64,000 nucleotides of DNA from Pseudomonadota bacterium (GTDB taxonomy: Bacteria > Pseudomonadota > Gammaproteobacteria > Xanthomonadales > Ahniellaceae), in assembly GCA_022843465.1 (NCBI GenBank), contig JALHNO010000002.1, forward strand, positions 248,001 to 312,000. Direction: 5' to 3'. Positions within the stretch are counted from its first letter, which is position 1. Every line of letters begins with the position of its first letter. The notes below the pieces were generated by a model. It was not told the origin of the DNA and searched no databases. It saw only the letters and a program-made list of their open reading frames with translations. The translations under genes were made by a program, and so were the position numbers. Shown piece after piece: positions 1 to 64,000 of this stretch.

Positions 1-3000
1 GCGCAATGAGCTGCCCGAACCCGAGAGCTTCGCTGAAGTCTTCAATCTCGTCGTCACCGATGAGGAACATCAGGATTCGCGTGGAGCGGAGTCCGTGCCG
101 GTCGACAACGTCGACCAGCCCCCAGCTGACTTGGCGGGAGTCGAGGCTTCCTTCGATTTCGATACCCAGGACGATCTGCAATCGGCGCCATCGTCGGCCA
201 GCGCGGATTCCAATGCCGCGGCGGCTGGTGACAGCCATGGTCTTGAGTTCCTCACCGACTCGCTCGACTTCGAAGAGTCGGTTGCGGTAACCGATGAAGA
301 TCTTGCGGCTCCGATGTTCGATATCGAGCTGGACGAGTCGGTTTCTGATGCTTCGATGGAACTGGAATCCAGCCCCGGTCAGTTGCCGGACGATGCCCTG
401 CTGTTCGAGGCCAATGACGACTGGACCGATGAGGCGGTGTTCTCCATCGAAGAGTCTGGCGCTACCGTCAGCGACGTCGTCGACGAATTGACACCTGCGG
501 CGAGCGCTGCCGAAACCCCCGCGGACAGCAGCGACACTGCCAGGTCGGATGAGGAGACCCTCGACCTGCTGTTCGGGCGGCGCGATCTGGAGGAGGCTGC
601 GACAGCCACTGGCGAGTCGCTTGCCGCGGCGCCGGCCGGCGGCCCGTTCGATGACACTGAAACGGATGCCATCCAGGTAACCGAACTCAGCGAGGCTGAT
701 CGCGCGCTGTTCCAGTCCGAGGATGAGGACGATCTGCGCTCGGGTGCCGAGACTGCGACGCCGACCGCTGCCGTACCGGTCGCTGCGACCGCAGTCGCCA
801 GCGGTTCGACGCAGGCACCCGAAGGCAGCTACCAGCAGATCGAGGACGATCCCAATCCCGATGGGTCGCTGGATCTGGCTGACATGGACGAAGATCTGCT
901 CGAAATATTCGTGCAGGAAGCAAACGATATTCTGGACGCGTCTGACACCATGATGGCGCGACTGCGTGAAGCCCCGGACGAGCGTGAAATCGTCATCGGC
1001 CTGCAGCGCGAGTTGCATACACTCAAGGGTGGCGCGCGCATGGCCGGGCTTTCGCCGATTGGCGACCTCGGTCACTCGATGGAATCGCTGCTGGAGATCG
1101 TCGCCGATGGTCGCCGCGAAATCGATCGGGTTGCCCTCGAATCGCTGGAGCGCGGCTTTGATCGCCTGCATGGACTGGTAGCCCGCGTATCCAAGCGCCA
1201 GGCTATCGGGATGCCCTCCAATGCCATCGCCCGCTTCGAGGCCCTGGCGGCGGGTGACGAGATTCCGTTTGTTGGTACGGCCAGCGACGACGCCGGCGCA
1301 ACCAGTGCTGCGACCGCGACACCCGTCGAATCAGCGCCGGCGGCTGCCGCCCCTGCTGAGGCACCGGTGGTCCCGCGCGTGATGAAGCCGACAGCGCGCG
1401 ATCTTGCTGCCGCGGAAGAGGGTGATGATTTTGCCCGTCCGCAGCAGGAAATGATCCGCGTGCGTTCGGACATGCTGGACAACCTCGTCAACTACGCTGG
1501 CGAGGTCTCGATCTACCGTTCGCGTCTCGAACAGCAGATGAGCACGTTTCGCTTCAATCTGCAGGAACTTGACCAGACCGTCCTGCGTCTGCGCGAACAG
1601 CTGCGCAAACTGGAAATCGAAACCGAAGCGCAGATCATCGCGCGCTATCAGCGCGAAGCGGAAGACGCGGAAGGCCAGTTCGATCCGCTGGAACTCGATC
1701 GCTTCTCGACCCTTCAGCAGCTGACGCGTGCGCTTGCCGAGTCTGCCTCCGATCTGGTCGCTCTGCAGGGCACGATGGATGATCTGACCCGACAGTCGGA
1801 AACCCTGCTGCTGCAACAGTCGCGGGTGAGTTCGGAACTGCAGGAAGGCCTGATGCGCACCCGCATGGTGCCGTTCGACTCGGTCGTGCCGCGCCTGCGC
1901 CGGCTGATGCGGCAGACTTCGGGTGAACTGGGCAAGCGTGCCCAGCTGCGCGTCGAGGGTGCCCAGGGTGAAATGGACCGTAACGTGCTTGATCGCATGA
2001 CGGCTCCGCTCGAACACATGTTGCGCAATGCCCTGGCCCACGGCCTGGAAACGCCGGGTGAGCGGCTGGCTGTCGGCAAGGCCGAAGAGGGCACCGTCAC
2101 CATCGGGATCTCGCGTGAAGCCACTGAAGTGGTGATCAAGGTCACCGACGACGGCAAGGGCATGGATCGCGACGCCATCCGTCGCAAGGCACTCGAACGC
2201 GGCCTGATGAAGCCCGATGTCCAGCTCTCCGATCGCGACCTGTTCGGGTTTGTCCTCGAAACCGGTTTCTCGACCGCCCAATCTGTCAGCAAGATCGCCG
2301 GTCGCGGCGTCGGCATGGACGTGGTCAACAGCGAAATCAAGCAGTTGGGCGGTTCGTTGACGATCGACTCCAAGCGGGGTACCGGAAGCGAGTTCATCGT
2401 CCGCCTGCCGTTCACGCTCGCAGTCACCCAGGCCATTCTGGTCCGGCTTGGCGAGCATCTGTTCGCGGTTCCGATGTCTTCGGTCCAGGGTGTCGCGCGT
2501 ATCAAGCGTGAGGATCTCGACGAGCGCCTCAAATCGCATGAGCCGGTATACAGCTACGGCGGCGACGACTATGCAATCTACGAGCTGAGCGAGTTGCTCG
2601 GCTACCAGCAGCACCGCGCAAACGATGACGAACAGCTGCCCCTGCTGATGACCAAGTCGGGTGATCAACGCGCTGCGGTCCGTGTCGATGCGGTGCTCGG
2701 CAGCCGCGAAGTCGTGGTCAAGTCGGTCGGACCGCAGATCAGCTCGGTCCCCGGCATCTTCGGCGCAACCATCATGGGTGATGGCTCGGTCGTGATGATT
2801 CTGGACATGTCGCCTCTGGTCCGTCGCAGCGCGGCGCTCAAGCGCACGGCCGATGCCAGCGTCGGCGAGCGCGAAGCCGCCGTCGTGCATGCCCCGGTCG
2901 AAGTGCGCCGGCAGCCGCTCATCATGGTGGTCGACGACTCCATCACCATGCGCAAGGTCACCAGTCGCGTGCTCGAGCGCAACGATATGGAAGTGGCCAC

Positions 3001-3292
3001 CGCGAAGGATGGCCTCGATGCCGTAGAGAAGCTTCAGGATCGGATTCCAGACCTGGTTCTGCTCGATATCGAGATGCCGCGAATGGATGGCTACGAATTG
3101 GCCACCTACATGCGCAACGATGCCCGTCTGAAAGCGGTTCCCATCATCATGATTACATCGCGTACCGGCGAGAAACATCGCCAGCGGGCATTTGAAATCG
3201 GTGTTGATCGCTACCTCGGCAAGCCCTACCAGGAGGCTGATCTGTTGCAGAATGTCGAGGAAATCCTGAGGTTGAGTCGTGCAATTCACTGA
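1..3292 (+). CDS. chpA: ChpA-type hybrid CheA histidine kinase, 5'-truncated by window edge
   Basis: C-terminal part of the large chemotaxis-type histidine kinase of the type IV pilus (Chp/Pil) system. The reading frame is open from base 2, so the true start lies outside the window. Visible in order: an acidic, Ala/Glu-rich linker (about 1-870); an Hpt domain with motif HTLKGG (phospho-acceptor His codon at 1016-1018); a CheA dimerisation region; a GHKL ATPase (N-box LRNALAHG, then DDGKGM and GRGVGMD, about 1980-2410); a CheW-like domain (about 2415-2840); and a receiver domain with VVDDS and phospho-acceptor Asp codon 3065-3067 (about 2920-3270). ChpA/PilL proteins normally carry several further Hpt domains upstream. 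It is followed with overlap by chpB and then chpC. Confidence 0.93.
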   Translation, partial: RNELPEPESFAEVFNLVVTDEEHQDSRGAESVPVDNVDQPPADLAGVEASFDFDTQDDLQSAPSSASADSNAAAAGDSHGLEFLTDSLDFEESVAVTDEDLAAPMFDIELDESVSDASMELESSPGQLPDDALLFEANDDWTDEAVFSIEESGATVSDVVDELTPAASAAETPADSSDTARSDEETLDLLFGRRDLEEAATATGESLAAAPAGGPFDDTETDAIQVTELSEADRALFQSEDEDDLRSGAETATPTAAVPVAATAVASGSTQAPEGSYQQIEDDPNPDGSLDLADMDEDLLEIFVQEANDILDASDTMMARLREAPDEREIVIGLQRELHTLKGGARMAGLSPIGDLGHSMESLLEIVADGRREIDRVALESLERGFDRLHGLVARVSKRQAIGMPSNAIARFEALAAGDEIPFVGTASDDAGATSAATATPVESAPAAAAPAEAPVVPRVMKPTARDLAAAEEGDDFARPQQEMIRVRSDMLDNLVNYAGEVSIYRSRLEQQMSTFRFNLQELDQTVLRLREQLRKLEIETEAQIIARYQREAEDAEGQFDPLELDRFSTLQQLTRALAESASDLVALQGTMDDLTRQSETLLLQQSRVSSELQEGLMRTRMVPFDSVVPRLRRLMRQTSGELGKRAQLRVEGAQGEMDRNVLDRMTAPLEHMLRNALAHGLETPGERLAVGKAEEGTVTIGISREATEVVIKVTDDGKGMDRDAIRRKALERGLMKPDVQLSDRDLFGFVLETGFSTAQSVSKIAGRGVGMDVVNSEIKQLGGSLTIDSKRGTGSEFIVRLPFTLAVTQAILVRLGEHLFAVPMSSVQGVARIKREDLDERLKSHEPVYSYGGDDYAIYELSELLGYQQHRANDDEQLPLLMTKSGDQRAAVRVDAVLGSREVVVKSVGPQISSVPGIFGATIMGDGSVVMILDMSPLVRRSAALKRTADASVGEREAAVVHAPVEVRRQPLIMVVDDSITMRKVTSRVLERNDMEVATAKDGLDAVEKLQDRIPDLVLLDIEMPRMDGYELATYMRNDARLKAVPIIMITSRTGEKHRQRAFEIGVDRYLGKPYQEADLLQNVEEILRLSRAIH

Positions 3293-5345
3293 TCAACCGG
3301 AGGTCTCGGTAGCACTGGTCTACCAATCCCAGGCGCTTCACCAGCACCTGCGATCGGCGTTGGACGAGTGTGGTGCGCGGGTAGTCTATGAAACGGCGAC
3401 TTCCGGATTTGATCGGGCGCTGCTGGAGCAGTCCGGCGCCAGCGTGGTACTGATCAATCTGGATCCGGCCATCGACGAGGAAATCGATCACATCGAAGAC
3501 CTGCTGGTCGATGATGCGCGCAAGGTGATCTTCAATGATGGCGAGGTCACCAGCAAACTCAGTGGCTGGGACCTTGCGCGCTGGGCGCGCCATCTGGCCT
3601 CCAAGGTGATGGGCGATACCCAGTTGCTGCCGGCGCGACCGGCGGGTGCGGAAGCGGTACCGGTCAGGGAGATGCCGCAGCACGGTCTGGATTCTTCGAT
3701 CAAGCCAGCGGCATTGCGGGCTCCGGTGGTCAGTAGCGAAGCGGAAGACCTCGCCAGTCGCGAAATCGGCGCGGCGCTGGACAGTTTCCGAGCCCTCGAG
3801 CCGATTGGGGCAGAAAAGCCGCGCAACGAGATCGAAGCGGCACTGATGGACTTCGGCTTCTTTGCAGGAAGCGAGACGCCAGAATCCGTCAATGCCTTGG
3901 CGGCGCGACCCACAGCCGGTGCGGGCGATACCGCGGGCGATCCTTCGCCGTCGCAGCCGCCCCCGACTTCGCTGGACGCACTGTTTGCCGGGTTTGATGG
4001 TGATCAGCCCGCGGGCGCCGCGGCGTCCAAGGCTGAGCCCACCGAAGATTTTTCAAAGGCGCAACCCGCACCGGCCGCCAGCGCGGCTGATGCGCTGTTT
4101 GCCGATTTCAGTTTTGACGAAACCATTTCGCTGGACACTTCTCCCGTTTCGGGTTCGGACGCCAGCGCCGCGGACTCGGCGTTTGCCGACATCAGCCTAG
4201 ATTTCGATGCGAGCCCGGCGTCCGTAGAGGGCGATTCGGCTGCCGTTGGGCTGGACGATTTCCTCGCGCAACACAGCTACAAGGAACCCGAAGTGACGGT
4301 GGAACTTCCGGTTCCGCCGCCCTCCTCAAAGTCCAAGCCGGCGATCAATGTCGACCAGCTGCTGTCGAGCCTGTCGCTGGAACTTTCGCCGATGGAGGAG
4401 CCCGAGCGTCCCGTTGCGGAGGCGCCGGCAGCGGCGGCCCCCAAGGCCTCCGAAAAGCCCAGTCTCTCCTCCGAATTTGACGACGTGCTGAGTTCGTTCT
4501 CCCTGCAACCGATGCAGGAGGACGAGCCCGAGGCAAAGCCAGCGCCGGTTGCGGCGGCACCGGCGGCCAAGGCGGCCGCACCGGTGGAATCCAATCCGTT
4601 CGGTGATCTCAATTTCGGGCTGGAGCCGATGGAGTCGGGTTCCGACGAGAGCGGATCCGAATCCAACCCGTTCGCGGCGCTGGACTTCGATGCCGACGCC
4701 ATTCCCACCGGTGGGCCCAATGTCTCGGCGCCGGCAGCGAGCCGGGACCACGGCACGGATGCTTCCGCCAACGGCAATTCCGCGTTGCAGCGCGTCTGGG
4801 TACTTGGCGCGTCGATTGGCGGGCCCGACGCTGTGCGCGAGTTTCTGTCCGGCATTCCGGAGAACTCGCGCAACCTGTTTCTGCTTGCCCAGCACATGGG
4901 CGCCGATTTCATCGACCTGATGGTGGGGCAGCTGGCCAAGGCGACCGCGCTGACGGTGCTGATGGCTACCGACGCCACCACCGCGCGTCATGGTCAGGTA
5001 CTGGTGGTGCCGCTTGCCGAGCGGCTGCTGCTGGAACCCAGTGGTGAAGTCAGCGTGGTGGCGCTCGATGAGCCTTCCCCCTACAGTCCCTCGATTGATC
5101 AGGTTCTGTTCGATGTGGCCGACCGCTTTGGCGCCCGTGCCGGCGCGATCATTTTCAGTGGCATGGCCCACGACGCCATCGAGGGTGCCAAGTATCTGGC
5201 TTCGAAGGGCGGCGTAGTCTGGGTACAGGACCCGGCTACCTGTGTGGTCAGTTCGATGATCGATGGGGCAGTCGAGGCGGGAATTGTCGGGTTCCAGGGC
5301 AGTCCCTCGATGCTTGCGCAGAAATTTGTTTCCGAGTTCCGCTAG
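3279..5345 (+). CDS. chpB: ChpB-like chemotaxis methylesterase with pseudo-receiver and long repeat linker
   Basis: Predicted protein-glutamate methylesterase that would reset the Chp receptor. It starts at a GTG overlapping chpA by 14 bases, with a GAGG ribosome site upstream. Residues about 500-688 form the CheB catalytic domain: Ser512 in GASIGG, His539 in QHM and Asp632 in MAHD match the Ser-His-Asp triad. The first ~110 residues resemble a receiver fold, but the N-terminal acidic pair is absent (LVYQS), so phosphorylation control is probably lost. Between them lie ~380 residues of acidic, Ala/Pro-rich linker with repeated short hydrophobic-acidic motifs. At 688 residues it is about twice the size of ordinary CheB. 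Confidence 0.85.
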   Translation: MQFTDQPEVSVALVYQSQALHQHLRSALDECGARVVYETATSGFDRALLEQSGASVVLINLDPAIDEEIDHIEDLLVDDARKVIFNDGEVTSKLSGWDLARWARHLASKVMGDTQLLPARPAGAEAVPVREMPQHGLDSSIKPAALRAPVVSSEAEDLASREIGAALDSFRALEPIGAEKPRNEIEAALMDFGFFAGSETPESVNALAARPTAGAGDTAGDPSPSQPPPTSLDALFAGFDGDQPAGAAASKAEPTEDFSKAQPAPAASAADALFADFSFDETISLDTSPVSGSDASAADSAFADISLDFDASPASVEGDSAAVGLDDFLAQHSYKEPEVTVELPVPPPSSKSKPAINVDQLLSSLSLELSPMEEPERPVAEAPAAAAPKASEKPSLSSEFDDVLSSFSLQPMQEDEPEAKPAPVAAAPAAKAAAPVESNPFGDLNFGLEPMESGSDESGSESNPFAALDFDADAIPTGGPNVSAPAASRDHGTDASANGNSALQRVWVLGASIGGPDAVREFLSGIPENSRNLFLLAQHMGADFIDLMVGQLAKATALTVLMATDATTARHGQVLVVPLAERLLLEPSGEVSVVALDEPSPYSPSIDQVLFDVADRFGARAGAIIFSGMAHDAIEGAKYLASKGGVVWVQDPATCVVSSMIDGAVEAGIVGFQGSPSMLAQKFVSEFR

Positions 5346-5388
5346 CGGTAGATGGCACCCGGGTGCCGGCAACGTAAGGTGATTAGCC

Positions 5389-5859
5389 ATGTCCATGCCC
5401 AATGAAATCCGCGCCCTGATGATCACCGTTACCAATGGCCGGGTGCTGTTGCCCAATGCCGCGGTAACCGAGATCCTCTCGTTTTCGACGCCTGACGCGG
5501 TTGAAGATGCTCCGGCCTGGTTGCTCGGCCGCATGCGCTGGCGCGGCTGGCGCGTGCCTCTGGTGTCGTTCTCGCGACTGGCCGGGCTCGCCTCCAAGGA
5601 GGCCGAGCGCAATGCCAAGGTCACCGTGGTCAAGGCGATGGGTGGCAATCCACGCATGCCCTACCTCGCGATCATGGCGCAGGGCTTTCCACGCCTGACC
5701 AATATCTCGCAGGACGCCTTGATCGTTACCGGCGAAGAGGAATTCAAGTCGCCAGGTGTCATGCACACTGTAATCCTGCGTGACGACAGCGCCATCGTGC
5801 CCGATCTGTTCCAGATCGAGGCTCTGATCAACGATGCGCTGAATCTCGCCCCGGCCTGA
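5389..5859 (+). CDS. chpC: CheW-like adaptor, ChpC type
   Basis: A 156-residue single CheW-like domain protein. The order chpA-chpB-chpC matches the Pseudomonas aeruginosa Chp cluster, where ChpC is an alternative CheW adaptor linking a receptor to the ChpA kinase. Start ATG at 5389 follows AAGGTG at suitable spacing. The fold is recognised from the alternating hydrophobic strands around LLPNAAVTEIL and WRGWRVPLVSF. No catalytic residues are expected. The name rests on context as much as on sequence; a general CheW/PilI-like adaptor is the alternative. Confidence 0.8.
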   Translation: MSMPNEIRALMITVTNGRVLLPNAAVTEILSFSTPDAVEDAPAWLLGRMRWRGWRVPLVSFSRLAGLASKEAERNAKVTVVKAMGGNPRMPYLAIMAQGFPRLTNISQDALIVTGEEEFKSPGVMHTVILRDDSAIVPDLFQIEALINDALNLAPA

Positions 5860-5956
5860 CGCCACCGCTGATTCGCCAGGCGGGCGTTCCAGGCGGGCGC
5901 GTCAGGCCAGCGCAAGTCCGACGCACTCCAGGCCGCCGAACCCAGCAAGAGCCAGC

Positions 5957-7102
5957 ATGCGCATAGACACCAAGTTGCCCAAGGTCGGTACCACCATCTT
6001 TACCGTGATGAGCCAGCTGGCCGCAGAACACAAGGCGGTCAATCTGGGGCAGGGGTTTCCTGATTTTGACGGCCCCGAGCGCATGCGCGCTGCGCTGGCG
6101 CGCGCCGCCAACGAGGGCAAGAACCAGTATTCGGCGATGGCCGGGATTCCGAAGTTGCGTGAGCAGATCGCGCTGAAGACGGAACGGCTCTACGCCCACA
6201 AGGTCAATCCCGACACCGAAGTGACGGTGACCAGTGGTGCCACCGAGGCACTGTTCTGCGCGATCGCCCTGCTGGTACGACCGGGTGACGAGGTGGTGGT
6301 GCTGGATCCCTGCTACGACTGCTATGAGCCAGCCATAGAACTCAATGGCGGCCGCGCCGTGCATGTGCCGCTGACCTTGCCGGATTTCTCGATTGACTGG
6401 GCGCGCGTCAACGAAGCCTGTACCTCGCGCACGCGCGCCATCATCGTCAACTCGCCACACAATCCCAGCGGTTCAGTATTCAGCCCCGCTGATCTCGACG
6501 CATTGGCCGAGATCGCCCGGCGCCACGATATCGCCGTGATTTCGGATGAAGTGTACGAACACATCATCTTCGACGGCCGCCGTCACCAGAGCGTGTTGCT
6601 GCATCCGGAACTGGCCGAGCGCAGTTTCGTCATTTCTTCGTTCGGCAAGACCTACCATTGCACCGGCTGGAAGGTCGGTTACTGCATCGCGCCGCCAGCA
6701 CTCAGCAACGAATTCCGCAAGGTGCATCAGTACGTCACCTTCTGCACCTTCCAGCCCGTGCAATGGGCGCTGGCCGAGATACTCGAATCCGATCCGCAGC
6801 ATTACCTGGATTTGCCAGCGTTCTACCAGGACAAGCGCGACCGCTTCGCTGCCTTGATGGCGCAGTCGCGATTCGACCTGCTCCCGGTCGCCGGGGCCTA
6901 TTTCCAGATTGTCGATTACGCGCGCATCAGCGATCGCGATGACCTCAGCTTCTGCGAATGGCTGACCCGCGAGCACGGTGTCGCGGCAATTCCGGTGTCG
7001 GCCTTCTACGAAACTCCACCCGAGATGCGGCTGATCCGGTTCTGTTTTGCCAAGACCGATCCGACACTGGTGCTGGCGGCAGAAAAACTGGCACGGGTCT
7101 GA
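5957..7102 (+). CDS. ybdL: Methionine/glutamine-dependent aminotransferase (class I PLP)
   Basis: Fold-type I PLP aminotransferase of 381 residues resembling E. coli YbdL and glutamine transaminase K/kynurenine aminotransferase. Visible: NLGQGFPDF near the N-terminus, TSGATEAL, NSPHNPSG and the PLP Schiff-base Lys231 in SSFGKT. The family transfers the amino group of glutamine or methionine to 2-oxo acids, including 4-methylthio-2-oxobutyrate in methionine salvage. The next gene encodes an omega-amidase-like nitrilase, the expected partner that hydrolyses the 2-oxoglutaramate product. The ribosome site is weak. Preferred substrate cannot be fixed from sequence. Confidence 0.85.
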   Translation: MRIDTKLPKVGTTIFTVMSQLAAEHKAVNLGQGFPDFDGPERMRAALARAANEGKNQYSAMAGIPKLREQIALKTERLYAHKVNPDTEVTVTSGATEALFCAIALLVRPGDEVVVLDPCYDCYEPAIELNGGRAVHVPLTLPDFSIDWARVNEACTSRTRAIIVNSPHNPSGSVFSPADLDALAEIARRHDIAVISDEVYEHIIFDGRRHQSVLLHPELAERSFVISSFGKTYHCTGWKVGYCIAPPALSNEFRKVHQYVTFCTFQPVQWALAEILESDPQHYLDLPAFYQDKRDRFAALMAQSRFDLLPVAGAYFQIVDYARISDRDDLSFCEWLTREHGVAAIPVSAFYETPPEMRLIRFCFAKTDPTLVLAAEKLARV

Positions 7103-7186
7103 TCGGGGTCGGGTGCGCAGCGCCTGCGCTGGAGTCGTGGCTGGCCTTGGTGGATACTTCGGCTTCCTGCCACCGTCGAATTCAAC

Positions 7187-7987
7187 ATGACTGATCTGCG
7201 TGTTTCCCTGGTCCAGTCCGCCACGCTGTGGCATGACTCGCCCGGCAATCGCAACATGCTTTCGGTGCTCTGCCAGCCGCTGAAAGGCCAGACCGATCTG
7301 GTGGTGTTGCCCGAAACCTTCACCAGCGGATTCACCAACGAGACCCTGGTCAATGCCGAGAGCATGGACGGACCGACCCTGGTCTGGATGCGCGGGCTCG
7401 CCAACCGCCTGCAGGCGGTGGTCACTGGCAGTGTCGTCATGCGTGAGCGTGACAAGTTCTTCAACCGCCTGCTCTGGGTTCGCCCCGACGGCACGATGGA
7501 GCATTACGACAAGCGCCATCTGTTCCGGATGGCACGTGAGCACCAGCGCTACGCTGGCGGCGAGCGCCGACTGATCGTTGAACTCAAGGGATGGCGGGTG
7601 TGCCCCATGGTCTGCTACGACCTGCGTTTTCCGGTCTGGATACGCAACCGGTTCAATCACGCCGCTGCCGATCGCTTCGATTACGATCTGCTGCTGTTCG
7701 TCGCCAATTGGCCGTCGCCGCGGCGCCAGCCCTGGCGCACGTTGTTGCGCGCGCGCGCCATCGAGAATCTTTGCTATGTCGCCGGCGTGAATCGCGTGGG
7801 TACCGATGGCAACGAAATCCACTACGCCGGTGATTCTGCCCTGATCGACCAGGTCGGCGAGACCATCATCGAACTTGGCGCGCAGGTCCAGGTGGCGACT
7901 GCCACCCTTTCGGCGGATGCGCTGTTCGCACACCGTGAGCGCTTTCCCGCGTGGATGGACGCCGACCAGTTCGAGCTGAGACCCTGA
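7187..7987 (+). CDS. Nitrilase-superfamily omega-amidase (YafV-like)
   Basis: C-N hydrolase of 266 residues. The Glu-Lys-Cys triad is present: Glu43 in LPETF, Lys109 in YDKRHLF and Cys143 in VCYDLRFP. The DKRHLF and CYDLRFPVW signatures match YafV/NIT2-type omega-amidases, which convert 2-oxoglutaramate to 2-oxoglutarate and ammonia. It lies 84 bases behind the glutamine/methionine-type aminotransferase, consistent with a two-step glutamine transaminase-omega-amidase pathway. Its stop codon directly abuts the stop of the convergent hydrolase gene. A general carbon-nitrogen hydrolase is the more cautious label. Confidence 0.82.
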   Translation: MTDLRVSLVQSATLWHDSPGNRNMLSVLCQPLKGQTDLVVLPETFTSGFTNETLVNAESMDGPTLVWMRGLANRLQAVVTGSVVMRERDKFFNRLLWVRPDGTMEHYDKRHLFRMAREHQRYAGGERRLIVELKGWRVCPMVCYDLRFPVWIRNRFNHAAADRFDYDLLLFVANWPSPRRQPWRTLLRARAIENLCYVAGVNRVGTDGNEIHYAGDSALIDQVGETIIELGAQVQVATATLSADALFAHRERFPAWMDADQFELRP

Positions 7988-8908
7988 TCAGCCGCCGGAG
8001 TCCACGCGCCGGAAGAATTCCAGAGCGGCAGCGGCCACCGCAGCGGGCGCTTCCCATTGCGGATAGTGGCCGACCGACTCAAGTTCAATCACATCGGCAT
8101 GGGTCACCAGCGCGCGATAGCGTTTCACCATATGGGCGCCGGAGATCGGGTCCTCGAGTCCGTTGATGAAACGAATCGGTACCGCGCTCTGGGTCAGGGC
8201 GGCAACCCAGCGGGCACGCTGCTGACGTCGCTCCGGTATGTAGCGCAGTAACCGTGGCGCCAGCAGCTGGCCATCGTTCTCGGCGATCAAGGCCCAGAAC
8301 TCGTCGAGTTCCGCGCTGTCCGGGCGCTGCGATCTGCCAAACACCGCAGAAAATGCGCGGCCAAACGCGGCGCGATCCAGACGCCGTGCCAGCCACGGAC
8401 CGAGTGGCGTCAGCAGCAGTTTCTGGATCAGTCGCGGCCGGTGTGCCTCCGGGAACAGGCCGCCATTGAGCAGGCAGGCCGATAGCAGGCCGCCTGCGGC
8501 GGTCGCCGGCCGGGCCTGGCGGCGCGCCAGCAGTTCCTGGGCGACGCTGTCGCCATAGTCATGCGCCAGCAGGTGCCAGTGATCGATTTGTTCGCAGCTG
8601 ACCAAGGCTTCGACCAGGTCGGCCTGTTCAAGAATCGAATAGGCATGCGCGGCGGGCTTGTCGGAGAACCCAAACCCCAGCAGATCCAGTGCCAGCAGGC
8701 GGTGCGAACCTGCCAGTTGCGCCCAGATGGGCAGCCAGTCAAATGAAGCGGTCGGGAAGCCGTGCAGCAGCACCAGCACCGATAGCCGGGAATCGCTCCA
8801 GTTGCGACTGCGCTGCACGAACAGCTGATGGCCGGCGACCGTGCGGAGCGTGCCGGTGGACCGCCACTGACGCAGTCGTTCGCTCGGAAGTTGATCGGGT
8901 GGGCCCAT
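7988..8908 (-). CDS. Alpha/beta hydrolase with Asp nucleophile (MEST/epoxide-hydrolase-like)
   Basis: Alpha/beta-hydrolase of about 306 residues. The nucleophile elbow reads AHDYGD, so the usual Ser is an Asp (about residue 117), as in haloalkane dehalogenases, epoxide hydrolases and the MEST family. HGFP supplies the oxyanion region; the likely acid is Asp near 253 (GLEDPIS) and the catalytic His near 281 (VGHYP). ATG 8908 is chosen; a GTG six bases upstream would add two residues. The gene is convergent with the omega-amidase gene, and its promoter region is shared divergently with eno. Substrate unknown. Confidence 0.72.
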   Translation of the reverse strand: MGPPDQLPSERLRQWRSTGTLRTVAGHQLFVQRSRNWSDSRLSVLVLLHGFPTASFDWLPIWAQLAGSHRLLALDLLGFGFSDKPAAHAYSILEQADLVEALVSCEQIDHWHLLAHDYGDSVAQELLARRQARPATAAGGLLSACLLNGGLFPEAHRPRLIQKLLLTPLGPWLARRLDRAAFGRAFSAVFGRSQRPDSAELDEFWALIAENDGQLLAPRLLRYIPERRQQRARWVAALTQSAVPIRFINGLEDPISGAHMVKRYRALVTHADVIELESVGHYPQWEAPAAVAAAALEFFRRVDSGG

Positions 8909-8949
8909 GTTCACCAGCGCAAGTTAGCAGCACTGCCCGGCTTTTGGCT

Positions 8950-8977
8950 TTGCCGCTCTCTGCCGGGTTGCTACGCT
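8950..8977 (+). promoter_or_regulatory. Candidate sigma-70 promoter of eno
   Basis: TTGCCG and TACGCT are separated by 16 bases, with the expected start point about 25 bases before the eno ATG. The match is moderate and is supported mainly by position. Confidence 0.35.
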
Positions 8978-8979
8978 AG

Positions 8980-10305
<1,326 letters not shown>

Positions 10306-10324
10306 GGCGGAGTGAGCAGACACC

Positions 10325-10627
10325 GTGTTCCGCTGGCTACTCCTGCTGCTGCTCCTGCTCTGCGTTGCCCTGCAGATAAAGCTGTGGTCGGGGCAGGGCG
10401 GGCGTGCGGATGTGCATCGGCTGCAGGCGCGGGTGGAACAGCAGAAGGCGGAAAATGCCGCCTTGCAGCAGCGCAATGAAGCCCTGGCGGCCGATGTCGA
10501 CGACCTCAAGACGGGCACCGATGCCATCGAAGAGAAGGCACGCGGCGAACTCGGCATGATCAAACCCGGCGAGACGTTTTACCAGGTGGTCGAGGAAGGC
10601 CCCAATACGGAGAGGAAGCCCGAATGA
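10325..10627 (+). CDS. ftsB: Cell division protein FtsB
   Basis: Small bitopic membrane protein of the divisome FtsQLB complex. A single Leu-rich transmembrane helix (residues about 4-17) is followed by a periplasmic coiled coil with Leu/Ala heptads (about 28-60) and the conserved segment EEKARGELGMIKPGE, typical of FtsB. GTG start at 10325; GGAG lies about 11 bases upstream, a long spacing. The 3' end overlaps ispD by 4 bases (ATGA), implying translational coupling. Confidence 0.93.
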   Translation: MFRWLLLLLLLLCVALQIKLWSGQGGRADVHRLQARVEQQKAENAALQQRNEALAADVDDLKTGTDAIEEKARGELGMIKPGETFYQVVEEGPNTERKPE

Positions 10628-11319
10628 TCTGGTGCGTAGTGCCCGCAGCGGGCCGTGGGCAGCGCTTTGGCGCGGTGATCCCCAAGCAGTACGCGCCCCT
10701 GGTCGGGGTGCCCATGCTGATCCGGACGCTCGATCGACTGATCTCCCATCCGCGCGTGGCGGGCTTGATGGTGGCATTGGCCGACGCCGATGAGTTATGG
10801 CCCGATCTGCATGAACTCGAGGGCAAGCCGGTGCACACCTGCGTTGGCGGTGTCGAGCGCGCCGACTCGGTATTGTCGGCACTCGATGCGCTCGCATCTC
10901 TCTGTGATGCGGATGACTGGGTCATGGTGCACGACGCCGCGCGACCCTGTGTGCGCCATCACGACATCGATCTGTTGCTGGAGCAGGGCATGGCGCATCC
11001 GCACGGCGCGATTCTGGCGGCGCCGATTCGCGACAGCGTCAAACGCGGCAGTGCCGGCGCGGCGATCACCGAATCGCTGGATCGTTCGATGCTGTGGCGG
11101 GCGCTGACCCCGCAGTTGTTCCGTTATGGGGTGTTGCGCAATGCGCTGCGCGCCGCGTTGTCTGACTCCGCCGTCCGACCCCGGATTACCGACGAGGCCT
11201 CGGCGATCGAACTGCAAGGCGGACAGCCATTGCTGGTGCAGGGCGCGGACGACAATATCAAGGTCACCAGCCTGCACGATCTGGCGCTGGCCGAATTCAT
11301 CCTGACGAGTCCGTCCTGA
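10624..11319 (+). CDS. ispD: 2-C-methyl-D-erythritol 4-phosphate cytidylyltransferase
   Basis: Third step of the MEP isoprenoid pathway (MEP + CTP to CDP-ME). The 231 residues open with the nucleotide-binding loop [10 protein letters not shown], followed by PKQY, the conserved VHDAARPC and TDEASAIE segments. It overlaps ftsB upstream and is two bases from ispF, which acts two steps later in the same pathway. Confidence 0.96.
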
Positions 11320-11321
11320 GC

Positions 11322-11804
11322 ATGGCCATTCGTATCGGTCATGGCATCGACGTGCATGCGTTCGGCGAAGGCGATGCCATTGCGCTGGGCGGCGTGCGCG
11401 TTCCGCACAGCCACGGCGTAGTGGCGCATTCCGACGGCGATGTGATCATCCACGCGCTCTGCGATGCCCTCCTCGGTGCGCTCGCGCTCGGGGATATCGG
11501 GCAGCATTTTCCACCCTCCGATGCCCGCTGGAAGGGCGCCGATAGTCGTGTTTTCCTGCGCCATGTCACCGCCTTGTTGCAGCAGGCCGGATGGCGGTTG
11601 GGCAATGCCGACATCACCGTCCTCGCCGAGGCGCCGCGAATTGGACCGCATCGCGAATCGATCAGGCGCGCCCTGGCCGATGAGCTGGGTTGTGATATCG
11701 GCCAGATCAGCGTCAAGGCCACGACCACCGAGCGCCTTGGCTTCACCGGGCGCGCCGAGGGGATCGCCGCCGAGGCTGTGGTCCTGATCGAATCGATCGC
11801 ATGA
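11322..11804 (+). CDS. ispF: 2-C-methyl-D-erythritol 2,4-cyclodiphosphate synthase
   Basis: MEP-pathway enzyme that cyclises CDP-ME 2-phosphate with release of CMP. The 160 residues fit the family. Metal-binding Asp10 and His12 are in GHGIDVHAF; the [12 protein letters not shown] segment supplies another metal His; the C-terminal [13 protein letters not shown] is the usual signature. Separate from ispD (not fused). The stop overlaps the truD start by 4 bases. Confidence 0.97.
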
Positions 11805-12817
11805 TCGGCGAACTGCCCTATGCCCATGGCGGTCCGCCGCTGTCCGGTCGCATGCGCGCCGAGCCCGAGGACTTTCTGGTTGATGAATTGATCGGTTTCA
11901 GTGCTACCGGCGCCGGAGAGCACTGGCTGGTGCACATCGAGAAGCGCGCCGCCAACACCGCCTGGGCGCTGCGTCGGCTGGCGAGTTTTGCCGGTGTCGC
12001 CGAACGCGAACTCGGGTACGCCGGGATGAAGGACCGCCACGCGGTTGCGCGCCAGTACTTCAGCGTTCCTGCCAAGAAGGGCGTGGCGCTGGACTGGTCC
12101 AGTTTCAGCGATCCGGATGTACGCATACTCAGTGCGCTGCGGCATGCGCGCAAGATCCAGCGCGGAGCGCTGCAGGGCAACCGCTTCGTGCTGACGATTC
12201 GGGATGTAGCCGGAGATCGTGCGGCGGCGGGGCAGGTGCTCGCGGCGATTGCGGCCGCTGGCGTCCCCAACTACTTTGGCGAACAGCGCTTCGGACGCGG
12301 TGGTGCCAATGTCGACAAGGCGCGTGCCCTGTTCGCGGGTCGTCGCTTTGAGCGCAACGAGCGTTCGATCCTGCTGAGCGCGGCGCGTTCGGAAATCTTC
12401 AATGCGGTCCTGGCAGCGCGCGTCGAGGCGGCGACCTGGGACCAGGCACAGGCGGGCGATGTGTTTCAGTTGGACGGACGCAGCGCAATCTTTGGTCCGG
12501 AGCTGATCGATGCGGCCCTGCGCGAACGGGTGGCGCGTGGAGAGATCCATCCGACTGGCCCGCTCTGGGGTCGCGGCACCCTGCGCAGCGCGGACGCTGT
12601 GGCCGAACTGGAGACCGCCATCGGCGCCGCGCACAGCGATCTGGCGGCCGGTGTCGAGGCGGCTGGCATGGAACAGGAACGACGCGCGCTGCGGATCAGG
12701 CCCGGCGCATTGACCAGTGCCTGGCTGGCCGATGACGTTCTGCGCGTCGAGTTCTCGCTGCCAGCTGGCGCCTATGCGACATCGACCCTGCGTGAACTGC
12801 TGAAGACCAGTGCCTGA
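11801..12817 (+). CDS. truD: tRNA pseudouridine(13) synthase TruD
   Basis: Catalyses pseudouridine formation at position 13 of tRNA(Glu). The 338 residues contain the family signature [10 protein letters not shown] with catalytic Asp78, then [10 protein letters not shown]. Last gene of the eno-ftsB-ispD-ispF-truD run; in many gammaproteobacteria surE-pcm follow, but here the next gene is convergent and unrelated. Start overlaps ispF (ATGA). Confidence 0.95.
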
Positions 12818-12831
12818 GGCCCGATCCGGTC

Positions 12832-13590
12832 TCAGCCGGATTTCGACTTCAGTTTGGCAACCAGGGCGCGCAGCGTGGATTGGGTCTCGTCGCCAAACCA
12901 GGCATCGGCAAAATCGGCGGAGGGAAAGCGCTCGGGATCGGACATGATGTCGGCCAGATCGCGGCGCGCCATGCGGCGGGTTCCGCTCATCGCCTCGCTC
13001 GGCAGTGCCAGCAGATCACGACACCAGGCCAGCGCACGTGGGATCACCTGATCGCCTTCGGCAAGCTCATCGACGAGTCCGATGGCGTGCGCGGTTTCCG
13101 ACTCCACCATCGCGCCAGCGACCATCAGGCGCTCCGCGCGATGCGCGCCGAGCAGGCGCTTGTAGGCGAGCTGAATCACCTCGGGCACCATCAGGCCGAC
13201 CTGGACTTCGTTCAGTCCGATCCGGTACTTGCCGGTCGCCATGATCCGGTAATCGCAGAAGATGCTGATCACGGCGCCACCCGCTGGCGAGTGCCCGGTA
13301 ATTGCGGCGACGGTGGGAATCGGTGCGCGTGCGACGGCGGCCATCAGGGCAAAGAAATCGTTCCAGAACGCCGTGATGCCGTCACGATCCAGCGTCAGCA
13401 GGGTGGGTACATCAAGCCCGGCCGAATACATCCCCGGCGTGCCGCTGATCACCAGGGCACGAAAGCCCTGTGCGGGTGCCGCCCGGATCGCAGCGAGCAG
13501 GAGCTTGGTCAACTCCGGAGAAATCGCATTCACCGGTGGCCGCGACAGGCGCAATTCGAGAATCTGCTCGTGTTCAATACGTTCGATCAT
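12832..13590 (-). CDS. Enoyl-CoA hydratase/isomerase family, resembles delta3,delta2-enoyl-CoA isomerase
   Basis: Crotonase-fold protein of about 252 residues. The CoA/oxyanion segments are MYSAGLDV and HSPAGGAV, and the candidate catalytic Glu lies in GLNEVQVG, which together resemble mitochondrial ECI1 (SAGLDL ... GLNETQLG) more than hydratases with two catalytic Glu residues. It would act in beta-oxidation of unsaturated fatty acids. The start at 13590 (MIERIEHEQ) is chosen because the fold begins there; an ATG 39 bases upstream is possible. Standalone gene convergent with truD. Confidence 0.75.
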   Translation of the reverse strand: MIERIEHEQILELRLSRPPVNAISPELTKLLLAAIRAAPAQGFRALVISGTPGMYSAGLDVPTLLTLDRDGITAFWNDFFALMAAVARAPIPTVAAITGHSPAGGAVISIFCDYRIMATGKYRIGLNEVQVGLMVPEVIQLAYKRLLGAHRAERLMVAGAMVESETAHAIGLVDELAEGDQVIPRALAWCRDLLALPSEAMSGTRRMARRDLADIMSDPERFPSADFADAWFGDETQSTLRALVAKLKSKSG

Positions 13591-13726
13591 GGCGGGCGCT
13601 CGCGGCAGGGAGGGTGCGCAAAGTATCATGCACGGCTGGAGCCGATAAGCGTGCCGGATGGACGCCGCCGGATGAGATTGCCGTGGTCGGCAATGCGACC
13701 ACAGTCAGAATCAGGGAATTGGCAGA

Positions 13727-14158
13727 ATGCTCTTGCGCAGCATGTTTTTCGCCCTGCTGATGGTCACCGTGGGCGGCAATGCGGCAGAACTGGAGGCCCG
13801 TTCCGCGTGGATTCGTGACGCGCCGGCAGGCGCGGCCATGCGTGCCGGTTATGTTGAACTGCATAATCGCGGAACCAGCACGGTCGAGATTGTCGCCGCC
13901 AGCAGCGCGGCCTTCGGCCTCGTCGAGTTGCACGAAACGCGCATGGTCGATGGGGTGGCGCGGATGCGCGAATTGCCGCCGGTGCAGATTTTGCCGGGTG
14001 GTCAATTTGCGTTCGTTCCGGGTGGCCCGCATTTCATGTTGATGCGCGGCAGGATTCCGCTGGAAAAAGGTGACCGCTGTGTCATTCGCCTGGACTTCAG
14101 CGACGGGACTTCACAGGACATCACCTTCCAGGTTGGTCTGCAGCCCGAATCAGACTGA
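13727..14158 (+). CDS. Periplasmic copper chaperone PCu(A)C
   Basis: Secreted 143-residue protein with an N-terminal signal peptide (about residues 1-20, ending GGNAAE). The copper-binding pattern H-x10-M-x21-H-x-M is exact: His69, Met80, His102, Met104. PCu(A)C proteins deliver Cu(I) to the CuA site of cytochrome c oxidase, often with Sco; no sco or cox gene is in this window. It stands alone between two minus-strand genes. Confidence 0.9.
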   Translation: MLLRSMFFALLMVTVGGNAAELEARSAWIRDAPAGAAMRAGYVELHNRGTSTVEIVAASSAAFGLVELHETRMVDGVARMRELPPVQILPGGQFAFVPGGPHFMLMRGRIPLEKGDRCVIRLDFSDGTSQDITFQVGLQPESD

Positions 14159-14181
14159 GCACCGCCAAAGCAGAACCTGAT

Positions 14182-14598
14182 TCAGCGCGCCGGCAATTCC
14201 AGCGCACGCCGGACATGGTCGGGCAGCGGCACCGAAGCGCCTGAGGCGGAAGCCACCCAGACCAACACGGAATCGCCGTCGGCGTACAGCGTGGATTCGT
14301 CGCTGCGATCGACGATGCGGAAGCCGAGCGTCAGGCTGCTGTTGCCGACCCGGATGCAATACAGCGCTACCAGCAGTTCGGTCGGCCACAGGATCGGCTT
14401 GCGAAAGTTGACGTGCATGCCGGCGAGCACCGGGCCGGATTCCCCGCTGACCCAGGGTTTGTCGAAGGTCTGGAACCAGCGCAGGCGCGCTTCTTCGACA
14501 TAGGTGGCGTAGACGCTGTTGTTGACATGGTTGAGAGCATCCATATCACCCCAGCGGGTGGTGACGGGGACGCGAATCAACGGGGTCTGCGCGCTCAT
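14182..14598 (-). CDS. Acyl-CoA thioesterase, 4HBT/YbgC hot-dog family
   Basis: A 138-residue single hot-dog domain. [13 protein letters not shown] carries the usual catalytic Asp (Asp20 or a close neighbour) followed by the HVNN turn typical of 4-hydroxybenzoyl-CoA thioesterase-like enzymes. It would hydrolyse acyl-CoA esters; substrate unknown. The ATG overlaps the uvrA stop by 4 bases, so it is probably co-transcribed and translationally coupled to uvrA, an unexpected partner. Confidence 0.82.
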
Positions 14599-17588
14599 TT
14601 TTTCGAATTCCTTGCAGTGGGCTTCGGCTTGGGCGTTGTCCTGGGCTTCGGCTTCGCACGGGTGACTGCAGCGACGCTGGCTGCCGATTTGGTTCTGCCG
14701 GCTGCGGCTGCCACGGATTTTCGAGCCGGCTTGGCTGGCGCCACTGTGGTGGCGACACGCTCGCCCAATACCCGGGCCAGAAACCTGCCGGTGTGTGAGC
14801 CTGCGGTCGCCGCTACCTGCTCCGGCGTGCCGCGGGCCACGATGCGGCCACCGCGATCACCGCCCTCCGGGCCGAGGTCGATCACCCAGTCGGCGGTCTT
14901 GATGACATCCAGATTGTGTTCGATCACGACCACGGTATTGCCGTCGTCACTGAGTCGATGCAGTACTTCCAGCAACTGGGCAATATCGTGGAAGTGCAGG
15001 CCGGTGGTCGGTTCGTCGAGGATGTAGAGCGTGCGGCCGGTATCGCGCTTGGACAACTCGCGCGACAATTTCACCCGTTGCGCCTCACCGCCCGACAGCG
15101 TGGTCGCACTCTGGCCGAGCTTGATATAGCTGAGGCCCACGGCCATCAGGGTTTCCAGCTTGCGCGCCAGCACCGGCACGCTGGCGAACAGTTTGAGCGC
15201 GTCCTCGATGGTCATCTCCAGCACGTCGTGAATGCTGTAACCCTTGTAGTGGATCTCCAGCGTTTCGCGGTTGTAGCGCTTGCCGTGGCAGGCGTCGCAG
15301 GACACATACACGTCGGGCAGGAAATGCATTTCGACCTTGATCAGGCCATCCCCCTGGCAGGCCTCGCAGCGACCGCCCTTTACATTGAAACTGAAACGGC
15401 CGGGTCCATAGCCACGCGAACGTGCCTCCGGTACCTGGGCGTAGAGATCGCGCAGCGGCGTGAACAATCCGGTGTAGGTTGCCGGATTGGAGCGCGGTGT
15501 GCGGCCGATCGGCGACTGGTCGATATCGACGACCTTGTCGAACAAGTCCAGTCCCGACACCTCACGATAGGCAGCCGGCCGCTCGCTGGCGCCATTGAGT
15601 TCGGCCGCCGCCAGTCGATACAGCGTGTCGTTGATCAGGGTCGACTTCCCGGAGCCGGATACGCCGGTGATGCAGGTGAACAGTCCGGCTGGAATTTCCA
15701 GATCCACTTCGTGCAGGTTGTTGCCGGTCGCGCCCAGCAGGCGCAGGATCTTGTCCTGATCGCAGGGACGCCGCTCGCCGGGGATCTCGATTCGGCGGCG
15801 GCCACTCAGATAGTCTCCGGTCAGTGAACGGGGTGCCGCGAGCAGATTCTCCAGGCTTCCCTGGGCCACAATCTCACCGCCATGCACTCCCGCGGCCGGT
15901 CCGATATCGAGCAGATGATCGGCGAGTCGGATGGCGTCCTCATCGTGTTCGACCACGATCACCGTGTTGCCGAGGTCACGCAGACGGGTCAGTGTGCCGA
16001 GCAGGCGTTCGTTGTCGCGCTGATGCAGGCCGATCGAGGGCTCGTCAAGCACATACATCACGCCGACCAGACCGGCGCCGATCTGCGAGGCCAAGCGGAT
16101 TCGCTGTGCTTCGCCGCCCGATAATGAGTCCGCCTGCCGATCCAGTGTCAGATACTCCAGTCCGACATCGACCAGGAAGCGCAGCCGCTCGCGGATTTCC
16201 TTGACGATCTTCGCGGCGATTTCACCGCGCCAGCCGGCGAGGGTGAGCGTGTCGAACAGCCGCATGGTCTCTTCAATGGCCAGTGCGGTGATTTCGGGCA
16301 GGTTGCGATCGGCCACGAAGACGTGCCGGGCCGACCGGTTCAAGCGCTGGCCGCTGCATTCCTGGCAGGGCTGCTCGCTGATGAACTTCGACAACTCCTC
16401 GCGTACGACGGCTGAATCGGTTTCGCGGTAGCGCCGCTCGAGATTGGGCAGGATGCCCTCGAAGCGGTGCTTGCGCGTCATTGAAGTGCCGCTGTCGGAG
16501 AGGTAGCGGAACTCGATTTCCTCCTTGCCGCTGCCATTGAGCACGCGCTCGCGCACGCTCGCCGGCAACTTGTTCCATTCGGTCTCGACATCGAACCCGT
16601 AATGCCGAGCCAGCGACTGGATCATGTGGAAATAGTAGGGATTGCGACGATCCCAGCCACGCACAGCGCCCGCTGCGAGTGCGAGTTCCGGATGTACGAC
16701 GACGCGCGCCGGATCGAAATACTGGGTGACACCGAGGCCATCACAGGCAGTGCAGGCACCCATCGGTGAATTGAACGAGAACAGCCGCGGCTCCATCTCG
16801 GACAGCGAGTAATCGCAGATCGGACAGGAAAATTTCGATGAGTACAGGATTTCCCTGGCCTGGTCGTCGTCCATGTCGGCGACGATCACCAGACCTTCGC
16901 CGAGCCGCAGGGCGGTCTCGAAGGATTCGGCAAGGCGCTGCTTGATGTCGGCCTTGGGCCGGAAGCGATCGACCACCGCTTCGATCGTGTGCTTTTGACG
17001 CAGGGCCAGAGCCGGCACCGATTCGATTTCGTGGATGGCGCCATTGACGCGGACGCGCACGAAACCCTGGCCGCGCAACTGCTCGAAGACCTGGACATGC
17101 TCGCCCTTGCGATCACGGATCACCGGCGCCAGCAGCATGTAGCGGTGTTCCGCGTTCAGCGCCAGGGTGTTGTCGACCATCTGCGAGACGGTCTGCGCCT
17201 CCAGCGGCACCCCATGATCGGGGCAGCGCGGTGTACCGGTGCGCGCGAACAGCAGACGCAGATAATCGTAGATCTCGGTGATGGTGCCGACGGTCGAGCG
17301 CGGATTGTGCGAGGTCGACTTCTGCTCGATCGAAATTGCGGGAGAAAGCCCTTCGATGTGATCGACATCGGGCTTTTCCATCATCGACAGGAACTGCCGG
17401 GCATAGGCCGACAGCGATTCGACGTAGCGGCGCTGGCCTTCGGCGTAGATCGTGTCGAAGGCGAGCGAGCTCTTGCCCGAGCCGGACAGGCCGGTGATCA
17501 CGATCAGCCGATCGCGCGGCAGGTCAAGGTCGATGTTCTTGAGATTGTGCGTGCGGGCACCGCGGATGCGGATCGTGTCCATCGCCAT
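14595..17588 (-). CDS. uvrA: Excinuclease ABC subunit A
   Basis: DNA damage-recognition ATPase of nucleotide excision repair, about 997 residues. Two ABC modules: Walker [10 protein letters not shown] and GVSGSGKST, signatures [11 protein letters not shown] and [11 protein letters not shown]. Zinc-finger Cys pairs are in CPICDY/CTACDG and CEACQG/CDACHG. The start [10 protein letters not shown] at 17588 is chosen because GGAG lies 6 bases upstream; the frame is open further upstream without homology. The last ~55 residues form a Lys/Ala/Pro-rich basic tail beyond the usual end. I saw no clear LexA site upstream. Confidence 0.97.
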
Positions 17589-17816
17589 GGCCAGCTCCGG
17601 TAAAACGGACACCTTATCCCGGAGTGCCGGTGTCGGCAATGTGAACATCGGGCGTTGTTCAGCCGCGCACCGACCCAGCCTGAATCGCGGCGCTGCAGGT
17701 CGCCGCCGCAGTGCTGGCATGCGCTATCATGGGCATCCGGCCGGACTTCCCGGTCGGGTTGCGATGAATGCGGACGCGGTCGGTCGGGCTTGTGCGGCAT
17801 GGATTTTCTGCCGAAC

Positions 17817-17845
17817 TTGACCCCGCTGGCTGAGCCCGCTATTCT
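17817..17845 (+). promoter_or_regulatory. Sigma-70 promoter of rplU-rpmA
   Basis: TTGACC and TATTCT separated by exactly 17 bases, giving a 5' leader of about 40-45 bases before rplU. The rest of the 17589-17894 gap holds no other gene that I can support; it also carries the divergent uvrA upstream region. Confidence 0.7.
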
Positions 17846-17894
17846 CGCGCGCCCTTTTTTGGGGCTCAGAATAACTACAGAACCGAGGTTTATC

Positions 17895-18209
17895 ATGTAC
17901 GCAGTTGTTGTTACTGGCGGTAAGCAGTACCGCGTGATGCAGGGTGAGACCCTGCGTGTTGAGTTGCTCGATGCCGAGCCGGGTGCCGCGGTCGTGTTTG
18001 ACCAGGTCCTGCTGGTGGGTGATGGCGATTCCATCCTGGTCGGCCAGCCGACCGTGAGCGGAGCTTCGGTCAGCGCCAAGGTCAAGAGCCATGGCCGCGC
18101 CGACAAGATCAAGATCGTCAAATTCCGTCGCCGCAAGCACCACCGCAAGCAGATGGGCCACCGTCAGCACTTCACCGAAGTCGAGATCACCGGCATTGCC
18201 AAGGGCTGA
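17895..18209 (+). CDS. rplU: 50S ribosomal protein L21
   Basis: Ribosomal large-subunit protein of 104 residues, full length. Begins [14 protein letters not shown] and contains the conserved [20 protein letters not shown] 23S-binding stretch. The start at 17895 is the standard L21 start; the frame is open upstream but only noncoding promoter sequence lies there. Followed by rpmA and obgE in the conserved order. Confidence 0.98.
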
Positions 18210-18263
18210 TCGCCCTCCAATCCGGACTTCCACTTCCGTTTCGCATCGCAGGAGTAATTCGTC

Positions 18264-18524
18264 ATGGCACAGAAAAAAGGCGTAGGCAGTTCCCGTAACG
18301 GCCGCGATTCCAACCCCAAATACCTCGGCGTCAAGATGTTTGGTGGCCAGGCCATCGAGGCCGGCAACATCATCGTGCGTCAGCGCGGTACCCAGTATCA
18401 CCCGGGCGTCAACGTCGGCCTCGGCCGCGACCACACCCTGTTTGCATTGGCCGATGGCACGGTTGAATTTGCCGTCAAGGGCCCGAAGGGCGGCCGCCGC
18501 ACCGTCAATGTGAAGACCGCGTAA
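18264..18524 (+). CDS. rpmA: 50S ribosomal protein L27
   Basis: 86-residue ribosomal protein whose N-terminal tail reaches the peptidyl-transferase centre. It starts [16 protein letters not shown], the gammaproteobacterial form without the cleaved leader found in Firmicutes. CAGGAG lies upstream of the ATG. It is followed by a strong intrinsic terminator before obgE. Confidence 0.98.
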
Positions 18525-18543
18525 GCAGCATTGCCCGCGTTAG

Positions 18544-19644
<1,101 letters not shown>

Positions 19645-19673
19645 TCGCGACGGCGTTGGCCAGCGGCTCCAAC

Positions 19674-19696
19674 AAAAAAGCCGGCTTGCGCCGGCT
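19674..19696 (-). terminator. Rho-independent terminator of rpsT (possibly bidirectional)
   Basis: On the minus strand: AGCCGGC / GCCGGCT stem (7 bp) with a 4-base loop, then a six-T run. On the plus strand the same stem is followed by CTTT and may also stop obgE transcription. Confidence 0.88.
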
Positions 19697-19718
19697 CTTT
19701 GCTGCGCGGAGCGCAGGC

Positions 19719-19982
19719 TTACTTGATCGCGCGGATGGCGGCGGTCAGGCGGCTCTTGTGGCGGGCAGCCTTGTTCTTGTGGATCAGGCCACGCACGCTG
19801 AAGCGGTCCAGCAGCGGCTGGGCGGTGGCAAAGGCGGACTCGGCACCGGCCTTGTCGCCCGTCTCGATGGCCTTGATGACCTTCTTCACAGCGGTACGCA
19901 TCATCGAGCGATGGCTGTTGTTTTGCAGACGGTTTTTCTCCGACGTGCGCGCGCGTTTCTTCGCGGACTTGATGTTTGCCAC
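19719..19982 (-). CDS. rpsT: 30S ribosomal protein S20
   Basis: 87-residue primary 16S-binding protein. N-terminus [17 protein letters not shown] and the Ala/Lys-rich C-terminus [16 protein letters not shown] are diagnostic. The start codon is GTG (19980-19982) with GGAG 8 bases upstream; a non-ATG start recalls E. coli rpsT (UUG), where it is tied to autoregulation. It has its own promoter and terminator. Confidence 0.97.
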
Positions 19983-20020
19983 TATGTTGCTCCGGAATCG
20001 GGGGTACAGAAAGGGCGCGC

Positions 20021-20049
20021 ATTATCTGTTGATGAGGCCCCGGCGTCAA
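20021..20049 (-). promoter_or_regulatory. Sigma-70 promoter of rpsT
   Basis: On the minus strand TTGACG and GATAAT are spaced by exactly 17 bases, with predicted start about 30 bases before the GTG of rpsT. One of the best promoter matches in the window. Confidence 0.75.
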
Positions 20050-20119
20050 TCAAAGTCTTGTCTGGACACGAATTTTCGCTGAACCGGCCGCAAATCGCCC
20101 GGCTACTGGCAGGCGCCAG

Positions 20120-21682
20120 ATGAAATTGCTGCGCTCCTCCCTGGTATTCGGCGCCTTCACCCTGCTGTCGCGCATTGCCGGTTTCGCCCGCGATGCCCTG
20201 CAGGGTGCCCTGTTTGGTACCGGCGCCGCGGCCAGCGCCTTTGTGGTGGCCTACCGGATCCCGAATTACCTGCGGCGGATTTTCGCCGAGGGTTCGTTTG
20301 CGTCGGCCTTTGTGCCGGTGCTCAGCGAACTGCGCGAGAAAGGCGATCAGGCCGCCCTTCAGGATTTCATCGACCATGTCGCCGGCGCCCTGTTGGCCCT
20401 GGTGGTGGTCGTCACTGGACTCGGCATCCTGGCCGCGCCCTGGATTGCCCGACTGTTTCTGCTGTTTGCTGGCAAGGACTCGGCGATGGTCGAGTTGACC
20501 GCGCAGATGCTGCGGATCACCTTTCCGTATCTGGTGTTCATCTCGATGACCGCGTTGGCTGGCTCGGTGCTGAACAGCTTTCGCCAGTTCGGGCTGCCCG
20601 CCTTCGCCCCGGTCCTGCACAATCTCGCCGTCATCGCGGGCATGCTGCTGCTGGCGCCGCTGCTGGCGATTCCGGCCAAGGCACTGGCCTGGGGCGTCAG
20701 TCTGGCCGGACTGCTGCAACTGCTGCTGCTGTGGCCGGCGATGCGGCGGCTGGGTCTGCGGACGCGGCTGCGTTTCAATCTGCGCCACGAGGGCGTGCGC
20801 CGTGTGCTGCGTCTGATGCTGCCGACGGTCTTTTCGTCCTCGGTGGCGCAGATCAACCTGCTGGTCGGGACCATGTTCGCCTCGCTGCTGGTGGTGCATG
20901 CGCAGTCCTGGCTTTATTACTCGGATCGCCTGATCGAGTTTCCGCTTGGGCTGTTTGGCGTCGCGATCGGCACCGTCATCCTGCCGCATCTGTCACGTCG
21001 TCACGCCGCCGAAGATGGCGCCGGCTATGCGGCAGCGATCGACTGGGGCATGCGCGGTGTGCTGCTGGTCGCGCTGCCTGCCGCGACCGGCCTGGCGGTG
21101 CTGGCCGAGCCCCTGGTCACGACACTGTTCCAGTACGGCCGGTTCAACCCTGCGGATGCCGAGATGACCGCGATCAGCGTTCGCGCCATGAGTATCGGTG
21201 TGCCGGCCTTCATGCTCAGCAAGATTCTGCTGCCGGCGTTCTACTCGCGTCAGGACACGCGCACGCCGATGCGGATCGCGATTCGGACTGTGATCGCCAA
21301 TGTGGTGCTGACGGTCGCGCTGGTAACGCCCCTGTGGCACTACGAAGTGCCGGCCGCGCATGCCGGCATCGCACTCGCCACGGGCCTGGCCGGGATCCTG
21401 AACGCCTGGTGGCTGTGGCGGTCATTGCGGCAGCAGCAATTGCTGATCGCACAACCGGGCTGGCCGGTTTTTCTGCTGCGCCTATTGGCTGGCTGCGTGC
21501 TGATGGCCGTCGTCGTCTGGCTGCTGGGCGATGCGCTGGCGCCCTGGCTGTTGCGCGCCTGGTACTGGCGGCTGTCGGCAGTTGGGGTACTGGTGACGGC
21601 GGGTGCGGCCACCTTTGCGGCAGCGCTGCTGGCGTTCGGTCTGCGCCCGGCCATGCTGCGTGAGCCGCCTGCAGTCAGCTGA
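20120..21682 (+). CDS. murJ: Lipid II flippase MurJ
   Basis: MOP-superfamily membrane protein moving lipid II across the inner membrane for peptidoglycan synthesis. The 520 residues form many hydrophobic helices with the family N-terminus SRIAGFARDALQ and the motif RIPNYLRRIFAEGSF. Position between rpsT and ribF is the conserved gammaproteobacterial location. Length and helix pattern (about 14) fit MurJ. Confidence 0.95.
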   Translation: MKLLRSSLVFGAFTLLSRIAGFARDALQGALFGTGAAASAFVVAYRIPNYLRRIFAEGSFASAFVPVLSELREKGDQAALQDFIDHVAGALLALVVVVTGLGILAAPWIARLFLLFAGKDSAMVELTAQMLRITFPYLVFISMTALAGSVLNSFRQFGLPAFAPVLHNLAVIAGMLLLAPLLAIPAKALAWGVSLAGLLQLLLLWPAMRRLGLRTRLRFNLRHEGVRRVLRLMLPTVFSSSVAQINLLVGTMFASLLVVHAQSWLYYSDRLIEFPLGLFGVAIGTVILPHLSRRHAAEDGAGYAAAIDWGMRGVLLVALPAATGLAVLAEPLVTTLFQYGRFNPADAEMTAISVRAMSIGVPAFMLSKILLPAFYSRQDTRTPMRIAIRTVIANVVLTVALVTPLWHYEVPAAHAGIALATGLAGILNAWWLWRSLRQQQLLIAQPGWPVFLLRLLAGCVLMAVVVWLLGDALAPWLLRAWYWRLSAVGVLVTAGAATFAAALLAFGLRPAMLREPPAVS

Positions 21683-21695
21683 TCGCAGCGCCGGC

Positions 21696-21701
21696 TATAC
21701 T
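21696..21701 (+). promoter_or_regulatory. Candidate -10 element for ribF with very short or no leader
   Basis: TATACT ends 10 bases before the ribF ATG, so transcription from it would start at or within a few bases of the start codon. No convincing -35 is visible, and no Shine-Dalgarno sequence precedes the ATG. Confidence 0.35.
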
Positions 21702-21711
21702 GGTCCGGATC

Positions 21712-22668
21712 ATGACCTCACTTTTCCGCGATGCGATGGGGCCGCGCCTGGGCACCCGCGCCTCCGTCGTCTGCATAGGCGCCTTCGATGGTGTTCACCT
21801 TGGGCATCAGGGATTGCTGCAGCACGCGCAGCAGCATGCGCGCTCGCGCGCGGCCGACTGCGTGGCCGTGAGTTTCGAGCCACTGCCGCGCGAGTACTTC
21901 GTTCGCGATGGCCAGATTGCGCGACTCAGTTCGGCGCGCCAGAAGTTCCAGTGGCTTGCGGCAGCCGGCGCCGATCGGGTCGGACTGCTGCGCTTCAATC
22001 AGAGGCTCGCAGAGACTTCGGCAGAAGATTTCGTCCGCGGCCTGTTGATCGAGCGCCTGCAGGTCTGCGAAGTCTGGGTGGGTCCCGAATTCCGCTTCGG
22101 CCAGCAACGGCGCGGCGACCTTGACCTGCTGCGGCGGATGGGCGCCCAGCATGGATTCAGCGCCGAGGCGATCTCCGGGGCCGGATGGCAGGGCGAACGG
22201 ATCAGCAGTTCGCGGATCCGCGTGGCCTTGCAGGCTGGCGAATTCGCGCAGGCCCGCGCCATGCTCGGCCGCGATTTCAGCATCAGCGGCCGCGTTGTCC
22301 ACGGGCTCAAGCTGGGTCGGACCCTGGGCTATCCCACCGCCAATATCCCCTTGCTGGGCCGGCATCCACCGGTGCAGGGGATCTATGCGGTCCGCGTCAA
22401 TGGCGAGGGCCTGAACGACTGGCCGAGCGTCGCCAGCCTGGGCACACGCCCGACAATTGCCGGACGCGAGCTCTTGCTCGAAGCCCATCTGTTTGACTTT
22501 AATGGTGATCTGTACGGAAAGCGGCTGGATGTAGCCTTCGTCCGGAAGCTCAGGGACGAAGTCCATTTCGAAAACCTGAGTGCCCTGGTGGTACAGATGA
22601 ATATCGATGCAGAGCAGGCACGCGCCGTCCTGGCGCAGCGCACACAGGCTGGAGAATGCACGTCGTGA
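21712..22668 (+). CDS. ribF: Bifunctional riboflavin kinase / FAD synthetase
   Basis: Makes FMN and FAD from riboflavin. N-terminal adenylyltransferase with [13 protein letters not shown] (residues about 21-35), middle ISSSRIR, and C-terminal kinase domain with [10 protein letters not shown]. The 318 residues fit the family. Lies between murJ and ileS as in most gammaproteobacteria; the stop overlaps the ileS GTG start by 4 bases. Confidence 0.96.
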
Positions 22669-25586
22669 GTACAGAAACCAAGGATGCTGGGCAGCAGGGC
22701 AGGGACTACAAGCAGACCATCCATCTGCCCGAGACCAGCTTTCCCATGCGTGGCGATCTGCCGAGCCGGGAGCCGTTGACGCTGGCGCGCTGGCAGGACA
22801 GCGACATGTACGCGCGTCTGCAGCAGCACACGGCAAATCGACCGCGCTTCGTACTGCATGATGGCCCGCCCTATGCCAATGGCCAGATCCACATCGGCCA
22901 CGCGGTCAACAAGACGCTCAAGGACATCGTGGTCAAGTCCAAGCTGCTGGGCGGCTTCAGCAGTGACTATGTGCCGGGCTGGGACTGCCACGGCCTGCCG
23001 ATCGAACTGGCGGTGGAAAAAGATATCGGCAAGGTCGGCCAGAAGGTCGATGCGCGTACCTTTCGGGCCAAATGCCGCGAGTATGCCGCCGAGCAGATCG
23101 ATGGTCAGCGCAACGATTTCAAGCGACTGGGCGTGATCGGTGTCTGGGATCAGCCGTATCGCACGATGGATTTCAGCTTCGAAGCCGAGATGCTGCGCAC
23201 CCTGGCACGCATAGTCGAGAACGGACACCTCGCCCGCGGCGTGAAGCCGGTGCACTGGTGCTTCGACTGTGGCTCGGCGCTTGCCGAAGCCGAGATCGAG
23301 TATGCCGACAAGAGTTCGCCGGCGATTGATGTCGCGTTCGATTTTGTCGACGGCGCAGCAGTCGCGAAATTGCTCGACGTCGATGCCGGCAACGCAATCG
23401 TCAGCCTGCCGATCTGGACCACGACCCCGTGGACGCTGCCTGCCAATCTGGCGGTAACCCTGCATGCCGAATTCGATTACGCCCTGATCGAAGCGCTGCC
23501 GCGTGATGGCAGGCGGGTGCTGGTGATCGTCGCCGAATCGCTGGTCGCGGATGTAGCACGCCGCTACGGGATTGAATCACCCACTGTACTCGCGCGCGTC
23601 AAGGGCGCTGCGCTCGAGGGTCAGTTGCTGCAGCACTGCTTCTATCAGCGCCAGGTTCCGGTGATCCTGGGTGATCATGTCACCGCCGATTCCGGCACCG
23701 GCGCTGTGCATACCGCGCCCGGCCATGGTCAGGAAGACTTTGTGGTCGGTCAGAAGTATGGACTGGACGTGCTCAATCCGGTCGGCAGCAATGGCGTCTT
23801 TGTGGCCGATACCGAACTGGTCGCCGGACAGCATGTCTGGAAGGCGAACGACAGCATCATCCAGCTGCTGCGCGAGCGCGGCGTGCTGCTGGCTTTCGAA
23901 AAAATCACCCACAGCTATCCGCACTGCTGGCGCCACAAGACGCCCGTGGCATTCCGCACGACGCCGCAGTGGTTCATCAGCATGGACCAGGCCAATCTGC
24001 GTGCCGATGCGCTTGCAGCCATCAAGCAAGTGCACTGGATGCCCGAGTGGGGCGAGGAGCGCATCTCGCTGATGGTGCGCAATCGACCCGACTGGTGTAT
24101 CTCAAGACAGCGCACCTGGGGTGTGCCGATCGCGATCTTCATCGACAGGGTGAAGGGCCAGCCGCATCCGCGCAGTGTCGAGCTGTTGCGTGCGGTGGCC
24201 GAGCATGTCGAGCGCGAGGGTGTTGATGCCTGGTACGAGCTGGACGCCAGGACCCTGCTCGGTGACGAAGCCGATCAGTACGAGAAGGTCACCGACATTC
24301 TCGACGTCTGGTTCGATTCCGGCGTCAGCCATGCCTGTGTGCTCAATCGCCGCGCCGAAATCAACGACGTGCCGGCGGGCCGGCGTGTCGGCACCATGTA
24401 TCTGGAAGGCTCGGATCAGCATCGCGGCTGGTTCCAGTCCTCGCTGATGACATCTGTGGCACTGGATCGGCGGGCGCCGTTCACCGAGGTGATCACCCAC
24501 GGATTCACCGTGGATGCGCAGGGCCGCAAGATGTCGAAATCGGTCGGCAATGTGGTCGCACCGCAGAAGGTGGTCAGCACCCTGGGCGCGGACATCCTGC
24601 GTCTGTGGACCGCGGCGACCGACTATCACAACGAGATGTCGGTATCCGACGAGATCCTCAAGCGCGTCGCCGATACCTATCGCCGCCTGCGTAATACTGC
24701 GCGTTTCCTGCTCGGCAATCTCTCGGGTTTCGATCCGCAGCGTGATCTGGTGCCGCGTGCTGAGATGTTGCTGCTGGATCGCTGGGCCATGCGCCAATCC
24801 GAGCGGCTGATGCAGCTTGCGCGGCGTGTCTATGGCTTTGAAGCAGGCGCGGCACCGAGCTACAGCGCCGACAGCTATGCCTATGCGGCCCTGGTCCAGG
24901 AACTGATGCGCTTCTGCACCGTCGACATGGGCGCAGCCTATCTCGACATGACCAAGGACCGGCTCTATACCCTGCAGGAGCAGTCGCTGGCGCGCCGTTC
25001 GGCGCAAACCGCGATGTATGCCGCGCTGGAAGTGGTGGTGCGTGCGCTGGCACCGATCACCAGCTTCACCAGCGAGGAAATCTGGGCGGCGATGCCGGCG
25101 CGAGGGCACGATTCGGTGTTCTTCAGTACCTGGTCGGATCTCGACGGATTGTTTGCAGGGCTGCGCCTGAGCAAGGAAGAGGATGCGCTGCTCGCCGATC
25201 TCGGCGAGATGCGTTCGCTGACGCAGAAACGGATCGAGGAACTGCGCAACGAAGGCAAGCTCGGTGGCTCGCTGGAGGCGGAAGTCGCGCTCTATCTCGA
25301 TACCCCCACGCATGCCCGCCTGGCGCCAGTGGCGAACGAACTGCGTTTCTATTTCATCACCTCCGATGTGCGTCTGGCCGACAGCGCGGCGGCACCCGCG
25401 GATGCGGTCTCCGGCAACGCCGGCGCGCTCGGCTTCAAGCTTTCGGTGGCGGCGACGGCGCACAGCAAGTGCGTGCGCTGCTGGCAGTATCGACCGGATG
25501 TCGGCGCGCATGCCGCGCATCCCGAACTCTGTGGCCGTTGCATCGAAAACGTCGATGGCGCCGGAGAACATCGTGCCAGCTTCTGA
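22665..25586 (+). CDS. ileS: Isoleucyl-tRNA synthetase
   Basis: Class I aminoacyl-tRNA synthetase, 973 residues. HIGH motif in [16 protein letters not shown] in [10 protein letters not shown], an editing domain between them, and a C-terminal zinc site with Cys pairs CVRCW and CGRC. GTG at 22665 is preferred because GGAGA lies 9 bases upstream and the start overlaps the ribF stop; an ATG at 22656 sits only 2 bases behind that site. The 3' end overlaps lspA. Confidence 0.97.
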
Positions 25587-26100
25587 TCGCTCGGGCGCGC
25601 AAGCCTTGCGCTGGCTGATCCTGTCGGCGGTCATCGTCGGTCTGGATCAGTGGACCAAGGCGATTGCCTTGGCGGCATTGCAGGAAGGCCAATCGATCGC
25701 CGTGTTCTCGCATCTGAACTGGACGCTGCGCTTCAATCCCGGTGTCGCGTTCAGTATTTTCGATGATGGCCACGCCTGGCAGCGGCATGCACTTTCGGCG
25801 TTTGCCCTGATCATCTCGGCGGTGTTCACCGTGATGCTGACCCGTCTGCCGCAGATCGATCGTGCCACCAAGCTGGCCTTTGCCCTGGTGATCGGCGGCG
25901 CCATCGGCAATGTGATCGACCGCATCCGTTTCGGTCATGTTGTCGACTTTGTCGATGTCCGCCTCTGGAATCAGACGCACTGGCCCGCCTTCAATATTGC
26001 GGATTCTTCGATCTGCGTTGGCGCCTTCGTGTTGCTGGTCTGGGGCTGGAAGTCGGAACCAAGATCAGCGCCTGCAGCCGTAGCGAAGGAGCCCAAGTGA
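25573..26100 (+). CDS. lspA: Lipoprotein signal peptidase (SPase II)
   Basis: Aspartic membrane peptidase that removes signal peptides of prolipoproteins. About 175 residues, four hydrophobic helices; conserved [13 protein letters not shown], catalytic Asp in NVIDR and in [11 protein letters not shown] at 25573 is chosen (GGAG 6 bases upstream), overlapping ileS by 14 bases; ATG at 25555 would add 6 residues. ileS-lspA-ispH order is typical. Its client set would include the lipoprotein at 43629. Confidence 0.94.
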
Positions 26101-27050
26101 TGGAAGTCGTACTCGCCAATCCGCGTGGATTCTGTGCCGGTGTCGATCGCGCCATCGAGATTGTCGAGCGCGCCATTGATGCTCTGGGCGCGCCGATCTA
26201 TGTGCGCCACGAAGTCGTACACAATCGCTTCGTGGTCGAGAACCTGCGCTCGCGTGGCGCCGTGTTTGTGGAAGAGCTCGACGAAGTACCGAACCACGCG
26301 ACCGTGATTTTTTCTGCGCATGGGGTTTCCCGAGCGGTCCGCGATGAGGCGCGCGGGCGCGGCCTGAAAATCTTCGATGCGACCTGTCCGCTGGTGACCA
26401 AGGTGCATATCGAAGTCGCCCGCCACTGCAAGGCGGGCCGCAATGTCGTGCTGATCGGCCATGCCGGCCATCCCGAAGTCGAGGGCACCCTTGGACAGTG
26501 GGCCCAGGCGGGTGCCGAAGGTCGAATCTTCCTGATCGAGACGCCGGATGATGTCGCCGGTCTGCCGTTGCCGGCCGATGTCGATCTGGCCTACGTGACC
26601 CAGACCACCTTGTCGGTGGATGACACCCAGTCGGTGATCAATGCCCTGCGTGTGCGCTTTCCGCAAATCCATGGCCCGCGTCATGACGATATCTGCTACG
26701 CCACCCAGAACCGCCAGGACGCCGTCAAACGCCTCGGACAATCCTGCGATCTGGTGCTCGTGGTCGGCTCGCCGAACAGTTCCAACTCCAATCGACTGCG
26801 CGAATTGGCCGAGAAGCAGGGCGTATCGGCCTTCCTGATCGATGGCGCAGCAGATATCGACCCGCAGTGGTTGCATGACCGCCGCTGTGTCGGCGTCACC
26901 GCCGGCGCCTCGGCGCCCGAGGGACTGGTTCAGGGCGTGGTCGCACGACTGCGCGAACTCGGCGCCGACAGCGTGCGCGAACTCGACGGTGAACCCGAGA
27001 ACGTCGTGTTCGCCCTGCCCAAGGAACTGCGGCTGATCCTGGTGGATTAG
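26100..27050 (+). CDS. ispH: 4-hydroxy-3-methylbut-2-enyl diphosphate reductase
   Basis: Final MEP-pathway enzyme, a 4Fe-4S protein giving IPP and DMAPP. About 316 residues; cluster Cys in [17 protein letters not shown] and [11 protein letters not shown], with the [10 protein letters not shown] substrate segment. ATG at 26100 is preferred (AAGGAG 8 bases upstream), sharing one base with the lspA stop. The third MEP gene in the window, with ispD and ispF at 10624-11804. Confidence 0.96.
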
Positions 27051-27164
27051 GCTTGGATATTGGGGAGCGCTGACCGCAGAGCGTAACGCCGCTCGTTGCG
27101 GCAAGTCTTACGCAGGGCGACTCCCTGCGCGCGGCAGGGGTGAAGCAAGTTCGCTCAAGCCGGT
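27051..27164. other. Intergenic spacer downstream of ispH, no gene seen
   Basis: Contains a small hairpin (GCAGGG ... CCCTGC, about 27115-27129) without a T-run and a partial echo (about 27054-27068) of sequence lying inside the left end of the inverted-repeat element. No ORF or clear promoter is supported. Confidence 0.5.
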
Positions 27165-27380
27165 ACTGCATCAGTTTGAATATTGGGAACGGACCCTTCT
27201 CCCGCCTGCGGGAGAAGGTGGCCCGCAGGGCCGGATGAGGGAAACGTTCGATGATGTTAGCTATTGTTGCGGTTCGCGGCGCAGACCCCAGGCGCTACCG
27301 CAGGTTTCCCTCATCCGCCTTCGGCTGTCTCCCGTAAACGGGAGAAGGGGTTCATCGCCTGAATTTCAAACTGATGCAGT
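27165..27380. repeat. MITE/REP-like inverted-repeat element
   Basis: About 216 bases bounded by a perfect 16-bp terminal inverted repeat, ACTGCATCAGTTTGAA (27165-27180) and its complement (27365-27380). Each half carries a diverged copy of a REP-like unit in opposite orientation: on the left an 11-bp hairpin CCTTCTCCCGC/GCGGGAGAAGG (27195-27218) then GGATGAGGGAAAC (27233-27245); on the right GTTTCCCTCATCC (27304-27316) then CTCCCGT/ACGGGAG (27329-27344). Similar CTCCCGC/GATGAGGG palindromes are common intergenic repeats in xanthomonads and other proteobacteria. No coding capacity, so any mobility would need a transposase in trans. Confidence 0.8.
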
Positions 27381-27398
27381 GCCCTCTAGCCGCCCGCC

Positions 27399-27427
27399 TT
27401 GCAGCCTCCCGCACCCTCGCCTACAAT
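27399..27427 (+). promoter_or_regulatory. Sigma-70 promoter of tRNA-Thr
   Basis: TTGCAG and TACAAT separated by 17 bases, with the predicted start a few bases before the tRNA at 27438. It lies just outside the right terminal repeat of the MITE-like element. Confidence 0.75.
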
Positions 27428-27437
27428 ACGCGGCTAC

Positions 27438-27513
27438 GCCGGAATAGCTCAGTTGGTAGAGCGCGTCATTCGTAATGATGAGGTCGTAGGTTCGATTCCT
27501 ATTTCCGGCACCA
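27438..27513 (+). tRNA. tRNA-Thr (anticodon CGT)
   Basis: 76 bases including encoded CCA. Acceptor stem GCCGGAA/TTCCGGC pairs fully; D arm GCTC-AGTTGGTA-GAGC; anticodon loop TTCGTAA gives CGT, reading ACG; T arm GTAGG-TTCGATT-CCTAT. Own promoter and terminator, so it is a monocistronic tRNA gene. Confidence 0.96.
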
Positions 27514-27520
27514 GTAAAAT

Positions 27521-27563
27521 CAAGGGCTTGCGATGGTTCAGACCGCGCAGGCCCTTGCTTTTT
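27521..27563 (+). terminator. Rho-independent terminator of tRNA-Thr
   Basis: CAAGGGCTTGCG pairs with CGCAGGCCCTTG (one G-U), loop 13 bases, followed by CTTTTT. It begins 8 bases after the tRNA CCA end. Confidence 0.85.
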
Positions 27564-27690
27564 GTCCGCTGGATCACCTCTCGGACAGCGCCGTCATCGA
27601 GTGAGCGCGACGGCACGCCTCCAGAATCCTACTGTTGATCGGGACTACACTATCCCCATCGCGTTTGCCGTCAGAGGCAGGGCAGTCGAG

Positions 27691-28773
27691 ATGCTGGGTC
27701 CGTGGCTCGGTGCGATGCTGGTGTTCGCTGCGATCGAGGCGCGGCCGGTCGCGCCTGTGCCTGCTGCCAGTCCGCCGGATCCTGCCCAGGTAATGCACAT
27801 CCCAGAAGCATTGCGCCAGGAGTTTCGCGTCTACGTGCTCAATCAGGCAACCGAGCCGCAGCAGCGGCTGGAGCGACTGGTTGATTTTCTGTTTCTGCCC
27901 GAGGGTCTGGGCATGCGCTACGAGCAGGACGCGACCCACACCATTGCCGAGGCGTACCAGACACGGACGGCAAACTGCCTCAGTTTTACGCTGCTCACGG
28001 TGGCGCTGGCACGCGAGGCGGGTCTGCAGGCCCATGGCCAGCAGATCGCGCAGTCGCTGGCCTGGCGGCGCGAGGGCAATACGATCTTTCGCTCGATCCA
28101 CGTCAATGCCGGGGTGCGACTCGGCGCGCGCAACCTGACGGTCGATGTCGCCTGGGATCAGGTGATTGCCAGCGATCCGCCGGCCCGTGTTTCCGATGCG
28201 CGCCTGCTGGCGCATTACTACAACAATCGTTCGGTCGAACTGATGGCTGCCGATCAACTGGATGCGGCGCGTGCGCACGCTGCGCTGTCGATGCAGCTCG
28301 ACCCCGGTTACGCGACCAGTTGGAGCAATGCCGGTGTGCTGGATCTGCGTGCGGGCCTGATCGAACAGGCAGAGCGTGATTACCGCCATGCCCTGGCCCT
28401 CGACCCGATGCACCCGAGCGCCCTGGTCAATCTGGGCGCGCACTACCAGCGACTAGGAGAGCCCGAGCGCGCCGCCGAATATCTCAGGCGTGTCGAATCA
28501 CTGCGCCAGCGCGACCCGCTGCATCATTTCATCCTCGCGCTGGATTTCGAGAAACGGGGAGATTTCACGCAGGCGGTTCGGCACTACCGGCGTGCCATCA
28601 GGCTGTACTCCGGTGAGTATCGCTTCCATGCCGGTCTGGCACGCGCCTACACCCAGTCCGGCGAGCACCGGCGCGCCGAGCGTGCCCAGCGGCGCGCCGA
28701 TCAGTTGCAGCAAAGCGATACCCGGCGCCTGCGCCGGATTGACACCGAGCCGACTGCGGCACGCGACGGATGA
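27691..28773 (+). CDS. Exported transglutaminase-like / TPR protein
   Basis: About 360 residues. A hydrophobic N-terminus (LGPWLGAMLVFAAIEA) suggests export. Residues about 40-160 look like a transglutaminase-like fold: Cys96 in RTANCLSF, His137 in RSIHVNA and Asp152 or Asp156 in VDVAWD could form the Cys-His-Asp triad. From about 190 there are several TPR units (YATSWSNAGVL, HPSALVNLGAHYQRLG, DFTQAVRHYRRAI). The start at 27691 is chosen because the hydrophobic segment begins there; GTG 27601 is an alternative. Function unknown; the fold combination occurs in envelope proteins of this lineage. Confidence 0.68.
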   Translation: MLGPWLGAMLVFAAIEARPVAPVPAASPPDPAQVMHIPEALRQEFRVYVLNQATEPQQRLERLVDFLFLPEGLGMRYEQDATHTIAEAYQTRTANCLSFTLLTVALAREAGLQAHGQQIAQSLAWRREGNTIFRSIHVNAGVRLGARNLTVDVAWDQVIASDPPARVSDARLLAHYYNNRSVELMAADQLDAARAHAALSMQLDPGYATSWSNAGVLDLRAGLIEQAERDYRHALALDPMHPSALVNLGAHYQRLGEPERAAEYLRRVESLRQRDPLHHFILALDFEKRGDFTQAVRHYRRAIRLYSGEYRFHAGLARAYTQSGEHRRAERAQRRADQLQQSDTRRLRRIDTEPTAARDG

Positions 28774-28833
28774 AGAACTCCGCCGCGGCCTGAAGGCGAC
28801 ACCGATGGCTCGGGGCCGCGGTCCTCGGTCACA

Positions 28834-31800
28834 TCACTCGAAGCCATTGCCGAAGACCGAGTCCGCAGGGCCGGATGGCATCACCGAGGGCGTCAGGCAC
28901 CATTCCTGCAGCACGCCGGTGTCCGCATTGGCGACATCCGCCACGTTCAGTCGCCAGGTGCTGGCGAGGTCCAGTCCATTGAAGGCAGCCAGCGGATTGC
29001 TCGGTCGGATATTGCCGCCGATGCCGGGCGAACTTGCACGACATGCCATTGCTGTCGGCGAGGCGTCATTGAACACCGCGTCGATATTGTCGACGCCGCA
29101 ACCGCTGCCACCGAGTCGGCTGCCTATGATCACGGTGGTGTTGCTGGCGACATGAGTCAACGAAACGTTGAGGTCGCCAGGATAGGTGTGGGTCATGCGC
29201 AGGCTCAGATCGAGATCCAGAATGCTGCCACTCTGGGCGACAATCAGATTCGAGTTGACCCCTGCCGGCGTATTGTCGGGCACACCGAGATTCGGTTGGA
29301 TGCAGATGAGATTGGCTGTGGTGAAAGTGAACACTGGAGAATGCGCGCCGATACCGCAGCTGTTGCTGGCGCGTACCCGCCAGTGGTGCTCGGTGTTCGC
29401 AGCGAGTGCCGTCGGCAGGCTGGCCTGGGTCGTCGTCGTGGTCTGGCTGAACACAATATTGCTGAATCCGGCGTCGGTTGCCACTTCCACCGTGTACTCG
29501 GCTGCCTGAGCAATAGCATTCCATTGCAGCGTTGGACGCAACGCGGCATCAGTCGCAGCGTTTGCCGGTGCCACCAGGACGCCGGCGGCTGGCGCAATGT
29601 CATAGACGTTGAGACTCAAGGGCAGTGATTGTGTGCCGCTGGTCGAACTCGCTTCAACATCGAAGACAAAACTGCCCGGGGCGAGATTTCCGGTTCCAGT
29701 GAGCGTGGCGATTGCCGTGTTGCCCGGAGCTACCGAGCCGGGCAAGACTGTCGCGCTGGCCCCAGCCGGGACGTTCGCGGTGCTGAGATTTACCGTGTCG
29801 AAATAGCCCAGGACGAAGCCGACGGCGATGTTGAAACTGGCATCGTCCGGAGTGCAAATCGACTGCTGCGCAGGGCTGGGCGTGAGGGTGTAGCCAGGCG
29901 TCGTTGTGCAGTTGTCGCAGACCAACGCGAAATCCTGGTCGGTGGCATCGCCACTGCCCGAGATTCCGTCGCCCGGCAAATTGCTGGCCCTGACGGTGAG
30001 CTCAAGGTCTCCGGAAGTCCCCGCTGGGAGAAATATATTCTCTACATTGTTGAGAACATCGGCAGAACCGCCGGCAACCGATTGTCCGGCCGTCATTACA
30101 TTGCCGCGGTAGGTCGTGGCGTTGTGCACTACTTCGAGATCGAGGTTGTTGACCAGGGCAGGATTGGCACCGACAGCACCGGGTGCATCGGTCCAGGCGG
30201 TGGTGATGCGCACCGGCTTGGTCGTGTCAGGGATGCCCAAGGTGAGCTGATAGGTCTCACCCGTGTTGTCGAGCACGGCGGTCTGATCCACGAAGTGCCG
30301 TTGTCCCGAGCCGAGGATGCTGTTGGGCAGATTGACGCGACCCCAGCCCTCGTTGTTGTTCGGCACATCGGCGGTTCCGAGATCGATCGCGCCATTGACC
30401 AGTAGCGCCTTGGTCATCGCCGGGCTCTGCACGGCATTCGCGTTCATCGACTTCCACCATTGCGTAATGATCGCCGCCGCGCCCGCAGTGTGCGGCGAGG
30501 CCATGCTGGTTCCGCTGCACAGGGCATAATGATTGGAGGTGCCGCTGATGGCGGTTACACAGGACGAGCCACCGGCACGGCGACGCGTCGAGGCGATCGA
30601 TTCGCCGGGCGAAGCGACATTGGGCAGAATGCGACCGTCGACAGCCGGTCCGCGGCTGGAGAATCCTGAAATATCGGTAATGGCGCCGACGCGGAAGTTT
30701 CGCGAGGAGGCGCTTACTATGGGGTTCTTGGCCTCCTTCGGTGCGGTCAGGGTGCTGGCGCCCGGGCCGGAGTTTCCGGCTGAGAACGCGAAGATGAAGG
30801 GTTGGTTGCCGGCGGCATCGAAATCGCCGTCGCGGATCATGAAGTCGAAGGTGCGTTCGCTGGCCTGGTATCCGTGGGCGGCGCCTTCGCCGGTGGTCCA
30901 GCTGGCATTGGTTCCAATTGCATTGCCGGCCAGTCCTCGCTTGCTCAGCTCCTGCCAGCCGGGCGCTGGTGGCCAGGGCGCACCGCAATCGACCGAAGCC
31001 ATGGCATAGATGTTGGCGCCGCGGGCGACTCCGAGCCCATAGAGAAAGCCGTTCGCATCGACTTCGGAGACCGCGCCGCCCGGCCCATCGCCAATGCCCT
31101 GACCGGCGATGATGCCGGCCACGTGGGTGCCATGACCGCCGTTGCTGTTGTCGTCGCCGCCAGCCGGGCTGCTGCACCCGGGGAAGGTATAGCCGCCGGA
31201 GATGCGCGGCTGCAGATCGGGATGTCCAAGATCGACCCCGGAATCAATGACGCCCATGATGACGCCGCTGCCGTCATAGCCAAAGCCGGTCAACCAGGGG
31301 ACATAACCAACCTGGGGCTGGTTGGCGCCGTTGTAATTGCCGGCAAGAATCTGGTCTGACATCTCATCTTCGAAATAGCCGCGCGGCGACGCGTAGCCGA
31401 GCCAGACGACCTGCGGCAGATCGGCGATCGCCTGCAACTGATCGGCATCGATCTGGATCCAGGCGTCCATGAAGGTCTTGTCAGGCTGCGCCGGCGCATG
31501 GCTGAGTACGTTGGCGCCCAAGCGCTTGAGTTGGTCGATCAGCCCGCTGACATCGCCATCGTTGTAGAAGTGCACATCCACATTGCTGATTCGACCGCTG
31601 CGTCCAACCAGGTCACGGTTGAGCTTGTACTCCGACAGGAAGGCACCCTGCCAGCGAACATGAGGTCGCATCAGGGCTTCGGCGGCGGCCGCTGGATTTC
31701 CCCAGACGAGGAACGTGTCGTTGGGGTAGTACTGCAGCACCCGTAGCCCGCTCAGCTCCAGATCAGTCCGCCATGGCTGCTTGATGGGCGCGTTGAACTG

Positions 31801-32148
31801 CACCAGGTGCAGACCATTGCCAGCGGCGTCGGCGAAGAAGGCGGGCTTGCCCTTGGACACGGCATGGCGCAGCGGGTCGAAGTCGACGTGATTGAAATGG
31901 ATTCGGCCGGCATCTTCGATCAGGCTCGCTGCTGTGGATGCCTGCAGCACGCGCGCGGCGTCTTCGGCGGTGAGCTCGAGTACCTGGAAGCCTGGATATT
32001 CGGTGGCGCGCAGCGCCCGGAGCCCAAGCGCCTCGATCGCCGCGCTGTCGGAATGGTCGAGTCGAACCCGAACCGGGTCGGGATGCGCCGCGCTGGTGCC
32101 CAGCGTTCCGAGCAGTGCCGCCATGGCAATGTACAAAGGTTTACGCAT
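28834..32148 (-). CDS. Secreted subtilisin-like serine protease with FN3-like, P domain and GFE tail
   Basis: 1104-residue exported protease. Signal peptide (about 1-22, MAALLGTLGTSAAHP); a long N-terminal pro-region; S8 catalytic domain with Asp302 (VIDSGVDLGHPDL), His342 (GGHGTHVAG), oxyanion Asn459 (SAGNSGPG) and Ser548 (SGTSMASPH). C-terminal parts include a fibronectin III-like region (LQWNAIAQAAEYTVEV) and a proprotein-convertase P-like domain (DLDLSLRMTHTYPGDLNVSL). The protein ends DSVFGNGFE, a tail shared in form with the oxidase-like protein at 44249. Likely secreted or surface-attached; probably nutritional or competitive. Confidence 0.88.
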   Translation of the reverse strand: MRKPLYIAMAALLGTLGTSAAHPDPVRVRLDHSDSAAIEALGLRALRATEYPGFQVLELTAEDAARVLQASTAASLIEDAGRIHFNHVDFDPLRHAVSKGKPAFFADAAGNGLHLVQFNAPIKQPWRTDLELSGLRVLQYYPNDTFLVWGNPAAAAEALMRPHVRWQGAFLSEYKLNRDLVGRSGRISNVDVHFYNDGDVSGLIDQLKRLGANVLSHAPAQPDKTFMDAWIQIDADQLQAIADLPQVVWLGYASPRGYFEDEMSDQILAGNYNGANQPQVGYVPWLTGFGYDGSGVIMGVIDSGVDLGHPDLQPRISGGYTFPGCSSPAGGDDNSNGGHGTHVAGIIAGQGIGDGPGGAVSEVDANGFLYGLGVARGANIYAMASVDCGAPWPPAPGWQELSKRGLAGNAIGTNASWTTGEGAAHGYQASERTFDFMIRDGDFDAAGNQPFIFAFSAGNSGPGASTLTAPKEAKNPIVSASSRNFRVGAITDISGFSSRGPAVDGRILPNVASPGESIASTRRRAGGSSCVTAISGTSNHYALCSGTSMASPHTAGAAAIITQWWKSMNANAVQSPAMTKALLVNGAIDLGTADVPNNNEGWGRVNLPNSILGSGQRHFVDQTAVLDNTGETYQLTLGIPDTTKPVRITTAWTDAPGAVGANPALVNNLDLEVVHNATTYRGNVMTAGQSVAGGSADVLNNVENIFLPAGTSGDLELTVRASNLPGDGISGSGDATDQDFALVCDNCTTTPGYTLTPSPAQQSICTPDDASFNIAVGFVLGYFDTVNLSTANVPAGASATVLPGSVAPGNTAIATLTGTGNLAPGSFVFDVEASSTSGTQSLPLSLNVYDIAPAAGVLVAPANAATDAALRPTLQWNAIAQAAEYTVEVATDAGFSNIVFSQTTTTTQASLPTALAANTEHHWRVRASNSCGIGAHSPVFTFTTANLICIQPNLGVPDNTPAGVNSNLIVAQSGSILDLDLSLRMTHTYPGDLNVSLTHVASNTTVIIGSRLGGSGCGVDNIDAVFNDASPTAMACRASSPGIGGNIRPSNPLAAFNGLDLASTWRLNVADVANADTGVLQEWCLTPSVMPSGPADSVFGNGFE

Positions 32149-32503
32149 TCTTGTTCCCCGTGATGAGTTTGCAGCGGACCCGCCCCCAAAGCCGGTTGGC
32201 CGGGTGCTGCATCGCCGAAAAGTTGCCGTGCGGATCCGTCGAAGTCAGGACCGGCATCGCGCGGATGCGGTGGGCGTGTCGCTGCCAGCACGGAAGCGTG
32301 TCGTCGCGATTTCGAGAGAAGCCAGTGCCGACTATAAGCGATTCGTCGCGCCTTGCAATGCCGGGGTGGCGCCGTCGTCTTCGTTGCGCGCGAGAGCTCG
32401 TGCGGGAACAGCAGGGCGGGATCGCTCCGGCCCTGGCTCAGTTCAATGCGACGCTGTGCGCCGATGGGGCGGCTGTCGCGCACCCCATCGTGGTAATCGC
32501 AGT
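32149..32503. other. Intergenic region between acnA and the protease gene
   Basis: About 355 bases. It holds the candidate protease promoter and presumably the acnA transcript end, but no T-run hairpin is visible. No small gene with a credible ribosome site was found on either strand. Confidence 0.5.
32331..32358 (-). promoter_or_regulatory. Candidate sigma-70 promoter of the S8 protease gene
   Basis: On the minus strand TTGCAA and TATAGT are separated by 16 bases. Transcription from here would leave a leader of roughly 175 bases before the protease ATG, long enough for post-transcriptional control. Confidence 0.45.
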
Positions 32504-35239
32504 TCAGGCAGCAAGTTGCCGCAGGACGTACTGCAACAGGCCGCCGTGACGATAGAACTCGACTTCCTTCGGGGTCAGCAACAGGACCTGGACCGAGAAC
32601 CGGGTTTCCTTGCCGCTGTCGTCGGTGGCAATCACTTCGATTTCGCGCGCGGCGCCATCGTTCAATCCGGCCAGCGCGAAACGTTCCTTGCCGGTCAGGC
32701 CCAGGCTCTGCGCATTCTGGCCTGCCAGGAACTGCAAGGGCAGTACGCCCATGCCGACCAGATTGCTGCGATGGATGCGCTCGAAGGTCTCGGCGATGAC
32801 GGCCTTGACGCCGAGCAGCATGGTGCCCTTGGCGGCCCAGTCGCGCGACGAGCCGGTACCGTACTCCTTGCCCGCCAGCACGATCAGCGGGGTACCTTCG
32901 GCCTTGTAGCGCTGCGCGGCATCGTAGATGCTGAGCTTGTCGCCGCTGGGCACGTGCAGGGTATTGCCGCCTTCTTCGCCGCCGAGCATCAGGTTCTTGA
33001 TGCGGATATTGGCGAAGGTGCCACGCACCATCACGTCGTCATTGCCACGGCGGGCGCCGTAGGAATTGAAGTCCGCCTTTTCCACGCCGCGGCCCTGCAG
33101 GAACAGGCCAGCCGGGCTGCTGGCCTTGATATTGCCGGCCGGCGAGATGTGATCGGTCGTGATCGAGTCGCCGAACATGCCGAGACAGCGCGCGCCATGG
33201 ATATCATGGATCTTGCCGACATCCATCGTCATGCCATGGAAGTAGGGCGGATGCTTGATATAGGTCGATGCCTCGTCCCACTGGTAGAGCTCGCCTTCGG
33301 GCGACTGCACCTGGTTCCAGCGGCTGTCGCCCTTGAACACATCGGCATAGTTCTTGTTGAACATCTCCGGCCCGATGTTGGCCGCCATGATGTCGGAGAT
33401 TTCCTTGTTGCTGGGCCAGATGTCGCGCAGGTGGACCGGCTTGCCATCGCTGCCGGTACCGAGCGGCTCGGTGGTCAGGTCGATGTCGACCGTGCCGGCA
33501 ATCGCATAGGCCACCACCAGCGGCGGTGACGCGAGATAGTTCATCTTCACTTCGGCGTGGACACGGCCTTCGAAGTTGCGGTTGCCCGAGAGCACAGATG
33601 CCACCGCCAGATCATTGTGCGCGATGCCCCTGGAGACTTCGTCCGGCAGCGGACCGGAGTTGCCGATGCAGGTCGTGCAGCCGTAGCCGACCACGAAGAA
33701 GCCGAGCTTTTCGAGATCGCCGAGGACGTCGGCCTTCTTCAGATAGTCGGTGACCACCAGTGAGCCAGGCCCGAGTGAGGTCTTGACCCAGGGCGCCGCC
33801 TTGAGACCCTTGCGCACGGCATTGCGCGCAAGCAGACCGGCACCGAGCATCACCGCCGGGTTGGACGTGTTGGTGCACGATGTTATCGCGGCGATCACCA
33901 CCGAGCCATCAGTAAGCTCGGCGTCCTGATCCTGAATCCGGATCTTCGAGCTCGGCTTGCCGGCGAGATGCTCGGCCTGCGGCTGATTGCCGCCTTCGGC
34001 ATCGAGGCGCGCCACCTCGCCATTGATCATCTTGCGCCGGCTGACCAGGCCAGTCACGTTGGACTCGAAATTGCTCTTCATGTCGCTCAGCAGTACGCGG
34101 TCCTGCGGGCGCTTGGGACCGGCCAGCGAGGGCTTCACTTCGGCCATGTCCAGGCTGAGTGTGGCGCTGAACAGTGCCTCCGGTGCGTTGTTGTCGCGCC
34201 AGAGTCCCTGCGCCTTGGCGTAGGCTTCGACCAGGGCGATATGCGCTTCTTCACGGCCCGAGAGTCTCATGTAGTTGAGCGCTTCGGCGTCGATCGGGAA
34301 GATGCCGCAGGTGGCACCATACTCCGGCGCCATATTGGCGATGGTCGCGCGATCGGCCAGCGCCAGATGGTCCAGCCCGGGTCCGAAGAACTCGACAAAC
34401 TTGCCGACCACGCCGTGCTTGCGCAGCATCTGGGTCACCGTCAACACCAGGTCGGTGGCGGTGGCGCCTTCTGGAAGCTTGCCGCTCAGTTTGAAGCCGA
34501 CGACCTGCGGAATCAGCATCGAGGAAGGCTGGCCGAGCATCGCTGCCTCGGCTTCAATGCCACCGACACCCCATCCGAGCACACCAAGACCGTTGATCAT
34601 GGTCGTGTGCGAGTCGGTGCCGTAGACCGTGTCGGGGAACGCAAACAGCTCGCCCTCGCGTTCTTCCGTCATCACCACGCGTGCGAGATGCTCGAGATTG
34701 ACCTGGTGGACGATGCCGGTGCGCGGCGGCACCACCTTGAAGTTGCGCAGCGCATTCTGGCCCCAGCGCAGGAAGCTGTAGCGCTCGCCGTTGCGGGCGA
34801 ATTCGATGGCGACATTGTCTTCGATCGACGAGGCCTTGCCGAACGAGTCGACCTGTACCGAGTGATCGATCACCAGTTCGGCCGGTGCCAGTGGATTGAT
34901 CTTGTTGGGGTCACCACCGAGCGCGACCATGGCATCGCGCATCGCTGCCAGGTCGACCACACAGGGCACGCCGGTGAAGTCCTGCAACACCACGCGCGCC
35001 GGCATGAAGGCGATCTCGGTGTCGGGTTCGGCCTTGGGGTCCCACTTGGCCACTGCTTCGATTTCGCGGCTGCTGACGTTCAGGCCATCCTCCCAGCGCA
35101 GCAGATTTTCCAGCACGATCTTCATCGAGAACGGCAGTCGGGCGATATCGAACTTCTGGCCCAGGCGCGCGAGCGAGTAGTAGCGATAGGTTTTGCCAGC
35201 CACGCTCAATGAATCGAGCACCGAGAAGGAGTCGCGCAT
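32504..35239 (-). CDS. acnA: Aconitate hydratase A
   Basis: TCA-cycle enzyme interconverting citrate and isocitrate, 911 residues, AcnA/IRP type. The 4Fe-4S cysteines are in ITSCTNTSNP and GYGCTTCIGNSG; the swivel domain contains GTGSSRDWAAKG and the C-terminal HRSNLVGMGVLPL. ATG preceded by AAAGGA at good spacing. Flanked by unrelated genes, so probably monocistronic. Family members double as iron-responsive RNA-binding proteins. Confidence 0.97.
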   Translation of the reverse strand: MRDSFSVLDSLSVAGKTYRYYSLARLGQKFDIARLPFSMKIVLENLLRWEDGLNVSSREIEAVAKWDPKAEPDTEIAFMPARVVLQDFTGVPCVVDLAAMRDAMVALGGDPNKINPLAPAELVIDHSVQVDSFGKASSIEDNVAIEFARNGERYSFLRWGQNALRNFKVVPPRTGIVHQVNLEHLARVVMTEEREGELFAFPDTVYGTDSHTTMINGLGVLGWGVGGIEAEAAMLGQPSSMLIPQVVGFKLSGKLPEGATATDLVLTVTQMLRKHGVVGKFVEFFGPGLDHLALADRATIANMAPEYGATCGIFPIDAEALNYMRLSGREEAHIALVEAYAKAQGLWRDNNAPEALFSATLSLDMAEVKPSLAGPKRPQDRVLLSDMKSNFESNVTGLVSRRKMINGEVARLDAEGGNQPQAEHLAGKPSSKIRIQDQDAELTDGSVVIAAITSCTNTSNPAVMLGAGLLARNAVRKGLKAAPWVKTSLGPGSLVVTDYLKKADVLGDLEKLGFFVVGYGCTTCIGNSGPLPDEVSRGIAHNDLAVASVLSGNRNFEGRVHAEVKMNYLASPPLVVAYAIAGTVDIDLTTEPLGTGSDGKPVHLRDIWPSNKEISDIMAANIGPEMFNKNYADVFKGDSRWNQVQSPEGELYQWDEASTYIKHPPYFHGMTMDVGKIHDIHGARCLGMFGDSITTDHISPAGNIKASSPAGLFLQGRGVEKADFNSYGARRGNDDVMVRGTFANIRIKNLMLGGEEGGNTLHVPSGDKLSIYDAAQRYKAEGTPLIVLAGKEYGTGSSRDWAAKGTMLLGVKAVIAETFERIHRSNLVGMGVLPLQFLAGQNAQSLGLTGKERFALAGLNDGAAREIEVIATDDSGKETRFSVQVLLLTPKEVEFYRHGGLLQYVLRQLAA

Positions 35240-35415
35240 GAGAAATCCTTTGCGAAATAACGCGTTGCAGGGGGAGGGCCGAAGTTGACTGCGGCCGGCA
35301 GCGATTATCGCCGATTCCGCCCCCGGGGCGAAGCGGATTTATCGTGGCAGCGCAGCCATCGCCCGCCCGCCGCGGTTTGCGCGATACTTTCGGTGTTCAT
35401 TTCACGGAAGCCGAC

Positions 35416-36456
35416 ATGCGCCTGCTCAAGCGACTCCTGCTGCTCCTGCTCGTCCTGGTGGTTACCGCGATCGCAATTGCGCTGTTTCTGCCTGCCCAGA
35501 CGCATGGTGAACGCAGCGTGCTGATCGACCGGCCGCCCTCCATGGTCTTTCCGCTGGTCAATGGTTACCGTCGCTTCAATGACTGGTCGCCCTGGGCTGC
35601 GCTCGATTCCGAGGCGGTCTATACCTTCAGCGGGCCTGATCAGGGCGTCGGCGCGCGTCTGCAATGGCAGGGCAACCACCAGGTCGGCGAAGGAAGCCAG
35701 GAGATCCTGGTTTCGGTGCCCAACCAGCGAGTTGAGTCCGCACTGCAGTTTGGTCCGCTACGGGGCGCGCGCAGCACATTCCTGCTGGCGGCGGAAGGCG
35801 AGGGTACCCGGTTGACCTGGAGCTTCGACGCCGATCTGCCGTTGACGCTTGACCGCCATGCGGTCTCGAATCTGGTGGGTCGGATGATGGGTCCCTGGTT
35901 GGGCGAAAGTGTTGGCGCCGACTATGGCCGTGGCCTGGGCAAGCTGAAGGTGCTGCTCGAGACGATTCCGCGCGCCGACCTCAGCGGACTCGAAGCCGAG
36001 GTCGGCGAAGTCAGTGCGCGACCCACCTATTTCATCAGCACCAGGGCGGCGCTGGATACGGCTTCTTCGAACAAGGCCCTGCTCGATGCGCTGGCCGAGA
36101 TCGCGGCGTTTGCAACGCTGAATGCGCTCAAGCAGGAAGGGCCTCCGCGTGCCGTCATCAGCGGCCACACCGCAGCGGAGTGGAGCTTTGATGCCACCAT
36201 TCCGTTTGATCGCAATGACGCCCCGGCAGGAGGTCATCTGCGTCCCGGCAGCACGCACCAGGGCACCGTGGTGCTGTTCAAGCATGTCGGCAGTCTGGCC
36301 AAGCTGGGCGACACCCATCAGCAGGCACATGCCTGGTTGGCCGTCCACGGCTGGACCGAGATCGGCCGTCGCAGCGAGATCTACGTGACCGATCCGGTGA
36401 ACACGCCCGAGGCCGAACTGCTGACCATCATCGAAGTGCCGGTGCAGCCGCGCTAG
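35416..36456 (+). CDS. Membrane-anchored SRPBCC / GyrI-like domain protein
   Basis: About 346 residues. The Leu-rich N-terminal helix (residues about 3-22, RLLLLLLVLVVTAIAIAL) anchors it to the inner membrane. Residues about 30-170 resemble SRPBCC/polyketide-cyclase ligand-binding domains (FPLVNGYRRFNDWSPWA); the C-terminal ~150 residues resemble a GyrI-like/AraC effector-binding fold. ATG 35416 preceded by GGAAG. Divergent from acnA. Probably binds a small hydrophobic molecule; role unknown. Confidence 0.7.
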   Translation: MRLLKRLLLLLLVLVVTAIAIALFLPAQTHGERSVLIDRPPSMVFPLVNGYRRFNDWSPWAALDSEAVYTFSGPDQGVGARLQWQGNHQVGEGSQEILVSVPNQRVESALQFGPLRGARSTFLLAAEGEGTRLTWSFDADLPLTLDRHAVSNLVGRMMGPWLGESVGADYGRGLGKLKVLLETIPRADLSGLEAEVGEVSARPTYFISTRAALDTASSNKALLDALAEIAAFATLNALKQEGPPRAVISGHTAAEWSFDATIPFDRNDAPAGGHLRPGSTHQGTVVLFKHVGSLAKLGDTHQQAHAWLAVHGWTEIGRRSEIYVTDPVNTPEAELLTIIEVPVQPR

Positions 36457-36474
36457 CGACGATCGCTCGCCAAC

Positions 36475-37080
36475 TCAGGATTGCGCGATTGCGCGCGCCA
36501 GCGCAAGAATCCGGCGGCGCTTGATCAGCAGATGCCAGCCACTGCCACCGGACTGGCGCCAGAGCACGGCACCGCGGATGGCACTCAGCAGCAGTGCGCG
36601 TATCCGCGCCACGGTGCGCGGATTGGCCAGATGATCGGCATTGCCCTGGACCATCACCCTTGGGCTCAGGCGACTCAGTGAATCCAGGTAGGCTTCGCTC
36701 ATTCGAGCGATGACGTTCTCGTGCAGACTGCCAAATGCCTCGCGTGCGCGTTTGGCTTCGTCGATGTGACCGGCCAGCAGCTTGAGCATGGCGGGCCGTC
36801 GCGCGAGCTTGCGTTCCAGGTGCAGCACCGTGCCGGCCATGCGCGCCACCTGGGAATCAACCTTGCGGCCTTCCATCTGATCGCAAAGGGCATGCAGCCC
36901 GGGCTGCAGCGCATTCGCGCCGCCGTAGACCGACTCGGCAGAGTCGGCGTCGATATGAAACAGGCTTTCGATCAAGGGCAGGGCCTGGACCTCGTCCCAC
37001 TGCGCGTCGGCGGCAAGCCGGCGTACCTGGACCAGCGCCTGGATCACTGCCGCAAGTCCGAGAATCGCGCCGGGTTTCAT
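36475..37080 (-). CDS. hflD: High-frequency lysogenisation protein HflD homolog
   Basis: About 201-residue helical protein. The conserved N-terminal region [18 protein letters not shown], with [12 protein letters not shown], is typical of HflD. In E. coli HflD sits at the membrane and affects lambda CII; its general role is unclear. The start at 37080 overlaps the mnmA stop by 4 bases. The order nudJ-mnmA-hflD matches E. coli, where purB follows; purB is not present here. Confidence 0.9.
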
Positions 37081-38189
37081 GATGCGTTCCAGCCGCCATA
37101 GGTGGCGTCCGTGCGGGCGATCACGGCGCCACCGAGACAGACCTCGTCCAGATAGAACACCACCGACTGGCCCGGGGTGACCGCGCGTTGTGGCTGGTCG
37201 AAGCAGACTTCCAGTTGACCATCCGGCTGCAATTCCACTTGGCAATCCTGGTCGGGCTGACGGTAACGGGTCTTCGCGGTACAGCGAAACGCCCGCGCTG
37301 GTGGCTCGCCAGCGATCCAGCTGGCGGAATGTCCCGACAGCCGGCGCGAGAACAGCAAGGGATGATCGTGCCCCTGGACCACGATCAGGGCATTGCGCGC
37401 CAGTTCCTTGCCGGCGACATACCAGGGTTCCGGCCCGGCATCGCGACGACCACCGATGCCCAATCCGTCGCGCTGACCGATGGTGTAGTAGCAGACGCCG
37501 TCATGGCTGCCGATTGCGTGTCCCTCCGGTGTTTCGATCGGTCCGCTCTGGCCGGCGACGTACTGTGAGAGAAAGCCGCGGAACTCGCGCTCGCCGATGA
37601 AGCAGATGCCGGTGGAGTCCTTTTTCGCGGCGGTCGCGAAACCGGCCTCGCTGGCGAGCCGACGCACCTCGGGCTTGGGCAATTCGCCCACCGGAAACAG
37701 GGTGCGCGCGAGCGCTGACTGGCCGATTCCGTGCAGGAAATAGCTCTGATCCTTGTTGCCGTCACGACCGCGCAGCAGGCGATACACCCCGTCGACCTGA
37801 TCAACGCGCGCGTAATGTCCGGTGGCAATCCTGCCGGCACCAAGGTCCTCGGCGTGCTCCAGGAAGGTCTTGAACTTGATCTCGCGATTGCACAGTACGT
37901 CAGGATTGGGTGTCCGCCCGGCCTGGTATTCTTCGATGAAGTTCTGGAATACGCCATCCCAGTACTCGGAGGCGAAATTGCGGGCATGAAACGGGATGCC
38001 GAGTTGCGCACAGACGGCGCGGGCGTCGGCGGCATCCTGTTCGGCTGGACAGCTACCCGACGGGTCTTCTTCCTCCCAGTTCTTCATGAACATGCCGGCG
38101 ACCGCCTGCTCGCTCCGCGACAGCAGCAAGGCCGCGACCGAGGAGTCGACCCCGCCGGAGACGCCGACCATGATCGCTTCGGCGCTCAT
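37077..38189 (-). CDS. mnmA: tRNA-specific 2-thiouridylase MnmA
   Basis: Adds sulfur at position 2 of the wobble uridine in tRNA Lys/Glu/Gln. The 370 residues include the PP-loop [12 protein letters not shown], catalytic Cys in [12 protein letters not shown] and in GICFIGER. Overlaps nudJ upstream and hflD downstream by 4 bases each, so one translationally coupled operon. Confidence 0.97.
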
Positions 38190-38662
38190 GGTCGGGTCAG
38201 CAGATGCTGATCGAGATTGCGCAGCAGTTCGAACGAGTGACGGCGACCGTCCAGGTAATCATTGACGCATTGCGTCACCAGTGGGCTGCGCGTCGGTACG
38301 CTGTGCGAACGCAGTTCATCCGCGCTCAGCCAGAGTGCGCGCTCGATGCCGGCGTCAAGGGGCCGCGCATGCGCGCAGATAGCGTGCGCCGCGAAGGCGA
38401 AGCGCATGAAGGCGGTGCCATCGCTCGGGCTGGTCCACTGATAGATGCCGATCAGGTCGGTAGCCGCGACCTCCCAGGCCGATTCCTCCAGGGCTTCCCT
38501 TTGCACGGCTTCGATCAGGGACTCGCCGGCTTCCAGATGGCCCGCCGGCTGGTTGAGCACCAGGCGACCGCGAACGCGTTCCTCGATGAACAGGAAGCGG
38601 CCGTCGCGTTCGACGACAGCTGCAACGGTTACATCGGGTCGCCAGATGGAAGGGTCATTCAT
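38186..38662 (-). CDS. nudJ: Nudix phosphohydrolase NudJ
   Basis: 158-residue Nudix enzyme; E. coli NudJ hydrolyses nucleoside and thiamine pyrophosphates. The box [20 protein letters not shown] matches the core Nudix pattern, but the Gly that normally follows the Glu pair (EExG) is Ala (EESA). The metal-binding Glu residues are kept, so activity is plausible. First gene of the nudJ-mnmA-hflD operon; divergent from clpS. Confidence 0.88.
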
Positions 38663-38870
38663 TGAGACATTGCCGTGGTTGCGTGGATGCCGGCACTGAT
38701 CCGGACCGACGCGCTGCGCCTGCGCCGTTCCACTGCTTGCGTGGCCCTCTGGTCGCAGATTCTAGCCGAGCCCGGGACTGCGCTTGTGGAATCGAGCGGG
38801 CACCCCATATCGTTAGGGGCGAGGCGGCCGCTGCGCAGGTTTCCCGGGTTCCAGAGGCCCGCCGCAGCCG

Positions 38871-38876
38871 TATACT
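38871..38876 (+). promoter_or_regulatory. Candidate -10 of clpS
   Basis: TATACT about 27 bases before the clpS start; the -35 region at 17-base spacing is poor, so this is a weak call. Confidence 0.3.
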
Positions 38877-38903
38877 CGGACCACCCAAAGAGAACCGCCT
38901 TGA

Positions 38904-39230
38904 ATGTCAGTGAGCAAGGAACCCAGGAACCAACCGCAGCATGGCACCGTGCTGGAGGAAGCGCGGCCAGAAGTCGCCAAGCCACCCATGTACGAGGTGG
39001 CATTGATGAACGACGACTACACGCCAATGGAGTTTGTCGTCTCGGTGTTGCAAATGTTTTTCGCATTGGACCATACACGCGCGACACAGGTGATGCTCGC
39101 GGTGCACACTCGCGGCAAGGGCGTTTGCGGTGTGTTCACACGTGAAGTGGCAGAAACGAAGGTAATTCAGGTCAATGAGTTTGCACGCAGTCATCAACAC
39201 CCACTGCTCTGTGTGATGGAAAAGTTGTAG
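38904..39230 (+). CDS. clpS: ATP-dependent Clp protease adaptor ClpS
   Basis: 108-residue N-recognin that delivers N-degron substrates to ClpAP. The core [12 protein letters not shown] and [17 protein letters not shown] are the diagnostic binding-pocket segments. Followed by clpA. Functionally linked to aat further downstream, which creates Leu/Phe N-degrons recognised by ClpS. Confidence 0.97.
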
Positions 39231-39357
39231 CAGGGATCGGCACGAACGTTGCAGGTTCGTTTTGGCCCGGACCGGATGCACCAGATCGCGCATTCCGGTA
39301 CGGCTGGCAGGTCAGTGGTGGCGGCAGCCACCGGGTACATCGTTCTGGGAGTTCCGC

Positions 39358-41634
39358 ATGTTCAGCAAAGATCTCGAGCAGACATTGGCGCATTGCTACA
39401 AGGATGCACGCGAACGCCGTCACGAGTTCATGACGGTCGAACACCTGCTGCTGGCCCTCCTCGACAATCCCTCCGCCGCATCGGTTCTGCGTGCCTGTGG
39501 TGCCGACTTCAAGAAGGTCAACGCGGACCTGCGGTCGATCATCAGCGAGACCGTTCCGGTATTGCCGGCGGGTGATGGCCGCGATACCCAGCCGACCCTG
39601 GGTTTCCAGCGCGTGCTTCAGCGTGCTGTCTATCACGTGCAATCGAGCGGCCGCAGCGAAGTCACCGGCGGCAATGTCCTGGTGGCAATTTTCGGTGAGA
39701 AGGATTCGCACGCGGTGTTCTTCCTCAATCAACAGGAAATCACCCGCCTCGACGTGGTCAATTTCATCTCGCACAAGATCGCCAAGATCGGTCACGAGCC
39801 CAAGGGCAGCGATGCCGAGAACAAGGCGCAGGACGGCGAGGGCGGTGAAGAGGCGCGGGTCAACCCGCTGATCGAGTATGCGGTCAACCTCAACGAACAG
39901 GCCACGCTAGGCAAGATCGACCCCCTGATCGGCCGCGAGGACGAAGTCGAGCGGACCATCCAGGTGCTTTGCCGCCGCCGCAAAAACAACCCGCTCTATG
40001 TGGGTGAGGCCGGTGTCGGCAAGACCGCCATTGCCGAGGGTCTGGCCAAGCGCATCGTCGAAGGCCAGGTGCCCGAGGTGCTCAAGGGTGCCACCATCTA
40101 TTCGCTCGATCTGGGCGCGCTGGTCGCTGGCACCAAGTACCGCGGTGACTTCGAGAAGCGCCTCAAGGCGGTATTGGCCGAGCTGAAGAAAGAGCCGAGC
40201 GCGATTCTTTTCATCGATGAGATTCACACCATCATCGGCGCCGGCTCGGCGTCGGGCGGCACGATGGATGCCTCCAACCTGATCAAGCCGGTGCTCAGTT
40301 CCGGTGAGCTGCGCTGCATCGGTTCGACCACCTTCCAGGAGTTTCGCCAGGTGTTCGAGAAGGATCGCGCGCTGGCACGGCGTTTCCAGAAGATCGACAT
40401 TGTCGAGCCGTCGATCGCCGATACCTTCGAGATTCTGAAAGGGCTGAAGTCGCGTTTCGAAGATCATCATCAGGTCGAATACACGCCGGACGCACTGAAG
40501 GCCGCGGTAGATCTTTCGGTCAAGCACATCGGTGACCGGCTGTTGCCAGACAAGGCGATCGATGTGATTGACGAGGCCGGTGCGCGTCAGCGCCTGATGC
40601 CGGAGGCCGAGCGCAAGAAGATCGTCGACGTCACCGAGATCGAGTACATCGTCGCCAAGATGGCGCGCATCCCGCCCAAGCAGGTCTCGGTATCCGACAA
40701 GGATGTGTTGAAGAATCTTGAGCGCAATCTGAAGATGGTCGTGTTCGGCCAGGAGACTGCGATCGAGGCACTCGCTTCGTCGATCAAGATGGCGCGCTCG
40801 GGCCTGGCCAATCCGGCCAAGCCGATCGGCAGTTTCCTGTTTGCGGGTCCGACCGGTGTCGGCAAGACCGAGGTGACCCGGCAGTTGTCGCTGCAGCTCG
40901 GTATCGAGCTGATCCGCTTCGACATGAGCGAGTACATGGAGGCGCATTCGGTCTCGCGACTGATCGGCGCGCCTCCGGGTTATGTGGGCTTCGACCAGGG
41001 TGGCCTGTTGACCGAGGCGGTGACCAAGCATCCGCATGCGGTGATCCTGCTCGACGAGATCGAGAAGGCGCATCCCGACGTGTTCAATATCCTGCTCCAG
41101 GTAATGGACCGTGGTGCCCTGACCGATACCAATGGTCGCGAGGCCAGCTTCAAGAACGTGATCCTGGTGATGACGACCAATGCTGGCGCTGCCCAGGCCG
41201 CCCGCCGCACGATCGGGTTTGTGCACCAGAACCATGCGACTGATGCGATGGAGGTGCTGCGACGCAGCTTTTCGCCCGAATTCCGCAACCGGCTGGATGC
41301 GATCATCCAGTTTGGTGCCCTCGATTTCGAGCACATCCTGCGCGTGGTCGACAAGTTCCTGATCGAACTCGAAGCGCAACTGCAGGACAAGCACGTCAGC
41401 ATCTCCGCCACGCCCGAGGCGCGCCAGTGGTTGGCCGAGAATGGATTCGATCCGCAGATGGGCGCGCGCCCGATGGCGCGCATCATTCAGGAGCATGTCA
41501 AGCGACCGCTGGCGGACGAGCTGCTTTTCGGTGCCTTGTCCGAAGGCGGCGGCAAGGTGTTGCTGACCGTGCAGGATGGCAAGCTGAAGACGGTGATCGA
41601 GCGGGCCGAGTTACCCGAGCCTGTCACCAGTTGA
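39358..41634 (+). CDS. clpA: ATP-dependent Clp protease ATPase subunit ClpA
   Basis: AAA+ unfoldase that feeds ClpP, about 758 residues. N domain MFSKDLEQTL; D1 Walker A GEAGVGKT and Walker B FIDEIHT; D2 Walker A GPTGVGKT and Walker B ILLDEIEKAHPD; ClpP-docking segment IGFVHQ in the expected place. The start at 39358 follows GGGAG and matches the family N-terminus; the frame upstream is open but noncoding. Adjacent to clpS. Confidence 0.97.
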   Translation: MFSKDLEQTLAHCYKDARERRHEFMTVEHLLLALLDNPSAASVLRACGADFKKVNADLRSIISETVPVLPAGDGRDTQPTLGFQRVLQRAVYHVQSSGRSEVTGGNVLVAIFGEKDSHAVFFLNQQEITRLDVVNFISHKIAKIGHEPKGSDAENKAQDGEGGEEARVNPLIEYAVNLNEQATLGKIDPLIGREDEVERTIQVLCRRRKNNPLYVGEAGVGKTAIAEGLAKRIVEGQVPEVLKGATIYSLDLGALVAGTKYRGDFEKRLKAVLAELKKEPSAILFIDEIHTIIGAGSASGGTMDASNLIKPVLSSGELRCIGSTTFQEFRQVFEKDRALARRFQKIDIVEPSIADTFEILKGLKSRFEDHHQVEYTPDALKAAVDLSVKHIGDRLLPDKAIDVIDEAGARQRLMPEAERKKIVDVTEIEYIVAKMARIPPKQVSVSDKDVLKNLERNLKMVVFGQETAIEALASSIKMARSGLANPAKPIGSFLFAGPTGVGKTEVTRQLSLQLGIELIRFDMSEYMEAHSVSRLIGAPPGYVGFDQGGLLTEAVTKHPHAVILLDEIEKAHPDVFNILLQVMDRGALTDTNGREASFKNVILVMTTNAGAAQAARRTIGFVHQNHATDAMEVLRRSFSPEFRNRLDAIIQFGALDFEHILRVVDKFLIELEAQLQDKHVSISATPEARQWLAENGFDPQMGARPMARIIQEHVKRPLADELLFGALSEGGGKVLLTVQDGKLKTVIERAELPEPVTS

Positions 41635-41754
41635 CCCTGCTGGCCATCGCCTGGACTGATGGCCGCAGTCGTCACCCAGGAGCACGTGGCGCGCGCTCGG
41701 CGGCGAGCCGAGCGTGCTACCATTTTCTGTGGTGCGCTTCCGTGGGGTGGGCTC

Positions 41755-43632
41755 GTGGTCCCGAATTTCTTGCGTGATTTCGTCGCCGCCGCGTGCGGCC
41801 GTCTGCTCTTGTTGATGCTGCTCACTGGCGCGGCGGTGACGGTGGTGGCGGTGGATTTCACGCCGCATGGAACCCAGCCCGGGCTGTTCTACGCGCTGGA
41901 CGAGCCGCAGGCCTGCCTGGGCTGCCATGGCAACAAGACGCTGCCGGACACCCGCTTCCTTCCGCATTCGACCTGGTCCGGGTCGATGATGTCGAATGCC
42001 ACGCGCGACCCGATCTTCTGGGCGGCACTGGATGTCGCCAATCGCGATGTGCCGGGCGTCGGCGACTGGTGCCTGCGTTGCCATACGCCCATGGGTTGGC
42101 TGGGAGGTCGTGTCAGCAAGACCGGAGCCGCGCCTCCGGGCAACGTGGTCGACGGCACCAATGGCTGTCTGCTGCAGGGCAGCTTCACCGACAACGATGC
42201 GCCCAATGACGATTATGCGGGCGTAACCTGCCATCACTGCCATCGCATGAAACCGCTGGGACCGAACGCTGAAACCGCGCCGCACGGCAGCGGAAATTAC
42301 TGGCTCGATGACGCCGCCAGCTGCGGTTTCGGTCCCTGCCGGTTTGGACCCTACAATTACCCGCAGAACAGTCCGCTGGAACCGCCGCATGGCTGGAAGT
42401 ATTCCGCGTTCACGGTCTCTGGCGATCACTGCGGCACCTGTCACGATGTGTCGTCGCCGATCACTGATGCCGGTGAGGCGCTGCGCACCCTCATCGTTCC
42501 CAATGCCACACTGGCAGGGCGCGATACCGACCTGCCATTCCCCGCCGAGCGCACGTACTCGGAGTGGCGTCAGAGCGAGTACGGCAACGAACTGCTGGTT
42601 GACTCGTTTGAGGCCGAGGGCGTCAAGTCGCCACGCAGCGTGCAGATCACCAGTTGTCAGAACTGCCATATGCGCAACAGCAGCGATCCTGCCGCGCGCG
42701 CCTGCATCGGCAACGAGCCCGGTACCCGTACCGGCAATCTGCCCGTGCACGAGTTTGTCGGCGGCGGTGCCTGGCCGCTGCGTCTGATCAACGGACTCTA
42801 CGGTGCCGTGCTCGGGCCAGAGCGGATGGCCGCGATGGCGCAGACCATCGCCTGGTCGGAAGAATTGCTGTCGATGCGCAGTGCGCAGATGGAGGTATCC
42901 CTGGCACCCTGGACGCTTGGCTCCGGAGATCTGCAGGCCAGTGTGCGGATCACCAATCTTGCCGGCCACAAACTGCCTACGGGCTATTCGGAAGGGCGCC
43001 GGATGTGGATTCTGCTGGAGGCCAATGATGCCAATGGTGCGCCGGTTTTCAGCAGCGGTGACTGGGACGACGGCACCGGCGATCTCGCCAGCGATCCGCA
43101 GCTGAAGGTTTACGAAACGGTGCAGGGCAGTTGGGACGCCAGCACCGGGACCTGCCGCACGACCGACGCCATGGGGCGCAAGGAATTCCATTTTGTGCTG
43201 AACAACTGTGTGGCCAAGGACAATCGGATTCCGCCGCTCGGATTCACGCCGAGGCATGGCGCCGACCCCGAGGGTCTCGAGATGCGGCCGGTTGCCTACA
43301 GCTACGCCGAGACCAGTCCCGGTTCCGGTCGCCTGGTCAATTTTGATGTCACCACCTATGCCATCCCGGTTCCGCCGGGCACGCCGCTGCCGGTGACCGT
43401 GCGTGCGACCTTGCAGTATCAGACTTCAAGCAAGGAATACATCACATTCCTGCGCAATCAGGCGCAGGAAAATGCCCAGCAGACCGAGAACCAGATGTGC
43501 AATCGCAGCTGGGTCGAAGGTCCCGCCGACAAGAGTCGCGGACAATTTCTCTATGACCTCTGGAGTGATCCCGCTTACGGGCGCTCGCCACCGTTGACGG
43601 TAGCGATCGATTCGGCAAGCACCGGCCCATGA
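41755..43632 (+). CDS. Exported pentahaem c-type cytochrome
   Basis: About 625 residues. The hydrophobic N-terminus (LLLLMLLTGAAVTVVA) is a signal peptide or anchor. Five CxxCH haem motifs: CLGCH (Cys54), CLRCH (106), CHHCH (159), CGTCH (226), CQNCH (301). The C-terminal half contains LAGHKLPTGYSEGRRMW, a segment found in multihaem cytochromes of the periplasm. GTG 41755 is chosen for a normal signal peptide; the frame is open upstream to 41659. Its stop overlaps the next gene by 4 bases. Likely an electron-transfer partner for the two following proteins; donor and acceptor are unknown. Confidence 0.8.
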   Translation: MVPNFLRDFVAAACGRLLLLMLLTGAAVTVVAVDFTPHGTQPGLFYALDEPQACLGCHGNKTLPDTRFLPHSTWSGSMMSNATRDPIFWAALDVANRDVPGVGDWCLRCHTPMGWLGGRVSKTGAAPPGNVVDGTNGCLLQGSFTDNDAPNDDYAGVTCHHCHRMKPLGPNAETAPHGSGNYWLDDAASCGFGPCRFGPYNYPQNSPLEPPHGWKYSAFTVSGDHCGTCHDVSSPITDAGEALRTLIVPNATLAGRDTDLPFPAERTYSEWRQSEYGNELLVDSFEAEGVKSPRSVQITSCQNCHMRNSSDPAARACIGNEPGTRTGNLPVHEFVGGGAWPLRLINGLYGAVLGPERMAAMAQTIAWSEELLSMRSAQMEVSLAPWTLGSGDLQASVRITNLAGHKLPTGYSEGRRMWILLEANDANGAPVFSSGDWDDGTGDLASDPQLKVYETVQGSWDASTGTCRTTDAMGRKEFHFVLNNCVAKDNRIPPLGFTPRHGADPEGLEMRPVAYSYAETSPGSGRLVNFDVTTYAIPVPPGTPLPVTVRATLQYQTSSKEYITFLRNQAQENAQQTENQMCNRSWVEGPADKSRGQFLYDLWSDPAYGRSPPLTVAIDSASTGP

Positions 43633-44252
43633 GAGCACGCGCATCCTGGCTGGACATCCGATGGTTCGCGGCCGTCCTCGGCAGCTGCGGGCTGTTTGCC
43701 TGTGCCCAACAGCCCGTGCGTCATGGCGCTCAGCCGGGTGTGCTCGCGGTGATCGACGATATTGCCGATGCCGAGGGCAACCGGATCCTGATCATTCGCG
43801 ATTACGTCGATGAGCTGAAAATCGATGGCCGGGATGTGCGCCAGCGTTTCCAGTACGTCTGGAACTATACCCGCGGCATCGCGCAGATGCGGGTACTGGA
43901 TGTCGATGGCGGTTTGCTGCGCACGCTGGACCAGCCGCGGCTGACCTTGAATGTCACCGAAGCGGAGCGCGAATACGCCTTCGATCGGGTGCGCGCGGAT
44001 CCGCGTTGGACCGCAATGCATCGTGTGGATTCGATGTTCTACGGCGGCTTCAGTTTTCGGCCACCACAGCATGCGGTCTGCAGCGAGCGTGCCCGCTGCA
44101 TCCACGTTTTCGCCTCCGACAGCGGCGGCCGCAATACCACCCTGCATGTGATCTACGACCTGATGTCTGACTATTCCGAACTTGCAGCGGAGCGTGCTGA
44201 TTCTGTTGCCCTCGACCCGCCTCATCCATCCCTGGAGTCCTCGCCGCGATGA
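43629..44252 (+). CDS. Predicted lipoprotein of unknown function
   Basis: 207 residues. Lipobox LFAC with modifiable Cys25 after a short hydrophobic stretch (WFAAVLGSCG). No known domain recognised; the mature part is rich in charged residues, contains a Cys pair near the end (CSERARC) and a YYF-like aromatic region (MFYGGFSF). Coupled by 4-base overlaps to the cytochrome gene upstream and the oxidase-like gene downstream, so it probably works with both in the envelope. Confidence 0.6.
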   Translation: MRARASWLDIRWFAAVLGSCGLFACAQQPVRHGAQPGVLAVIDDIADAEGNRILIIRDYVDELKIDGRDVRQRFQYVWNYTRGIAQMRVLDVDGGLLRTLDQPRLTLNVTEAEREYAFDRVRADPRWTAMHRVDSMFYGGFSFRPPQHAVCSERARCIHVFASDSGGRNTTLHVIYDLMSDYSELAAERADSVALDPPHPSLESSPR

Positions 44253-45403
44253 AGATAGCGAACTGCTCGAAACTGCTGTGTTTGCTGGTGCTCCTCGGGA
44301 CCACTCCGGCCTACGCCGCCTCACCGACCTGCACCCTGCCCGAGCGCCTGCTGTCCTGGCCGGCCGAGAATCCGATCTGGGAGCTCTGCTACCTCTCGGC
44401 CGATGACAGTGTCGGTCCGCGTGGTTCCGGGCTTGAGCTGCGCAATGTCCATCTCAACGGAAGGCTTGCCATCAAGAAGGCGCATTCGCCAATGCTGTTC
44501 GCCGAATACACCACCAGTACCTGTTATCGCGACTGGATGGATGACGCCAATGGTTTTCTGGCGATGCCCCAAGTACGCAACCAGCTCGGGCAATCGACAA
44601 CGTTCAATGCGACCACCAGCTGCGATCGGTCGAATGATCCGGTGCAGCCCTATTTCCAGTGCCCATTCCAGTTGCCGGGTCGGGTTGCGGCCGACTGCTT
44701 CACCGGTGTGGCGGTGGAAGACCGAGGTGATCACGTGGTGCTGACCACGCAGTACGCGGCCTCCTGGTACTACTACAGCTCGCGGTTCTACTTCTATGCC
44801 GATGGCTCGTTCGAGCCGGAGTTCGGTTTTGGCAACCGCGATGGGACCAATAATTCGATCACCCACTGGCACCACAATTACTGGCGTCTGGATTTCGACA
44901 TCGACGATGCCGGCAACGATGTGGTGGCGCAGAATGGCGTGGTCCAGGCCACCGAGTTTCAGACCTTGCGCTGCAATCCCAGCACGGCCACGCCCTGCGC
45001 GATCGAGCGCGTCTGGTCGGTGACCGACACCGTCAGTGGCCGCGGGTTTCAATTGCTGCCGGCCGCCGAGGACTACGTGTCGCCGACCAACCAGTCCGGT
45101 CGCAACTTCCACCTGACCGATGTGATGGCAACCACCCATATCGCCAACGAATACAGCGATACGCCGAGCACGGTGACCTTGAGCGACTGCGGCATGGATG
45201 AGGAGAACCTCGTCAATGGCGGCGATCTCGATGGGCCGACGGGCAGTGGCACCGATGTCGTGTTGTATTACCGCGTCGGCGTGCGTGATCGCAATGCCAG
45301 TCCGGGGCCGCAGGACTCGATGATCTGCAAGCGGGCCGGACCGGTGTTCACGCCGATCGGCAACTGGGGCGCACCGCCGCTGTTCGAGAATGGCTTCGAG
45401 TAA
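44249..45403 (+). CDS. Exported copper amine oxidase-like protein with altered active site
   Basis: 384 residues with a signal peptide (about 1-23, CLLVLLGTTPAYA). The body aligns by eye with the catalytic domain of copper amine oxidases: GLELRNVHLNGRL; then W173-YYY followed by FYADG, matching the N-Y-D-Y ... LYLDG cofactor region; then H206-W-H208 followed by RLDFDID, matching the HxH copper ligands; then DVVLYYRVGV near the C-terminus. The cofactor-motif Asn and Asp are Trp and Tyr, and the third copper ligand His is Asp347. The amine-oxidase N-terminal domains are absent. Ends PLFENGFE. Activity is uncertain. Confidence 0.6.
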   Translation: MKIANCSKLLCLLVLLGTTPAYAASPTCTLPERLLSWPAENPIWELCYLSADDSVGPRGSGLELRNVHLNGRLAIKKAHSPMLFAEYTTSTCYRDWMDDANGFLAMPQVRNQLGQSTTFNATTSCDRSNDPVQPYFQCPFQLPGRVAADCFTGVAVEDRGDHVVLTTQYAASWYYYSSRFYFYADGSFEPEFGFGNRDGTNNSITHWHHNYWRLDFDIDDAGNDVVAQNGVVQATEFQTLRCNPSTATPCAIERVWSVTDTVSGRGFQLLPAAEDYVSPTNQSGRNFHLTDVMATTHIANEYSDTPSTVTLSDCGMDEENLVNGGDLDGPTGSGTDVVLYYRVGVRDRNASPGPQDSMICKRAGPVFTPIGNWGAPPLFENGFE

Positions 45404-45525
45404 ATGGTCTGCGGTAGCCGGCGTCAGTCAACTCGGCATGGCGCGCTCGGACAGGCTTGCGGGATGCCTCCCGGTTCGACGGCTGGTCTGAACCAGATTG
45501 AAGCCGACATCCGGACCCGGTCGGA

Positions 45526-45744
45526 CTATTTCATCCGGTAGCTGATCCGGCCCTTGGTCAGGTCGTAGGGCGTCATCTCGACCTTGACCTTGTCGCCGGT
45601 GAGGATGCGGATGTAGTTCTTGCGCATGCGTCCGGAAATGTGTGCGGTGACCACATGGCCATTTTCCAACTGCACGCGGAATACCGTATTCGGGAGGGTT
45701 TCCAGAACGGTACCTTCCATTTCAATCTGATCGTCTTTTGACAT
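45526..45744 (-). CDS. infA: Translation initiation factor IF-1
   Basis: 72-residue OB-fold factor: [20 protein letters not shown] and [14 protein letters not shown] are diagnostic. Lies downstream of aat on the same strand with about 300 bases (45745-46043) between; that gap holds an open continuation of the frame but no credible gene. Close to clpA in many gammaproteobacteria; here the 41755-45403 operon lies between. Confidence 0.97.
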
Positions 45745-46043
45745 TCGATGCTTCTGTTGGGATTCGACGGGGTCCGGATGGACCAGCGAGGCGCGCGATT
45801 CTGCCACGGTAAGGCTGAGCGTGAAAGTCAGGCCGCGGTTTCGACGGGAGCTGGTCGAGGCCGGGCGGGGCGCTGGCGGCCTGGATGAACGTCCGCGTCC
45901 GAACAGTGTAGCGGGTTCCGCGATCCGACACCGGACATCGCCAGGACACCGGGCACCGGTTGCCAGAACACGGCACCAGGGCGCGCAGGGCCTGGCGCGC
46001 GGGGCGCAGGCACTACAAGCGCGGCGGGCCGGCCGCGGGGCAA

Positions 46044-46805
46044 TCAGCCACCCCGAATCACTCTGCCGCCTGTCTGCAAGGTACCGAGTTGAGCGGCATT
46101 CCGCCATTGCCAGTCATCGGCCCAGTTGCCGGGCTTGCCGGGCCGTGGACAGTGTCGTTCCAGCTGGGCGACGAAGTCGCGACGGCGGATATTGACCGCG
46201 CCCAGTTGGATCAGATGCGGATTGCGCACCTGGCCATCGATCAGCACGAAGCCCCAGTCGGCCAGTTGTCGGGCCAGCAGGTGCAGCACGATCTTGGAGG
46301 CGTTGCTGCGCCGACTGAACATGGATTCGCCAAAGAAAACCTGACCCATGGCGACGCCGTAGAGTCCGCCGACGAGTTCGTCTTCGTCGTAGAGCGCGAA
46401 GCAGTGCGCGTGCCCGGCGCGGTGCAGTTCGCAGTAGGCCAGCTGCATCTCGTTGCTGATCCAGGTGCCGGGGCTGCCGGCGCGGGGCGCGGCACAAGCC
46501 TCGATGACGGCTGCAAAATCCTCGTCGGCGCGCAGCCGCCAGCGCGACTGCCGGGCGAATCGACGCAGGCTGCGGCTCGGCCAGAAGTGCTGCAGATCGA
46601 ACACGCAGCGCGGATCGGGCGACCACCAGAGTATCGGTTCGCCGGCGCTGTACCAGGGGAAGATCCCATGCCGATACGCCTGCAACAACCGGCCCACGCT
46701 CAGGTCGGCACCCGCGCAGAGCAGGCCGTCCGGCTCCTGCAGTGCCAGCTCCACAGCCGGGAATGCGGCTGCACTGCCTGGCCTCAGCATCGGTATGCGC
46801 ATCAT
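46044..46805 (-). CDS. aat: Leucyl/phenylalanyl-tRNA-protein transferase
   Basis: Adds Leu/Phe to N-terminal Lys/Arg, creating N-degrons read by ClpS. The segments [20 protein letters not shown] and [14 protein letters not shown] are family hallmarks. About 253 residues from ATG 46805 (a second ATG follows at once). Sits 32 bases after the kynU stop, so possibly co-transcribed with it. The ribosome site is weak. Confidence 0.93.
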
Positions 46806-46837
46806 GCAGTTCGCTCGTGAAGTCGATCGCAGGTCGC

Positions 46838-48115
46838 TCAGCGACCGCCGGCGAAGTCCTTCAGACAGTTGCACAGGCGCAGACAGTCACTGTAGCGATT
46901 GTAGAGCGGCGTCGGTGCGACCCGGATGACGTCGGGTTCGCGCCAGTCGCAGACGATTCCGTGGCGGGCGAGATGATCGAACAGCGCCTTGCCGGTTTCC
47001 CGGCTGCCCTTGACGCGCAGGGACAGCTGCGCGCCCCGCCGTTCCGGCTGATCCGGTGTGCGGATCTCGATCAATTGTGGAACTTCGCGCCGGAGCAGAT
47101 CGGCCAGGTATCCAGTCAGGCTGATCGACTTCTGCCGCAGCCGCGCCAGTCCGGCGCGATGGAAGACAGCGAGCGACACCCGCAGGGGCGCCATCGCGAA
47201 GATCGAAGGGTTGGAAAGTTGCCAGCCTTCGGCACCTGGTGTGGCAACGAACTCGGGTCGCATCTGGAACCGCGTCGACTGGTTGTGACCCCACCAGCCG
47301 GCAAACCGAGGCAGCTCGGCACTCGCATGGCGCTCATGCACGAAGCAGCCGGCAATCGCGCCCGGCCCCGAATTCAGATACTTGTAACTGCACCAGACGG
47401 CGAAATCGGCATCGGCATCGTGCAGATTGACCTCGACATTGCCGATCGCGTGCGCCAGATCGAATCCTGCACGCGCGCCCACCGCATGGGCGAGGCCGGC
47501 CACCAACCGAAGATCGAAGGCCTGGCCACTGAGGTACTGGACGCCGGGCCACAGCACCAGCGCCAGTCGCTCGGCATTGGAAGTGATCGCCTCAGCGATC
47601 GCGGCATCGGAAATCGTGCCATCACTCTGGTCGGCATCCACTTCGATCAGGCATTGCGCCGGGTCAAATCCATGGAAACGGATCTGCGATTCCACAGCGT
47701 GACGGTCAGAGGGGAACGCATTGCGTTCGATCAGGATCGCGGCTCGCTGCGCGGTCGGCCGATAGAAGCTGACCAGCATCAGATGCAGATTGGTGGTCAG
47801 CGTATTCATCGCGACCACCTCGCTCGGCAAGGCGCCCGCCAGTTCGGCAAGATGATCGCGCACGAAGCTGTGATAGGGCATCCACGGATGGCGACCGCGA
47901 AAATGCCCCTCGACCCCGAGATCGCGCCAATCATCGAGTTCGGCGATCAGTGCCGAGCGCACTTCCTGTGGCTGCAGACCGAGAGAGTTTCCGCAGAAAT
48001 AGGCCTGTTCATCGCCATCATGGTGGCGTGGAATCAGAAAGCCATCGCGGAATCCGGCCAGTGGATCGCTGGCGTCCAGATGTTGCGCGTAGGGTTCGGT
48101 GGCGAGTTCGTGCAT
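46838..48115 (-). CDS. kynU: Kynureninase
   Basis: PLP enzyme cleaving kynurenine/3-hydroxykynurenine to (hydroxy)anthranilate and alanine. About 425 residues; FCGNSLGLQP, FDLAHAIGNV, and the PLP Lys in CSYKYLNSGPG are the signature segments, with GWWGHNQSTRF. In xanthomonads this enzyme serves the kynurenine route to NAD; no other gene of that route is in the window. Start 48115 (MHELATEPYAQ) chosen at the homologous N-terminus; an upstream start at 48175 is possible. Confidence 0.92.
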   Translation of the reverse strand: MHELATEPYAQHLDASDPLAGFRDGFLIPRHHDGDEQAYFCGNSLGLQPQEVRSALIAELDDWRDLGVEGHFRGRHPWMPYHSFVRDHLAELAGALPSEVVAMNTLTTNLHLMLVSFYRPTAQRAAILIERNAFPSDRHAVESQIRFHGFDPAQCLIEVDADQSDGTISDAAIAEAITSNAERLALVLWPGVQYLSGQAFDLRLVAGLAHAVGARAGFDLAHAIGNVEVNLHDADADFAVWCSYKYLNSGPGAIAGCFVHERHASAELPRFAGWWGHNQSTRFQMRPEFVATPGAEGWQLSNPSIFAMAPLRVSLAVFHRAGLARLRQKSISLTGYLADLLRREVPQLIEIRTPDQPERRGAQLSLRVKGSRETGKALFDHLARHGIVCDWREPDVIRVAPTPLYNRYSDCLRLCNCLKDFAGGR

Positions 48116-48322
48116 GGTGCAGACCGGTCGGTGCAAGAACCGCAGTCTGATAAAGCCGGGCAGGCCGGTCAACACGATCTGTGCCCGCGCGCGACGATGT
48201 GCAGGTCATCGGGAGACGGCGACGCGCTCGCGGCTTCCAGTTCGACCCTGGATGGCGCGGGTGCTCCCATTGCTGCGCATTGAGCGCGGTCGCGCTGCTT
48301 CGGGCGAACTGCGCAAAGAGGA

Positions 48323-48377
48323 AGCCCGCCAACCGACCGGAGGGGAGGGATCTACCGGTGTGTTCGGAAGGCGGGCT
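48323..48377 (-). terminator. Weak candidate terminator of the phasin gene
   Basis: AGCCCGCC / GGCGGGCT arms (8 bp) with a ~39-base loop, followed on the minus strand by TCCTCTTTG. The large loop and poor T-run make it doubtful. The surrounding 48116-48419 gap shows no gene. Confidence 0.25.
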
Positions 48378-48419
48378 AAGGGTACCGGGCTTGTGGTCCC
48401 GGATGGATCATCAAACCAT

Positions 48420-49013
48420 TCAGGCGCTGGCGGCAGCCTTGGTCTTGCGTGGCGTGGCCTTGGCCTTGCGGGCGGCGGGGCGTGCTGCACGCTTGCCGGC
48501 CTTGCTGCTGTTCTTGCCGGCACCGGTCATCGTGCCGACGACGGCATTGATGCTGTCGCGTGCGGCCTTGCTGACGGTGTTCTTCAGGCTGGGCTCGCTC
48601 TTGGCGTTGAGCTTGCGCACGGCGCGGTTGAGCTCTTCGACGCGATCGATCAGCGCTTCCATTTCCTCACGGCCAGGCACGCCAAGCTTGGACAGTGCCT
48701 TGGAAACACGTGCCTCGAAAACGGTCTCCAGCTTGTCCCAGGTGTCCGCTGCACGCTCTTTCACCTGCTCGACCTTGTTCTCGACCACGTCACGCACTTC
48801 ACCGACCTTGCCGGTCGCGAACTTGCGGGTCTTCTGCTCAAGGGAAACGCCTTCCTTGACCAGAGTCTCGAACAACTTGCCACCCTGCGACTGTGCGCGG
48901 GTCAGCGCGTCGATGCCGGCGAGCCATACCTGCTGCGCGGTCTCTACCAGGGCACCGGACTTGGCAGACGCTGATGCGGATGCCGGCTTCGATTTGAACT
49001 TGGGCTTGCTCAT
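48420..49013 (-). CDS. Phasin family (PHA granule-associated) protein
   Basis: 197 residues. A central amphipathic helical region (about 20-135, e.g. VWLAGIDALTRAQSQGGKLFETLVKEG) is the phasin signature seen in PhaF/PhaI-type proteins; the C-terminal ~50 residues are a Lys/Ala/Pro-rich, histone H1-like tail (KAGKRAARPAARKAK) that in PhaF binds DNA. Likely coats polyhydroxyalkanoate granules and helps their partition. No PHA synthase is in the window. A palindrome lies just upstream of its start. Confidence 0.88.
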   Translation of the reverse strand: MSKPKFKSKPASASASAKSGALVETAQQVWLAGIDALTRAQSQGGKLFETLVKEGVSLEQKTRKFATGKVGEVRDVVENKVEQVKERAADTWDKLETVFEARVSKALSKLGVPGREEMEALIDRVEELNRAVRKLNAKSEPSLKNTVSKAARDSINAVVGTMTGAGKNSSKAGKRAARPAARKAKATPRKTKAAASA

Positions 49014-49038
49014 CTACCCTCCATGACGATTGTTTGGT

Positions 49039-49055
49039 TGCTGCAGGTTGCAGCA
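49039..49055. promoter_or_regulatory. Palindrome TGCTGCA-N3-TGCAGCA upstream of the phasin gene
   Basis: Perfect 7-bp arms separated by GGT, 25 bases before the phasin ATG. TGC-rich palindromes (CTGC/GCAG) are targets of PhaR-type regulators of phasin genes elsewhere, so this is a candidate operator; spacing here is not the described one. Confidence 0.4.
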
Positions 49056-49154
49056 GTGGTCAGGACTCTAGGTAGCGCAGCTAGAACAATCACACTACGC
49101 AACGCGAACGATCGCCTGAAAATTCAAGCGATATTCATGCATCGGGGCGTGCGC

Positions 49155-50393
49155 TCAGTGGCGCGTGCTGATCGACTGATCGAGTTCGTCGAGTGCGCGC
49201 CGCAGGCGGGTAGTGGCATCGGTGCGACGATGCGGTCGCATGCCGAGGCTGCTCATCAACTCGCGATTGCGGTCATTGACGACTTCCGGACGCAGCCGCA
49301 GGCCGTGGCGTGCGAACAATGGAGCCAGTTGTTCCGCGCGCGTGCTCAGGTCGCTCAGCGTTGCACGATAGGCGTGCTCGGCGACGCGCACGCGACTCTG
49401 GTAACTGAAGACATTGGTGAAGAACATCTCGACATCATCGGGGCTGGGTTCGAACAGCACCAGATCGGATTTCTCGTACTGGCGCTGATACTTCTCGATG
49501 CCAACCTGCATGCGGGAACGCAACAGGGTGCGGAACGTCTGCGACAGGACCGCTGGCAGGCCGCCCTCCATCAGGCTCTCCGGTACCGCGCGACCATTGC
49601 GCTGGGCCAGACCAGCATCGAAGGGCACCAGTGGATTGACGCCGATCACCAGGTCGCAGCCTTCTTCGAGCGCCACCGAAGCATGCAGGGTGCGGCGCAA
49701 CGCGCCATCGACATACCAGCGGCCATCGATCTCCACCGGTGGATACAGACCGGGCAGGGCGGCACTGGCCTGGACGGCGCGCGAGATCGGAACGTGATCG
49801 AACGCTTCGGCGCCGAAGCGCACGGTCTGCCCGGTATCGAGATCGACGCTGACAACAAACAACTTGCGCCGCAATTCGCGGAAATCGTTGGTTCGGCCGT
49901 GGCTCTCGAAGACGCTGCGGAGAAATCCCTCGATCGCCTTGTTGTCGAACAGGCCGGTGGGAATCAGGGTGCCGAGGCGGCCGAAGACATCGCTCCAATC
50001 GGTGTCCAGTGGCTTGGTGACCAGATCACCGACCCATCCGGCAAGGACGCGCGGAACCCGCAGCAGACGGCGCCCATACTCGCCGATGGCTGGTCGCAGA
50101 AAGGTTTCGGGACGGAACTGAGCCTGGTCGGAATCATGGGTGAGAAAGATGCGGCACATCTCGGCCGTGCTCAGGCGATTGGCCAGTCCAGCGGACAGGA
50201 AGGCGCCCGAGCTGACCCCGACGTAGACTTCGAGCTTGGTCAGGTCTAGCCCTTCCAGCGCGTCTTCCATGGCACGCAGGGCACCCAGTTCGTACATGCC
50301 TCCAATCGGGCCTCCGCCGGCCACGGCAAGACCGATGGAGGTTTTATGCTTGCGACGGCGGGTCGGACGGGTAGCGGGTTGAACGATCAGCAT
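49155..50393 (-). CDS. Patatin-like phospholipase
   Basis: About 412 residues. The Ser-Asp dyad of patatins is visible: oxyanion loop AGGGPIGG, nucleophile Ser61 in GVSSG, and Asp in YVDGALRR. Start at 50393 (MLIVQPATRP) chosen; a longer frame upstream lacks homology. Predicted cytoplasmic lipid or acyl-ester hydrolase. Its place between phasin and PHA-system genes suggests a role with granules, for example as a surface esterase, but that is inference from position only. Confidence 0.82.
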   Translation of the reverse strand: MLIVQPATRPTRRRKHKTSIGLAVAGGGPIGGMYELGALRAMEDALEGLDLTKLEVYVGVSSGAFLSAGLANRLSTAEMCRIFLTHDSDQAQFRPETFLRPAIGEYGRRLLRVPRVLAGWVGDLVTKPLDTDWSDVFGRLGTLIPTGLFDNKAIEGFLRSVFESHGRTNDFRELRRKLFVVSVDLDTGQTVRFGAEAFDHVPISRAVQASAALPGLYPPVEIDGRWYVDGALRRTLHASVALEEGCDLVIGVNPLVPFDAGLAQRNGRAVPESLMEGGLPAVLSQTFRTLLRSRMQVGIEKYQRQYEKSDLVLFEPSPDDVEMFFTNVFSYQSRVRVAEHAYRATLSDLSTRAEQLAPLFARHGLRLRPEVVNDRNRELMSSLGMRPHRRTDATTRLRRALDELDQSISTRH

Positions 50394-50520
50394 CAAGGTT
50401 CCAATGTGAAGGCGGCAGGGCCCATCATCCGATTGTAGCGATCCCTCGCAGCCGCTCAAGTTAGACTTTGCGCGAACGCGCCGCCTTCGGGGGCAGGATC
50501 AGGGACATTTGTAAACAAGC

Positions 50521-51261
50521 ATGGCATCGAAGTCCGTCAGTTCCAGATTGCATGGCCTGCTCGAAACCTTGCAGGCCCTCTCCGACCCCGCTCGCGAGCC
50601 CTTGAATGCGTCGCCACAGCTCGCCGCACTGAAGTCCTGGCAGAGCGAGCGCCTGGGCAAGAGCTTCGCGGCACTGCGCAGCCATCCGCGGTTCGGCCAG
50701 GCCGCCGAGTTTTTCCTCAGTGACCTTTATGGTGCCGGTGATGTCAGCTGGCGCGATCGTGATGTCAGCCGCATCCTGCCGGTGATGACCCGGTGGCTGC
50801 CGGACTCCGTGCTGCTCACTCTCGCCGAGGCGCTTGAGCTCGATCGACTGTCGCGCGAATTCGACATCGAGATGGCACGCGCCCTGGGTGCCGGCGCCGT
50901 CGACACCGCGTCCTATGGCGTCGCCTATCGCCTGGTCGGCGATGCGGTGAATCGCCGCCGCCAGATTGCCTTGATCCGCATTGTCGGTGAGGAACTCGAG
51001 CGCATCGTGCGCAAGCCCTTTGTGCTCGGCGTGCTCAAACTGGCCCGGGGTCCCGCGCGCGGTGCCGGTCTGGCGTCCCTGCAGGCCTTTCTGGAACGCG
51101 GCTTTGCCGCTTTCCGGCACATGGGTCCGGCGAAGGAATTTCTCGACACCATCGTCCGTGGCGAGACCGAGGCGATGCAACGTCTCTTCAAGGGCCATCC
51201 CGACCCATTTGGATTTGGCTCGGGGCAGTGGGCGGGGCCTCAGTCAGGGCCCGCCGGCTAG
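50521..51261 (+). CDS. Conserved hypothetical protein with FFLSDLYG motif
   Basis: 246 residues, soluble, mostly helical, no signal peptide or membrane segment. A recognisable central motif is AEFFLSDLYGAGD followed by WRDRDVSRILP. I know this as a conserved proteobacterial hypothetical pattern but cannot give a function. Its stop overlaps the convergent PHA-system gene stop by 4 bases. Neighbours suggest, but do not show, a link to PHA metabolism. Confidence 0.6.
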   Translation: MASKSVSSRLHGLLETLQALSDPAREPLNASPQLAALKSWQSERLGKSFAALRSHPRFGQAAEFFLSDLYGAGDVSWRDRDVSRILPVMTRWLPDSVLLTLAEALELDRLSREFDIEMARALGAGAVDTASYGVAYRLVGDAVNRRRQIALIRIVGEELERIVRKPFVLGVLKLARGPARGAGLASLQAFLERGFAAFRHMGPAKEFLDTIVRGETEAMQRLFKGHPDPFGFGSGQWAGPQSGPAG

Positions 51262-51533
51262 CCGAATTCCTCATCGAGAACGCGCAGAATCTCGTTCTCG
51301 ACGGCGCTCCGGATGGCCATCAACAGAAAGCCGAGCCTGACGTTCACCTTCACGACGCCTTTCCCCAGTTCGATGTGACCATCGACACCGGTGCGGCTGA
51401 AGTGGAGCACGTTGCCTTCCCACTCGTGCGTCACCGAGAACTTGCGGGCGATCGAGGCGGTCAGCCGGTCTACCGATGCGCGCGCGTCCTTGAGGTTCTT
51501 GGCGTGCTTTCTTGTGATCGAAATGGTGCTCAT
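51258..51533 (-). CDS. Polyhydroxyalkanoic acid system family protein
   Basis: 91 residues matching the small PHA-system family (PHA_gran_rgn type): MSTISITRKHAKNLKDAR at the start, then GNVLHFSRTGVDGHIELG and the helical end LLMAIRSAVENEILRVLDEEFG. These proteins are encoded near phasins and PHA synthases; molecular role not established. Divergent from the cupredoxin gene at 51617 and convergent with the FFLSDLYG gene. Confidence 0.8.
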   Translation of the reverse strand: MSTISITRKHAKNLKDARASVDRLTASIARKFSVTHEWEGNVLHFSRTGVDGHIELGKGVVKVNVRLGFLLMAIRSAVENEILRVLDEEFG

Positions 51534-51616
51534 CCGGTCCCTGTCTTTAGTAAGTGGTTCAAGGCCTTGCTTGCGTTAAGATGATGCCAGATATCCAGCG
51601 GGATGGAGGCTCTCCG

Positions 51617-52282
51617 ATGCGACGATTGTGCAGGCTGGTGATTGTTTTCGGGGCGACATCGGTCTGCCAGGCCGGAGACATCAGCGGCGAACTCAAGTTG
51701 CTCTCCGGCGGCGCCGTGCTGCGTGCCAGCGAGGCGCAGGAGGCGGTGATCTACTTTCGTTCGCGGACCCCAGTGCTGGTCGAGCCGAAGGCAACGCCGC
51801 ACCTGATGAGCACCCGGCGCAAGCAGTTCGTCCCGCGTGTGCTGGCGATTGCGGCCGGCGAGTCGGTGCGATTCCCGAACGAGGATCCGATTCTGCACAA
51901 CGTTTTTTCGCAATCGCCGAACAATGCCTTCGACACCGGCCAGTATGGTCGTGGCGAAGGCAAGACCACCCTGTTCACCAAGCCAGGACTGGTCCGCGTC
52001 TACTGCAATGTGCATCATTCGATGTATGGCTTTGTGCTGGTGCTCGATACCCCGTTTCACACGCGACCCGATGCCCAGGGCCGGTTCCGTCTGACCGGTC
52101 TGCCCGATGGTGAGGGTGAACTGGTGATCTACCATGACCGCGGCGCGCCCCTGCGGCGCCTGCTGGTGGTAGGTGAGCAGGAACCCCTGAGCATCACCCT
52201 GGAGCTCAATCGGCGCAAGGTGCCGGCGCATACCAACAAGTTCGGCAAGCCCTACGCACGGAGCAACAATGCAAGCTACTAA
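51617..52282 (+). CDS. Periplasmic amicyanin-like cupredoxin protein
   Basis: About 221 residues with a signal peptide (RLVIVFGATSVCQAG). A type 1 copper set is visible: His94 in PILHNVF, then Cys130-x2-His133-x2-Met136 in YCNVHHSMYG, the amicyanin spacing. The C-terminus (PDAQGRFRLTGLPDGEGEL) looks like a carboxypeptidase-regulatory beta-sandwich. Resembles proteins annotated as methylamine-utilisation or plastocyanin-like. The ATG follows a perfect GGAGG. Overlaps the kinase gene by 14 bases, so the two are probably co-expressed and perhaps functionally linked. Confidence 0.8.
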   Translation: MRRLCRLVIVFGATSVCQAGDISGELKLLSGGAVLRASEAQEAVIYFRSRTPVLVEPKATPHLMSTRRKQFVPRVLAIAAGESVRFPNEDPILHNVFSQSPNNAFDTGQYGRGEGKTTLFTKPGLVRVYCNVHHSMYGFVLVLDTPFHTRPDAQGRFRLTGLPDGEGELVIYHDRGAPLRRLLVVGEQEPLSITLELNRRKVPAHTNKFGKPYARSNNASY

Positions 52283-54977
52283 ACCGGGTTTTCGGCTGCC
52301 GCTGGCATTCGGAATTTTTGCCATCTGCGCGGGCCTGATCATCATCGTGGTCGCGGCAACCCTCTTCATTACCTGGAGCCAGGGCCGCAAGATCGCCGAT
52401 GACAACGTCCGTCGCTCGCTCGATACCAGTGCCAGCGTCCAGGACGAATTCCGCCTCGCACGACTTGAGTTGCTGCAGACCACGATCCAGAACATTGCCG
52501 AGGACACCTCGGTGAAGGCCTATTTTGAAAGCGCCGTGGTAGACAGCGAGCTCGGCTTGGGCGATGACCCCATGCTCACCGGCGAGGTCTCGCTGCAGGA
52601 TCTGCTGGCCGAGCGCCAGCAGCAGTACCAGTTCGACCTGGGTATCTTCATGGATGCGAGCGGCAGCGTCGTTGCGCGTACCGATGAAACCGAGGCGATC
52701 GAGCAGAATCTTTCCGGTGATCTCTTCATCAACGCTTCGATCGAGCGTGCGAAACCAATCTCGGGCTACTGGCGGCAGCAGGATGTGCTGTACCAGGCCG
52801 CCATCATGCCGATCATTCGTGACGAGAATCTGCTTGGTTTCCTGTTGCTGGCGCGCGAGGTCAACGACGAATTCGCCAGCAAGGTCGGCAAGGTCAGCGG
52901 CGCCGATATCGCCTATGTGGTGGTGAAGAACGAAGCCCCCATGCTCTTTGCCAGTTCGCTGGGCGCCCAGGAGCGCGAAGCCTTCAGTGCCGCCGTGCTG
53001 CAAAATTCTGCGCTGAAAGCGAGCGTCATTGCCGCTACCGCGATGGAGGGCGTGAAGCTGTCCTTTGCGGGCAAGTCATGGCTGGCCAGGATCGCACCAG
53101 TGGATGTCGATTCCGGGCCGAATCTCGGCAACACGGTCATCCTTACTTCGGCCGACCGGGCCTACGCCGGATTTCAACGGATTCTGAATCTGGTTCTGCT
53201 GACCGGGCTCGGTTCCCTGCTCGCGGCGCTGCCGATTTCCTACCTGCTGGCCAAGGGCGTGCTGCGGCCGGTCAAGGTGTTGGCCAAGGCGGCAGAAGAA
53301 GCTGCCTCGGGAAATTTCCGCACGCATCTCTCCTTGTCGGGCAACGATGAACTGGCCAGTCTGTCGCGTTCCTTTGACCGATTGCTGTCGGAGTTGCGCG
53401 AGAAGAGCGATATCGAAGGCTATGTCTCGAACCTGTCCCGTTTCCTGCCGGAACCCTCGGCGCAACGTGCTCCCGGGAGTTCGACGCCACCCGCGGGTTC
53501 GCCGGTCCCGACCCTGCGGGCTCCGACGCTGGGGATGCGTGTCCTGCTGGGCATCGAGTGTCGCGCCCTGGCGCGCCCGATGAGCAAGGAGCAGAGCATC
53601 GAGGCGGGACAGGGGCTGGATGCTTACGCCAGGGCGGTCGAGATCGCCGCCCATCGCGGTGGCGGGCAACTCCTCAGTTTCAGCGGGACGCGTGCCATCA
53701 TCGGTTTCTCCGGAGACCAGGCGATGCTGCGCGCATTGCGCAGCGTGCGCCACCTTCGCCGTGACAGCCTGCTTGATGACGGCCTGGCCAGCAGTCTGGC
53801 TTTCTCCCTGCATCAGGGCGACATCGTCGAAGGCCAGCTGGCCCTGGCTGGCGGCAGTGTTCCGGTGGCCGGAGGCGGCGCGATCTATCAGTTGGAGCGC
53901 CTGCTTGCCGAGTCCGTCGAGGCGGGGCTGTTCATTGCAAAGCCCATGCTCGAGTCGTTACAGGCCCTGCATCCGTTCGAGGTCAAGCCGGTGACCGGTC
54001 TGGTTTCCGGCCGCCATTTCCCCGGTGTGACGCTGGACGCCCTGGACGATCTGGAGCCGCTGCCCGCAGTCGCTGAAGACACTTCCAGTCGTTACGCCAC
54101 TGTGGTGACTCCGGTTACCGCAGCGGCGCAGACCCGTCGCGGCGGCAGTGATATTGCCCTGGGCACGGTGTTCGGTGGCCGTTACGAGATCCTCTCCGAG
54201 CTGGGTGCCGGCGGCATGGGTGTGGTCTACAAGGCACGTGACCTGGAGCTTGACGATCTGGTCGCCATCAAGATGCTGCGCGGCGCAGCGATGATGGATG
54301 CCGAGCAGCTCGATCGCCTGAAGAGCGAGCTGAAACTGGCACGCAAGATCACCCATCCCAATGTGCTGCGCACCTTCGACTTTGGCGATCACGAGGGTCG
54401 GCCGTACATCTCGATGGAGTATGTGCGCGGGATGACCCTGCGCTATCTGATCAAGCAGGCCGGGCGGATTCCGTTCTCGGCTGGCTTGCGCATCGCCAAG
54501 CAGCTCTGTGCCGGCCTCAACGCAGCGCACGAGGTTGGCGTGCTGCACCGTGACATCAAGCCGGAAAATCTGATCCTGGAACAGAGCGGCAACGCCAAGC
54601 TGATGGACTTCGGCATCGCCCGACCGATCCGTCGCATGGAACCCGGGCACACCCAGCCCGGCATGTTTGTCGGCACGCCACATTACTCCGCGCCCGAGCA
54701 ACTCGCCGGTGACGAAGTCGATCATCGTGCCGACATCTATTCAAGCGGCGTCCTGCTCTCCGAGATGTTCTGCGGGAAGTTGCCCTTTACCGGCGCCAAC
54801 ACCATGGAAATCTACATGGCGCAGATGCAGCAGAGCCCGATTCGTCCGTCCGAGTACTGGCCGGAAATTCCGCCCGAACTCGAGCAGGTGATTCTGCGCT
54901 GCATCGCCCGTGCACCCGATGAGCGATTCCAGAGCGTTGGCGAGCTTGGCGTGGCACTGGCCGCGATCCGGGTCTGA
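52269..54977 (+). CDS. Transmembrane receptor Ser/Thr kinase with cyclase-homology domain
   Basis: 902 residues. Order: transmembrane helix (11-35), a periplasmic sensor of ~270 residues (dCache-like appearance), second helix (about 304-325), HAMP (about 326-378), a class III cyclase-homology domain (about 423-600, e.g. GGGQLLSFSG, LHQGDIVEGQL) lacking the metal-binding Asp residues, and a Hanks-type kinase (about 637-900): GAGGMGVVYKA, Lys668 in VAIKML, HRDIKPEN with Asp762, DFG Asp780, GTPHYSAPE. The kinase looks active and the cyclase inactive. Overlaps the cupredoxin gene; an outer-membrane protein and FHA protein follow. Confidence 0.85.
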   Translation: MQATKPGFRLPLAFGIFAICAGLIIIVVAATLFITWSQGRKIADDNVRRSLDTSASVQDEFRLARLELLQTTIQNIAEDTSVKAYFESAVVDSELGLGDDPMLTGEVSLQDLLAERQQQYQFDLGIFMDASGSVVARTDETEAIEQNLSGDLFINASIERAKPISGYWRQQDVLYQAAIMPIIRDENLLGFLLLAREVNDEFASKVGKVSGADIAYVVVKNEAPMLFASSLGAQEREAFSAAVLQNSALKASVIAATAMEGVKLSFAGKSWLARIAPVDVDSGPNLGNTVILTSADRAYAGFQRILNLVLLTGLGSLLAALPISYLLAKGVLRPVKVLAKAAEEAASGNFRTHLSLSGNDELASLSRSFDRLLSELREKSDIEGYVSNLSRFLPEPSAQRAPGSSTPPAGSPVPTLRAPTLGMRVLLGIECRALARPMSKEQSIEAGQGLDAYARAVEIAAHRGGGQLLSFSGTRAIIGFSGDQAMLRALRSVRHLRRDSLLDDGLASSLAFSLHQGDIVEGQLALAGGSVPVAGGGAIYQLERLLAESVEAGLFIAKPMLESLQALHPFEVKPVTGLVSGRHFPGVTLDALDDLEPLPAVAEDTSSRYATVVTPVTAAAQTRRGGSDIALGTVFGGRYEILSELGAGGMGVVYKARDLELDDLVAIKMLRGAAMMDAEQLDRLKSELKLARKITHPNVLRTFDFGDHEGRPYISMEYVRGMTLRYLIKQAGRIPFSAGLRIAKQLCAGLNAAHEVGVLHRDIKPENLILEQSGNAKLMDFGIARPIRRMEPGHTQPGMFVGTPHYSAPEQLAGDEVDHRADIYSSGVLLSEMFCGKLPFTGANTMEIYMAQMQQSPIRPSEYWPEIPPELEQVILRCIARAPDERFQSVGELGVALAAIRV

Positions 54978-55020
54978 TCATCCGGACGCGAATGTCGTAC
55001 AACTGAAGCAGGAGTAGGCA

Positions 55021-56109
55021 ATGGACGCGATTCCACGTGTTTGGGTCCTGTGGGTGCTCTTGATCGGCGCCAGCGGGTCGCTGCTTGCGCAGGACCCCCT
55101 TGCGGATCTCAGCGTCGAGCCCCCGGCGAGCGGGTGGATCACCCAGGGCGACGTCTTGTTGCGGGCAGAACGCACCGAATCGATTCCGGCCCGTGCGGAT
55201 GCCCTTGAGCGCCTGCGCTTCCGCGGCCGCTTTGGTCTGCGTCGCGAATTCGACCGGGTCGAATTCGGCGCCACCCTGGAGGGCGCGGCCGGATCGGATC
55301 GCAACCAGGACAATCGCGCCAACAACGACAATGAGCGCAGTGACAGCGTCAACCTCGATGAGCTCTATCTGCGTTGGCGTGCCGGCGAGAACACCACGCT
55401 GCTGGCCGGGAAAACGGTGTTTCCGATCGCCTTGACACCGCTGATCTGGGATGACGATCTGCGCCCGATCGGTCTGAGCGCCAGTCACTCCATCAGCGTC
55501 GGCGACTTCAATCGCCTTGGTCTCGTTGGCGGCTATTTTGCCGGTGATCATCTCTACGATGACGAGTCGCGGATCGCAGCACTGCAGCTGGGCTGGTTCT
55601 GGCGTGAGGGCATGGACTTCAGTGGCGACGCGCAACTCGCCTGGCTGGATTTTTCCGACCTCCAGACCCTGGTGGATCGCGGGCTCGGGCGCACCAATCG
55701 ACGCGTCGCTGGTGTCCTGGTCAGCGACTATCGCCTGGTCGATCTGCAGATCGGGATACAGGCCCGGGTCAACGAAGCCTTGTGGCGTGCGCGCCTCGAC
55801 GTGGTCCGCAATACCGGTGCCGACGACAATGCCGACGGCGCCCGCTTCAGCGCGATCTATGGCGACAGTCGCCAGGCCGGTGGTCTGGAGGTCGGCGTCG
55901 CTGTCCAGCGCTTCCAGCGCGATGCGGTGGTTGCCGCATTCACTTCGGATGATTGGTGGTTCCATAGTTTTGCGCGCGGCGTGATGCCGTGGGTCGCCTA
56001 TGGCATCAGTGATCACTGGCGCCTGCAGTTGTCTGGCTTCCGCGAGACCCGCGATGGTCTGGCCGACTCCACCGATCGCCTGCTGCTCGATCTGCGCGGG
56101 ACGTGGTAG
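55021..56109 (+). CDS. Predicted outer-membrane beta-barrel protein (porin-like)
   Basis: 362 residues. Signal peptide ending SLLAQ; the mature part has alternating amphipathic strands (LRFRGRFGLRREF, LDELYLRWRAGENTTLLAGK) and ends in Trp (LLLDLRGTW), the C-terminal aromatic typical of BAM substrates. ATG follows AGGAG. Lies 43 bases after the kinase gene and in the same direction. May be a porin-type protein for an unknown solute; no close family recognised. Confidence 0.65.
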   Translation: MDAIPRVWVLWVLLIGASGSLLAQDPLADLSVEPPASGWITQGDVLLRAERTESIPARADALERLRFRGRFGLRREFDRVEFGATLEGAAGSDRNQDNRANNDNERSDSVNLDELYLRWRAGENTTLLAGKTVFPIALTPLIWDDDLRPIGLSASHSISVGDFNRLGLVGGYFAGDHLYDDESRIAALQLGWFWREGMDFSGDAQLAWLDFSDLQTLVDRGLGRTNRRVAGVLVSDYRLVDLQIGIQARVNEALWRARLDVVRNTGADDNADGARFSAIYGDSRQAGGLEVGVAVQRFQRDAVVAAFTSDDWWFHSFARGVMPWVAYGISDHWRLQLSGFRETRDGLADSTDRLLLDLRGTW

Positions 56110-56298
56110 ACCGGGATCGCCTCATGGTGACCGGCATCGCCAACCGCAACTGGACGGCTGCAGCTGTGCCCCTGATCACGATTGCTGATTCTCCTGCAGC
56201 CCAACGCCGTGCGTTCTGTGGGGGTATTGTGGGCAGCGCCGGGGCTGGCAGCCGCGTCGCAACCTGCTAGAGTCGCCCCGTCCAGATTGCAGAACGAT

Positions 56299-57198
56299 AT
56301 GCGGCTAAATTTCCCGCAAGGCGAACGCCAGGACGTGCTGCTCAAGGAGGGCGAAACCAGTATCGGTTCGGCTCCCGGCAGTGACGTCGAAATCAAGGGT
56401 GAGGGCGTGGTGACATCACACGCCGTCATCACGGTTGATGCGCGCGGACCTGTGCTCTGGGTGCGATCCGCCGACGCCTGGACACACGTGAATGGCCGAC
56501 CGATCCGCGAGAAGGCGATTCTGCGTACGGGCGACCTGATCAGTGTCGGCGGCGTCAGCCTGCTGCTGAAGCCAGATCATGATGAGTCGATCAGCAAACA
56601 TCTTCCTCCGGCAACGGAGCCAGAGGCCGACATGAGCGATTCCGGACAGGAAACCCGATTTCGAATGACGCCACCCAAGGCGCTGCTGCGGGGGGTCTCC
56701 GGTCCCTACTTCGGCAAGGTACTGGCCGTTCCAGGGCGACTGGTGATTGGGCGTGGCAGCGAATGCGATCTGGTGCTTGATGAGCCGGAGATGTCACGCA
56801 AGCATGCACTGATCGAAGTCACGCCCGCCGGAATTTACCTGCGCGATATGGGGTCTTCCAACGGCACCTTCGTCAATGGTGTGCAGGTGCGTGACGCGGT
56901 GCTTTATTCGGGCGATCAGATCGCCTTCGATCGCAATCGCTTTCTGGTCGAGGCGCCAGGCATGCCGACCCGTGCCGAGGGCCAGGTCCAGGTCGCGCAG
57001 TCATCGACCTCGTCAGCAAGCACGACCCAGGCGATTCCGGCCGTGCCGGCAGCGACCACAGGTGCTGCACCGACCAGCGCGCCGGCAGAACCGGCAGCCG
57101 CTGCGCGCAGTGGCAGCAGTCCCTGGTTGCCTCTGTTGATAGGCGTCGCCATTGCGGCTGCCCTGGTGCTGTTGCTGCTGGGCGTCAAACAGGCCTGA
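56299..57198 (+). CDS. Tail-anchored double-FHA domain protein
   Basis: About 299 residues. First FHA (about 20-90) is degenerate: IGSAPG replaces the phosphothreonine-binding IGR. Second FHA (about 148-215) is canonical: IGRGSECDL, SRKHALIE, SSNGTFVNG. A Ser/Thr/Ala/Pro-rich linker leads to a C-terminal transmembrane helix (about 275-297). It would bind phosphothreonine peptides in the cytoplasm at the membrane, so the kinase at 52269 is a natural partner. Start at 56299 (MRLNFPQGE) chosen on domain grounds; ribosome site weak. Its stop abuts the convergent msrQ stop. Confidence 0.82.
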   Translation: MRLNFPQGERQDVLLKEGETSIGSAPGSDVEIKGEGVVTSHAVITVDARGPVLWVRSADAWTHVNGRPIREKAILRTGDLISVGGVSLLLKPDHDESISKHLPPATEPEADMSDSGQETRFRMTPPKALLRGVSGPYFGKVLAVPGRLVIGRGSECDLVLDEPEMSRKHALIEVTPAGIYLRDMGSSNGTFVNGVQVRDAVLYSGDQIAFDRNRFLVEAPGMPTRAEGQVQVAQSSTSSASTTQAIPAVPAATTGAAPTSAPAEPAAAARSGSSPWLPLLIGVAIAAALVLLLLGVKQA

Positions 57199-57855
57199 TC
57201 AGGGTGTTGGTCCGTGTTGGCGCGGGGGCGAATTGCCCTCCCGTGTCGCCGGCGGACGGGTCACTGACCCGGCCGCCTGACGCCAATGCCAGTAGACGCG
57301 CAGGGCCAGCAGCACGAACAGGATTCCGGCATAGACCAGGGGCTCGCGCAGATCGAGCTTGACCAGCCAGAGAAAATGCAGCACGCCGAGAATTCCGCAC
57401 AAATAGACCAGGCGATGCAATGCCTGCCAGCGTTTGCCCAGCCGGCGGATCATGCCGCGGGTCGAGGTCAGCGCCAGCGGCAGCATCAGCAGCCAGGCGA
57501 GAAAGCCCACGGTAATGAATGGCCGCTTGGCGATGTCGGCGAAGATCTGCGACCAGAAGCCGCCGAGGTCGAGGACCAGATACGTGCTCAGGTGCAGGGT
57601 CGCGTAGAAGAATGCATACAGCCCGAGCATGCGGCGCAGTTGAACCAGTCGGGTCCAGCCGGTGAACCGTCGCACCGGCGTCACCGCGAGGGTCAGCAGC
57701 AACAGGCGCAGTGCCCAATTTCCGGTGCGATGGGTGATCTGCTGCACCGGGTCCGGGCCGAGCGTATTCTGGTAGACATCCCAGGCGAGCCAGGCGACTG
57801 GGCACAGGCAGAGCAGAAAGACCGCGAGCCTGAAGGCATTGAAGGGCTTTGGCAT
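57199..57855 (-). CDS. msrQ: MsrQ haem-binding membrane subunit
   Basis: About 218 residues, six hydrophobic helices, ferric-reductase-like b-type haem protein that passes quinone electrons to MsrP. His in HRTGNWALR, FYATLHLSTYL, WQALHRLVYL and GVLHFLWLV are the expected haem ligands. Start shares one base with the msrP stop. msrP-msrQ is the usual pair for periplasmic protein methionine sulfoxide repair. Confidence 0.93.
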   Translation of the reverse strand: MPKPFNAFRLAVFLLCLCPVAWLAWDVYQNTLGPDPVQQITHRTGNWALRLLLLTLAVTPVRRFTGWTRLVQLRRMLGLYAFFYATLHLSTYLVLDLGGFWSQIFADIAKRPFITVGFLAWLLMLPLALTSTRGMIRRLGKRWQALHRLVYLCGILGVLHFLWLVKLDLREPLVYAGILFVLLALRVYWHWRQAAGSVTRPPATREGNSPPRQHGPTP

Positions 57856-58835
57856 CAGAAATTTTTGGCCAGGTCCATGCCCGTGTACAGGCTGGCGACC
57901 TGTTCGCCGTAGCCGTTGAAAGGCAGGGTCTTGATACGCGAGTTGAACAGGCTGGCACCGCTGGCGATGCGGCGTTCCGTCGCCTGGCTCCAGCGCGGGT
58001 GGCTGACATCGGGGTTGACGTTCGAGTAGAAGCCATACTCGCTGGGCGCGCTCTGGTTCCAGGAGGTGGCCGGCTGGCGCTCGCTGAAACTGATCCGGAC
58101 GATGGCCTTGATGCTCTTGAATCCGTATTTCCACGGCACCACCAGGCGCAGGGGTGCGCCGTTCTGGTTTGGCAACCAGCGGCCGTACATCCCGACCGCA
58201 AGCAGGCTCAGCGGATTCATCGCCTCGTCAATCCGCAGTCCTTCGCGATAGGGCCAGTCGAGCACCCGATAGCGTTGCCCGGGCATCTGCTTGACGTCGC
58301 GCAGGGTCTGGAAGGCGACGTAGCGGGCCTTCGATGTCGGCTTGAAGCGCTTGAGCAGATCGCCCAGGCCAAAGCCCACCCAGGGGATCACCATCGACCA
58401 GCCTTCGACGCAGCGCAGCCGGTAGATGCGCTCTTCCATCGCATGCGGCTGGATCAGGCTGTCGAGGTCGAGGGTACCCGGAGCCTCGCATTCGCCGTCA
58501 ATCTGAACCTGCCAGGGACGTGCCTTGAAATCCTGCGCATTGGCTACCGGATCGTCCTTGCCCGTGCCGAATTCGTAGTAGTTGTTGTAGTGGGTCGCGT
58601 CGTGGAAACTGGTCATTGCCTCCGATGTGCTGAACGGAGAAGTTTTCAGCGTGACCAGTTCGCGCGCTTTCGGCGGGGCTGCCGCGTTCGTTTCCGCCCC
58701 GGTTTCGCTGCTGCAACCAGCGAGGCCGGCGCCGGCGGCAATGAGGGCGGCACGCATCAGCCGGCGGCGCTCGTGGAACGTCCGCTCGTCGGTGATTTCC
58801 GAGGGCAGGACGGATTCGGGATTCTTGATCAGCAT
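57855..58835 (-). CDS. msrP: Protein-methionine-sulfoxide reductase catalytic subunit MsrP
   Basis: 326-residue periplasmic molybdoenzyme of the sulfite oxidase family; reduces methionine sulfoxide in exported proteins. Mo-pterin Cys142 in [11 protein letters not shown]; family blocks [19 protein letters not shown] and [10 protein letters not shown]. The N-terminus combines twin Arg ([10 protein letters not shown]) with a lipobox LAGC at Cys41, unlike E. coli MsrP, suggesting a Tat-exported lipoprotein. Followed by msrQ. Confidence 0.95.
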
Positions 58836-59137
58836 GGGTCACCTCGATAGAGCGGACCGGCGCCATCACCGGATTCTTTCAGCTGAGATTCTGGCAGGTC
58901 GGGCGTGCAGGTCAGGTCGTGGTCCTGCCTGCTCCGATCGGAGGCCGCCAGCTGCCGCGCCGCGGCTGCGTCAGCTGCGCCTGCGCTCGTGCCCGGCTTG
59001 CCATCTTGCTGGCTTTTTTGCTTCGAATGCTCCGTGCTAGTGTCGGGCAATCGCCGCACTGCAGCAGATTCAGTGTGGCAACCGTTTCCTCAACCCAGCG
59101 CGGACCGGCTTTCCTGGCGGGCCGAGAAGGAGTCATC
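58836..59137. other. Divergent intergenic region msrP/serC
   Basis: About 302 bases with the upstream regions of both genes. I see no gene and no convincing promoter with both boxes; a T-rich stretch near 59015 and AAGGAG at 59127-59132 (serC ribosome site) are the only clear signals. Confidence 0.5.
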
Positions 59138-60217
59138 GTGAGTCGTGCCTACAACTTTTCTTCGGGTCCGGCGGCCTTGCCGGAACCTGTTCTGCAACGC
59201 GCCCGGGATGAGATGCTCGATTGGGGTTCGGCGCGCGCCTCAGTGATGGAAGTCAGTCATCGCGGCAAGGAGTTCATCGCCCTTGCCGAGCAGGCCGAGC
59301 AGGATCTGCGGGAGATTCTTGCTATCCCGGCCGGCTACAAGGTGCTGTTCCTTCAGGGTGGTGCGACCCAGCATTTTGCGCAGATTCCCATGAATCTGGC
59401 GCAGGGCCGCGCCAGCGATTATCTGGTGACCGGTCATTGGGGCGAAAAGGCAGTCAAGGAAGCGGCGCCTTACACGAGCGTGCAGGTGGTGGCCAATTCC
59501 GCCGACAGCAAGTTCATGCAGTTGCCGCCGCGGGCGCAATGGAAGCTTGACCCCGAGGCCGCATATTTCCATTACACACCGAACGAGACCATCGCCGGTG
59601 TCGAGATCCACGAAGTGCCGGATGTCGGCAATGTGCCGGTGATTGCCGACATGTCATCGACCCTGCTGTCGCGGCCGATCGACGTCTCGCAATTCGGGCT
59701 GATCTATGCGGGTGCCCAGAAGAACATCGGTCCCTCTGGCGTGGTCGTACTGATCGTCCGCGAGGATCTGCTGGAGCGCTGTCCGAAGTCGATTCCGAAC
59801 ATCTTCAACTATGCAGCCCATGCCAAGGAGGGCTCGATGTTGAATACACCACCGACCTTCGCCTGGTACCTTGCCGGCCTCAATTTCCAGTGGATCAAGT
59901 CCGAAGGTGGCCTGGCCGCGATCGGCGAGCGCAACCGTATCAAGGCCGAGCGTCTGTACGGCTACATCGATGGCTCGGGTTTCTACAGCAATCCTGTGGA
60001 GATTGCGGCGCGCTCCTGGATGAACGTGCCGTTCCGGCTGCCGGACGAAGCACTCGATGCCGCATTCCTGAAGGAATCCGAGGCGGCCGGCCTGCTGGCC
60101 CTGAAGGGGCACCGTTCGGTCGGCGGCATGCGCGCGAGCATCTACAACGCGATGCCGCTCGCCGGTGTCGAGGCGCTGATCGAGTTCATGAAGGACTTCG
60201 CCGCGCGCAAGGCCTGA
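59138..60217 (+). CDS. serC: Phosphoserine aminotransferase
   Basis: Class V PLP aminotransferase of serine (and pyridoxal phosphate) synthesis, about 359 residues. Begins MSRAYNFSSGPAALPEPVL; PLP Lys in YAGAQKNIGPSG; the substrate-binding end includes KGHRSVGGMRAS. GTG at 59138 chosen: AAGGAG 5 bases upstream and the family N-terminus. First of serC-serA-pheA-hisC-aroA. Confidence 0.97.
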   Translation: MSRAYNFSSGPAALPEPVLQRARDEMLDWGSARASVMEVSHRGKEFIALAEQAEQDLREILAIPAGYKVLFLQGGATQHFAQIPMNLAQGRASDYLVTGHWGEKAVKEAAPYTSVQVVANSADSKFMQLPPRAQWKLDPEAAYFHYTPNETIAGVEIHEVPDVGNVPVIADMSSTLLSRPIDVSQFGLIYAGAQKNIGPSGVVVLIVREDLLERCPKSIPNIFNYAAHAKEGSMLNTPPTFAWYLAGLNFQWIKSEGGLAAIGERNRIKAERLYGYIDGSGFYSNPVEIAARSWMNVPFRLPDEALDAAFLKESEAAGLLALKGHRSVGGMRASIYNAMPLAGVEALIEFMKDFAARKA

Positions 60218-60298
60218 TCGATCCAGCGCCAGTACACGACTTCTTACGACGGGCGCCAGCGGCGCCGGTCCTTTCACTCATACGGGATTGCCATCACG

Positions 60299-61456
60299 AT
60301 GTTCAAGATCAAGACGCTCAACAATATTTCGCAGAACGGCCTCGGTCGGCTGCCGAGCGATCGTTATCAGCTGGTCGACGCGCTTGATGGCGCCGATGCG
60401 GTGCTGCTGCGATCGGCTGACATGCACGCGATCGAAGTACCGGACTCGATCAAGGCGATCGCCCGCGCCGGCGCCGGTACCAACAATATTCCGGTTGCTG
60501 CGATGAGCAAGCGCGGTATCCCGGTCTTCAATGCGCCCGGTGCCAATGCCAATGCCGTAAAGGAACTGGTGGTGGCGGGCATGCTGCTGGCCGCACGCAA
60601 TCTTGGCGATGCGCTGGGCTTTGTCTCGGGACTGCAGGCCGAGGGCATGGAAGAAACCATCGAAGCCGGCAAGAAGCGCTTCGTCGGCTACGAATTGGCC
60701 GGACGCACGCTCGGCGTGATCGGTCTGGGTGCCATTGGTGTGCGTGTCGCCAATGCCGCACGGGCACTTGGCATGCGGGTGATCGGCTTCGATCCGCACA
60801 TGACCGTGGACGGTGCCTGGGCCCTGAGTTCGGATGTGATCAAGGCGGGTTCGCTCAATGAACTGTATGCCGGCTCCGACTTCATCAGCTTTCACGTTCC
60901 ACTCAATGACGCTACGCGCGGCATCTTCAATGTGGGCTCCCTGCAGGTCTGCAAGCAGGGCGTCGTCTTGCTCAATTTTGCGCGCGACGGCATCATCGAC
61001 CACGCCGCGCTGAAAGCCGGTCTCGGCGACGGCCGGATCGGGCATTACGTGTCGGATTTCCCCAAGCCCGAGTACATCGGTCATCCGCGCGTGATCGGCC
61101 TGCCGCACCTGGGCGCTTCGACCGGTGAGGCCGAGGAGAACTGCGCGATGATGGTGGTCGATCAGCTGCGCGAGTTTCTGGAAAATGGCAATGTCATCAA
61201 TTCGGTCAACTTCCCACATACCCGCATGAGTCGGGCAGGGCGGTCGCGCATCTGCATCGCCAACCAGAACAAGCCGAACATGATCGGTCAGCTGTCCCAG
61301 GTGCTCGGTGCTGCCGGGATCAATATCGCCCAGATGCACAATGCCTCGCGCGGCGACCACGCCTACAACCTGATCGATGCCGATGAGGACGTCGGCCCCG
61401 AGGTGGTTGATAATCTCAAGGCGATTGATGGCGTGCTTTCGGTGCGGGTGATCTAG
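60299..61456 (+). CDS. serA: D-3-phosphoglycerate dehydrogenase (short ACT-type)
   Basis: First step of serine synthesis, 385 residues. NAD-binding GLGAIG, catalytic Arg in NFARDGIID and His in LPHLGASTGEAE; a C-terminal ACT domain (about 315-385: NKPNMIGQLSQVLGAAGINI) probably for serine feedback. The usual DVF-EP segment reads SDFPKPE. Lies between serC and pheA, giving two consecutive serine-pathway enzymes. Other 2-hydroxyacid dehydrogenases are less likely given the ACT domain and neighbour. Confidence 0.92.
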   Translation: MFKIKTLNNISQNGLGRLPSDRYQLVDALDGADAVLLRSADMHAIEVPDSIKAIARAGAGTNNIPVAAMSKRGIPVFNAPGANANAVKELVVAGMLLAARNLGDALGFVSGLQAEGMEETIEAGKKRFVGYELAGRTLGVIGLGAIGVRVANAARALGMRVIGFDPHMTVDGAWALSSDVIKAGSLNELYAGSDFISFHVPLNDATRGIFNVGSLQVCKQGVVLLNFARDGIIDHAALKAGLGDGRIGHYVSDFPKPEYIGHPRVIGLPHLGASTGEAEENCAMMVVDQLREFLENGNVINSVNFPHTRMSRAGRSRICIANQNKPNMIGQLSQVLGAAGINIAQMHNASRGDHAYNLIDADEDVGPEVVDNLKAIDGVLSVRVI

Positions 61457-61590
61457 ACATCCGCATCAACCGGCATCCGGAATCGGGATCGTCCCCTGAG
61501 CGGGGGCAGAGCGCCGGTGGATCGTCCGGGGTTCGGAAGCTGGCAATCGGGTGAGCGGAGAGGTGGCGATGACTTGTTCGGAGAATTCCT

Positions 61591-62700
61591 GTGAGTGACG
61601 AGCCTGCGCAGACCGCGCCCCTGGTACTCGGCGAAGTGCGTGCCCGCATCGATGCCATCGATCGCGATATCCAGCGCCTGATCGCCGAGCGTGCCGAGTT
61701 CGCGCGCCAGGTCGGTGAGGCCAAGGGCCCGCTGAAGGCGGCGGTCGACTATTACCGCCCCGAGCGTGAAGCCCAGGTGCTGCGCATGGTGCTGGAGCGC
61801 AATCACGGACCCCTCTCCAATGAGGAGATGGTGCGCCTGTTCCGCGAAATCATGTCGGCCTGTCTGGCCCAGCAGGAGCCGCTGAAGATTGCCTTTCTCG
61901 GTCCTGAAGGCACTTTCAGCCAGACCGCGGTGCACAAGCACTTCGGCCACTCGATTCACGGACTTCCGGTGGCTTCGATCGACGAGGTGTTCCAGGAAGT
62001 CGAGGCCGGGCATGCCGATTTCGGCGTGGTCCCGGTCGAGAATTCCACCGAAGGTGCGGTCCAGCCGACAATGGACATGTTCCTGACATCGCCGCTGAAG
62101 ATCTGCGGTGAGGTGGAGCTGCCGATTCATCACTTCCTGCTTGCGAAGCACGACAACTTGCAGGCAGTCGAGCGGGTGTTCTCGCATCCGCAATCACTGG
62201 GCCAGTGCCGGCAGTGGCTACGGCAGAATCTGCCGAACGCCGAGCGCATCCCGGTGTCGAGCAATGCCGAAGCGGCACGTCGTGCCCGCGGCGCGGATGA
62301 TGTTGCCGCGATTGCCGGTGAGAGTGCAGCCCGTGTCTACGATCTCAAGGTCCTTGCTGGACCGATCGAAGACCGCCCGGACAATACCTCGCGCTTCGTG
62401 GTGCTCGGACGCGACATTTTCTCACCGTCCGGCCGCGACAAGACTTCGTTGCTGCTGTCGGGCAAGGATCAGCCCGGTCTGCTGTTCCATCTGCTCGAGC
62501 CGCTGGCGCGCAACAGCGTCAGCATGACGCGGATCGAGTCCCGGCCTACCCGTCAGGGCAAATGGCAGTACGCCTTTTTTATTGATATCGAAGGCCATAT
62601 CGAAGATCCGGCGGTGAAGCAGGCGCTCAGTGAGCTCGGGCCGGTCAGCGACCTGATCAAGGTGCTTGGTTCCTATCCGGTCGCGGTGCTCGCCCCATGA
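61591..62700 (+). CDS. pheA: Bifunctional chorismate mutase / prephenate dehydratase (P-protein)
   Basis: Phenylalanine branch enzyme, 369 residues. Chorismate mutase domain (about 8-90: VRARIDAIDRDIQRLIAERA), prephenate dehydratase (about 95-275: IAFLGPEGTFSQ, VPVENSTEGAV, and NTSRF where most relatives have TRF), and a C-terminal ACT domain (about 285-360: KDQPGLLFHLLEPLA, ESRPT) for Phe feedback. GTG start at 61591. Overlaps hisC by 4 bases. Confidence 0.96.
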   Translation: MSDEPAQTAPLVLGEVRARIDAIDRDIQRLIAERAEFARQVGEAKGPLKAAVDYYRPEREAQVLRMVLERNHGPLSNEEMVRLFREIMSACLAQQEPLKIAFLGPEGTFSQTAVHKHFGHSIHGLPVASIDEVFQEVEAGHADFGVVPVENSTEGAVQPTMDMFLTSPLKICGEVELPIHHFLLAKHDNLQAVERVFSHPQSLGQCRQWLRQNLPNAERIPVSSNAEAARRARGADDVAAIAGESAARVYDLKVLAGPIEDRPDNTSRFVVLGRDIFSPSGRDKTSLLLSGKDQPGLLFHLLEPLARNSVSMTRIESRPTRQGKWQYAFFIDIEGHIEDPAVKQALSELGPVSDLIKVLGSYPVAVLAP

Positions 62701-63806
62701 GCGGGTTTCTGGGCCGCGCCACGCCTGCATTGCAGGCGCTCAAGGCCTACGACCCGGGCCATGATCTGCCGGCGCTGCGCAAGCGACGCAGCGCGGGTGA
62801 TCTGGTCGAGCTGGGCTCCAACGAGAACGCCTGGGGACCGAGCCCGAAGGCATTGGCCGCGCTGCGCGAGGCGGCGGTGGAAGAGGTATTCCGTTATCCC
62901 GATCCGCAGACGGCGTCGCTGCGCAGCAGCCTGGCCGAGCGCCATGGCGTCACTGCCGACGAAATTGCCATCGGCAATGGCTCGCATGAGTTGCTGATGC
63001 AGTTCGCGCAGATATTCTGTGGACCCGGCGATGAACTGGTGCATTCGCGCTTCGGGTTTGCGGTCTATCCGATTTCGGCCCGCGCGGTCGGCGCGACGCC
63101 GGTTGCCGCGCCGGCATTCCAGGCCGATGCCGAAATGCCGCTGGGGCATGACCTCGGCGCGCTGTTTGACGCGATCACACCGCGTTGCCGTCTGCTCTGC
63201 ATGGCCAATCCGAACAACCCGACCGGGACCTGGTTCACGCTGGCGCAATTGAGCGCATTCATGGAGCGGGTTCCGCGTGATCTTCCGGTGGTGATCGACG
63301 AAGCCTATATCGAATATGCCGACGCGCCCGGCTTGGGTTCGGCGGTGAGCCTGCGCAACCGCTTCCCCAATCTCGTCGTCACCCGGACCTTTTCCAAGGC
63401 CTTCGGGTTGGCCGGGTTGCGGATCGGCTATGCGATTGCCCACGTCGAAATCATCGAGCTGCTCAATCGCCTGCGCGAGTCGTTCTGCGTGAACGGGCTG
63501 GCCCTGCTGGCCGCGCAGACGGCACTGCGCGACGGCGCCCATCTCGCCCGGGTGGTCGCAGCGACCCGGCGCGAACGCGAACGTGTCGCCCTGCAACTCA
63601 GCGGTCGCGGTTACAAGGTGATGCCATCGCAGGGCAACTTCCTGCTGATCGATTTCGAATGCGAGGCGGCGCCGATCGAGGCGCAATTGCTGGCACGCGG
63701 CGTCGTGGTTCGGCCGATGATGGCCTATGGCCTGCCCAATTGTCTGCGGGTGACGGTCGCCACGGCGCCCGAAAACGACCGCTTCCTGCAGGCCCTGCGG
63801 GCATGA
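62697..63806 (+). CDS. hisC: Histidinol-phosphate aminotransferase
   Basis: Class I/II PLP aminotransferase, 369 residues; PLP Lys in [16 protein letters not shown], with [12 protein letters not shown] near the start and NPNNPTGTW. HisC enzymes placed between pheA and aroA often also serve tyrosine/phenylalanine transamination. The stop overlaps the aroA start by 4 bases. Confidence 0.94.
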
Positions 63807-64000
63807 GTGCCGGCGCCGGAAATGCCTGGATTGTCCGCGCCGGCGGGCCGTTGCGCGGTTGCCTGCGCGTGCCCGGCGACAAGTCTGTTTCGCACCGCGC
63901 GGTCATGCTGGCCAGCATCGCCGAGGGAACCAGCAGGGTGCATGGCTTCCTTGAAGGCGCCGACACGCTGGCGACCGCCGCCGCGTTCCGTGCGATGGGC
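63803..64000 (+). CDS. aroA: 5-enolpyruvylshikimate-3-phosphate synthase, 3'-truncated by window edge
   Basis: First 66 residues only. [14 protein letters not shown] is the shikimate-3-phosphate binding N-terminus of EPSP synthase, followed by [22 protein letters not shown] overlaps the hisC stop. In related genomes the operon continues to cmk and rpsA, outside the window. Confidence 0.95.

Follow-up and report, generated by a model that had tools for sequence, protein, structure and literature searches.

The locus at 41755-45403 of the window, by which we mean the whole 64,000-nucleotide stretch of DNA that was analysed, is well supported as encoding a protein of the copper amine oxidase (CuAO) type split into two, a lipoprotein corresponding to domains D2-D3 and an exported D4, together with a pentahaem cytochrome. 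We describe the protein as divided between two genes because the lipoprotein resembles D2-D3 while the third protein is, by its predicted structure, D4. Our best reading, to which we give a probability of roughly 45%, is that the locus encodes a membrane-held dehydrogenase delivering electrons to the pentahaem cytochrome, a reading in which we infer the substrate, cofactor, metal and electron flow.

Layout of the locus

A preliminary description of this DNA had reported three envelope proteins, among them a five-haem cytochrome c, from genes with 4-base overlaps. The coordinates are right, the proteins are exported, both overlaps are ATGA, and the cytochrome has five CXXCH motifs. The features are as follows.

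38904-39230, clpS-like ORF, upstream
39262..41634, + strand, clpA-like ORF, upstream neighbour outside the module (longest frame; Clp_N, AAA_2 and ClpB_D2-small domains)
41755..43632, + strand, pentahaem cytochrome c gene (GTG start, 625 aa, exported)
43629..43632, + strand, ATGA overlap of cytochrome stop and lipoprotein start (4 bases)
43629..44252, + strand, lipoprotein gene (207 aa, lipobox-like LFAC at Cys25)
44249..44252, + strand, ATGA overlap of lipoprotein stop and CuAO-like start (4 bases)
44249..45403, + strand, CuAO-like (copper-amine-oxidase-like) gene (384 aa; signal-like N-terminus judged by eye)
45526..45750, - strand, infA, convergent downstream neighbour outside the module (PF01176)

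The two upstream frames are presumably clpS and clpA. The cytochrome gene is translationally coupled to the lipoprotein/CuAO-like pair; its frame also contains an earlier in-frame ATG at 41659, upstream of the GTG start listed above.

Recurrence of the gene set

We compared 37 loci picked via the CuAO-like (third) gene, leaving out L001-L019 as repeats of other loci. The lipoprotein gene lies immediately 5' of the CuAO-like gene in 36 of these, and the full cytochrome/lipoprotein/CuAO-like order, whose recurrence the preliminary description had proposed to check, is found in 33; two of the remaining loci begin at a contig end. Across loci the CuAO-like proteins share roughly 40-65% identity, as do the full cytochromes; the lipoproteins are more divergent, at 21-44%. 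We examined the junctions of 39 lipoprotein genes with starts picked by script, a set that includes the window gene, second copies in tandem and copies at contig edges. Of the cytochrome/lipoprotein junctions, 11 have the 4-base overlap, and of the lipoprotein/CuAO-like junctions, 10. Since the order recurs over 37 loci at these levels of identity, with repeated 4-base overlaps, we conclude that the three-gene arrangement is not due to chance. A fourth uncharacterised family, X, is present in 23 of the 37 loci and absent from the window locus.

We also counted the genes across 61 genomes, the window's own and 60 relatives, taking E<1e-200 to define a close cytochrome. Both this cytochrome and the CuAO-like gene are present in 17 (in one of which, G032, the CuAO-like gene is a remnant only), the CuAO-like gene alone in 1, the close cytochrome alone in 5 and neither in 38. 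Thus the cytochrome accompanies the CuAO-like gene in 17/18 genomes, and a close cytochrome occurs without the lipoprotein/CuAO-like pair in 5/22. Genome G007 carries the pair, and no cytochrome was found there. Cultured environmental strains such as Dokdonella fugitiva and Pseudofulvimonas gallinarii are among the carriers of the pair. Across the order, the gene set is present in 28 of 151 sampled genomes (one of the 28 being a remnant), and Pfam and NCBIfam leave it almost without labels.

The third protein and the D4 fold

According to PMC3382800, CuAOs of known structure are homodimers with a chain running from D2 to D4, hold copper by three strictly conserved His residues, derive topaquinone from the Tyr of a T-x-x-N-Y-D/E motif, and pass electrons to O2. 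A structural model of the CuAO-like protein matches such enzymes by Foldseek (E 2.3e-13; the best 50 rows listed are all CuAO) and by VIA (Z 25.5-25.7 over 281-286 residues at 3.1-5.5 A, with Z 25.7 at 286 residues). The likeness to amine oxidases that the preliminary description had wanted checked is therefore borne out at the level of the model, by which the third protein is the CuAO catalytic domain D4, a beta-sandwich catalytic fold.

Sequence comparison points the same way. PF01179 matches were found in 12 of 249 genomes of the phylum, and 10 of these 12, all but L071 and the fragment L075, served as a canonical CuAO set (A3); the CuAO-like family profile matches the ten at E 3.5e-7, with 0/30 shuffles equally good. 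This profile, A1, has 34 rows and excludes L046 (two frames) and L048-L055; in 18 of the 34 the C-terminus is clipped where the match stops. Against PF01179 itself the window protein scores 14.5 bits, below the cut-off of 27, so that its description as a CuAO relative, weak by this match alone, draws its support from the family matches and the structure. At E<=1, PF01179 matches 19 of the 34 family members (best 5.9e-7), and a scan of the 61 genomes gave nothing at E<=1e-3; the Pfam model therefore misses the CuAO-like family in genome scans. Searches of PDB sequences, using single sequences and the profiles A1, A2, A4 (24 rows) and A5 (20 rows), returned none under E 0.03; with A1 and A5, chance matches to antibody chains came out on top, and A1 placed CuAO beneath these at E about 0.8, which counts against the assignment. 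The window protein ends in LFENGFE, and a literature search for the GFE tail gave no match.

The lipoprotein as a counterpart of D2-D3

The preliminary description had called the second protein a lipoprotein without known domain, a statement that we now correct. Its predicted fold is alpha-beta4-alpha-beta4 (model, pLDDT 82.5), and this model aligns with CuAO D2+D3 at VIA Z up to 7.5 over 147 residues (3.8 A). The top 19 VIA rows are all CuAO, with Z 7.5-6.7 over 142-158 residues, values under the Z of 8 below which the tool warns of a possible common arrangement. Foldseek gave E of about 0.1 at best, with 0/1034 matches at 0.001. Independently of the model, the lipoprotein profile (alignment A2, made without L048-L055) matches CuAO D3 at E 1.2e-5, with 0/60 shuffles equally good, and shows no match to D4, cytochrome or reversed profiles. 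Thus the lipoprotein looks like CuAO domains D2-D3, the D2 half by predicted structure alone. The lipobox Cys is present in 31 of 35 rows, the others being 3 gaps and 1 Val.

Compared with the Arthrobacter (AGAO) and E. coli (ECAO) CuAOs (PF01179), the window proteins share the D4 fold, the precursor-Tyr position and the HxH copper ligands. They differ in that the D2-D3 fold sits in a partner lipoprotein, making two genes of what is one chain in CuAOs, in that the D4 protein is shorter (384 aa including the signal), and in having a partner cytochrome.

A one-chain homologue from a genome of the same class (L057, L127, P0001) has WYxY and HxH as in the window family, but keeps the third copper His where the window family has Asp and, unlike the window protein, carries an extra N-terminal region within the same chain. 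P0001 is 555 aa long; its match to the D4 profile (E 9e-34) is preceded by about 240 residues. This N-terminus matches the lipoprotein profile at E 0.06, and the cytochrome profile is unmatched on its 8.6 kb contig. A search for one-chain relatives in 75 genomes near G232 gave G232 itself, six weak CuAO-like places in G133 (best 1.2e-9) and marginal matches in G062 and G126.

The pentahaem cytochrome

The five haem sites are C54-H58, C106-H110, C159-H163, C226-H230 and C301-H305. These motifs, with additional His at 212, 332, 405 and 479, are kept in at least 95% of 42 cytochrome rows (42 of 44 sequences, two fragments being dropped); one haem lacks a conserved distal His. Judged by sequence, the cytochrome is probably related to the pentahaem ExtKL and c552 proteins: of 24 members, 17 match NCBIfam NF040886 with E-values of 0.01 or less, the lowest being 1e-8, although the window cytochrome itself has no match at 0.01, and the family profile finds c552 (PDB 5ze8) at E 0.03, with the window-family stretch GHKLPTG aligned to PHAMPTG. 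Five haems are common to both groups, whereas the partner genes are different.

In the cytochrome tree, built without G009 (contig end), module cytochromes do not form one clade. The label 'adjoins lipoprotein/CuAO-like' needs 7 changes, against a mean of 11.3 in shuffles, which went as low as 7 in 1/500. The G041 cytochrome and the L055 remnant, nested among module cytochromes, look from their placement like losses. We rejected the idea that the cytochromes of G001, G002 and G004 are the same gene with new partners, given that they form a separate clade (99/100) with the second copy of L020, and are therefore paralogue-like.

Active site and possible functions

Y174 (the precursor Tyr) and H206 and H208 (HxH) are kept in all 34 CuAO-like rows, as are Y176, D95 and D347. 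The last of these replaces the third copper His, which is His in 10/10 CuAOs, and W173, Trp in 34/34, stands at the Asn of the topaquinone consensus; the family therefore departs from CuAOs both in T-x-x-N-Y-D/E and in the three-His copper set. The catalytic-base Asp is D95 by hhalign and three columns off (D98) by MAFFT, the aligners differing. With the consensus broken, the quinone may be absent, and with the third His and the Asn lost throughout, 'amine oxidase' is not transferable as a function. Of the earlier proposal of a periplasmic oxidation module, the gene order and the D4 fold stand. The lipoprotein, though, looks like a piece of the same enzyme rather than a separate component, and the transfer of electrons to the cytochrome that the proposal suggested may hold.

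In the dehydrogenase that we favour, the lipoprotein would anchor D4 in the envelope via D2-D3/D4 contacts like those of one-chain CuAOs. D4 would place Y174 beside a metal bound by H206, H208 and, for the third His, D347, and would draw electrons from an amine or other small reduced compound. Because the site differs from the O2-reducing three-His copper site, we propose that electrons would exit through the cytochrome with no H2O2 made, as from a dehydrogenase rather than an oxidase. Quinohaemoprotein and methylamine dehydrogenases pass electrons from amines to a cytochrome or other carrier without forming H2O2; the proposed working is alike, while folds and cofactors differ. A more specific version, which we offer tentatively, is that this is a former oxidase fold in which D2-D3 has become a lipid anchor, two His and one Asp surround a Tyr (quinone or radical), the cytochrome is dedicated, and X, a further exported protein, is added in many relatives.

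The same substitutions would also suit a pseudoenzyme, in which D2-D3 and D4 form a non-catalytic receptor or metal scaffold that docks or matures the cytochrome at the membrane. Eight invariant Cys in the CuAO-like family, suggesting a disulphide-stabilised shell, fit this idea, but the invariance of HxH, Y174, Y176, D95 and D347 goes beyond a scaffold's apparent need, and we consider it rather unlikely. Somewhat less probable still is a repurposed 2-His-1-Asp (+ Tyr) site holding Fe, Mn or Cu, acting as a quinone-free oxygenase or metal-ion oxidoreductase with the cytochrome as donor or acceptor; the invariant HxH and Asp and the probable kinship of the cytochrome to ExtKL-type proteins speak for it, whereas the precursor Tyr is invariant too, as expected for a Tyr-derived cofactor. 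An ordinary topaquinone amine oxidase producing H2O2, beside a functionally unrelated cytochrome, would account for the retained Tyr and HxH, and Arthrobacter N381A mutant structures, by their titles a holo form and a catalytic intermediate, imply that the Asn is perhaps not absolutely required. However, the third His is substituted in every row and the cytochrome is present in all but one of the 18 genomes with the CuAO-like gene, making this very improbable.

No title or abstract opening among the literature matches listed describes such a gene set, and we found nothing there on a copper amine oxidase combined with a pentaheme protein. A natural split CuAO in which the third ligand is altered and a cytochrome is the partner makes it possible to probe the roles of the third His and of D2-D3, and to ask if the fold can act as a dehydrogenase. 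It also offers a testable role for a gene set of 28 in 151 genomes that is nearly unlabelled in Pfam and NCBIfam.

Anatomy of the module

We consider it highly probable (roughly 0.85) that this module comprises a pentahaem cytochrome, a lipoprotein resembling domains D2-D3 of a copper amine oxidase (CuAO), and a separate protein resembling the catalytic domain D4; this anatomy, its co-occurrence and its residue pattern come from prediction and comparison. The preliminary description placed three coupled genes at 41755-45403, and both these coordinates and the two ATGA overlaps were borne out.

41755-43632, + strand: cytochrome gene; ATGA overlap with the lipoprotein gene
43629-44252, + strand: lipoprotein gene; ATGA overlap with the CuAO-like gene
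44249-45403, + strand: CuAO-like gene, third of the module
Upstream, same strand, outside the module: clpS-like and clpA-like ORFs
Downstream, convergent, outside the module: infA and aat

A probable CuAO-type enzyme in two pieces

The third protein scored 14.5 bits against PF01179, which matches 19 of its 34 family members at E≤1 (best 5.9e-7). Searching the PDB with its AlphaFold2 model (pLDDT 85.6), we found CuAOs in all of the best 50 rows (top Foldseek E 2.3e-13), while VIA comparison with CuAOs gave Z 25.7 over 286 residues (5.5 Å) and Z 25.5 over 281 residues (3.1 Å). Profile-profile comparison with ten canonical CuAOs aligned 281 columns of D4 (E 3.5e-7), and the family profile scored 59.8 against at most 23.3 across 30 shuffles. 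Cysteine is invariant at eight positions in this family.

The lipoprotein model (pLDDT 82.5) consists of two alpha-beta4 units. Its top two Foldseek hits are E. coli CuAO chains, yet with E of about 0.1. In VIA, CuAOs fill the top 19 rows (Z 7.5 to 6.7, 142-158 residues), covering about residues 27-201 of the Arthrobacter enzyme AGAO; the best unrelated row has Z 6.6 over 55 residues, and a Z under 8 is insufficient by itself. Independently of this structural result, the lipoprotein sequence profile matches D3, both when compared with whole CuAO (E 8.4e-5) and when compared with D2-D3 (E 1.2e-5, score 41.6, 0/60 shuffles above 23.3); there was no match to D4, the cytochrome or reversed profiles. 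The first unit looks like D2 on the strength of the modelled structure and its position ahead of D3. D2 and D3, thought to have a single origin, are described as about 100 residues each (PMC3382800), in agreement with a lipoprotein of 207 residues. A lipid-anchor cysteine is found in 31/35 lipoprotein rows. Given this resemblance by model and profile, a CuAO-type enzyme appears to have been divided at the D3/D4 boundary, its leading part acquiring a lipid anchor.

An altered active site

The CuAO active site is described as a T-x-x-N-Y-D/E motif with three strictly conserved histidines (PMC3382800). The module family retains the tyrosine (Y174) and the HxH pair (H206, H208) in 34/34 rows each, but differs from CuAOs, again in all 34, in having tryptophan at the asparagine position and Asp347 at that of the third histidine. 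The hhalign alignment with L057, a CuAO-like locus from a genome of the same class, has a one-residue gap at the Asp347 position, so that Asp347 lies at or beside the histidine's place; the third histidine is missing in either case. The catalytic base may be D95 or D98, between which the aligners differ.

The L057 protein is a single chain of 555 aa whose D4 matches the CuAO-like family profile with E 9e-34, and in which about 240 residues precede D4 and match the lipoprotein weakly (E 0.06). It shares the WYxY motif with the module's third protein but, unlike it, retains the third copper histidine, as do the ten canonical CuAOs. The cytochrome profile found no match on its 8.6 kb contig. Two other loci from genomes of the same class, L058 and L059, hold adjoining CuAO-like gene pairs, the aligned member of each retaining the third histidine.

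The cytochrome

The cytochrome has five CXXCH motifs but four further histidines (212, 332, 405 and 479) kept in 95% or more of the 42 rows aligned, so that, judging by the alignment, at least one haem is without a conserved distal histidine. With a threshold of E≤0.01, NF040886 (ExtKL) matches 17/24 family members (best 1e-8) but not the cytochrome of the window. Against the PDB, the family's matches include 5ze8, a cytochrome c552 (E 0.03), and 9wt8 (E 0.22). ExtKL and Gsu2801 have been proposed to form a pentahaem family together with Thermochromatium c552, which is similar in structure (PMC11976967). In the cytochrome tree the module cytochromes do not form one clade, and those found without the lipoprotein/CuAO-like pair in G001, G002 and G004 share a clade with a second copy from locus L020. 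A second, distant five-CXXCH family (E about 1e-80) was seen at L120-L123, with a GFE/SFE-type tail in 3/4.

Recurrence of the gene order

With the third gene as sole criterion we assembled 37 loci (28 named genome contigs, 8 relatives and the window). The named contigs carry titles such as Lysobacterales, Xanthomonadales, Dokdonella, Tahibacter, Pseudofulvimonas and Marinicella, or just Proteobacteria. The lipoprotein gene lies directly upstream in 36/37, and the cytochrome precedes it in 33 of those 36. Two of the remaining three (L027, L039) start close to a contig end; at L036 no CXXCH was found on the plus strand of the 2.7 kb upstream. The lipoprotein/CuAO-like pair is in tandem in six loci. 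The lone exception to the upstream lipoprotein is L055 (6978-9141), where no lipoprotein match was found; there the cytochrome is intact and the third gene is reduced to a C-terminal remnant of approximately the last 90 residues. At L046 (8001-9201) the CuAO-like gene is split over two frames, by frame shift or assembly error.

Among 61 genomes (the window's own and 60 relatives, which are not independent draws), 18 have the third gene, 22 a close cytochrome (E<1e-200) and 17 both. Across the order the third gene occurs in 28/151 genomes and 13/64 genera; in a thin class sample of 369 genomes, full-length matches came only from the window's genome and G020, both of the same order. No description of such a gene set was found among the titles and abstract beginnings listed.

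A fourth family and a shared tail

An exported, uncharacterised family of about 600-710 aa (family X; core NDQHP-LIWNLYR ... KHAFLTTN ... WGRCGSI) lies on the same strand in 23/37 module loci, mostly adjoining the module. Members occur among L020-L049 and at L117 and L118 (e.g. L118:5668-7677), in the latter two beside paralogous cytochromes; at L118 both genes lie, by eye, between clpS/clpA-like and aat-like ORFs. Searches against Pfam and PDB, and of two members against NCBIfam, gave chance-level matches only. Family X is present at E≤1e-15 in 39/61 genomes. The window's genome has two matches, and no module genes lie in a 16 kb stretch around the stronger (G000:C4:227891-229729).

The CuAO-like protein ends in F-x-[D/N]-G-F-E-stop, and the same GFE tail closes a second protein in the window.

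45383-45403: C-terminal tail of the CuAO-like protein
28834-32244, − strand: 1136 aa protein with sub-cut-off S8-type serine peptidase matches (mycosin, 48 bits against a cut-off of 279)

The pattern has 35 matches in the window's genome, against 0 for the reversed control; in 30 of these places, those taken as loci, it closes an ORF of at least 123 codons. The tail may be a tag for sorting or anchoring of a kind not yet described.

Proposed function

Our full reading of the module as an electron-transfer system is tentative, at a little under even odds. The D2-D3 lipoprotein would keep D4 at the membrane, where H206, H208 and D347 would bind the metal; the chemistry would be tyrosine-based, and electrons would pass on to the cytochrome.
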